Shown in pieces: positions 1 through 40,365 of a stretch of DNA of 40,365 nt (position 1 is its first letter; each line of letters begins with the position of its first letter). The notes under the pieces are model-generated. The model saw only the letters and a program-made list of their open reading frames with translations. It was not told the origin of the DNA and searched no databases. Source of the stretch: Fidelibacterota bacterium (GTDB taxonomy: Bacteria > Fidelibacterota > UBA8477 > JABMPR01); contig JAIPGJ010000012.1 of assembly GCA_021736185.1 (NCBI GenBank), positions 1 through 40,365 on the forward strand, in the 5' to 3' direction. The position numbers were made by a program, and so were the translations under genes.

Positions 1-514
1 ACACGCGTATATCCAGATAGGTGCCAGACGCAAAGCCTGAATAGCCCGCTGCCACGGTTCTAACTGCTCCAGCGGCAATGGGATTTCTCAGGGCTGTATA
101 CTCAATCTCCGGTTCATTATCCAGGCCACCGTTATACAATGTGCGTAAATATTCATCTGTACCATCGGCACGGATGGCCCAATCGGGGAAACCATCCAGG
201 TTGACATCCAGGGCAGCGAACCAGGTTCCCCTATCCAGCTTACCCCTCTTGAGTGGGCTACCCTGGAGCATGATACGGATAAAGAGATTGGATTGGTTTG
301 AGTAGAAATACGAGTCATGGCCATACTGGTCCGGGATGATATCCAGACCATCTTTCGATTGATCATTGGCATCCTGAAGTGAATTCCAATTTGCATTGAT
401 CATGGGAATCCAGTCAGCGTTGGCCGGCCAGGTTTGGGCCAGCAGCTCTTGCGCTGGTGTCAAAGTATAGAGCAGAATCAAAAGGCATGATAGCCGTCTA
501 TATCGGAGTAGCAT
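1..514 (-). CDS. Secreted protein of unknown function, 3' end truncated by the window edge
   Basis: Read manually on the minus strand: MLLRYRRLSCLLILLYTLTPAQELLAQTWPANADWIPMINANWNSLQDANDQSKDGLDIIPDQYGHDSYFYSNQ...; signal peptide, GGGAG upstream of the ATG at 514, open to the edge. Not in the ORF track because it runs off the window. Confidence 0.75.
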   Translation of the reverse strand, partial: MLLRYRRLSCLLILLYTLTPAQELLAQTWPANADWIPMINANWNSLQDANDQSKDGLDIIPDQYGHDSYFYSNQSNLFIRIMLQGSPLKRGKLDRGTWFAALDVNLDGFPDWAIRADGTDEYLRTLYNGGLDNEPEIEYTALRNPIAAGAVRTVAAGYSGFASGTYLDIRV

Positions 515-1104
515 CTGAGTTTCCTACTCCCTTCCCAAGCATGAATGAATCAATTGAAATCCAAGAAGTCCGGAAAAATCGACGTGAATGGGGTCAAGGC
601 TTGTGTGAAAAAAAGTTTGTAGTCATTGGAGGTAGCCATTGAGAGGGCAATACCTGGATTGCGGGAAAAGCTAGAAATATTCCATTTCCATTGCATGTTA
701 AATCATTTCCCGGTGTCAACCGTTGGCGATTGATGAACTCCAATTCGCCAGGAGTATCAGTTAGAAATGAACCAAGTCGACCTGTAACTTTGCTTAGCAT
801 TTAATGTAGGTCATAGCTAAATAAATTAGTAGACAATAATTGTGTCTGAGCCTTCCGCAATCATTGCCAATAGCTATGAATTAATAACCAAAATGACCTT
901 CTTCCCTGCCAGTTGAGATGCGTTTTTCTTGATTGAACAACTACTCGAGGCAACAAGACGTAATATTCCACCTGCACATATAATACCTTTCCTGAGATGT
1001 CCCTGTTTTGAGCATTTAATCAGGTTACTCTCCTGAATTCAGTCTATTCTCTTTTTACTCAAGAGATTTTTCATGCTGAATACTCGCTCTTTTTCACAAA
1101 CGTT

Positions 1105-1159
1105 TTTTCTTGACATCAAGAAAACATTTCTTATACTTTGTTCGGACATCGAACAAAGT
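1105..1159 (+). promoter_or_regulatory. Sigma70-like promoter with two inverted repeats (candidate operators)
   Basis: TTGACA (1110-1115), 16-nt spacer, TATACT (1132-1137). IR1 TTTTCTTGA-CA-TCAAGAAAA (1105-1124) covers the -35; IR2 ACTTTGTTCG-GACAT-CGAACAAAGT (1135-1159) overlaps the -10/+1 region. Both have perfect arms. Confidence 0.65.
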
Positions 1160-1309
1160 TATTATCTGTACCCGATCATTTGAAATTAATTGCATGTTTT
1201 TTTGACAATAGTCGACATTACTAAGTTGGGATCATTTCTCCCCTTTCAGTAAAGATCTATTGCCATCACGCTTAAATATTACAGTTCTTTAACATATGAG
1301 GAGGTTCCA

Positions 1310-4300
1310 ATGAGGACAAAACTTCGCAGACTTTTTATAAAAGCGCTTAGTTTTTTATCGATTGTTTTAACGTGGATTGTCTGCATGTCGTCTGTGACTC
1401 ATGCAGCTGATCATGTATCAACTGTTGCTGTTGTCTCCGACAGCGATGGACAAAGAATTCAAGTTGACGGGAAAGATTTCATGATCAATGGGATGAATTG
1501 GGACTATTTCCCAATTGGTACCAACTATTCCTATTCGCTTTGGAATCAAAGTGACGAGATTATTAAAACGGCGCTGGATCGCGAAATGTCTCTTTTACAG
1601 GGTATGGGTGTAAATACCATCCGCATGTATTCTGGGGTGCCTCCGCGTTGGGTGAAATATATCTATGAACAGTTCGGCATATTCACAGTCCTGAACCATT
1701 CTTTTGGACGTTATGGATTCACTGTTAACGGTGTTTGGGTTCCCAATGTTGACTACGGAGATCCAGTCTTCCAAAAAGCTCTTTTAAAAGAAGTGATGAC
1801 CGAGGTTAATGACTTCAAAGATGTTCCCGGTGTGCTCATGTGGTTACTGGGTAATGAAAATAATTATGGTCTGTTCTGGGAAGGTGCGGAAACAGAAGAT
1901 ATTCCTGAGGGTGAAACCGTTCAAACCGTCCGAGCCCACCATATGTACTCATTATTCAATGACGCTATCAATGCTATCCACAAAGTGGACAACAGGCGAC
2001 CCGTTGCCATTTGTAATGGCGATCTATTATTTGTAGACATCATTGCTGAAGAGATTGAAAATCTTGATATACTCGGCAGCAATGTGTACCGCGGTATTTC
2101 ATTTACCGATTTTTTTGAGGTGGCGGAGGAGAAACTTGATGTACCTGTCTTATTTACTGAGTTTGGTGCTGATGCCTTCAATGCCAGGGAAATGCGTGAA
2201 GACCAGGAAAATCAAGCCAAATACCTCCTGGGAAACTGGCAGGAAATTTATGAACAGTCCGCAGGCAATGGGCTGATTGGGAACTGCATCGGTGGTATGA
2301 CTTTTCAGTTCAGTGATGGCTGGTGGAAATATCTACAGACAAGCAACCTGGATGTTCATGATATCAATGCCTCCTGGGCAAATGGTGGCTATCCGGCAGA
2401 CCTGGTTCCTGGTGAAAATAATATGAATGAGGAATGGTTTGGAATCTGCGCCAAAGGACCCACTGATATCGAAGGTCTTTATCAATTGTATCCACGAGCT
2501 GCATATTATGCGCTGAAAGAAGTCCATGCCCTGAATCCTTATGCCCCTGGTGTAGACCTGGAAAAAATCAGAGCACATTTTGTGAGCATCTCCCCCATGT
2601 CAGCTATCCTCATGGCACGTGGAGATAAAGCAGCCCTGGCCTCAGAGGCTGGCAGCCTGGGTCGCATCAAAGGTTTGAGAATCGAAATGGAGACCTACCA
2701 TACCGGCGGAAAGTTCACCACCACACCTGACGATCCAGTCCAGGGCAGCACTGATTTACCCATATCCAAGGGTTTCGATCATATGCAATCCTACTACCTG
2801 TCCGTGGAAGCAACTCCCTCGCCTAATGTAACTGGTGCCGTCACATTTAATGTTTTGGGACATGTTGCCCAAACCCTCATTGATGAGATTTATTACGAAA
2901 AACGTGGTCGGCCACAATCAGTTGTCACCGATGATGGTTCCGTTTCCATGGAAGGTCTTGATCGCGTCCGTGTTTACAATGCCTCCCTATCCTGGGATGA
3001 TAATTTCTTCAGACTTGAAGGATTTTTCCGAACCGGTCATTATCATTGGGGTTATGAAGGCGATTTCTTTGGTCTCTATCGAGAAGCGAACTACGGTCCA
3101 AACATGGACACCTATGATGGAAATGCTCCTCTGGGTATAGAAATTGAAGGCAAGAAAATACTGAGTGGTTTCAAACTGGCCTTTGGACCCGAACTCTGGT
3201 GGGGTGCCAACCCGGCTTATCTAATTAAATATTCTCGATCCATTGGTCCCTTCCTTTTAACGGCTGTGTATCAAGATGATTTAGACAGACAAGCGCCAGC
3301 CATATCCTCCTTTGCTGTACCGCTACCCCCTACGAAAAAGGGAACCCTCCATTTAAAAACAAATTTAGCTGGACTGGGTGTTGAACTTGGCAGTATCTGG
3401 TCAGGTGCAACCAAGGTCGACGAGACCTTTCAGATTGTTGAAGGTACTACAGGAAATTATGAAGTCTTTCAAGATACGGTAAGAGCTGCTGATGCCTGGG
3501 GCGGTAAATTTAAACTCACCTATTCCCGGGGAAGATTGAATTGGTATATACAGGGCGCCTCAATGGGCATTGTTGCCGATGGTGGTCCCACGGCTACCCA
3601 GACTTTTGCAGGCTGGCGCTTAAAAGACAGTGGCAGTGGTAACCAGAATAATATTATCTCTGGTTTCACCATTCAGACAGGTAACCTGCAGATCGCCCCC
3701 AATTTTCTATGGCAAAAACCACTCATTGGACCGATTCCAATCGATGTTCAACAGCCTGGTCGACCGAGAAATGTCATTTCAGACCCCTTTGCCGTTCGCG
3801 GGAATCGCGAAACCACTGCCTACGAGCTGCTACTTACCTATGACCCCACGCCAGCAACCTGGTTCTATGAGTGGAACAATGATATGGCCGAAGATGCTCG
3901 TTTTGCTGCCAGTCTGGATTATGTCTACCGCCAGCACCCCACCACTCAGGATGCAGCAATTGGAATTCTGGCTGATGGTCGAACCACTTTTGCCTTCCCA
4001 GGCGCTCCTCCAGCACGTGATCTCTGGGAATTAAATGGTCGTATCGCTTCAAAATTGAATTCTAATTTTGGCCTGATTATGAATTTCTACCAGGGCATTG
4101 CAGAAGCAAATGGCAGTGATACCCTCTTGGTAGAACGTTTTGGTGGTGATCTCAGAGTGATCAGGGGTTCATCAAAACTCATGGCTATGGCCAAAGTAAA
4201 TGATTGGGGACCCTATGATTATCATCGTGATTATAATCTGACCTATCCCCTGCAACTTGTACTTGATCTATCCACTACTGTGGGTAAGGCAGGATGGTGG

Positions 4301-4489
4301 GATCTCCCCCAGACACGTCTCGGGGTGAGCTATACCTACAGGACCCTGGATTCACATTCACCCCGGTACTGTCCAGAGATGATCCTTAATGATCTCAATG
4401 AAATGGAATGTAATCCAGATGCTGTTGGTGCTGATGATGGTAATGAGTGGCAAATCATGACATACATGCACTTGAACATAGGACTATAG
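1310..4489 (+). CDS. Secreted GH-A clan (GH2/GH5-like) glycosidase fused to a predicted C-terminal outer-membrane beta-barrel
   Basis: Signal peptide; TIM-barrel-like segment with candidate acid/base LLGNENN and nucleophile LFTEFGADAF; the C-terminal ~500 aa are rich in alternating amphipathic strands and end MTYMHLNIGL (beta-signal-like). Confidence 0.7.
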   Translation: MRTKLRRLFIKALSFLSIVLTWIVCMSSVTHAADHVSTVAVVSDSDGQRIQVDGKDFMINGMNWDYFPIGTNYSYSLWNQSDEIIKTALDREMSLLQGMGVNTIRMYSGVPPRWVKYIYEQFGIFTVLNHSFGRYGFTVNGVWVPNVDYGDPVFQKALLKEVMTEVNDFKDVPGVLMWLLGNENNYGLFWEGAETEDIPEGETVQTVRAHHMYSLFNDAINAIHKVDNRRPVAICNGDLLFVDIIAEEIENLDILGSNVYRGISFTDFFEVAEEKLDVPVLFTEFGADAFNAREMREDQENQAKYLLGNWQEIYEQSAGNGLIGNCIGGMTFQFSDGWWKYLQTSNLDVHDINASWANGGYPADLVPGENNMNEEWFGICAKGPTDIEGLYQLYPRAAYYALKEVHALNPYAPGVDLEKIRAHFVSISPMSAILMARGDKAALASEAGSLGRIKGLRIEMETYHTGGKFTTTPDDPVQGSTDLPISKGFDHMQSYYLSVEATPSPNVTGAVTFNVLGHVAQTLIDEIYYEKRGRPQSVVTDDGSVSMEGLDRVRVYNASLSWDDNFFRLEGFFRTGHYHWGYEGDFFGLYREANYGPNMDTYDGNAPLGIEIEGKKILSGFKLAFGPELWWGANPAYLIKYSRSIGPFLLTAVYQDDLDRQAPAISSFAVPLPPTKKGTLHLKTNLAGLGVELGSIWSGATKVDETFQIVEGTTGNYEVFQDTVRAADAWGGKFKLTYSRGRLNWYIQGASMGIVADGGPTATQTFAGWRLKDSGSGNQNNIISGFTIQTGNLQIAPNFLWQKPLIGPIPIDVQQPGRPRNVISDPFAVRGNRETTAYELLLTYDPTPATWFYEWNNDMAEDARFAASLDYVYRQHPTTQDAAIGILADGRTTFAFPGAPPARDLWELNGRIASKLNSNFGLIMNFYQGIAEANGSDTLLVERFGGDLRVIRGSSKLMAMAKVNDWGPYDYHRDYNLTYPLQLVLDLSTTVGKAGWWDLPQTRLGVSYTYRTLDSHSPRYCPEMILNDLNEMECNPDAVGADDGNEWQIMTYMHLNIGL

Positions 4490-4558
4490 ATCATGATTTT
4501 AAAAAATATTCACCAAATATCTGCACAGTCAACCCTTAATGGGGCAGGAGATTTTAGA

Positions 4559-5965
4559 ATGAATAGAAAAAATAAATCCTATCTGTTTGCCATCATGATA
4601 TTGGTGGTTTTAGGCGGGTTATTTTCATGCGAGAGGGAAACGGGCATTTTAGGGCCAGCTCCCTTCCCTACAGATGCCGAAGTTTTTATTGATGGTTTTG
4701 GTCCAAGTGTGGAACCGCAGTCCTTCTTAGGGACTAAATTGGATGCCTTGCAGATAGATGAATCAGAGGCATATAGTGGTACTCAATCCATCATAATAAC
4801 TATCCCGGGACCAGGTGATCTTTCAGGTTCGACTTGGTCTGGTGGAGCTCTGGTAGCTGGCATAGCCCGTGACTTAACGGGTTACAATGCACTCACCTTT
4901 TGGGCCAAAGCAAACAAGTCACTCACCTTAAATTCCGTGGGACTTGGAAACGATAATGAAGCCCCAAATCCTTATGTTGTTGAACGCGTGAATGTGCCTT
5001 TGACAAGCTCCTGGACAAAGTACGTAATCCCAATCCCCCTGCCGGCAAAGCTGCCACAAGAGCAGGGATTATTCTATTACTCTGAGGGTCAGGAAAATGG
5101 TGAAGGAGCAACGATCTGGTTGGATGAGATTCAGTTTGAGTCCCTGGGAACCATCGCGCACCCCGCTATCAGCTTTGCGTCCACAAGTGCAACTGCATAC
5201 CAGGGCTCTACCGTATCAGTTCCTTCAGTTACCATAAGCTATGATGTTGATGGAACAAATGTAGACGTGGTGGCCTCATCAAATTACCTCAGCTTCAGCT
5301 CATCTGACACAAGTATAGTAACCATCAATGCAGATGGTACCATGACTGCCAATAATCCAGGAAGTGCTACAATAACCGCAACACTGGGTGACAATAGTGC
5401 CACAGGTTCCATCACAGTGAATGTTGATTATGCCCCAGTCTCTCCTGCTGCGGATCCTACCCATGATGCAGCTGATGTGATGGCTTTATTCAGCGATACC
5501 TACACCAGCGTTACTCCCAATATGAACTGGTACACCTATTGGACATGGTCAACAGCAGAGGTGAACGAATTTGATATCGATGGAAATGAGATGATGATTT
5601 TCAGCAAGTTAAATTTTGCAGGAGTAGAGTTCGCCGACGAGCAAATTGATGCTTCGGCTATGACCCATTTCCACATGGATATCTGGACCCCAAACTATAT
5701 TACCGCTTCATCTAGATTTATTATTAAGCTCGTTGATTTTGGCGCAAATGGTGCCTACGGCGGTGGTGATGATACAGAGCATGCTCTGACCTTAAGTACC
5801 ACCACTACCCCGGCCTTGTCCTCGAATTCCTGGGTCAGTATTGATGTTCCAATGACTGCCTTTACTGGAGCAACAGCGCAATCCCATCTTGCTCAGTTGG
5901 TTCTTGAGTGTACTGGTGGAGCGCTTACAACCATTTTTGTTGATAACGTCTATCTGTACAGATAA
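4559..5965 (+). CDS. Lipoprotein with CBM-like domain, Ig-like (BIG2-type) domain and C-terminal glycan-binding-type module
   Basis: The in-frame ATG at 4559 gives MNRKNKSYLFAIMILVVLGGLFSCERE with a lipobox and upstream GGAG; TITATLGDNSATGSITV is Ig-like; the C-terminus ends IFVDNVYLYR. Confidence 0.7.
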   Translation: MNRKNKSYLFAIMILVVLGGLFSCERETGILGPAPFPTDAEVFIDGFGPSVEPQSFLGTKLDALQIDESEAYSGTQSIIITIPGPGDLSGSTWSGGALVAGIARDLTGYNALTFWAKANKSLTLNSVGLGNDNEAPNPYVVERVNVPLTSSWTKYVIPIPLPAKLPQEQGLFYYSEGQENGEGATIWLDEIQFESLGTIAHPAISFASTSATAYQGSTVSVPSVTISYDVDGTNVDVVASSNYLSFSSSDTSIVTINADGTMTANNPGSATITATLGDNSATGSITVNVDYAPVSPAADPTHDAADVMALFSDTYTSVTPNMNWYTYWTWSTAEVNEFDIDGNEMMIFSKLNFAGVEFADEQIDASAMTHFHMDIWTPNYITASSRFIIKLVDFGANGAYGGGDDTEHALTLSTTTTPALSSNSWVSIDVPMTAFTGATAQSHLAQLVLECTGGALTTIFVDNVYLYR

Positions 5966-5987
5966 GAGGAATTGGATTCAGTAAGCC

Positions 5988-7262
5988 ATGATAGATTCAA
6001 AACACCGCAAAGGACTCGATTCCAATCATGGCTATAGCCAGTCTGACTCTCTCGGTCGACATGTCGTCGACCGATGGGAGTCCAAACCGTTGGCAGATTC
6101 TGTTTTACACCTCATCTGGCGGAAGCATCAGATTTCCCGTGCAGAAATTGCTCGGGAAATTGGTCTCTCTCGTTCCACAGTAACTGAAGTTGTGAAAGAG
6201 CTGCTCCTTTCCGGGTTTGTTAAGGAGGTAGGTAGCGGGGTTTCCAGTGGGGGTCGCAAGCCCATTGTTCTGGAATTTCAGAATGAAGCCAGGATCATTT
6301 TTGGTATCGATATTGGGGCCACCCACGTTGCTGCAACTCTCACTGATCTAAGTGGACAAATTCTGGCTTATGAGAAATATAACTATTTGGTGAGATCAGA
6401 TCCAAAAGGAACCCGTGATCTGGTATTTCAACTCTGCGATGGTATGCTCGATAAGATAAAAAATGGAATGAAACGCCTCCTGTGCATCGGGGTTGCTCTC
6501 CCCAGTCCAGTAGATCCCGATCACCCTGAATGGCTATCAGAAGTTGTTATTCCCGCCTGGCGTGGTCGAAGCGAAATAGATCTCCTCCACCGTCACTACA
6601 ATGTTCCTGTTTACGTTGACAATGATGCTAATCTCGGTGCCCTGGCAGAACATCGTTGGGGAGCTGGTCGTGGGGTGAAGGATCTGACCTATGTAAAACT
6701 GGGTTATGGTGTCGGAGCAGGATTTATCCTCAATGGAGAGATTTATCGAGGGGGTTCTGGGATAGCCGGTGAAATGGGTCATATCCCTATTAAAACTGAT
6801 GGTATTAAGTGTGTTTGCGGACTTAAAGGCTGTCTGGTGACTCTGGTTGGTGGCCTGGCAATGGAAAAACGGGTCAAAAAGCTGCTATCTAAATTCCCTC
6901 ATAGTTCTCTGGCGAAAGTGGAGCCAACACTTCAGAATATAGAACTGGCCGCAAGTCATAATGATGAGTTAGCACTCCAGCTTTTCAAAGAAACAGCTGA
7001 TTATATGAGTATCGCAATTACCGGCTGGATCAATATGATGAATCCTAGCCGAGTCATTATTGGGGGCGCACGTAAGGAACTTCAGCGACAGATTTTAAAG
7101 CCTATCCAGGTCAAAATCCGGGAATGCTCCATTGTGGGTTCTGTTGCCAGTACAGAGATCAGAACAGGGTCTCTGGGAGAGCAAGCTGAAAGCATTGGGG
7201 CTGCAACACTCGCTCTGGAGGAAGTTTTCTCTGAACCAGGCTTCTATATGAGTAAATCTTAA
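5988..7262 (+). CDS. ROK-family transcriptional regulator (N-terminal HTH plus ROK sugar-kinase-like domain)
   Basis: HTH ISRAEIAREIGLSRSTVTEVVKELL; ROK motifs IDIGATHVAATLTDL, GYGVGAGFILNGEIYRGGSGIAGEMGHIPI and zinc motif CVCGLKGCL. Confidence 0.92.
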   Translation: MIDSKHRKGLDSNHGYSQSDSLGRHVVDRWESKPLADSVLHLIWRKHQISRAEIAREIGLSRSTVTEVVKELLLSGFVKEVGSGVSSGGRKPIVLEFQNEARIIFGIDIGATHVAATLTDLSGQILAYEKYNYLVRSDPKGTRDLVFQLCDGMLDKIKNGMKRLLCIGVALPSPVDPDHPEWLSEVVIPAWRGRSEIDLLHRHYNVPVYVDNDANLGALAEHRWGAGRGVKDLTYVKLGYGVGAGFILNGEIYRGGSGIAGEMGHIPIKTDGIKCVCGLKGCLVTLVGGLAMEKRVKKLLSKFPHSSLAKVEPTLQNIELAASHNDELALQLFKETADYMSIAITGWINMMNPSRVIIGGARKELQRQILKPIQVKIRECSIVGSVASTEIRTGSLGEQAESIGAATLALEEVFSEPGFYMSKS

Positions 7263-7278
7263 ATCACAGGAATGTTTC

Positions 7279-8106
7279 ATGTCGACAAGATCTAATATCA
7301 TCCTGACACCCATACTGCTTTTGTCGTTGCTTCTTTTTATTCAGTGCAGCAACAATTCTGAGCCCATAGAAAAAGAGTGGCAGATTATCTGGCAAGATGA
7401 ATTTGACGGCCCTCAGGGACAATCACCAGATTCCACGCGTTGGGTATATGACACCTGGGGCAATGAATCAGGCTGGGGCAATAATCAGTTAGAATATGAT
7501 ACTGATAGACCTGAGAATGTGTCTTTGGATGGTGAGGGTCATCTGGCCATCGTTGCCCGCGAAGAATCTTATGGTGGATTAAACTTCACTTCTGCCAGAA
7601 TAACAACTCAGGGTCTTTTCGAGTTGACCTATGGCCGTTTTGAAGCCAGAATTTATCTACCGTGGGGACAGGGCTTATGGCCAGCATTCTGGTTATTGGG
7701 AGATGATTTTAACACGGCAGGTTGGCCCTATTGCGGGGAGATCGATATCATGGAGTATCGTGGCCAGGAGCCGCGGACTATTCATGGAACTATTCATGGT
7801 CCGGGTTATTCAGGCGCACAGGGAGTCGGGACCTCCTACACCCTGACAAATGCGCGATTTGATACAGATTTTCATACCTTCTCTATTGAATGGAATCTGG
7901 AAAACATCAGTTGGTTTGTTGATGGCGAGCTATATCAGACTATCACTAGCAACGATGTCCCTGGCGATTGGGTCTATGATCACCCCTTCTTTATCATTTT
8001 AAATCTGGCAGTAGGCGGCAATTATGTCGGTCCGCCTAATGAGAATACCATTTTTCCTCAAACCATGCTCGTAGACTACGTCCGAGTCTATCAGGAAGTC
8101 GAGTAG
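7279..8106 (+). CDS. GH16 endo-beta-1,3-glucanase (laminarinase-like), lipoprotein
   Basis: Lipobox-like LLLFIQCSNN; catalytic motif GEIDIMEYRG; WPAFWLLG and HTFSIEWNLENISWFVDGELY typical of GH16. Confidence 0.93.
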   Translation: MSTRSNIILTPILLLSLLLFIQCSNNSEPIEKEWQIIWQDEFDGPQGQSPDSTRWVYDTWGNESGWGNNQLEYDTDRPENVSLDGEGHLAIVAREESYGGLNFTSARITTQGLFELTYGRFEARIYLPWGQGLWPAFWLLGDDFNTAGWPYCGEIDIMEYRGQEPRTIHGTIHGPGYSGAQGVGTSYTLTNARFDTDFHTFSIEWNLENISWFVDGELYQTITSNDVPGDWVYDHPFFIILNLAVGGNYVGPPNENTIFPQTMLVDYVRVYQEVE

Positions 8107-8162
8107 ACTTTGCTTACCGTCCCGTGTAGAAAATCTTTGCTTCAACTAGCGAAAAAGGAACT

Positions 8163-10145
8163 ATGCACATGAGTGCTAAAAAGCATTACCAAACGGCAGA
8201 AGAAGATCGAATCTCTCTAAAACAAAAAGCGGCTTATTCCATAGGTATGCTGGTCAACAACCTTCAGGCAGCAGCTATGCCTGCCATGGTTGTCATTTTA
8301 AATCTTGGCTTGGGCATGGATGTGCTGTGGGTTGGATTAATTGGGGCTATCCCCCGTATTTTTGATGCCATTTCAGATCCCCTGGTGGGTTACATCTCAG
8401 ATAATACCAGAACAAGATGGGGTCGACGACGTCCATTTATTTTCGTCGGTGCCATTACCGCTGGAATCATATTTGCATTGATGTGGCAGCTACCTTCAGG
8501 CTATATAGATTTTCTCAAAAAAGCACCTGTGCTGGAACATCAAGGCTACTCCATTGGTCAATCACCCGTCGTTTTTAATAAAGCGGGTGGGGTTGAATTA
8601 GAGTATGATGCAAGCATTCAACCTACTGCACAATTTGTTTTTTATGGCCCAAAAACGCTGGCCATCGATGCTGTTTCTCCCACCTCAACCAATCTGGATG
8701 GATTTCCTCAAGTAGAACTCAATGTTTTGAAACCTGAAGGATCTAAACTGCGATTGGTTTTCTACGAATCAGTGAGTTCAAATTCAGAGAATCCTTCCGA
8801 TGGCGAAACATATGCCATCGATCTCAGTGATGCACAGTTGAAACAGAAAGGTGGGAACCTTTATAATTTTGATTTAGCTGACATGCAAAGCATGCCATCG
8901 GATGATGCTCCTCAGGGCAACGGCACCCTGGACCTCCAGGCAATCGACCGCGTCTCCGTCGAATTTGCTGGTTTGACAGGCGCAGGTACTGTTACAGTCC
9001 AGTCTATTAAACTCAAGAAGAGCGATGGGTTTTACGTTTTCTGGTTTTGGCTATTCCTTTTCATGTCCATCCTATTCTTTCTCGCCTACACGGTCTATGC
9101 AACGCCATTTGTGGCCTTTGGTTACGAAATGACAGCCGATTACCATGAACGAACGCGATTACACGCTTTTGCCAATACCGTTGGTCAGCTGGCCTGGTTG
9201 GGCGTCCCCTGGTTCTATGCCATCATGTCAAGTGCGCTGTTCAGAGACACAGTACATGGTGCCCGCACTCTGGCGTGGGTTGTGGGTGGTGTCGTAGCCG
9301 TTTTTGGTATCCTGCCGGCAATTTTCCTCAAGGAAAGGCCAACGCTTACACCTGTGGTCAATGCGGGCAAGGGACTCATGGCCAATATGAAAGAGTTCTT
9401 CGCCGGTATTAAAACGACCCTGAGTTGCTCTCCCTTCGTCAAGATCTGTGGAACGACCTTCCTGGTATTCAATGGATTTCAATTGGGAATGTCATTTTCC
9501 ATCTATGTTATGATTTACTACCTCTTTGGAGGAAATGACGGGGATGCCGGTAAACTCATGGGCTGGTACGGGATGCTCACTTCGATTGCCACACTGGGAG
9601 TGATTCCACTTACTGGATGGATCGGAACCAAAATCGGCAAGCGCCAGACCTTCATGATCACGATCTCCCTTTCTTTATTTGGCTATGCACTCAAGTGGAT
9701 TGGTTACAATCCAGACTACCCCTATATGCTCCTTATGGCTACACCCTTTGTTGCCTTTGGAACCGGTTCCCTGTTTACCCTCATGGGATCCATGATCTCA
9801 GATGTTTGCGATTATGATGAATTAGAGACCCACCAACGGCGAGAAGGTGTCTTTGGGGCTATTTACTGGTGGATGGTGAAAGTTGGAATGGCACTAGCTG
9901 GTATACTCACGGGAGTACTTCTTAAAGTGGCCGGTTTTGATGTTGCCCTTGGCGCCGCCCAGGCTTCAAGTACGCTCTTCTGGATTCGTATCTTCGATGT
10001 AGGGGTACCGCTGGTCACGTCAGCCATTGCCCTGTTTATCATGATGAGTTATGAAATCACAGAGACCAAAGCCCACGAGATCAGACTCGAGCTTGAAAGC
10101 AGGCGCGGAAAAATTGCCAATGCAGAAGGACCTGAAAATGAATAA
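8163..10145 (+). CDS. GPH/MFS-type sugar:cation symporter with a large periplasmic insertion after TM3
   Basis: RIFDAISDPLVGYISDNTRTRWGRRRPFIFVG is a GPH/MelB-like signature; multiple TM segments; about 175 hydrophilic residues (aa ~112-287) lie between TM3 and the next TM. Confidence 0.88.
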   Translation: MHMSAKKHYQTAEEDRISLKQKAAYSIGMLVNNLQAAAMPAMVVILNLGLGMDVLWVGLIGAIPRIFDAISDPLVGYISDNTRTRWGRRRPFIFVGAITAGIIFALMWQLPSGYIDFLKKAPVLEHQGYSIGQSPVVFNKAGGVELEYDASIQPTAQFVFYGPKTLAIDAVSPTSTNLDGFPQVELNVLKPEGSKLRLVFYESVSSNSENPSDGETYAIDLSDAQLKQKGGNLYNFDLADMQSMPSDDAPQGNGTLDLQAIDRVSVEFAGLTGAGTVTVQSIKLKKSDGFYVFWFWLFLFMSILFFLAYTVYATPFVAFGYEMTADYHERTRLHAFANTVGQLAWLGVPWFYAIMSSALFRDTVHGARTLAWVVGGVVAVFGILPAIFLKERPTLTPVVNAGKGLMANMKEFFAGIKTTLSCSPFVKICGTTFLVFNGFQLGMSFSIYVMIYYLFGGNDGDAGKLMGWYGMLTSIATLGVIPLTGWIGTKIGKRQTFMITISLSLFGYALKWIGYNPDYPYMLLMATPFVAFGTGSLFTLMGSMISDVCDYDELETHQRREGVFGAIYWWMVKVGMALAGILTGVLLKVAGFDVALGAAQASSTLFWIRIFDVGVPLVTSAIALFIMMSYEITETKAHEIRLELESRRGKIANAEGPENE

Positions 10146-11838
10146 TAGTGGTTCTCATGTCGTACATTTCATCGCGCTTTCAAGTATTGTGCTATGCAGC
10201 TGTGCGCTCGGTCCAGATCCACAACCGCTGGCATCACCTGGCAAGACTTTGAGTACGACAGAGATCATTTTGACCTCTTCCCAGGGAGACCGTCAAACGC
10301 CGAAAGAAAATGTTCATTTTTCAAGTGGACAGGCTTCCGGTGTGGTGCTTCGTGTGTACCCTGACAAGCTTAAGCAGACCATTGACGGAATCGGCACCTC
10401 CTTTACCGAGTCTTCTGCCTATGTCCTCGCCCATCTTGACAAAGAGAAACGCCTGGCGGTCATGCAGTCCATCTACGGTCAGGATGGCGCCAATTTCGCA
10501 TTGGCTCGTACCCACATTGGTGCTTGTGACTTCAGCGTAAATGGAAAATACTCCTATGCTGACCTACCAGGAGATACCGACCTCAATTCGTTCAGCATCT
10601 CAGAAGATTCAAATGGATTCGATCCCTCTGAGCACCCAGGGATCAAGGACCAGGATTATGATCTATTGCCCATGATCCAGGAAGCATTGAGTATTAAAGC
10701 TGCTCAAAAAGATTCTGAAATGCAGATCATTGCCTCTGCCTGGACGGCACCTCCCTGGATGAAGGATATCGAGGACTGGTACCAACCCATGACACCAGAA
10801 AACAACTGGCAAGGTTCCGGGGGGACCTTGAAACCTGAGTATGTTGGGACTTATGCCAACTACTTGCTTCGTTATCTCGAAGCCTACAAGGCAGCCGGCG
10901 TTCCCATCTGGGGACTGACCCCCGTCAACGAACCTCACGGAAATAATGGCCAATGGGAAAGCATGAATTTTTCACCTGAAACTCAAAGTGAGTTTGTCCA
11001 GAAGCATCTGGGACCTGGTCTCAGAAACTCAGAATTCAAGGGAACCAAACTCCTGATCTTTGACCAAAACCGTGATGGTATGGAACATTGGGCTGATGTC
11101 CTCTTCCCAGCTGATAAAGCAAACAAATACATTACCGGGATTGCAGTACACTGGTATGAAAGCACCTTCAAAGTTTACGAAGATGTATTTGATAGAGTCC
11201 ACGAGAAATATCCTGACTATCGTATTGTTCATACAGAAGGCTGTATTGATGATCTGGGTAAACCGGCCCCTGATGGCTGTACTGATCCAGAGGGTCGCAC
11301 CGAGAAGAACTGGTTTAATAATGATGAGTTCTGGTGGACCAAAAGTGCCTCGGATTGGGGCTATGCAGTCAATTGGGCTGGGGTGAATGCGGATGATCAT
11401 CCCTTGTACAACCCTGTTCATCGTTATGCACGAAATATTATTGTCAGTCTGGATCATTGGGCAACCGGCTGGGTAGATTGGAATATTGTCCTGGATCATC
11501 AGGGCGGTCCCAATCATGCTGGAAATTATTGCGGGGCACCCATTATGATTGATACGGAAAAACAGGATGTCTACTATACACCCATCTATCATGTCCTGGC
11601 CCAATTCAGTCGGACTATTCGACCCGGTGACCGGGCAGTACAAACGATGCAGTTGAATGCAGATCTTGGACTGGATGATTTACATAGTTGTGCCACCCTC
11701 AATGATGCAGGTGTTTTAAGCGTTCAGTTATTGAATACATCCGCTAAGAACATTGACTATAAATTGCAGATCGGGAATCAATTTGCTGAAATTCAAATTC
11801 CTGAAAACTCCGTGCAGACAGTTCGTGTCCAGCTTTAA
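10138..11838 (+). CDS. GH30 glycoside hydrolase (beta-glucosidase / beta-1,6-glucanase-like), lipoprotein
   Basis: The start at 10138 (AGAAGGA upstream, 8-nt overlap with the symporter stop) gives MNNSGSHVVHFIALSSIVLCSCAL with a lipobox; GIGTSFTESSAYVL, acid/base TPVNEPHG, nucleophile VHTEGC. Confidence 0.88.
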   Translation: MNNSGSHVVHFIALSSIVLCSCALGPDPQPLASPGKTLSTTEIILTSSQGDRQTPKENVHFSSGQASGVVLRVYPDKLKQTIDGIGTSFTESSAYVLAHLDKEKRLAVMQSIYGQDGANFALARTHIGACDFSVNGKYSYADLPGDTDLNSFSISEDSNGFDPSEHPGIKDQDYDLLPMIQEALSIKAAQKDSEMQIIASAWTAPPWMKDIEDWYQPMTPENNWQGSGGTLKPEYVGTYANYLLRYLEAYKAAGVPIWGLTPVNEPHGNNGQWESMNFSPETQSEFVQKHLGPGLRNSEFKGTKLLIFDQNRDGMEHWADVLFPADKANKYITGIAVHWYESTFKVYEDVFDRVHEKYPDYRIVHTEGCIDDLGKPAPDGCTDPEGRTEKNWFNNDEFWWTKSASDWGYAVNWAGVNADDHPLYNPVHRYARNIIVSLDHWATGWVDWNIVLDHQGGPNHAGNYCGAPIMIDTEKQDVYYTPIYHVLAQFSRTIRPGDRAVQTMQLNADLGLDDLHSCATLNDAGVLSVQLLNTSAKNIDYKLQIGNQFAEIQIPENSVQTVRVQL

Positions 11839-11910
11839 AGACAAAATCATGCTGCTTTTTTGGGAAATCAGCCCTGCTAACAATATTAATCTTCATGAAA
11901 GGTCATTCCT

Positions 11911-14900
11911 TTGAGTGCTTCCTCCAAATCAAAATACCAGCTAAATAAAGATGGTAAGTTCGTCATCGGCAACTACAACTCTGCCAAGCCATTTTCCAGC
12001 TTTTTCCCTGGAATTGCTGGTAAGATGGGTATACCCATGTGGGTGTTCTATGTAAATAGAGGTCAATGTATTTGCAGTATGGGTATCCAGGATAAAGAGC
12101 ATCCTATTATGGAATTTCTCCCGGCAAACTGGGCCTATCAGTTGGTATCCAGCCAGGGTTTCAGGACTTTTTTAAAATTTCCCCAGGGCTCCGGCATCAA
12201 TTTCTACGAACCCTTTCAGAATCACTACCGTGACAGAGAGATTATCAGAACCCAGAGTATGCATATCTCCCCCTCCGGTCTTCATCTCGTGGAAGAAAAT
12301 GAGACCCTAGGATTACGGTTTACTGTGGAGTATTATTCCATTCCTGAAGACAATTTCCCGGGCTTAATTCGCAAACTGCATATTACCAATCTGAACAATA
12401 TCGATATTTCATTTGAAGGGCTTGATGGATTACCTCTCATCATCCCCTATGGCTTGACCAATGCAGGCTTAAAACATGTACGCCGACTCATGGAAGCCTT
12501 TGTGGAAGTTAAAAATCTCGAGGAAAAAGCACCCCTCTTCAAAGCAAAGGTAAAACCCGCAGATCGTCCCGATGTGGAAATCCTTGAGAAGGGCAATTTT
12601 TATCTTGGTTTTGAACATGATTCAGATGGCACAAATCTCTTAAATCCTATTGTCGATCCCGAGCTCATTTTTGGTACACAAAACAACTATAGCTTCCCGG
12701 AAAAGTTCCTGGATGAGTCGATTCAGGATATCCTTGGTCATCAGGCCATTGAAAATCGTCTCCCGTCAGCCATGAGTTTATTCAAAAAACAGCTCGGTGC
12801 CGGTCAAACCTATACGGTAACCTCCATTATCGGACATGTTGATTCTCGCGAGGAATTAAACAGTTTGATTCCCTCCATCACAAAAATGGACTATATCAAT
12901 TCAAAAGTTCAATCCAGCATCACTATTATCGATGAACTCACCCAGAAAAACCTGGTGATCAGTAGCAATCCGACTTTTGATAAATATGTTAGACAAAATT
13001 TCCTGGATAACGTCCTGCGCGGTGGATTCCCCTACACTCTCAAGGGTGAAAGTTCAAAATCAGTTTTACACCTTTATTCCCGTAAACACGGAGACCTGGA
13101 ACGTGATTACAATGATTACCGTATCACACCCTCGTTCTATTCCCAGGGTAATGGTAATTTCAGGGATGTCAATCAAAATAGGCGTTCAGACCTATTCTTT
13201 AATCCTGACGTCAAATCTGGCAATCTTGAACATTTTGTAAATTTAATACAACTTGATGGTTTTAATCCGCTTGTCATAAAAGAAATCAAATACACCCTCG
13301 AAGATAATGCCCGAGGAAAGAACATATTGATTCACCATCTTCCTGAAGCTGCTGCTGAGCAAGCTCTGGTATTTCTGCAAAAAGAGGTAACTCCTGGTGA
13401 GCTACTCGCTTATCTGGATGATCTGGGTGTCAACTTTCCAGGCAATGCTGATAGCTTTTTAGGCGATCTGCTGCCTTGCTGCAAAAAGATTCATGACACA
13501 GATTTTGCCGAGGGTTATTGGTCCGATCATTGGACATATAACATGGATTTATTGGAGAATTATCTAAGTATTTATCCTGATAATCTTAAGTATATCGTCT
13601 GGGATTACCAAAAGTTCACTTTTCATGATACTGCCCACAGGGTGCTTCCCCGTGATGACAAATATGTCATCTGGGAGAATAAAAAGATGCAATTGAATGG
13701 GCTTGAATTAGTAGAAGAGAAGGCAGCTCTGATGGCCACTCGAGCACACGACCGTGATTTAGTACGGACCCGTTATGGTCATGGTGAAGTCGTTCAAACC
13801 ACTTTGTTCATAAAATTGATCTCTACTATCACCAATAAAATCGCGTCGCTTGATCCATCAGGAATTGGTGTTGAGATGGAAACTGACAAGCCCAACTGGT
13901 ATGACGCGCTAAATGGCATACCTGGCCTCATGGGCTCTAGCCTCAGTGAGACTCTGGAAATCAAACGACACGCAGCATTTCTCTTGAATTTCCTTCAGGA
14001 ATCGACACTGCTGGATGATGAAGTAGATGTATTTGAAGAGTTGGCCGCCTTCATGCAAAAAGTTTTTGAACTGCTTCCAAGTACTACGAAGCCATTTGAT
14101 TATTGGGATGCTGCCACATCTGCAAAAGAAGCGTATCGAGAACAAACCCTGTATGGGATCAGTGGCCAGATAGGACCGGTTAAACTGAGCTGGATTACTG
14201 AATTTCTCACGGCCTGCGTCACAAGGATTGATGATGGGGTTGCCAGAGCCTGGAACAGTGATGGAACGATACCTTATACCTACTTTACCCATCGGCCCAA
14301 AGACTACGAACTCATTGAAACGATTTCTGAAGACGGCAGAAAAGCCATCAAAACCAATTCCAAAGGCCACTCTTGTTTTCGGGTGAAAAGCTTCGAATGC
14401 ATTCATCTCCCCCTCTTCCTTGAGGGACCGGTCCATTACCTACGCTGTCGACCAGACCAGCAGCATGCCGATCAAGTCACCACACACATTCGCAAGAGTG
14501 GTCTCTTTGATCAAAAACTTAAAATGTATAAAGTCAACGAATCGCTAAAGGATCAACCCATGGAAATCGGGCGTGCCCGCACCTTTTCACCGGGTTGGTT
14601 TGAAAACGAATCGATCTGGTTGCACATGGAATATAAATATATGCTCGAGGTCCTGCGCAATGGTCTGTACGACACTTTTTTCGCAGATTTCAAGCAGGTC
14701 TTTATTCCCTTCCTCGATCCTGAAGTCTACGGGCGCAGTATCCTGGAAAACTCATCCTTTATTGTCAGTAGTGCCAATCCTAATCCAGGGCTGCACGGCA
14801 CAGGCTTTGTGGCACGTTTGAGTGGGGCAACTGCTGAATTCATTCACATCCTCATGGAGATGGCAGTAGGACCGAACCCCTTTGCCATGAAGAATGAAAA

Positions 14901-15231
14901 AGACTTGATGTTTAATCTCAAACCAGTCCTTCCCAGTTGGTTGTTCACTGATCAAGCGCAAAACATCAATCTAACCAATGATGGTAATACCCAATCCATG
15001 GTGATCCCCGCCAACAGTTTCAGCTTTATGTTCCTGGGTGATATGCTTATAAGCTATATCAATCCCGGTATGAAAAATACCTATGGACCTGATAGTGTTT
15101 CCCCCATGGAATGGACACTTTATGACGACGATGGTGGCATTCAACACATGAGTGGTTCGACCCTCAAGGGCAATACAGCGAAAATGATCAGATCCAAAAA
15201 GATCCGGCGCATTGAAATTGTGCTCAAATAA
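11911..15231 (+). CDS. GH149/GH94-like glycan phosphorylase, probably a beta-1,3-glucan phosphorylase
   Basis: 1106 aa, no signal peptide, TTG start with AAAGG upstream; cellobiose-phosphorylase-like architecture (NYNSAKPFSSFFPGIAG..., DKPNWYDALNGIPGLMGSSLSETLE, ...WTLYDDDGGIQHMSG); size and laminarinase-rich context fit GH149. Confidence 0.65.
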   Translation: MSASSKSKYQLNKDGKFVIGNYNSAKPFSSFFPGIAGKMGIPMWVFYVNRGQCICSMGIQDKEHPIMEFLPANWAYQLVSSQGFRTFLKFPQGSGINFYEPFQNHYRDREIIRTQSMHISPSGLHLVEENETLGLRFTVEYYSIPEDNFPGLIRKLHITNLNNIDISFEGLDGLPLIIPYGLTNAGLKHVRRLMEAFVEVKNLEEKAPLFKAKVKPADRPDVEILEKGNFYLGFEHDSDGTNLLNPIVDPELIFGTQNNYSFPEKFLDESIQDILGHQAIENRLPSAMSLFKKQLGAGQTYTVTSIIGHVDSREELNSLIPSITKMDYINSKVQSSITIIDELTQKNLVISSNPTFDKYVRQNFLDNVLRGGFPYTLKGESSKSVLHLYSRKHGDLERDYNDYRITPSFYSQGNGNFRDVNQNRRSDLFFNPDVKSGNLEHFVNLIQLDGFNPLVIKEIKYTLEDNARGKNILIHHLPEAAAEQALVFLQKEVTPGELLAYLDDLGVNFPGNADSFLGDLLPCCKKIHDTDFAEGYWSDHWTYNMDLLENYLSIYPDNLKYIVWDYQKFTFHDTAHRVLPRDDKYVIWENKKMQLNGLELVEEKAALMATRAHDRDLVRTRYGHGEVVQTTLFIKLISTITNKIASLDPSGIGVEMETDKPNWYDALNGIPGLMGSSLSETLEIKRHAAFLLNFLQESTLLDDEVDVFEELAAFMQKVFELLPSTTKPFDYWDAATSAKEAYREQTLYGISGQIGPVKLSWITEFLTACVTRIDDGVARAWNSDGTIPYTYFTHRPKDYELIETISEDGRKAIKTNSKGHSCFRVKSFECIHLPLFLEGPVHYLRCRPDQQHADQVTTHIRKSGLFDQKLKMYKVNESLKDQPMEIGRARTFSPGWFENESIWLHMEYKYMLEVLRNGLYDTFFADFKQVFIPFLDPEVYGRSILENSSFIVSSANPNPGLHGTGFVARLSGATAEFIHILMEMAVGPNPFAMKNEKDLMFNLKPVLPSWLFTDQAQNINLTNDGNTQSMVIPANSFSFMFLGDMLISYINPGMKNTYGPDSVSPMEWTLYDDDGGIQHMSGSTLKGNTAKMIRSKKIRRIEIVLK

Positions 15232-15266
15232 TTCTATGCGTAGAAAGGTGTTACAGGGAGAATTCA

Positions 15267-17123
15267 ATGAACAAATATGAACAGCAAATATCAGAATTAA
15301 TGGCAAAAATGAACCTGGATCAGATGGTTGGTCAACTGGTACAGCCAGAGCGTCAGTTTGTGACACCAGAGCAGGTGAAAAAATACCATATCGGTTCCGT
15401 GCTGAGTGGAGGCGGTTCCGTCCCAGGAAATAATACCCCTGAGGATTGGATTGCCATGAATGATGAATATTGGGCTGCCTCCATGGAAGCAGATGAAGAT
15501 CATTTAGCTATTCCCATTGTTTATGGAGTAGATGCCATCCACGGGAACTCCAATGTGACGGGCGCAGTGGTTTTCCCCCATAATATTGGGCTAGGAGCAG
15601 CAAGAGATCCCGACCTTATGGAGCGCATCGCAAAAGCAACAGCACGGGAAATTGCAGTTACCGGTGTGGAATGGACATTTGCTCCGACACTGGCAGTTGT
15701 ACGCAATGACCATTGGGGTCGTACTTATGAAAGTTATAGCGAAGATCCAAAGATTGTATCTGAATATGCTCCCCGTTTTATTGCCGGTCTCCAGGGTGAT
15801 TTTGGTGAGGAAAGCGTCATTGCCTGTGCAAAACACTTTGTGGGAGATGGAACAACCGTGCATGGCATCGACCAGGGGGATGCTCAAATCGATGAGGCTG
15901 AGTTGCGCCGCTTGCATATTCCTCCCTATCAGGCTGCCATAGAAGCAGGTGTTCTCACCATCATGGCTTCCTTAAACAGCTGGAACGGTCTCAAATGTCA
16001 TGAACACCGCTACCTGCTCACCGATGTGCTCAAGGATGAATTAGGGTTTAAAGGCTTTATTGTTTCTGATTGGGATGGTATTGACTGTCTCTCTGAAGAT
16101 TTCGGAAAAGCCGTTGAGCTGGGTCTGAATGCCGGGATGGATATGTTCATGGTCACTGAAAAGTGGCAGGAGTTCATTGAACACGCCAAGTTGCTTGTTC
16201 TCGCTGGGAGAGTTCCCCGGAAACGACTGGAAGACGCCGTCAGAAGAATTCTCAGAGTCAAATTTGAATTTGGCTTATTTGATAAACCCAGACCTGCAGA
16301 GCGCAAACTTTCCAAACAGACCGAGATATTCGGTTCCAGGGAACACCGTGAAGTTGCCCGTGAAGCAGTCCGAAAATCGCTTGTTATGCTCAAAAACGAA
16401 GAGACACTCCTCCCCCTTGAAAAAAATGCCCGGATTTTGGTAGCTGGCAAAAATGCCAATAATCGGGGTCATCAGTGCGGTGGGTTTACCGTGAACTGGC
16501 AGGGTGCCACTTCCAATGAGGAAATTCCTGGTGGCCAATCCATATGGGAAGGTATACAGTCCCTAGCTCCTGGAGCCATTCTAAGTGAAAACCTCGATGG
16601 GAATGAAGCTAATCCTGATGAGCATGATGTGGCCATCGTAGTCATCGGTGAAATGCCCTATGCAGAAATGCTAGGCGATGTTCGGGTTCCAGGATTACTG
16701 CAAGAATATACCACATTCCCCAATAGCACTCCCATACCAATTGACGATACCGAGGTAGCAGAAGTCTATGCCACGAATCTTTATCTCCACGAAATGCATC
16801 CTGAGGATATCACCACCATTGAAAATATAAGAGCGAGGGGAATCCCTGTAGTGACCGTCATGGTTTGTGGTCGTCCGTTGGTGGTCGAGAAAGAACTTGA
16901 TGCTTCTACAGCCTTCGTGGTGGCCTGGCTACCAGGATCTGAGGGTCATGGTGTAGCTGATGTCCTGTTTGGTGATTTTGATATCCAAGGTAAACTGAGT
17001 ATTTCCTGGCCCAAATATGACAATGAAAACTGGAATATCGGTGACCCAGACTATAATCCTCGATTCCCCTATGGATTTGGTCTCCAGTACAACAAATCAA
17101 AGTCATCAGGTAAATCATCATGA
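15267..17123 (+). CDS. GH3 beta-glucosidase, probably cytoplasmic
   Basis: GVDAIHGNSNVTGAVVFPHNIGLGA, WGRTYESYSEDP, nucleophile region GFIVSDWDGID; no signal peptide. Confidence 0.93.
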   Translation: MNKYEQQISELMAKMNLDQMVGQLVQPERQFVTPEQVKKYHIGSVLSGGGSVPGNNTPEDWIAMNDEYWAASMEADEDHLAIPIVYGVDAIHGNSNVTGAVVFPHNIGLGAARDPDLMERIAKATAREIAVTGVEWTFAPTLAVVRNDHWGRTYESYSEDPKIVSEYAPRFIAGLQGDFGEESVIACAKHFVGDGTTVHGIDQGDAQIDEAELRRLHIPPYQAAIEAGVLTIMASLNSWNGLKCHEHRYLLTDVLKDELGFKGFIVSDWDGIDCLSEDFGKAVELGLNAGMDMFMVTEKWQEFIEHAKLLVLAGRVPRKRLEDAVRRILRVKFEFGLFDKPRPAERKLSKQTEIFGSREHREVAREAVRKSLVMLKNEETLLPLEKNARILVAGKNANNRGHQCGGFTVNWQGATSNEEIPGGQSIWEGIQSLAPGAILSENLDGNEANPDEHDVAIVVIGEMPYAEMLGDVRVPGLLQEYTTFPNSTPIPIDDTEVAEVYATNLYLHEMHPEDITTIENIRARGIPVVTVMVCGRPLVVEKELDASTAFVVAWLPGSEGHGVADVLFGDFDIQGKLSISWPKYDNENWNIGDPDYNPRFPYGFGLQYNKSKSSGKSS

Positions 17124-18241
17124 GAATCAAACTTCCGGTAGGCATCATCGCACTTTTTTTAAGTGCTATACTGATCGACTGCTACCAAGGTTCAGCGCAA
17201 CCGGAAATATCACAGTCTGTAAAAAGTACCGTTAATTTCACCACTGATATTGGGGTTAACAATCCACCTTCACTGAAGGAAACTCCATTCCTTAAACGCC
17301 CATTCACGCCCTATCTCGGTGATCAATGGATCGGCAATGCTATTTCTTATGGCTGTTATCGTGAGGGACAGGCACCTGGTGTCCAGGGTCCCAGTGAGGA
17401 AGAGATACTGGAAGATCTCAATATTCTCAAGGAGCATTGGAATTTTATTCGGGTTTATGGCTCGGATGATGATTCCGAGAGAGTTCTAAAAGTTATCCAT
17501 CAGAAGGCCCTACCCTTCAAAGTGATGCTGGGAATCTGGCTTGAGAATGAGACTAAAAACCCAGAACGGGAACTCAAAAACCTTGAGCAATTAAACAAAG
17601 CCATTGAGTTGGCGAATCGATATGAGGATATCGTTGCAGCAGTAAATGTTGGCAATGAGACCCAGGTTTACTGGTCCTGGCACCACATGGAGTCAGCTCC
17701 CTTAATCAAGTACATACGAACCGTGAGAGCCAGTATCAAGCAACCAGTGGCAACAGCTGATGATTACAACTTTTGGAACAAGCCGGAGAGTCGGGAAATA
17801 GCTGATGAAATCGATTTTATCGTATTACATGCCTATGCACTCGCTAATAAGCAGCAGTTGGAACACGCGATTTATTGGACTGACAGTGTTTATCAGGATA
17901 TTCAAAATAGACATGCCGGGATGACCATCGTCCAGGGTGAAACTGGCTGGGCCACGAACTATAATCCGGAGAAAATTGGTCCGGGGGAACAAGGCACCAT
18001 TATGCAAGGAGAAGTGAGTATTCGAGCTCAGGAGAAATTTTTGATCGATATCAACTCATGGATTAATGAAAATCAAATCTCTACCTTCCTCTTTGAGGCT
18101 TTCGATGAGCCCTGGAAAGGTGGCGGAGAGCAATCGGGACCAAATGAAGTTGAGAAGAATTGGGGAGTATTCTATGTGAACAGAACTCCAAAAGCATCAT
18201 TTGAAGCTTACCAAAAGCAAATAAATCAGAGTTCAAATTGA
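17120..18241 (+). CDS. GH17-like beta-1,3-glucan hydrolase/transglycosylase, secreted
   Basis: GNAISYGCYREGQAPGVQGPSEEEILEDLNIL...FIRVYGSDD; VNVGNETQ (acid/base) and VQGETGWATNYN (nucleophile); ATGA overlap with the GH3 stop. Confidence 0.85.
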   Translation: MRIKLPVGIIALFLSAILIDCYQGSAQPEISQSVKSTVNFTTDIGVNNPPSLKETPFLKRPFTPYLGDQWIGNAISYGCYREGQAPGVQGPSEEEILEDLNILKEHWNFIRVYGSDDDSERVLKVIHQKALPFKVMLGIWLENETKNPERELKNLEQLNKAIELANRYEDIVAAVNVGNETQVYWSWHHMESAPLIKYIRTVRASIKQPVATADDYNFWNKPESREIADEIDFIVLHAYALANKQQLEHAIYWTDSVYQDIQNRHAGMTIVQGETGWATNYNPEKIGPGEQGTIMQGEVSIRAQEKFLIDINSWINENQISTFLFEAFDEPWKGGGEQSGPNEVEKNWGVFYVNRTPKASFEAYQKQINQSSN

Positions 18242-18357
18242 TCTGGGTAACCTGGTCAGTCATGAATCTCAGATGGAAGGAGGATATGAAAGAATTTTTA
18301 CTATTTGGTGGTAAACCAAGACAAAGCAATTCAACAAATACACAAAATGGAGAAATT

Positions 18358-20196
18358 ATGAAATCAAGAATGACAATCTTATTAGTTTTAAGCTGGTTGT
18401 TATCAATGGGAGGCGTGGCAATGGCCCAAAACGCCCCGATTGATTTTGAAACAGGTGGATACGGTGCAAGTTGGACCTGGTCCACATTTGAAAATGATAC
18501 AAACCCCGCACTGGAGGTGGTAGCCAATCCCAGTGCTTCAGGTATCAATACCTCAGCCACTGTTGCTAAATTTACTGCTTTGGCCACAGGTGCAGCCTGG
18601 GCAGGTTGTGAATCATTGCATGGTTCAGATATCGGCACTTTTACATTAGATGCTTCCAACAGAATACTAAAGATAATGGTGTACAAATCTGTTATCAGCG
18701 ATGTTGGGATAAAATTAGCTAAACCAGATGGCTGGGCATTGCCTGAAATTAAAGTTCCCAATACTGTTATTGATGAATGGGAAGAGCTTACGTTTGACCT
18801 GACATCCAGGATATCAGATGGCTATGATCAGATTATTATTTTCCCTGATTTTCTGGCAAGAGACCAGGATCATATTGTTTATTTCGACAATATCACCTTT
18901 TCAGAGGGGGCTCCTGTACTTACCGAACCAGATGTAGCTGCACCAGCACCAGAACAGGCTCAAAATGATGTGATCTCTATCTTCAGTAATGTCTATACAG
19001 ATGTAACGGTAGACACCTGGTCAGCTACATGGGACAATGCTGATGTTGCAGATGCCCAGGTTTTAGGAGATGATGTAAAACTCTATACTAATTTTGGATA
19101 TGCTGGTATCGAATTTACATCACAGCCAATCGATGCTTCTACAATGACCCATTTCCATATAGATATCTGGACACCGGATGTAATTGGAACTGGTGCCTTC
19201 CATGTGAAACTGGTGGATGCTGGTGCCGATGGTGTTATGGGCGGTGGCGATGATACGGAATCCCTGGTAACTTTCACAGCAAATACGACTCCTGCTCTTG
19301 AAGCAGGGACCTGGGTTGCCATTGATATCCCGCTGGCAAGTTTTAGTAGTCTTGCCGCTAAAAGTCATCTTGCTCAATTGATTATCGAGGGCGACCCGAA
19401 CACTTTATATGTTGATAATATATATTTTTATTCTGGTGATGACCCAATAAACGTACCTGTTGTTGCAGCACCTGCTCCAGACGAAAATGAAGCAGATGTT
19501 ATTTCAATTTTCAGCGATACTTATACAGATATTGCAGGTGTTGATATAAACCCAGCTTGGAGCCAGACCACCGTGTTTTCCCAGGTATCCATAGAGGGTA
19601 ATAACACGTTGCTCTATGCTGCTTTAAATTACCAGGGCATAACATTTCCTAACCTGGATGTTTCAGCCATGAACTATGTCCACCTTGATTTTTGGACCGC
19701 GAATTCTACGGCTCTGAACTTCTATCTCATCAGCCCAGGGCCTGCTGAGAGGGCTTCTGCCCTTCCAATAACACTGGGAAGCTGGGTAAGTGTTGACATA
19801 CCACTGACTGATTTTTCAACTGTTGACTTAGCAGATCTATTCCAGCTTAAGTTTGATGGCAACGGTAATGTCTATGTGGATAATATTTATTTCTATTCAA
19901 CAACAACTGGAATTGAGGAGAAGTTGGTACCCGACAATTTTGTTCTCAAGCAGAATTATCCCAATCCATTCAACCCTTCGACAACGATTAGCTACACCTT
20001 GAATGAATCTGGAAAGGCCAACCTGAGTGTCTATAATATCAATGGTCAGCTGGTTGCCACTGTGTTTGATGGTTTTGCCAACGCTGGTGAGCATACTCAT
20101 CTTTACAGTGCTGATGGACTTGCTGCAGGAACCTATTTTTATTCCTTAACAGCAGGGAATCAGAAAACAGTAAAAAAGATGGTGCTTATTAAATAG
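18358..20196 (+). CDS. Secreted multidomain glycan-binding-type protein with T9SS-type C-terminal sorting domain
   Basis: The in-frame ATG at 18358 (GGAG upstream) gives MKSRMTILLVLSWLLSMGGVAMAQ; N-terminal CBM-like domain, two related modules ending NTLYVDNIYFYS and NVYVDNIYFYS, and the tail LKQNYPNPFNPSTTISYTL...GTYFYSLTAGNQKTVKKMVLIK. Confidence 0.85.
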   Translation: MKSRMTILLVLSWLLSMGGVAMAQNAPIDFETGGYGASWTWSTFENDTNPALEVVANPSASGINTSATVAKFTALATGAAWAGCESLHGSDIGTFTLDASNRILKIMVYKSVISDVGIKLAKPDGWALPEIKVPNTVIDEWEELTFDLTSRISDGYDQIIIFPDFLARDQDHIVYFDNITFSEGAPVLTEPDVAAPAPEQAQNDVISIFSNVYTDVTVDTWSATWDNADVADAQVLGDDVKLYTNFGYAGIEFTSQPIDASTMTHFHIDIWTPDVIGTGAFHVKLVDAGADGVMGGGDDTESLVTFTANTTPALEAGTWVAIDIPLASFSSLAAKSHLAQLIIEGDPNTLYVDNIYFYSGDDPINVPVVAAPAPDENEADVISIFSDTYTDIAGVDINPAWSQTTVFSQVSIEGNNTLLYAALNYQGITFPNLDVSAMNYVHLDFWTANSTALNFYLISPGPAERASALPITLGSWVSVDIPLTDFSTVDLADLFQLKFDGNGNVYVDNIYFYSTTTGIEEKLVPDNFVLKQNYPNPFNPSTTISYTLNESGKANLSVYNINGQLVATVFDGFANAGEHTHLYSADGLAAGTYFYSLTAGNQKTVKKMVLIK

Positions 20197-20231
20197 CACA
20201 GCATTCACATCAGTTAGATCTAAAACTAAAG

Positions 20232-20257
20232 ACCCCCGGTAAACGGGGGTTTTTTTA
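20232..20257 (+). terminator. Rho-independent terminator closing the glucan locus
   Basis: ACCCCCG-gtaaa-CGGGGGT stem followed by a T run, 36 nt after the stop codon. Confidence 0.92.
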
Positions 20258-20518
20258 TTCCTGTCACTTTCCGAATTAAGACATACCATTGCCCTGAATG
20301 CCTGGTAATTTCCCCAGATTTAAGCAATTATGGTTATTATGAGCTTGCTAATTGTAGCCCCCAATCGAGGGCGTAGATTAGTACGCCCAGCAGGAGTGGC
20401 TGGGCCTCAGCACGAAGTGCTGCGCTCGCCTTCCTCCGTGGAGTTTATCCTGGGTTTATCGCAGGGCTGCGTTTCGAACGCTACTTATCCCGCATGTCGC
20501 AGGTATATGGGTTTGGTG

Positions 20519-20592
<74 letters not shown>

Positions 20593-20754
20593 GTGGCGAT
20601 AATCAAGAGTTCAATCTTTAATCATCTGATAAACATTTCAAATTCACTCCACACTTCGATCTACCTACGCTCTTGCTACGGCATGACAGGCAAGCTCAGT
20701 GTGACGAGCTACATAACGCGGGTTAAGTTAGATTCGACCTTAGCCCTTGCAAAT

Positions 20755-21642
20755 CTATTTGAGGCTGTTCTCAGCCGATTTAACCGTGTTTGAGAGCAAC
20801 ATGGCAACCGTCATCAGACCGACTCCACCAGGTACCGGTGTGATAGCTGATGTTTTTGCTACAACAGCCTCATAATCCACATCACCAACAATTCGATAAC
20901 CTTTTTCTGTTTCAGGATCCTCAATGCGGTTAATCCCCACATCAATCACGACTGCTCCCTCTTTGACCATATCAGGACCCACATATTGAGGAACTCCTGC
21001 AGCCACCACCAGAATGTCCGCCATCTTTGTATAAAGGCTCATATCCGGCGTAGCCGTATGGCACAGGGTTACCGTACAATTCGCATGCTCAGACTTCTGG
21101 AGCATGAGATTGGCCATTGGTTTTCCAACAATATTGGAACGACCGATAACCACGAGATGCTTGCCACGTGTCTCAATCCCATAATACTTGATCATTTCAA
21201 CAATCCCGGCCGGTGTGCATGGTACAAATCCTTCCAGACCCAATACCAGCTTACCCATACTCACAGGATGGAAACCGTCTACGTCCTTACTTGAGCTGAT
21301 GGTCTCGATTACTTTTTGTGAGTCAATATGTTTGGGGAGCGGCAATTGGACCAGAATGCCATGGATACTTTCATCCTGATTGAGTTGCTCGACCAGAGCC
21401 AGAACCTCTGCTTCACTGGTTTCAGCGGCAAGACGGATTACTTCGGACTTGAACCCCAGTTTCCCACTCTGACGCTCTTTGGAACGAACATAACTTTGTG
21501 AACCTGGGTCTTCTCCAACCAGAATAACAGTCAGCCCCGGGATGATGCCATGTTGGTTCAAGGTGGCAATTCGGTCTTTCAACCCTTCCTTGACCGCCTC
21601 CGCAACTGCCTTTCCAGCTAATATTATTGGACTATTTGGCAA
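20755..21642 (-). CDS. folD: Bifunctional methylenetetrahydrofolate dehydrogenase/cyclohydrolase
   Basis: YVRSKERQSGKLGF, VDGFHPVSMGKL, CTPAGIVEMI, VVIGRSNIVGKPMANLML, TPVPGGVGLMTVAMLL; TTG start overlapping the rny end. Confidence 0.96.
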   Translation of the reverse strand: MPNSPIILAGKAVAEAVKEGLKDRIATLNQHGIIPGLTVILVGEDPGSQSYVRSKERQSGKLGFKSEVIRLAAETSEAEVLALVEQLNQDESIHGILVQLPLPKHIDSQKVIETISSSKDVDGFHPVSMGKLVLGLEGFVPCTPAGIVEMIKYYGIETRGKHLVVIGRSNIVGKPMANLMLQKSEHANCTVTLCHTATPDMSLYTKMADILVVAAGVPQYVGPDMVKEGAVVIDVGINRIEDPETEKGYRIVGDVDYEAVVAKTSAITPVPGGVGLMTVAMLLSNTVKSAENSLK

Positions 21643-23197
21643 GCGCAGTGCTCCTGGATTCTCTAATAACCACGACTTTGATCTGACCGGGATAGGTCAT
21701 TTCCGCCTCGATACGACCAGCGATTTCCATACTCAGTGTTTGGGCTCGGCTGTCATCGATTTTGTCACTTTCAACCATGACCCTGACTTCGCGACCAGCC
21801 TGGATGGCATATGATTTGGATACACCTTCAAAACCTGTGGCAATGCCTTCAAGATTTCGCAGACGTTTGATATAGCTCTCCAGCGTATCGCCTCGTGCCC
21901 CACGTCTGGAACCACTAATGGCATCAGCAGATTGAACCAGTGCTGAAATCGGTCCCGTCATGGGTACTTCTTCATGGTGAGATTCAATGGCGTTTATAAC
22001 TACTTCAGGCTCGCCAAACTTGCGAGCATACTCACCACCAATCAAGGCATGGGTGCCATCGGTATTGCGATCAATGGCTTTCCCCAGATCATGAAGAAAA
22101 CCGGCTCTCCTCGCCAGGTCACCATCAATACCTAATTCCGCAGCCATAAGCCCTGTTAACCAGCCCACTTCGATACTGTGTTTAAGAATATTCTGTCCGT
22201 AGCTGGTTCGATATTTAAGACGACCAATGAGCTGCATGATTTGAGCATGAAAAGCCGACAAATGCAGTTCTGCTACCGCTTCTTCGGCAGCCACTCGCAT
22301 TTCCTCATCAACTTGTTCCGTGGCCTTCAGTATCATTTCCTCAATACGCGCGGGGTGAATGCGACCATCCTGTACCAGATTGGTTAAGGCCACACGGGCT
22401 ATCTCTCTGCGCACAGGATCAAAACCTGAAAGGACCACCGCTTCTGGAGTATCATCAACAATAAGCTCAACGCCGGTCAACTGTTCAAAAGTGCGAATAT
22501 TTCTTCCTTCGCGACCAATCACCCGACCCTTCATCTGATCTGAAGGTAGCTCCACAACAGAAACGGTGGATTCTGCAGTGTGATCAGCTGCTGATCTCTG
22601 GATCGCAGAGATGACAATTTTATTGGCTTCCTTGGTGGCATTTGATATAGCAGTTTCGCGAATCTGCTTGGCAATCTGGGCTGCCTCAGTCTGCGCGACT
22701 TCTTTTAGATTTTCTATAAGCGCGCTTTTAGCTTCGTCCTGGGTCATGCGGGCAATACGCTCCAGTTTTTCGTTCTCTTGCCTGACCAATTCTTCAATAT
22801 GCGCTTTTTCCGTATCTACTTCAACCAGCGACTGGCTAACCTGGGCTTCTATCTTTCGAATCTCAACTTCTTTCCGATCAAGAGCTTCTGATTTATTGTC
22901 AAGTTTGATCTCGCGGTTAGAAATATTTTTCTGAGACTCACGCACTTCCTGTAACTTTAGACGCGCCTCATCTTCAGCTTTCTGGATGATCTTCAGGGAG
23001 TCATCCTTAGCCTCCAGCTCTTTTTCCTTTTTTATGGCGAGCGCATCTTTCTCGGCGGTGGCAAGTATCTGTTCAGCCAGCATCCCAGCATTTTTTGCGT
23101 TTTGTTTAAACGAATATGAAACAAGGGGTATGGCGATGCCAAAACCCAAAATGACTGCTATCAGGGGGAGAAATTGAGAAATATCCATAGGTTTCAC
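21632..23197 (-). CDS. rny: Ribonuclease Y
   Basis: N-terminal TM, coiled coil, KH motif MKGRVIGREGRNIRTFEQLTGVELIVDDTPEAVVLSGFDPVRREIA, HD domain GFLHDLGKAIDRNTDGTHALIG. Confidence 0.97.
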   Translation of the reverse strand: MKPMDISQFLPLIAVILGFGIAIPLVSYSFKQNAKNAGMLAEQILATAEKDALAIKKEKELEAKDDSLKIIQKAEDEARLKLQEVRESQKNISNREIKLDNKSEALDRKEVEIRKIEAQVSQSLVEVDTEKAHIEELVRQENEKLERIARMTQDEAKSALIENLKEVAQTEAAQIAKQIRETAISNATKEANKIVISAIQRSAADHTAESTVSVVELPSDQMKGRVIGREGRNIRTFEQLTGVELIVDDTPEAVVLSGFDPVRREIARVALTNLVQDGRIHPARIEEMILKATEQVDEEMRVAAEEAVAELHLSAFHAQIMQLIGRLKYRTSYGQNILKHSIEVGWLTGLMAAELGIDGDLARRAGFLHDLGKAIDRNTDGTHALIGGEYARKFGEPEVVINAIESHHEEVPMTGPISALVQSADAISGSRRGARGDTLESYIKRLRNLEGIATGFEGVSKSYAIQAGREVRVMVESDKIDDSRAQTLSMEIAGRIEAEMTYPGQIKVVVIRESRSTALAK

Positions 23198-23285
23198 CTT
23201 TCATATATAATGAAGACCTTTTGGAATATTTTATGCCTGTAAACAGGAAATCGGTGCGGACACACCGTGTTACGAAATTCTAAAC

Positions 23286-23597
23286 CTATGTGCTAAGTGT
23301 TTCGTCAATGAGTTCGGTGAGCGCTTGTATACGCTCCTCGAATCGATTTGATAACTTTTCATTTTCTTGCCGGGCAGAAAATAATTCATCTGTAATATTC
23401 ATTCCAGCCAGTATGGCTATCTTCCCTTCCGCTGATGCAGAATTAGGGCCATCGTCAACTTCTCTCATTTTCATATCGACATAATTTGCGACACCACTGA
23501 TATAGCTGGAATCTGCCTTACCCTTAATGGTATAAGACTTTCCATATATTGTAACTTGTACGGTATTATTGTCAGTAGTATTCATTACATCGTTCAC
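23286..23597 (-). CDS. zapA: Cell division protein ZapA
   Basis: VTIYGKSYTIKGKADSSYISGVANYVDMKMREV...KIAILAGMNITDELF. Confidence 0.85.
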   Translation of the reverse strand: MNDVMNTTDNNTVQVTIYGKSYTIKGKADSSYISGVANYVDMKMREVDDGPNSASAEGKIAILAGMNITDELFSARQENEKLSNRFEERIQALTELIDETLST

Positions 23598-23624
23598 TTA
23601 TTCATTCACCAGGTTGAATTCGCG

Positions 23625-23828
23625 TCATAAAAGTTCCAACTCCGCATCAATCATATCAATCATACTATTTATCTTACTACGAATGGCCGCCTTATTTCCC
23701 ATGGCACCACCTGCAGAATGTTCTATGATTTGATTACGAAGTGAAAGGTTTTCTTTTTTGAGTAAACTCACATGGGCCACCAGCAATCTAACCTTGTCTT
23801 CAAACTTACTCAGGACATCATTGATCAC
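23625..23828 (-). CDS. Small coiled-coil protein between pheT and zapA (ZapB-like?)
   Basis: 67 aa; GTG start overlapping the pheT TAG by 1 nt; LSKFEDKVRLLVAHVSLLKKENLSLRNQI coiled-coil pattern. Confidence 0.6.
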   Translation of the reverse strand: MINDVLSKFEDKVRLLVAHVSLLKKENLSLRNQIIEHSAGGAMGNKAAIRSKINSMIDMIDAELELL

Positions 23829-26212
23829 TAGATTGCCTCTCTTAATGTGGCGTTGTACGCGTCTTCCAATCCTTTGAGAATCCTCTGGAAATCTTTGTCG
23901 ATTTCTTTTTCAGTAAGGGTTCTCGTCTTATTCTGAAAAACCAGACGAAATGTAAGACTTTTTTTGCCACTTGCAATAGATTTTCCTTCATAGATATCGT
24001 ATAAACGACTATATAGTAAGGACTTACCAGCATTTTTATTGATCGATTCATCAATCTGCTCATAAGCAATATCAGAATCAATTATTATGGACAAATCCCG
24101 CTCCACAGCAGGATAAATGGACACCTTTTGGTACTGTATGCTCTGTTCCAGACCAAGATTTTCAGAAATTCTTACTTCAGCATAAACACCTCTTACGCTT
24201 TTCAGATTCTGATTAATCATTTTTAAATTCCCCAGAACTCCGATCTTTTCCTCGTTCAGATATACTCCCAGAGATTCGCTGAAGAGATCATGTTCCAGCG
24301 ATTGAAAAGCTATTGTCAAACCAAAAAGATCCTGAAACACTGACCTGAGCATCCCCTTCATGTGGAAGATGTCTACCGGGACACTTTCCTGGGACCATTG
24401 CTTGATTTGTAAATCGCCGGAGATAAATATTCCGAGATGGCTCGTTTCGCGAGCGCCTGTATCTGAATTCAAATCCAGCGTGCTCACTTGACCGAGTTCA
24501 AATAATTTTAAATCGGATTGCCGCCGGTTAATATTGTAATCAGCCACTTTGGCCATACCCATGAGCAGAGATGAGCGCATGGAAGCCATATCTTTGGAGA
24601 GTGGATTGGCCAGGAGCAGTGCTTCTTCATCACCAAATACCTCGGGGTGCTCATCCAGAGCTAAGAGACCATTGGCATATATCTGATTAAAGCCTACGGC
24701 AGCCAGATGGTCGATAATTTTCTCGCGCATCTGATCTGGTGTTTTTCTATTGATTTTATTGGCAATGCTGAAATGCTGGGGAACCGGTATATTATTGTAT
24801 CCAAAGATGCGCCCGATTTCCTCAATCAGATCGATCTCCCGAGTAATATCTGGACGGAAGGTGGGTACCTTCACCTGAAAGATTCCATTCTTTTCAGTGT
24901 GAAATAATTCCAGGCCGTTTAAAATTTTCGCCATGGTGGCCAGGTCTAATGTTGTCCCCAGGATGGCATTGCAGCGTTCAGACCGCAGTGAGACTTCCAA
25001 AGGTTCGATAACATGGGGGTAGGCATCTACCTGTCCCTGAGTCAGCTCCCCTCCTGCCAGTTCTACAATGAGTGTCGCCAGGCGGTCAAGAGCGGAGGGA
25101 ATCCCATTCGGGTCGGTACCGCGTTCAAAGCGATGGCTGGCATCAGTGGCCAACTGCAACTTTTTAGCGCCGCGACGAACCACCACGGGATCAAAATAGG
25201 CACTCTCAAGGAGGAGGTCCGTCGTATCATCCTTGACCTCTGAATTTTCGCCACCCATGACACCGGCTACCGCGACCGGCTTTTTAGCATCACAGATCAG
25301 GAGGACAGAATCATCCAGCTCCCGTTCCTTGCCATCCAGGGTAGTGATTTTTTCTTTGTCAAAGGCTTTGCGAACAATGATTTTGCCACCCTCGATATAA
25401 CGCAGATCAAAAGTATGCAAGGGATGTCCCGTTTCGATTAACACATAGTTGGCAGCATCCACTACATTATTGATGGAGCGGATTCCAGCGGTCTGTAAAC
25501 GCTGGCGCATCCACGCCGGTGATTCCGCAATCTTGACATTTTTAATAATCCTGGCCGCATAGCGTGGACAAGCCTTGGGATCATCCAACTCCACTGAAAT
25601 GATGCTTGATGTGGCCGTGTTGGATTCAATAATTTCAAGCAGGGGCTTGCGCATTTCTGTCCCCAGTAATGCAGCCAGATCCCTGGCAACACCGATATGA
25701 CCCAGGGCATCTGAGCGATCTGGTGTCAGATCCAATTCGAAACGCACATCGTTGCCTGACAGGTAAGCCTTCATATCCATGCCTAATTCAGCATGGTCAT
25801 CCAGAACCATGATCCCTGAGTGATCCTGGGAAAGATCCAATTCACGCTCGGAACAAACCATGCCATTGGATTCCACACCCCGAAGTTTGGCCTTTTTTAT
25901 TTTCATACCATCTGGAAAGGTCGTTCCAATGGTTGCCACAGGGACGTTTTGACCCACCTCAATATTGGGAGCCCCGCAGATGATCTGTTGCGGTTCACCC
26001 CTTCCCAGGTCAATCATACAAACGCTGAGTTTATCTGCATCAGGATGCTTTTCCTTGGAAACCACATGACCAACCACGATGGATTTAAAAAATTCAGGCG
26101 AGGTCTCAACGATAAGGGTTTCCAGCCCGGCATTGGTCAATTTTTCAGCCAGAACTGCAGGTTGCAGATCAATGTCGATGTATTCTTTGAGCCAGTTGTA
26201 TGAAATATTCAT
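23828..26212 (-). CDS. pheT: Phenylalanyl-tRNA synthetase beta subunit
   Basis: MNISYNWLKEYIDIDL...; tRNA-binding domain VVGHVVSKEKHPDADKLSVCMIDLG; C-terminal FDX-ACB-like domain. Start chosen at 26212. Confidence 0.97.
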   Translation of the reverse strand: MNISYNWLKEYIDIDLQPAVLAEKLTNAGLETLIVETSPEFFKSIVVGHVVSKEKHPDADKLSVCMIDLGRGEPQQIICGAPNIEVGQNVPVATIGTTFPDGMKIKKAKLRGVESNGMVCSERELDLSQDHSGIMVLDDHAELGMDMKAYLSGNDVRFELDLTPDRSDALGHIGVARDLAALLGTEMRKPLLEIIESNTATSSIISVELDDPKACPRYAARIIKNVKIAESPAWMRQRLQTAGIRSINNVVDAANYVLIETGHPLHTFDLRYIEGGKIIVRKAFDKEKITTLDGKERELDDSVLLICDAKKPVAVAGVMGGENSEVKDDTTDLLLESAYFDPVVVRRGAKKLQLATDASHRFERGTDPNGIPSALDRLATLIVELAGGELTQGQVDAYPHVIEPLEVSLRSERCNAILGTTLDLATMAKILNGLELFHTEKNGIFQVKVPTFRPDITREIDLIEEIGRIFGYNNIPVPQHFSIANKINRKTPDQMREKIIDHLAAVGFNQIYANGLLALDEHPEVFGDEEALLLANPLSKDMASMRSSLLMGMAKVADYNINRRQSDLKLFELGQVSTLDLNSDTGARETSHLGIFISGDLQIKQWSQESVPVDIFHMKGMLRSVFQDLFGLTIAFQSLEHDLFSESLGVYLNEEKIGVLGNLKMINQNLKSVRGVYAEVRISENLGLEQSIQYQKVSIYPAVERDLSIIIDSDIAYEQIDESINKNAGKSLLYSRLYDIYEGKSIASGKKSLTFRLVFQNKTRTLTEKEIDKDFQRILKGLEDAYNATLREAI

Positions 26213-26263
26213 AATAATCCATTCATGTCTCATCCACCAGTCGGGTGAGACAGACCATCATTT

Positions 26264-27277
26264 TTAAAACTGTTTTAGGAAACGAACGTCATTCTCAAAA
26301 AGGAGCCGGATATCTGTGATGCCATATTTCATCATGGCAATCCGCTCGATTCCCATTCCAAAAGCATATCCCGTATATTTTTCGGAGTCAATGTTGACAG
26401 CCTTGAACACGTTCGGGTCCACCATGCCACAGCCACCAATTTCCAACCAGCCTGTCTGTTTGCAGACTTTGCAGCCTTTTCCGCCACAGAGAAAACAGGA
26501 GACATCCATCTCACTGCTGGGCTCGGTAAATGGAAAAAAGCTTGGTCGGAAACGGAGTTTAACATTTTGGCCAAAATATTCCCGGCAAAATAATTCCAGT
26601 GTCGCCTTCAGTTCACCCATGGTAACATGCTCATCCACATAGAGGCCTTCGACCTGATGAAACAGGCAATAATGACCCGCATCAATGGCTTCATTCCGAT
26701 ACACACGTCCAGGCATGATGGATCGAATGGGAGGTGTCTCCTCCAACATAATCCGCACTTGAACCGGTGATGTGTGAGTTCTCAGAACGGATTCATTCAT
26801 CAGAAAGAAAGTATCCTGCATATCGCGGGCAGGGTGTTCCGGGGGGAAGTTCAGTGCATCAAAATTACGCCACTGTGTCTCAATCTCAGGACCTTCTGCC
26901 ACGGCAAAGCCCAAGCGATGAAATATTTGTTTAAAATCCCTGAGTGTACTTTCAATGGGATGCAAGGTTCCCCGCTCGTACCTGACCCCAGGGAGGGTTA
27001 CATCTACTGAGCTGGTGGCCTTTGCTTCGGCTTGGTGTTCATTGATACGTTCTTCAATGTGATCATGTATATCCAGCTTAAGCTGATTAATCAATTCCCC
27101 GAATTCTCCGCGACGATCAGCCTCAACCTCTCTAATCTTTTTAAATAGGTCGTTTAAGATACCTTTTCGTCCCAGATATTCTTGTCTAATCCGCTCTAAA
27201 TCAGAAAGCGCTGGACTTGATGCCAACGCTTGCTTGAATTCCGAGCGTAATTCGTCGACTTTTTTAAAAAGCGACAT
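26264..27277 (-). CDS. pheS: Phenylalanyl-tRNA synthetase alpha subunit
   Basis: HPARDMQDTFF, LRTHTSPVQVR, GRVYRNEAIDAGHYCLFHQVEGL, FGMGIERIAMMKYGI. Confidence 0.97.
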   Translation of the reverse strand: MSLFKKVDELRSEFKQALASSPALSDLERIRQEYLGRKGILNDLFKKIREVEADRRGEFGELINQLKLDIHDHIEERINEHQAEAKATSSVDVTLPGVRYERGTLHPIESTLRDFKQIFHRLGFAVAEGPEIETQWRNFDALNFPPEHPARDMQDTFFLMNESVLRTHTSPVQVRIMLEETPPIRSIMPGRVYRNEAIDAGHYCLFHQVEGLYVDEHVTMGELKATLELFCREYFGQNVKLRFRPSFFPFTEPSSEMDVSCFLCGGKGCKVCKQTGWLEIGGCGMVDPNVFKAVNIDSEKYTGYAFGMGIERIAMMKYGITDIRLLFENDVRFLKQF

Positions 27278-27296
27278 ACGCTATCCTAACTGTGGT

Positions 27297-27641
27297 TTAT
27301 TTAGCTTTTGCTACAATCGATGTAAAACCAGCTGGATCTGTGACAGCAATCTCAGCCAACATTTTGCGATTGAGTTCAATACTATTTCTTTTTAAACCGT
27401 TCATCAATTTGGAATAACTCAGGCCGTTCAAACGAGCCGCAGCGTTAATTCTAGCTATCCACAAACGACGAAATTGACGTTTCCGATCTTTACGATCTCT
27501 ATAGGCATAAACCCAGGCACGTTCAACAGTTTCACGCGCAGTTCTATACAGACGTGAACGGGCACCATAATAACCTTTGGCTGCCTTTAAATATTTTTTG
27601 TGCCGTTTTTTACGGGCGACGGCACTGTTTGCTTTTGGCAT
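27297..27641 (-). CDS. rplT: 50S ribosomal protein L20
   Basis: [57 protein letters not shown]. Confidence 0.98.
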
Positions 27642-27656
27642 TGTAGCTCCTAATAC

Positions 27657-27851
27657 TTAAGCGGATATCGCTTTTTTCACTTTAGCAGCATCGCCACCGG
27701 TCAACAGGCCGGATTTACGAAGTTTTCTTTTCTGCTTCTGTGATTTGTTGTTCTGCATGTGACTGGTAAAAGCCTTGTTTCTCTTCACTTTACCTCTTCC
27801 AGTAAGCTTAAAGCGCTTTTTGGCAGCACGATTTGATTTCATTTTGGGCAT
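27657..27851 (-). CDS. rpmI: 50S ribosomal protein L35
   Basis: [31 protein letters not shown]; position between rplT and infC. Confidence 0.97.
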
Positions 27852-27862
27852 ATCTCATTACC

Positions 27863-28396
27863 TCACTTTTTCAAAGTGACTACAGTGGTAAGAAATCTAC
27901 CTTCCATAGTCGGCGTATATTCCATGTGTACATCTTCACCGAGATGACTCATGATTTTTGTCATGAGTAAAGGACCACGATCCAGATAGGCCATCTCCCG
28001 GCCTCTAAACATAATCGTTATTTTTACTCTATCTCCATCGTCCAGAAACTCGCGTGCTTTGGTGACCTTGGTCTTCAGATCATGTTCTTCAATATTAGGT
28101 CTGAATCGCACTTCCTTGTTCTGAATAATCTTTTGTTTTTTCTTGGCCTCTTTGGCTTTTTTGGCCTTTTCATATCTGTACTTGCTGTAATCCATGAGCT
28201 TACATACAGGAGGATTAGCATTTGGGGCGACTTCTACCAGATCGAGTTCGGCTTTTTCCGCTCTCACCAGGGCTTCTTGCACAGGAACTAACCCTGCTTG
28301 CTCACCATTTTCATCCACGAGAAGAACCTCTGGGTTGTCAATTTCATCATTGATTCGAAGTTCGTCGTCCTTAGCGTATACCTTATACTTTTTGAT
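27863..28396 (-). CDS. infC: Translation initiation factor IF-3, apparent AUC start codon
   Basis: The track ORF (from 28318) lacks the conserved N-terminus. The same frame extends to ATC at 28396: IKKYKVYAKDDELRINDEIDNPEVLLVDENGEQAGLV..., immediately preceded by in-frame TAG; AGGGAGAG is the upstream SD. Confidence 0.9.
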   Translation of the reverse strand: MKKYKVYAKDDELRINDEIDNPEVLLVDENGEQAGLVPVQEALVRAEKAELDLVEVAPNANPPVCKLMDYSKYRYEKAKKAKEAKKKQKIIQNKEVRFRPNIEEHDLKTKVTKAREFLDDGDRVKITIMFRGREMAYLDRGPLLMTKIMSHLGEDVHMEYTPTMEGRFLTTVVTLKK

Positions 28397-30317
28397 CTAT
28401 TCTCTCCCTTATTTCACCTAATATTCGTTCACTCACTTCTGCAAGGTCCAGGCTGCCTAAATCTCCGGCACCGTGACGGCGAACACTTATTTTGTTCTCT
28501 TCCACCTCGCGGTCTCCAAGGATAAACATATATGGAACCTTTTCAAGCTCTGCTTGTCGGATTTTCTGACCAATTTTTTCGTTTTTCCAGTTGGCCTCAA
28601 CTCGAATTCCAGCGGATTTCAATTGAGCAACAACTTCCTGAGCATAGTCTTCATGACGATCGGCAATGGGTATCACCTTCACCTGGACAGGAGCCAGCCA
28701 CACAGGCATCCTTGCCGCATAATGCTCGATGAGTATCCCCATAAACCTTTCAAGGCTCCCCACAATGGCTCGATGTATCATGACAGGCTGGTGATCTTGT
28801 CCATCTTCACCCGTGTAGGTCAGACCAAAGCGCTCAGGCATGGAAAAATCAACTTGCACCGTTCCACATTGCCAGCTTCTATTCAGTGAATCCTTAATGT
28901 GAAAATCAATTTTCGGTCCATAAAATGCACCATCCCCCGGATTCAACTGGAACTCAATTCCCCGTTGGTTCAATACGGCTTCCAGCGCAGCTTCCGCCTT
29001 ATCCCATACTTCCTGGGTACCAATCGCTTTTTCAGGTTTGGTACTTAATTCCACATGGACATTATCGAAACCAAAGACAGAGTAGACTTCATAGACCTGA
29101 TCAAGTATATCATCTACTTCAGCATGGATTTGATCTTCTGTACAAAAAACGTGGGCATCATCCTGAATAAAAGTACGAACTCTAAATAAACCGTGTGTGA
29201 CGCCGCTCTTCTCGTGGCGATGGACACGCCCAAACTCACTCATCTTTATCGGTAGATCACGATAAGACCGAGGTGAATCACCATATACCAGGGTGTGGCC
29301 CGGACAATTCATCGGCTTTACAGCAAAGTCCCGGTCATCAATTTTCGTGAAATACATGTTTTCACGGTAATTGTCATAATGACCTGAACGTTTCCACATT
29401 TCAGCGCTCATGATCAGAGGAGTGTTGACCTCTTCGTAGTTGTGCTGCTGATTTGAACCACGCACATAGTCCATGATTCCATTGTAAATTGTGGTACCCT
29501 TGGCATGGAAGAAAGCATTGGCCGGTGCGTCTTCATGGAAACTGAACCAGCCCAGCTCTTTACCTAATTTCCGGTGATCCCGCTTTTTAGCTTCTTCAAG
29601 GAGGTTGAGATAACTCTTAAGCGCTTTTTTATCAGGAAAAGCGGTGCCATAAATTCTTGACAGCATGCGGTTGTTTTCATTGCCGCGCCAATAAGCGCCG
29701 GCCACACTCAAAAGCTTGAACGCCCCTGCTCGACTCGTTGAGGGCAAATGAGGTCCGCGACAGAGATCAATAAATTCACCCTGTTCGTAGGCTGAAATGA
29801 TCTCACCTTCGGGCAATTCAGAGATAATTTCTACTTTGTAGCTTTCATTCATCTCTTCAAAGCGCTTGATAGCATCATCCCTGGAGAGTTCCAGACGTCG
29901 AACTTGGAGGTCTTCATCAATAATTTTCTGCATTTCTACTTCAATGGCAGCGAGCTGCTCATCAGTAAAAGGGCTCTCAATATCGAAATCGTAATAGAAT
30001 CCATTCTCAATAGAAGGACCAATCGTTACCTTGACTTCAGGATAAAGACGCTTGACAGCCTGAGCCATGATGTGGGAAGTGCTATGGAGTAGGATCTCAT
30101 GGGCAGCTTCGTCAGTTCTTTTGAGAAAATTAACTGAGGAATCTTCCGTGATAACCGTTGCCAGATCAACCACTTTGCCATTGATGCTGGCAGCAATAAG
30201 TTGTTTCTCGAATTGTGGACTTATCCCCTGGGCAATTTCAAACGCACGAATTCCGGATGACACTTTTTCAGTTCTGCCATCTGGGTATGTGATCTGTATG
30301 TTCCCATTCGCGTTCAT
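28383..30317 (-). CDS. thrS: Threonyl-tRNA synthetase
   Basis: TGS domain, HSTSHIMAQAVKRLYP, MNCPGHTLVYGDSPRSYRDLPIKMSEFGRVHRHEKSGVTHGLFRVR, anticodon-binding C-terminus. Confidence 0.98.
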   Translation of the reverse strand: MNANGNIQITYPDGRTEKVSSGIRAFEIAQGISPQFEKQLIAASINGKVVDLATVITEDSSVNFLKRTDEAAHEILLHSTSHIMAQAVKRLYPEVKVTIGPSIENGFYYDFDIESPFTDEQLAAIEVEMQKIIDEDLQVRRLELSRDDAIKRFEEMNESYKVEIISELPEGEIISAYEQGEFIDLCRGPHLPSTSRAGAFKLLSVAGAYWRGNENNRMLSRIYGTAFPDKKALKSYLNLLEEAKKRDHRKLGKELGWFSFHEDAPANAFFHAKGTTIYNGIMDYVRGSNQQHNYEEVNTPLIMSAEMWKRSGHYDNYRENMYFTKIDDRDFAVKPMNCPGHTLVYGDSPRSYRDLPIKMSEFGRVHRHEKSGVTHGLFRVRTFIQDDAHVFCTEDQIHAEVDDILDQVYEVYSVFGFDNVHVELSTKPEKAIGTQEVWDKAEAALEAVLNQRGIEFQLNPGDGAFYGPKIDFHIKDSLNRSWQCGTVQVDFSMPERFGLTYTGEDGQDHQPVMIHRAIVGSLERFMGILIEHYAARMPVWLAPVQVKVIPIADRHEDYAQEVVAQLKSAGIRVEANWKNEKIGQKIRQAELEKVPYMFILGDREVEENKISVRRHGAGDLGSLDLAEVSERILGEIRERIDQKV

Positions 30318-30324
30318 TCTTCTG

Positions 30325-30398
30325 TGGGCGATACTGGACTCGAACCAGTGACTCCTTGCATGTCAAGCAAGTACTCTAACCACCTGAGCTAATCACCC
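30325..30398 (-). tRNA. tRNA-Val (anticodon GAC)
   Basis: GGGTGATTAGCTCAGGTGGTTAGAGTACTTGCTTGACATGCAAGGAGTCACTGGTTCGAGTCCAGTATCGCCCA; complete cloverleaf, anticodon loop TTGACAT. Confidence 0.95.
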
Positions 30399-30463
30399 TT
30401 CAATAAATCTACTCTCTTTGGACGCTACTATTTATTGTATCAGTATCGCCCTTCTTTTAAAAA

Positions 30464-30563
30464 ACTCGGATCAGTGACTCTCCCGACATTCATATCGGGA
30501 CAAGTACCCTAACCACCTGCATGTCCGGCGTAGTCGCTAGACGTAGACGGAAGCTAATCACCC
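30464..30563 (-). pseudogene. Decayed tRNA-Val copy interrupted by two palindromic insertions
   Basis: actcggatcagtgactc ~ actcgaaccagtgactc; caagtaccctaaccacctg ~ caagtactctaaccacctg; agctaatcaccctt identical. The anticodon arm is replaced by tcccgacattcatatcggga and the D-arm is split by a 32-nt insert (30520-30551). Confidence 0.75.
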
Positions 30564-30851
30564 TTCTGTAAAACTTTTCTCAAGAGCTATACCAAATGTT
30601 CTTTTCAGTATCGCCCTACTAAACTTTATTCTTACGCTCACTGCATATCAGCAGGATCGCAACCCCATACAAAGCCCACTTCTTCACCTATACCCGGGTC
30701 GCCCCCAGGTGGAGCGTATTCATCCCAAGGCATCAATGAAGATGCGAAAAAGCGTGCGAAAATAACTGCCCGCCTATGTGTGAGCAAGCAGATTTACCAG
30801 CTTTTTTAAACATTCTTCTCTAATAAAATAAAGGACTTGCCCGACTAATTT

Positions 30852-31304
30852 TTATTTAAGGAATTGATCAGCAACAGATGTTGAACCTTCCTTGACTTCT
30901 TCAGTAACCTGGGTGGCCATGCTCACGGGGCTAAACTCCTTCTGAACCATATCCATTTCCTTGATAACCACATCAATGGCTTTGGCCACATTGGCTCGCT
31001 GTTGTCTGGCTAAAATGGTCAAGGCAATAGCAATTCCCACGATGACTGAGACGACAAAGTTGCCTGAGATCATCGCGGCTGATTCCATACCAGGTGCACC
31101 CACAGCAAGCAGAATGAGCATGGTGACAATTGAGAAAGAAACACCAAACACCAATGATGCCAGAATTTGAAAAGTTGAATTTACAGAATTAATACTCGTT
31201 ACAAGTTCTTCAATTTTATCCCAATCACGCTCACGTACTGGCAGGGCACTTTGTTCTTTGTGCTTGCGTAAAATGAGATTTGCTGTCAGGTTGAGTTCAT
31301 TCAT
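30852..31304 (-). CDS. Small membrane protein, two predicted TM helices
   Basis: LASLVFGVSFSIVTMLILLAVGA and FVVSVIVGIAIALTILA; no family recognised. Confidence 0.7.
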   Translation of the reverse strand: MNELNLTANLILRKHKEQSALPVRERDWDKIEELVTSINSVNSTFQILASLVFGVSFSIVTMLILLAVGAPGMESAAMISGNFVVSVIVGIAIALTILARQQRANVAKAIDVVIKEMDMVQKEFSPVSMATQVTEEVKEGSTSVADQFLK

Positions 31305-31534
31305 AGATCGCTCCTAAGTCGAAATTTATCCGCCCCCAATAACCCAGAATTTTCGATCAAAAAGTATCGAATATCTTGAATTGGATTAACGCTGAGCTGG
31401 TATTTATGTAATAACCTTTAATTCTAATTCCTGACTCCTGAACAGTCAAGCAAGGAATGAGGTCTAACGTGTAATGGAACAAGCTTTTTCCCATGAACAT
31501 CTCAGGCTTTTTTATCTCCTAAAATCGCCGAGTA

Positions 31535-32572
31535 TCACTTGAGGATTTTTAAATCAGTAACACTTTCATGACTCTTGGCCAAGTCCAGAGTTAATCCTGC
31601 CTTCATCAGATACCAGGCACCAATCGGTGTATAAATGAGATAATTCATAAGATGCAATACGATGGCAAATGCCCGGGCAGCATCATTATCAATATTAAAA
31701 ATTAAAAGGGCTGCAAGAACAGCTCCATGGTAGGTACCAACGTACCCTGGTGCTGCGGGAATCGATAATGAGAGGGTCGTAAATACCAGGAGCACGGATG
31801 ACACTTTCCAGAGCTCAACCCAGCCCAAACCGAAATCAAAGGCTGCCAGCCCCATGAAAGTGACTAAAAAATACAGTAGCCAGAGAAATCCAGTCTGAAT
31901 GATAACTTGGATGGGCTTAGGCATATGCCAAATGGTTTCAAGACCCTTAAAGATGGAAACGAGATGCTCCGCCCTTTTGGGATGTCCCTTTTCCACCAGA
32001 TTCTGACTCCATGTTTCAATACGGGTGTTAAATTTCTCGTGGTGACGATTTACCCAGAAGCCAAGTATGATGACCATGAATAAAGCCCCAAGGCCCAGCA
32101 GTGACAGGAGTCGAGCTGATTCAAAGCTTGGAACCAGAGCACCGTACAGGCCAGCTAGAATAAGGAATGAAAACATATCTAATCCACGCTCAACCACAAT
32201 GGACGCCCCCACTCCACTGAACTTCAGATGATGCCTTTTTGCTACCACCACGGCCCGCAAAACTTCTCCCAGCTTGAAGGGCAGAACATTATTGCCCATA
32301 TAACCCATCATCGTAGCCTCATATAAATACTTGGTGCTTATTTTTTTTTGAGGACTTAGCAAAATTTTCCAGCGCGCCGCTCGAACTAGATTGCTAAACA
32401 CGAGGACAAAGCCACCTCCAGCGAGAATCCAATAATTAATAGATAAGAGCGCCTGCCAGAAAGGTTCCCAGGCAAGATCTTTGAAAGAATAATAGACCAG
32501 TGCCAGGCTTACCACGATGGAGACTAGAAACTTGAGCGGGTGCTCTTTAACCAATTCTGCGATACGCATCAA
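31535..32572 (-). CDS. Flippase-like / lysylphosphatidylglycerol synthase TM-region family (UPF0104) protein
   Basis: Multi-TM protein with ARAARWKILL, GYMGNNVLPFKLGEVLRAVVVAKR, VVERGLDMF, IPAAPGYVGTYHGAVLAAL. Confidence 0.88.
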   Translation of the reverse strand: MMRIAELVKEHPLKFLVSIVVSLALVYYSFKDLAWEPFWQALLSINYWILAGGGFVLVFSNLVRAARWKILLSPQKKISTKYLYEATMMGYMGNNVLPFKLGEVLRAVVVAKRHHLKFSGVGASIVVERGLDMFSFLILAGLYGALVPSFESARLLSLLGLGALFMVIILGFWVNRHHEKFNTRIETWSQNLVEKGHPKRAEHLVSIFKGLETIWHMPKPIQVIIQTGFLWLLYFLVTFMGLAAFDFGLGWVELWKVSSVLLVFTTLSLSIPAAPGYVGTYHGAVLAALLIFNIDNDAARAFAIVLHLMNYLIYTPIGAWYLMKAGLTLDLAKSHESVTDLKILK

Positions 32573-33234
32573 CGATTCCTTAGATCTGCTACTTGATAGT
32601 GTAGATAGTCCGTATTGATCCGTGGAATATCAAATTCTTTAAATTCTGCCAGATAAGTCAAAGAAATGATGTATTTATTGCCGTCATAATCAACCAGTAT
32701 CAATTTTTCAAGATGGTCACCCCTGCTAAGAACAACGGAGAGGCTTTCCCAATCAGAGAAATCACCACCAAACTGAAAATCCAGTCTGCGACTGCCATCG
32801 CTTTGTTTTTTCTCACCCTTATAGCGAGCCTCGTTTAAATCCCCCCCTACAAACAGTTGCTTTAGCAAAGCATCCGGACTGGCATTTTCCAATAAAACCT
32901 GCTGTCTCACATGATTGAGGGTTAACATTTCATTTTCAGTGACAAATATTTCCATCCCGTAGTCTGCCAGCATCATGTGAAATATTCTGCCAGCCTTGAT
33001 ATCCATCTGGATTCTAACCGTATCGCTTTTATCTGAAAATCTCCAATCAATGACTTGATTGATGTCTATGCTTACACTATCCAGATTCATAAAATGATTG
33101 ATGACCTTGGAAAGCTGTTTTGGTGGGCTGGCCGCTGATAGCTGAATCGACATGAGGACGAAAACGCCAATCCACCGGAGATGGGAAATCAAGGGATGAT
33201 ATTTGAAAAACGTGGAATGTTTGGAATTAATCAT
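32569..33234 (-). CDS. LolA-like outer-membrane lipoprotein carrier family protein
   Basis: The start at 33234 (8-nt overlap with the ftsK end) gives a signal peptide ...IGVFVLMSIQLSAASPPKQLSKVINHFMNLDSVSIDINQ; LolA-like length and pattern. Confidence 0.65.
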   Translation of the reverse strand: MINSKHSTFFKYHPLISHLRWIGVFVLMSIQLSAASPPKQLSKVINHFMNLDSVSIDINQVIDWRFSDKSDTVRIQMDIKAGRIFHMMLADYGMEIFVTENEMLTLNHVRQQVLLENASPDALLKQLFVGGDLNEARYKGEKKQSDGSRRLDFQFGGDFSDWESLSVVLSRGDHLEKLILVDYDGNKYIISLTYLAEFKEFDIPRINTDYLHYQVADLRNR

Positions 33235-35563
33235 CGAGGATATCTTCATCAAATGAAGGATTATCCAGGACTTCTGGTCCAACGAGCACATCACGAGCCT
33301 TGCTGCCCGTATTGGGGCCAACGACTCCAGCCCGCTCCAACTCATCGATGAGCCTGCCAGCTCGGGCATAGCCTACTCTAAGTCTCCTTTGAATCATACT
33401 CACAGAACCTTGCTGGTGCAAGACGACCAGCCGGTAGGCTTCATCAAAGAGCGGATCCAGTTCTCCCCCGCCCTCTGTACCAGCGATGCTGGGATCCTGA
33501 TCATCCACGATAGCAGGCAATAATTCCTCTTCAGGTTTGGGTTGCTCCTGGATATGGTCCAGTACATCCTCAATTTCTTCCAGGGTCACAAAGGCATTGT
33601 GGAGACGAATGGGAGCCGGAGCTCCAGGTGCCAGAAAGAGCATGTCTCCATTCCCCAATAATTTCTCAGCTCCATTTTGATCCAGGATGGTTCGGGAATC
33701 ATTCTTCTGCGCCACCTTGAACGCGATTCGAGTAGGGAAATTTGCCTTGATCACGCCGGTGATCACATCAACAGAAGGTCGCTGAGTGGCAATCACAAGG
33801 TGAATACCCACGGCACGAGCCATCTGAGCCAGACGAGCAATCGGCTCTTCAATTTCTTTCCCGGCAGTAATCATAAGATCGGCTAATTCATCAATCAATA
33901 CGATAAGGTAGGGCAAGGGATTGTAACCATCTTTACCCGTAGCCCGTTCATTATACTGGTCGATATTACGAACCGTTTTTTTGGAAAGCAGGTTATAGCG
34001 TTTCTCCATCTCCAGTTCAGCAGAGCGAAGCGCATGAATGGCATTTTTAGGGGTAGTGATAACATACTCATCAATGGACTCACTGGTAATCAGGTGATAG
34101 CCTTGCAGACGCTTATAGGTAGATAGCTCCAGCTTTTTGGGATCAATCATAATGAATTTCACCTGATCGGGCCGCGCACGGTAAAGCAGCGATGCAATGA
34201 TGGTGTTAATACAAACGGACTTGCCTGAACCGGTAGCTCCAGCAACCAGTAGGTGAGGCATTTTGGCCAGATCAGCGACAAATATTTCACCGGCTGTCGT
34301 TTTACCCAGGGCAATGGTTAACACCGATTTAGAGTCTGAAAATTTGCTTGAGTTAATCCCGCTTTTAAAGTACACAATTTCGGGTTTATCGTTTGGCAGC
34401 TCAATGCCCACAGAGTTCTTTCCAGGAATAGGCGCGATAATTCTCACACTTTGAGCTTCCATCACCCGGGCAATATCATCCGATAAATTAGCAATCTTGG
34501 ACACGCGAATTCCTGGACCCGGCTCGACTTCATAGCGTGTAATGACCGGACCGGGAGCAATGTTGGTGACTCGCCCATCCACACCAAAAGTTTCCAGGGT
34601 CTGTATGAGTAATTCTGCCTTCCGCAGCAGGATGTCTTTTGATTGACCTGCAGCATTCGGGGGTGGTTCCATGAGTAAATCAACTGAAGGCAATTTATAT
34701 TCTCTTTTCGGAACCCTACCCTGAGTCTCATCATAGTCTATCTCATCTTCTATGATTTCATCTTCGATCTCGATGTCATTCGGTTGGAGCGTCGTCTGCT
34801 CAGCTTTCCCCAAATTTTTTGGCAGCATTTCTTCGCGCTGAATGGGTGGCGGTGTTAATTCTTCAGCAGCTTGTTCTGGATCTACTGATGATTCAGCCTG
34901 GGCAGGGATGGATTCCTCTTCACGCTGAATAGGTGCCTGTGATCTGGCTTTGAGATCTTTGCTCCTGGCTCGTTCCTGACGAGCTAATCTGAACTTGTTG
35001 CGCATCTCCGAAAATCGATCCTCTATCCAGTCATTGAGACGACGGAAGGAAAACCCTCTCCAGGCTTGAATGGTAACGATCCCGATACTGAGGAGAACCA
35101 GTATGGAACCGGGGAAACCCAGAAAATCCTTGAAAAGTTGACCCAAAATTACGGTAAAATATCCGCTGTGTCTATACAAGTCCTCGGAAGCCATCCCACT
35201 TTTCTCGGCAATAAGGCTAAAAAGCGTCATGGCAATGAGCGTGGAGCCAAAGCTGTATCCGGTAAATCTAAAAATCGGTTGAAAATCTTTTTCTGAGAAA
35301 ACGACATAGCCCCAAAGTCCAATCAAGATGGCGATGATGAGTGATCCCCATCCCAGAAACATTTTAAACAGAGCCCAGGAAATAAAGATGCCTGCATAGC
35401 CCATCCAGTTATGGAAAAAAACACCGGGCATTATGCTCAATTCTTCAGTGGGCTCGTGGCTGATGAGACTCAGGAGGACAAACACGCCCACCACCATGGT
35501 GAGAATCCCCAGAATTTCTCGGCTTAACTCTTCAAAACTGATATTTTTCTTTTTACTTACCAT
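33227..35563 (-). CDS. ftsK: DNA translocase FtsK/SpoIIIE
   Basis: Four N-terminal TMs; Walker A LVAGATGSGKSVCINTII; IVLIDELADLMITAGKEIEEPIARLAQMARAVGIHLVIATQRPSVDVITG; C-terminal gamma winged helix. Confidence 0.96.
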   Translation of the reverse strand: MVSKKKNISFEELSREILGILTMVVGVFVLLSLISHEPTEELSIMPGVFFHNWMGYAGIFISWALFKMFLGWGSLIIAILIGLWGYVVFSEKDFQPIFRFTGYSFGSTLIAMTLFSLIAEKSGMASEDLYRHSGYFTVILGQLFKDFLGFPGSILVLLSIGIVTIQAWRGFSFRRLNDWIEDRFSEMRNKFRLARQERARSKDLKARSQAPIQREEESIPAQAESSVDPEQAAEELTPPPIQREEMLPKNLGKAEQTTLQPNDIEIEDEIIEDEIDYDETQGRVPKREYKLPSVDLLMEPPPNAAGQSKDILLRKAELLIQTLETFGVDGRVTNIAPGPVITRYEVEPGPGIRVSKIANLSDDIARVMEAQSVRIIAPIPGKNSVGIELPNDKPEIVYFKSGINSSKFSDSKSVLTIALGKTTAGEIFVADLAKMPHLLVAGATGSGKSVCINTIIASLLYRARPDQVKFIMIDPKKLELSTYKRLQGYHLITSESIDEYVITTPKNAIHALRSAELEMEKRYNLLSKKTVRNIDQYNERATGKDGYNPLPYLIVLIDELADLMITAGKEIEEPIARLAQMARAVGIHLVIATQRPSVDVITGVIKANFPTRIAFKVAQKNDSRTILDQNGAEKLLGNGDMLFLAPGAPAPIRLHNAFVTLEEIEDVLDHIQEQPKPEEELLPAIVDDQDPSIAGTEGGGELDPLFDEAYRLVVLHQQGSVSMIQRRLRVGYARAGRLIDELERAGVVGPNTGSKARDVLVGPEVLDNPSFDEDILDD

Positions 35564-35567
35564 GAAT

Positions 35568-36659
35568 TCAACTGGTTTTCTTGTTAATGAAAGGTGGCTT
35601 GACAATTTTTATAGCCAGGCGACGTCCCCTGACATCAAGACTCAATTCCGTATTGAGCTTCTGATGAGGTACATCAATATATGCCATGCCGATTCCTTTT
35701 TTCAGTGATGGACTCTGTCCCCCACTGGTTACGACGCCCACCTTCTGATCACCTGCAAAAATTTCATATCCATGTCGGGGCAATCCACGTTCCAACATTT
35801 CAAACGCAACCAGATATCGTGTTAATCCTTGCTCTTTCTGCTGCAGGAGGGCATCACGACCCAAAAAATCGCCATGTTCAAGATCTGTTGCCCACCCCAG
35901 ACGTGCTTCCAGGGGCGTGGTCGTTTCATCGATATCATTTCCATAAAGACAGAACTTCATTTCCAATCGCAAGGTATCCCGGGCGCCCAGACCAATGGGA
36001 GACAGACCATATTCTTCACCTGCGTCCATGAGGGCATGCCAGAGTGGTTCTGATTCCACTGGATCGTGATAGAGTTCATAGCCTAATTCACCTGTGTACC
36101 CTGTTCTGGAGATAATCATGGGGAGATCATTCACATCACCAATACCAAAGTGGTAAAATTCAAGGGCATCTAGATTAGCAGAAGTCAGTTTGGCAAGAAT
36201 ATTCTTTGATTCCGGCCCCTGAAGTGCCAGAAGTGCAATGCCATCAGAACCATTGATGAGCTGAACGTCAGTAAATTTTTCCACCAGGTTTGACAGATGA
36301 TTCCAGTCCTTCTCAAGGTTGGCAGCATTCACCACCAGCATGAAGCGATCTGCAAAACGGTATACCAGCAAGTCATCAACAATCCCACCATTCTCAAGAC
36401 ACATGGTTGAATACTGGACCTGACCCTTTTCTAGAGCAGCTACGTTATTGGCTGTCGCATATTCAACGAATTCCAGTGCTTGTGCACCGGTGACCCAGAA
36501 TTCTCCCATATGGGAGACATCAAATAATCCAGCTTTCGTGCGGACTTTTTCATGCTCTGCAATGATCCCTTCGTATTGAATAGGCATTTCGTAACCAGCA
36601 AAGGGTACCATTTTAGCATGAAGTGATTTATGAATCGCGTTGAATGCCGTTAATTTCAT
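35568..36659 (-). CDS. gcvT: Aminomethyltransferase (glycine cleavage T protein)
   Basis: [60 protein letters not shown]. Confidence 0.97.
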
Positions 36660-36857
36660 GAATGTTGGTCCTTACAAATAGTTCAGCGTTGAATCTAATG
36701 GGGATAAGATCAGGTCAAAATTGAAAATCAACCCATTATCAGAGACAAATGTCGAGAAAGCCTTTCTGAACCCAACAAGGATGGATTTCCAAACAGATTC
36801 ATTATTGCTGCTTCTCTCCGCCCGGCCTCACATTATATTGGTCAAAAAGGTAATAAA

Positions 36858-38714
36858 ATGACTTCATTTATCAGACTGGTACTTACTTGCATTTTCACCC
36901 TTGGAATTCTATATGGACAAACGGAGAACGCATCAGCCATAAAATTTGCATGGCTCACCGACACGCATGTGGGCAGTCCCACGGGTGCAAGCGACCTGAG
37001 CATCGTTGTCCATGATATTAGTAAGATGGATAGTATTTCATTTGTCATCGTCTCAGGAGACATTTCGGAATTGGATGTGGGTCAGAACCTCCATCTGGCT
37101 AAAGCCATATTGGATAGCCTCAAGGTTCCCTATTACATCATCCCTGGTAATCATGATACAAAATGGTCATCCTCAGGCGGTGGGCTTTTCGAAGCATTAT
37201 GGGGGTCGGACAGATTCAACTTTGAGGTAGGTGAATATCGATTTATCGGACACCACCAGGGTCCGGTCCTGAGAATGGGCGCCGGCTACATTGATCCAGA
37301 GGATATTACCTGGATCGATTCAACCCTGAAATCATTGAGTCATCCCAGACAAAAAATATTCTTGGTCATGCATTATCCACTGGATCCGGCCATTGACAAC
37401 TGGCACGCGCTCCGGGATGTGATTAAGCCATATAACATTCAGGCAGTGCTCCATGGACATGGTCATGCCAATCGTGCCACCTCCTACGAGGGGATTCCGG
37501 GAGTCATGAGTAGATCTATATTAAGAAGGGGCCCACAGCCCACTGGTTATACCCTGGTAGAACTGCATCCAGATTGGGCTGATTTTACTGAAAGAATTCC
37601 CCTGGCCGATAGCACTCATTTCTGGTACCGCCTTCCCCTGGGAGAAAAATCAGCCCTGGATTCTTTGAATTTACCCTACCCCGATTATTCGGAGAATGAT
37701 TCCTCGGGAGTGAGCCAGGTCTGGCAATATGAAACAGGTTCCTTAATTACCTCAGCACCCACATTTGGGTCTGACAGGATCTACGTGAGTACGGTCTCAG
37801 GTGAACTCATAGCCCTGGATGTTAAAAATGGTCAGGCGCTCTGGAACTGGCAGGGCAACGGTGCCATTCATGCGACTCCGGCCCTCAAAAGCGGGAAAGT
37901 CGTGGTCGGCTCAGTGGATTCCACCATATCATGCATCTCCGCCACGGACGGCAGCTTGTTGTGGCAGAAGAAGACCACGGCTCCGGTCCTTGGATCGGCA
38001 CTCATCCATCGTCGGACCGTCTATATTGGGAATGGTGATGGACGTTTTCAGGCCTTGAATTTGAGGAATGGTAAAGAGAAATGGATCTTCGATCAGGGAG
38101 ATGGGTACATTGAGACCAGGCCTGTTTATGCCAAGGGAAAGGTCATGTACGGTGCCTGGGATGGTGCCTTTTATGCGCTTTCTGCCAGAACAGGTCAACT
38201 CCAATGGAAGTGGCAGGATGGCAGCCAAGGATTATTGTATTCTCCGGCCGCCTGCTGGCCCGTGATCGCAGATAATAAAGTTTTTATCGTAGCGCCTGAC
38301 CGGTTCATGACGGCCATCTATATTTCCAACGGACAGACCCTTTGGCGAAAATCTGGTCACAAAGTTCGCGAATCCATCGGCTTATCTGAGGATGGCAGGC
38401 ATGTCATCTCCAGAACCATGCAAGATTCCGTCATCTCTGTCAGCACCGCTAGCGACACATTTCAATTGAATTGGGCCAGACATGTGGGCTTTGGATATGA
38501 TATCGCTCCCAATGCACTGATTGAAAAAGATGGATTTATCTTTTTTGCCACTGACAATGGCAGTGTCTATTGTTTAAACGGCAGCAATGGGGATGTGGTT
38601 TGGCAGCATAGAATCAGTGATGGCCTGGTGAACACGCTTACTCCGCTTGATTCGCGGCGAGTTATTTGTACTGCTGTTGATGGGAAAGTAACCCTGTTAA
38701 AGTATGCCCCATGA
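36858..38714 (+). CDS. Secreted metallophosphoesterase fused to a PQQ-like beta-propeller
   Basis: Signal peptide; FAWLTDTHVGSP, VSGDISELD, IPGNHD, LVMHYPLD, LHGHGHAN; repeated GSVYCLNGSNGDVVWQ-type propeller blades. Confidence 0.88.
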   Translation: MTSFIRLVLTCIFTLGILYGQTENASAIKFAWLTDTHVGSPTGASDLSIVVHDISKMDSISFVIVSGDISELDVGQNLHLAKAILDSLKVPYYIIPGNHDTKWSSSGGGLFEALWGSDRFNFEVGEYRFIGHHQGPVLRMGAGYIDPEDITWIDSTLKSLSHPRQKIFLVMHYPLDPAIDNWHALRDVIKPYNIQAVLHGHGHANRATSYEGIPGVMSRSILRRGPQPTGYTLVELHPDWADFTERIPLADSTHFWYRLPLGEKSALDSLNLPYPDYSENDSSGVSQVWQYETGSLITSAPTFGSDRIYVSTVSGELIALDVKNGQALWNWQGNGAIHATPALKSGKVVVGSVDSTISCISATDGSLLWQKKTTAPVLGSALIHRRTVYIGNGDGRFQALNLRNGKEKWIFDQGDGYIETRPVYAKGKVMYGAWDGAFYALSARTGQLQWKWQDGSQGLLYSPAACWPVIADNKVFIVAPDRFMTAIYISNGQTLWRKSGHKVRESIGLSEDGRHVISRTMQDSVISVSTASDTFQLNWARHVGFGYDIAPNALIEKDGFIFFATDNGSVYCLNGSNGDVVWQHRISDGLVNTLTPLDSRRVICTAVDGKVTLLKYAP

Positions 38715-38730
38715 GCTGGTGCAAATTTCT

Positions 38731-39924
38731 TTATAGGGAACCGTAGATTCGGCTGCAAATATATTTGCCAATTTCAAGACTCGCCGTGGCCGCCGGAGAA
38801 GGCGCATTCAATATAAAGATACCATTTTTTTGCTCAATTAAATGGAAGTCATCGATGAGACTGCCCTCAGCTCGCAAGGCCTGGGCTCTTACGCCGCTCT
38901 CGCCCCGGATGAGATCACCGGATTCAATCTCTGGAATCAGTTCCTGAACGCTAGCCAGAAAAGCGGACTTCACCAGGGAGCGATACATTTCCTTTAATCC
39001 CTCCCCCAGATAAGTGTTGGCCAATTTCCAAAATCCAGGGAAAGAAAGCGTGTCGAATAGATCACGCCCGTTGACGTTCCACCAGCTATACCCTTCACGA
39101 CTAAATGCCAGCACGGCATTTGGCCCGGCATGGACGCTCCCATCAATGAGACGGGTCATATGGACACCTAAGAAGGGGAATCTGGGATTGGGGACAGGAT
39201 AAATCAAATTCTTTACCAGGGACTGTCGGGCTTCTCTGAGGTGCCAGTACTCTCCCCTGAAGGGAATGATTTGCATTCCCGGATCCATCCCGGCCCGCGT
39301 GGCCATCCGATCGGAATAAAGACCAGCACATGAAATAAGATACTTTGTCTGATATACATCCCGGGATGTGGTGAGACTGTAACCCCAGTCTTGTTGCTTG
39401 ATAGCATTCACTTTACTATTCAGAATCAAATCTACGGAGGACTGTTTGAGCAACTCGACATATTTGGCTGCAATGACCTTAAAATCGACAATACCTGTGG
39501 AGGGAACATGGAGTGCTTCCACACAATTGACATGAGGCTCAATTTCGCGGGCCGCTTCACTGCCAATTCGCGATATTTCAAGACCATTCGCTGTGGCTCG
39601 TTCCTGTAATGCCTCCAGACCCGGAACCTGTTCTGGTGAAGTGGCTACGATCAGCTTTCCGCAGCGCTCAAAGGGGATACCATGCTCCTGACAGAAGGCA
39701 AACATGGAAGCATTTCCAGCAAGGGCGAAGTGGGCTTTTTTGCTGCCTGGTTTGTAGTAAACACCGGCGTGTATAACCCCACTGTTGCGACTGGATTGAT
39801 GGAGGGCCCAATCTCCTTCTTTTTCAATCACAGCTAATTTGCAATCCGGATCCCGCTCCCGAATAGCCAGAGCGGTAGCCAAACCAACAATGCCGCCACC
39901 AATGATCATTTTATCGTAAATCAT
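38731..39924 (-). CDS. lhgO: L-2-hydroxyglutarate oxidase/dehydrogenase-like FAD enzyme
   Basis: MIIGGGIVGLATALAI Rossmann motif; SSRNSGVIHAGVYYKPGSKKA; PFRGEYWHL; PNPRFPFLGVHMTR. Confidence 0.92.
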   Translation of the reverse strand: MIYDKMIIGGGIVGLATALAIRERDPDCKLAVIEKEGDWALHQSSRNSGVIHAGVYYKPGSKKAHFALAGNASMFAFCQEHGIPFERCGKLIVATSPEQVPGLEALQERATANGLEISRIGSEAAREIEPHVNCVEALHVPSTGIVDFKVIAAKYVELLKQSSVDLILNSKVNAIKQQDWGYSLTTSRDVYQTKYLISCAGLYSDRMATRAGMDPGMQIIPFRGEYWHLREARQSLVKNLIYPVPNPRFPFLGVHMTRLIDGSVHAGPNAVLAFSREGYSWWNVNGRDLFDTLSFPGFWKLANTYLGEGLKEMYRSLVKSAFLASVQELIPEIESGDLIRGESGVRAQALRAEGSLIDDFHLIEQKNGIFILNAPSPAATASLEIGKYICSRIYGSL

Positions 39925-39954
39925 GAAAACAATTTAAGGCAAAAAGTGTGCTAG

Positions 39955-40069
39955 AATGGGTTTAATGGGTTTGATGGGTTTGATGGGTTTGATGGGGTTG
40001 ATGGGTTTGATGGGTTTGATGGGTTTAATGGGTTTGATGGGTTTGATGGGTTGATGGGGTTGATGGGTT
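39955..40069. repeat. Minisatellite of 9-bp unit GATGGGTTT (about 13 copies, some AATGGGTTT, GATGGGGTT or 8-bp variants)
   Basis: Direct reading: aatgggtttaatgggtttgatgggtttgatgggtttgatggggttgatgggttt... through 40069. Confidence 0.97.
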
Positions 40070-40188
40070 GAGTGGGATGCAGGGTTTTGTGACAGCAGGA
40101 AAGGTCTCAGTCGGAGCTAAGTGATGGTTTAATTGCTTTCCCTTGTGGTTGAGCAGGCGGGATGATGGGTGGAAATACTTTAGGAAGA

Positions 40189-40365
40189 TTACTTTTGGAG
40201 TGCTTTTTTTATCAACTGCTCTGTGGTCAGAACGCTCTCACTTTCTTGAATAATTTTTCGGATTTTTAAATAGACTTCTGACCTTGAATACCCCAGGGTC
40301 TCCAGAGCGAGGAGGGCTTCATCTTCATTGCTAGTGACTCCCAGATTCGAAGTTAAAGCACCAGG
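40189..40365 (-). CDS. ruvA: Holliday junction helicase subunit RuvA, C-terminal domain (5' part outside the window)
   Basis: Read manually: PGALTSNLGVTSNEDEALLALETLGYSRSEVYLKIRKIIQESESVLTTEQLIKKALQK*; EALLALETLGYS matches RuvA domain III style. Not in the ORF track. Confidence 0.75.
   Translation of the reverse strand, partial: PGALTSNLGVTSNEDEALLALETLGYSRSEVYLKIRKIIQESESVLTTEQLIKKALQK

Follow-up and report, generated by a model that had tools for sequence, protein, structure and literature searches.

The window, by which we mean the whole 40,365-nucleotide stretch of DNA analyzed, carries an intact open reading frame of 1,059 codons at positions 1310 to 4489 of the forward strand, exactly where the first-pass annotation had placed a single 1,059-residue protein. 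The gene is present as a single copy in the source genome. Its product is predicted to consist of a Sec signal peptide, a GH158-like GH-A TIM barrel, and an outer-membrane β-barrel, all encoded on the forward strand. The signal peptide, read by eye, spans residues 1 to 33 (MRTKLRR...THA/AD; 1310 to 1408), with a helix predicted at residues 2 to 33. The TIM barrel covers residues 40 to 428 (1427 to 2593). A helix in the AF2 secondary structure (residues 429 to 448; 2594 to 2653) links it to the outer-membrane barrel, which occupies residues 451 to 1059 (2660 to 4486) and has about 24 predicted strands.

Relationships of the enzyme half

The enzyme half of the window protein matched the GH2 TIM barrel model PF02836 in Pfam (27.9 bits against a cut-off of 21), as did 42 of 45 relatives. 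Pfam detected no GH2-type sugar-binding or Ig-like domains ahead of the TIM barrel, which starts at about residue 40. When a profile of the 45 relatives was searched against the PDB, the top match was 6PAL (E = 1.3e-6), followed by 9ORO, GH158(Pro) (E = 1.4e-4). Foldseek likewise returned GH158(Pro) as the top match of the TIM-barrel model (E = 9e-15). The GH158 profile matches are weak (about 23 to 30 bits) and of partial coverage, and no GH158 model came up in the libraries searched.

6PAL is BuGH158, an endo-β-1,3-glucanase that loses its activity when N136, E137, or E220 is mutated (PMC7157763). These residues align with N182, E183, and E284 of the fusion protein, in which E183, following N182, is the predicted acid/base and E284 the predicted nucleophile. 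The N182-E183 (LLGNENN) and E284 (FTEFGADAF) sites, already picked out as a GH-A catalytic pair in the first-pass annotation, are identical in 82 of 82 full-length sequences. The fusion protein shares with BuGH158 and GH158(Pro) a GH-A TIM barrel, an alignable NE acid/base motif, and a glutamate nucleophile. However, the sequences are distant, and in place of the C-terminal Ig-like domain of these enzymes AF2 puts a helix and then the membrane barrel. Because of the distant similarity and the missing Ig-like domain, the enzyme half can be called "GH158-like" at most. It probably cuts β-1,3-glucan, the storage sugar of algae.

Predicted fold and topology of the C-terminal half

Pfam returned nothing usable for the C-terminal half, and searching PDB sequences with a profile gave no match, so this half was recognized by fold comparison only. 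AF2 modeled residues 429 to 1059, from an alignment of 74 sequences, as all β (pLDDT 80.9, pTM 0.78), with an outer-membrane-type fold rather than a soluble sandwich or propeller. The full-chain model had a pTM of 0.55 and does not show how enzyme and pore lie relative to each other. All 50 of the best PDB fold matches of the barrel half (Foldseek) were outer-membrane barrels, including OprD/Occ porins, MOMP, AlgE, TonB-dependent transporters, and LptD, at TM-scores against known barrels that were low to modest (0.18 to 0.43). The nearest folds, those of OprD/Occ, MOMP, AlgE, and the TonB-dependent barrels, have 16 to 22 strands, no detectable sequence similarity to the C-terminal half, and no fused enzyme. 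TonB-dependent transporters also contain a plug, whereas Pfam found neither a TonB plug nor a carboxypeptidase-like domain here, and the segment preceding the barrel is only a helix of ~20 residues. A TonB-dependent or SusC-type transporter was rejected on these grounds.

The model contains about 24 strands, compared with 16 or 18 in a classical porin; this predicted count leaves out small hairpins within loops, and both closure and strand number are uncertain. Most strands turn a hydrophobic face to the lipid and a polar, more conserved face to the lumen. The gaps between strands alternate, those from odd to even strands being long (7 to 36 residues) and those from even to odd strands short (mostly 2 residues; P = 0.0003). 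Classical barrels have long extracellular loops and short periplasmic turns, and their termini are, as a general rule, periplasmic. The alternation therefore places both termini of the pore on one side. From the loop lengths and the general barrel rule, we infer that both barrel ends, and hence the enzyme, would be periplasmic unless the enzyme is threaded outward.

Four long loops (residues 574 to 607, 629 to 635, 753 to 778, and 966 to 978, within 2660 to 4486) are near-invariant in the alignment, with 88 to 99% conservation, and three of them are rich in aromatic residues (RTGHYHWGYEGDFFGLY..., LWWGANP, and WGPYDYHRD). Such conservation is unusual for loops at the surface and suggests that they line a sugar path. 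A porin-like C-terminal portion of ~500 residues ending in a β-signal had been proposed from the sequence. The appearance of an outer-membrane barrel was borne out by AF2 and Foldseek, but this portion is larger, at ~610 residues (about 451 to 1059). Its last strand is amphipathic (EWQIMTYMHLNIGL), but the final residue is Leu rather than an aromatic, a departure from the textbook β-signal. As predicted, the protein combines the broad features of an outer-membrane barrel, namely a signal peptide, amphipathic antiparallel strands, and a barrel fold.

Gene neighborhood, distribution, and apparent barrel loss

The genes that follow on the forward strand give the window the appearance of a β-1,3/1,6-glucan locus. 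Directly downstream lies hyp490 (4493 to 5965), a putative surface-glycan-binding-type lipoprotein with a lipobox (GGLFSC/ERE), a Big_2 domain, and CBM-like domains, the C-terminal one of which is repeated in relatives. Next are a ROK-family regulator with an N-terminal HTH (5988 to 7262) and a GH16 laminarinase (7279 to 8106), a lipoprotein by its lipobox (LFIQC), that matches the β-1,3-glucanase 2HYK (E = 6.6e-77). A GPH-type sugar symporter (MFS_2; 8163 to 10145) with an insert of ~180 residues is followed by a GH30 whose closest model, at a sub-cut-off score, is endo-1,6-β-glucanase (10051 to 11838) and by a GH149-like β-1,3-glucan phosphorylase, also a sub-cut-off match (11911 to 15231). 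The remaining genes encode a GH3 closest to the exo-β-1,3/1,6-glucosidase model, again below cut-off (15267 to 17123), a GH17-like protein just under cut-off (17120 to 18241), and a T9SS-tailed secreted protein (18238 to 20196).

Relatives of hyp490 have a CBM11-like match close to the N-terminus and, in varying copy number, a domain of ~160 residues that matches CBM30 weakly and below cut-off. Added copies of this CBM-like domain extend hyp490 from about 470 to 1,345 residues (e.g., at loci L053, L066, and L067), and the same domain is found in the T9SS protein at 18238 to 20196. The insert in the GPH symporter (residues ~110 to 295, ~180 residues of non-MFS sequence) is common to the window's genus. 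Gemmatimonadota symporters (L028, L042, and L043) have longer inserts that match the hyp490 CBM-like repeat, with the order swapped, and the Bacteroidota copies (about 480 to 530 residues) are without an insert. The insert is possibly a built-in sugar-binding domain. The 1,106-residue phosphorylase-like protein (11911 to 15231) has no Pfam match and scores 106 bits against the GH149 cut-off of 1150; it perhaps represents a separate phosphorylase family.

Across loci, hyp490 lies directly downstream of the fusion in 68 of 77, and GH16 is near the fusion in most. In Gemmatimonadota, hyp490 is adjacent in none of 7 loci, and GH3 is near instead. The cluster of Flavobacterium aquatile comprises a regulator (Y_Y_Y/LuxR), the fusion, hyp490, GH16, a PKD-CBM4 lipoprotein, and a GH149 β-1,3-glucan phosphorylase that clears its cut-off (1425 bits against 1150). 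No SusD was found closer than about 10 kb to the fusion in the 20 genomes checked, which led us to reject a SusCD-type polysaccharide utilization locus, and none was found anywhere in ten barrel-bearing genomes.

In a species-level genome collection, at least 581 candidate stretches encode relatives. The best 80 of these are nearly all full-length fusions, mostly 56 to 63% identical. Among the matches listed, the search for homologs with the same fusion recovered about 80 full-length relatives (56 to 83% identity) from about ten phyla, among them Bacteroidota, Gemmatimonadota, Ignavibacteriota, Calditrichota, KSB1, Zixiibacteriota, Delongbacteria, Acidobacteriota, and Marinimicrobia, going by the record titles. 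The carriers include cultured members of Flavobacterium, Algoriphagus, and Hanstruepera. The full-length arrangement recurs in phylum after phylum, which makes a chance architecture untenable. In 289 genomes from the class of F. aquatile, all 13 barrel matches sit in frames of 1,041 to 1,093 residues. Of 245 genomes in the window's phylum, 5 have the barrel; in four it is part of a fusion, and in the fifth (G036) it is interrupted by frame breaks. Apart from that copy, we found no unfused barrel in these 245 and 289 genomes. In G036, a one-contig genome, the fusion gene (locus L085, 224 to 3369) is broken into three frames and is either a pseudogene or a sequencing error. Pairwise distances of the enzyme and barrel halves correlate (r = 0.78). 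Codon-based dN/dS was near 0.04 wherever dS was computable, although dS is saturated and the ratio is not reliable. At locus L023, the enzyme half is near the Bacteroidota copies (distance 0.24) and the barrel half is far from them (0.45); one half may have been exchanged in that lineage.

At least 10 relatives in the window's genus, within Marinimicrobia (Fidelibacterota), keep the enzyme half alone. A tree of the enzyme half places at least two changes between the fused and GH-only forms in this genus. Because the fusion is the state everywhere else, we read these changes as losses, and the barrel was apparently lost at least twice in Marinimicrobia. The N-terminal part of hyp490 was present in 5 of 5 barrel genomes and absent from 16 of 16 others searched, several of which are incomplete. 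As the barrel and the hyp490 lipoprotein were lost together in both losses, they appear to behave as a single functional module, without which the enzyme is retained.

Candidate roles of the fusion

Taken with the computed fold of each half, the conserved fusion and catalytic residues, the gene context, the joint loss with the lipoprotein, and the lack of SusD nearby lead us to favor, as fairly probable, a role as an outer-membrane port and glucanase for SusCD-independent uptake of β-1,3-glucan of the laminarin type. The first-pass annotation had suggested that the enzyme is tethered to, or feeds, its own pore; the architecture supports this suggestion well, through the conserved fusion, the barrel fold, and the β-1,3-glucan locus. 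We infer the periplasmic side of the enzyme, the direction of transport, the substrate, the activity, and the gating as follows. Outside the cell, hyp490 and the GH16 lipoprotein laminarinase would bind and shorten the glucan. Its chains would enter the ~24-strand barrel, where the near-invariant, aromatic-rich loops probably line the sugar path. The GH158-like endo-β-1,3-glucanase, held on its helix of ~20 residues where the pore opens into the periplasm, would cut the emerging chains, and cutting at emergence would make import one-way. Short products would then pass to GH3 and GH17, the GPH symporter, and the GH149-type phosphorylase. Gene context and topology make it plausible that cleavage is coupled to uptake. 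The GH-only relatives count against the uptake-port reading, as they keep the enzyme without the pore, and so do the low TM-scores and the Gemmatimonadota loci, in which hyp490 is not adjacent.

A more specific version, which we put forward only tentatively and regard as somewhat doubtful, is a TonB-independent, SusCD-free port in which a wide, plugless pore of ~24 strands is gated or pulled by the attached endo-glucanase, hydrolysis making import one-way, and the CBM-repeat lipoprotein serves as an outer lid. The fusion would then represent a new class of glycan importer found in about ten phyla.

Among other explanations, the barrel may be only an anchor or translocator that displays the enzyme on the cell exterior, the arrangement of autotransporters (EstA) and patatin-type Vd proteins (PlpD). 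EstA and PlpD have translocator barrels of 12 or 16 strands with the passenger outside. The order of enzyme, helix, and barrel is that of an autotransporter, with the enzyme N-terminal and the barrel C-terminal as in EstA and PlpD; the helix at residues 429 to 448 lies ahead of the barrel, where autotransporters have their pore helix, and a surface endo-glucanase would also suit a laminarin locus. However, the ~24 predicted strands and near-invariant long loops depart from the 12- or 16-strand type, and a near-invariant lumen and loops would be needless in a mere anchor. Neither autotransporters, including the EstA and PlpD types, nor Omp85 proteins were among the 50 best fold matches, and Pfam found no POTRA domain. 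We consider surface display unlikely.

The enzyme could instead remodel glucan as a β-1,3-glucanosyltransferase (GH72- or GH17-like) that lengthens or cyclizes chains at the pore. Eight of the 45 relatives have a weak match to PF03198 (GH72; best E = 4.8e-5), and a GH17 transglycosylase is known in marine Muricauda (PMC11005184). In the window protein, however, the PF03198 match is below cut-off in Pfam (17.9 against 25.9 bits), and the hydrolytic GH158 enzymes are its closest relatives by both structure and profile. Transglycosylation, raised in the first-pass annotation as an alternative to cleavage, has no support other than this sub-threshold match and seems improbable.

We give still less credence to an export machine that trims and exports a self-made β-glucan in the manner of PgaB/PgaA or PelA/PelB. 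The fold matches do include AlgE, and a periplasmic GH with an outer-membrane porin is a known layout for exopolysaccharide export (PMC9384988, PMC12022489). The locus, however, is catabolic in content (GPH symporter, GH149-type phosphorylase, GH3, GH16, GH17, GH30, and ROK regulator), and neither the scan of window proteins nor a look by eye at the listed loci turned up a glycan synthase. An origin of the fusion as an artifact of assembly or gene calling, which a draft genome and a gene 1.3 kb from the contig start might suggest, is refuted by some 80 full-length copies that arose independently in the data, several of them from cultured strains.

The proposed uptake port resembles the 1,3GUL of Bacteroides uniformis, which comprises a TonB-dependent transporter, SGBP-A/B, GH16, GH158, and GH3 (PMC7157763). 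The two loci are alike by role in their outer-membrane transporter, surface glycan-binding lipoprotein, GH16, GH158-type glucanase, and GH3. In contrast, 1,3GUL uses a SusC-type transporter with a SusD partner and a separate GH158, whereas here the GH and a plugless barrel form one chain with no SusD near. In Formosa, FbGH17b (FORMB_24740) joins a GH17 to a transport protein that spans the membrane, and its authors were aware of no further case of a transporter fused to a CAZyme (PMC6246565). It is likewise a CAZyme and transporter in one chain within a laminarin locus, but the enzyme family is different and the transport part, which we read as inner-membrane type, is not described as an outer-membrane barrel. 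PgaA/PgaB and PelB/PelA share with the proposed port a periplasmic GH acting at an outer-membrane pore. Open-access literature searches, some of them narrow and a weak guide, returned no described fusion of a GH to an outer-membrane pore. The PgaA/PgaB and PelB/PelA systems consist of separate chains with TPR-porins and serve biosynthesis and export. The fusion looks like an undescribed route for glucan intake without SusC/SusD.

Few polysaccharides carry as much carbon through the ocean as laminarin, whose bacteroidetal consumers are usually recognized by their SusC/SusD genes. The fusion gene marks candidate laminarin consumers without SusCD in Marinimicrobia, Ignavibacteria, KSB1, Zixibacteria, and Gemmatimonadota, and the clusters that hold it in cultured Flavobacterium have no SusD nearby. 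It offers a compact, testable case of an enzyme covalently joined to a putative import pore, in which the cultured hosts allow knock-outs.
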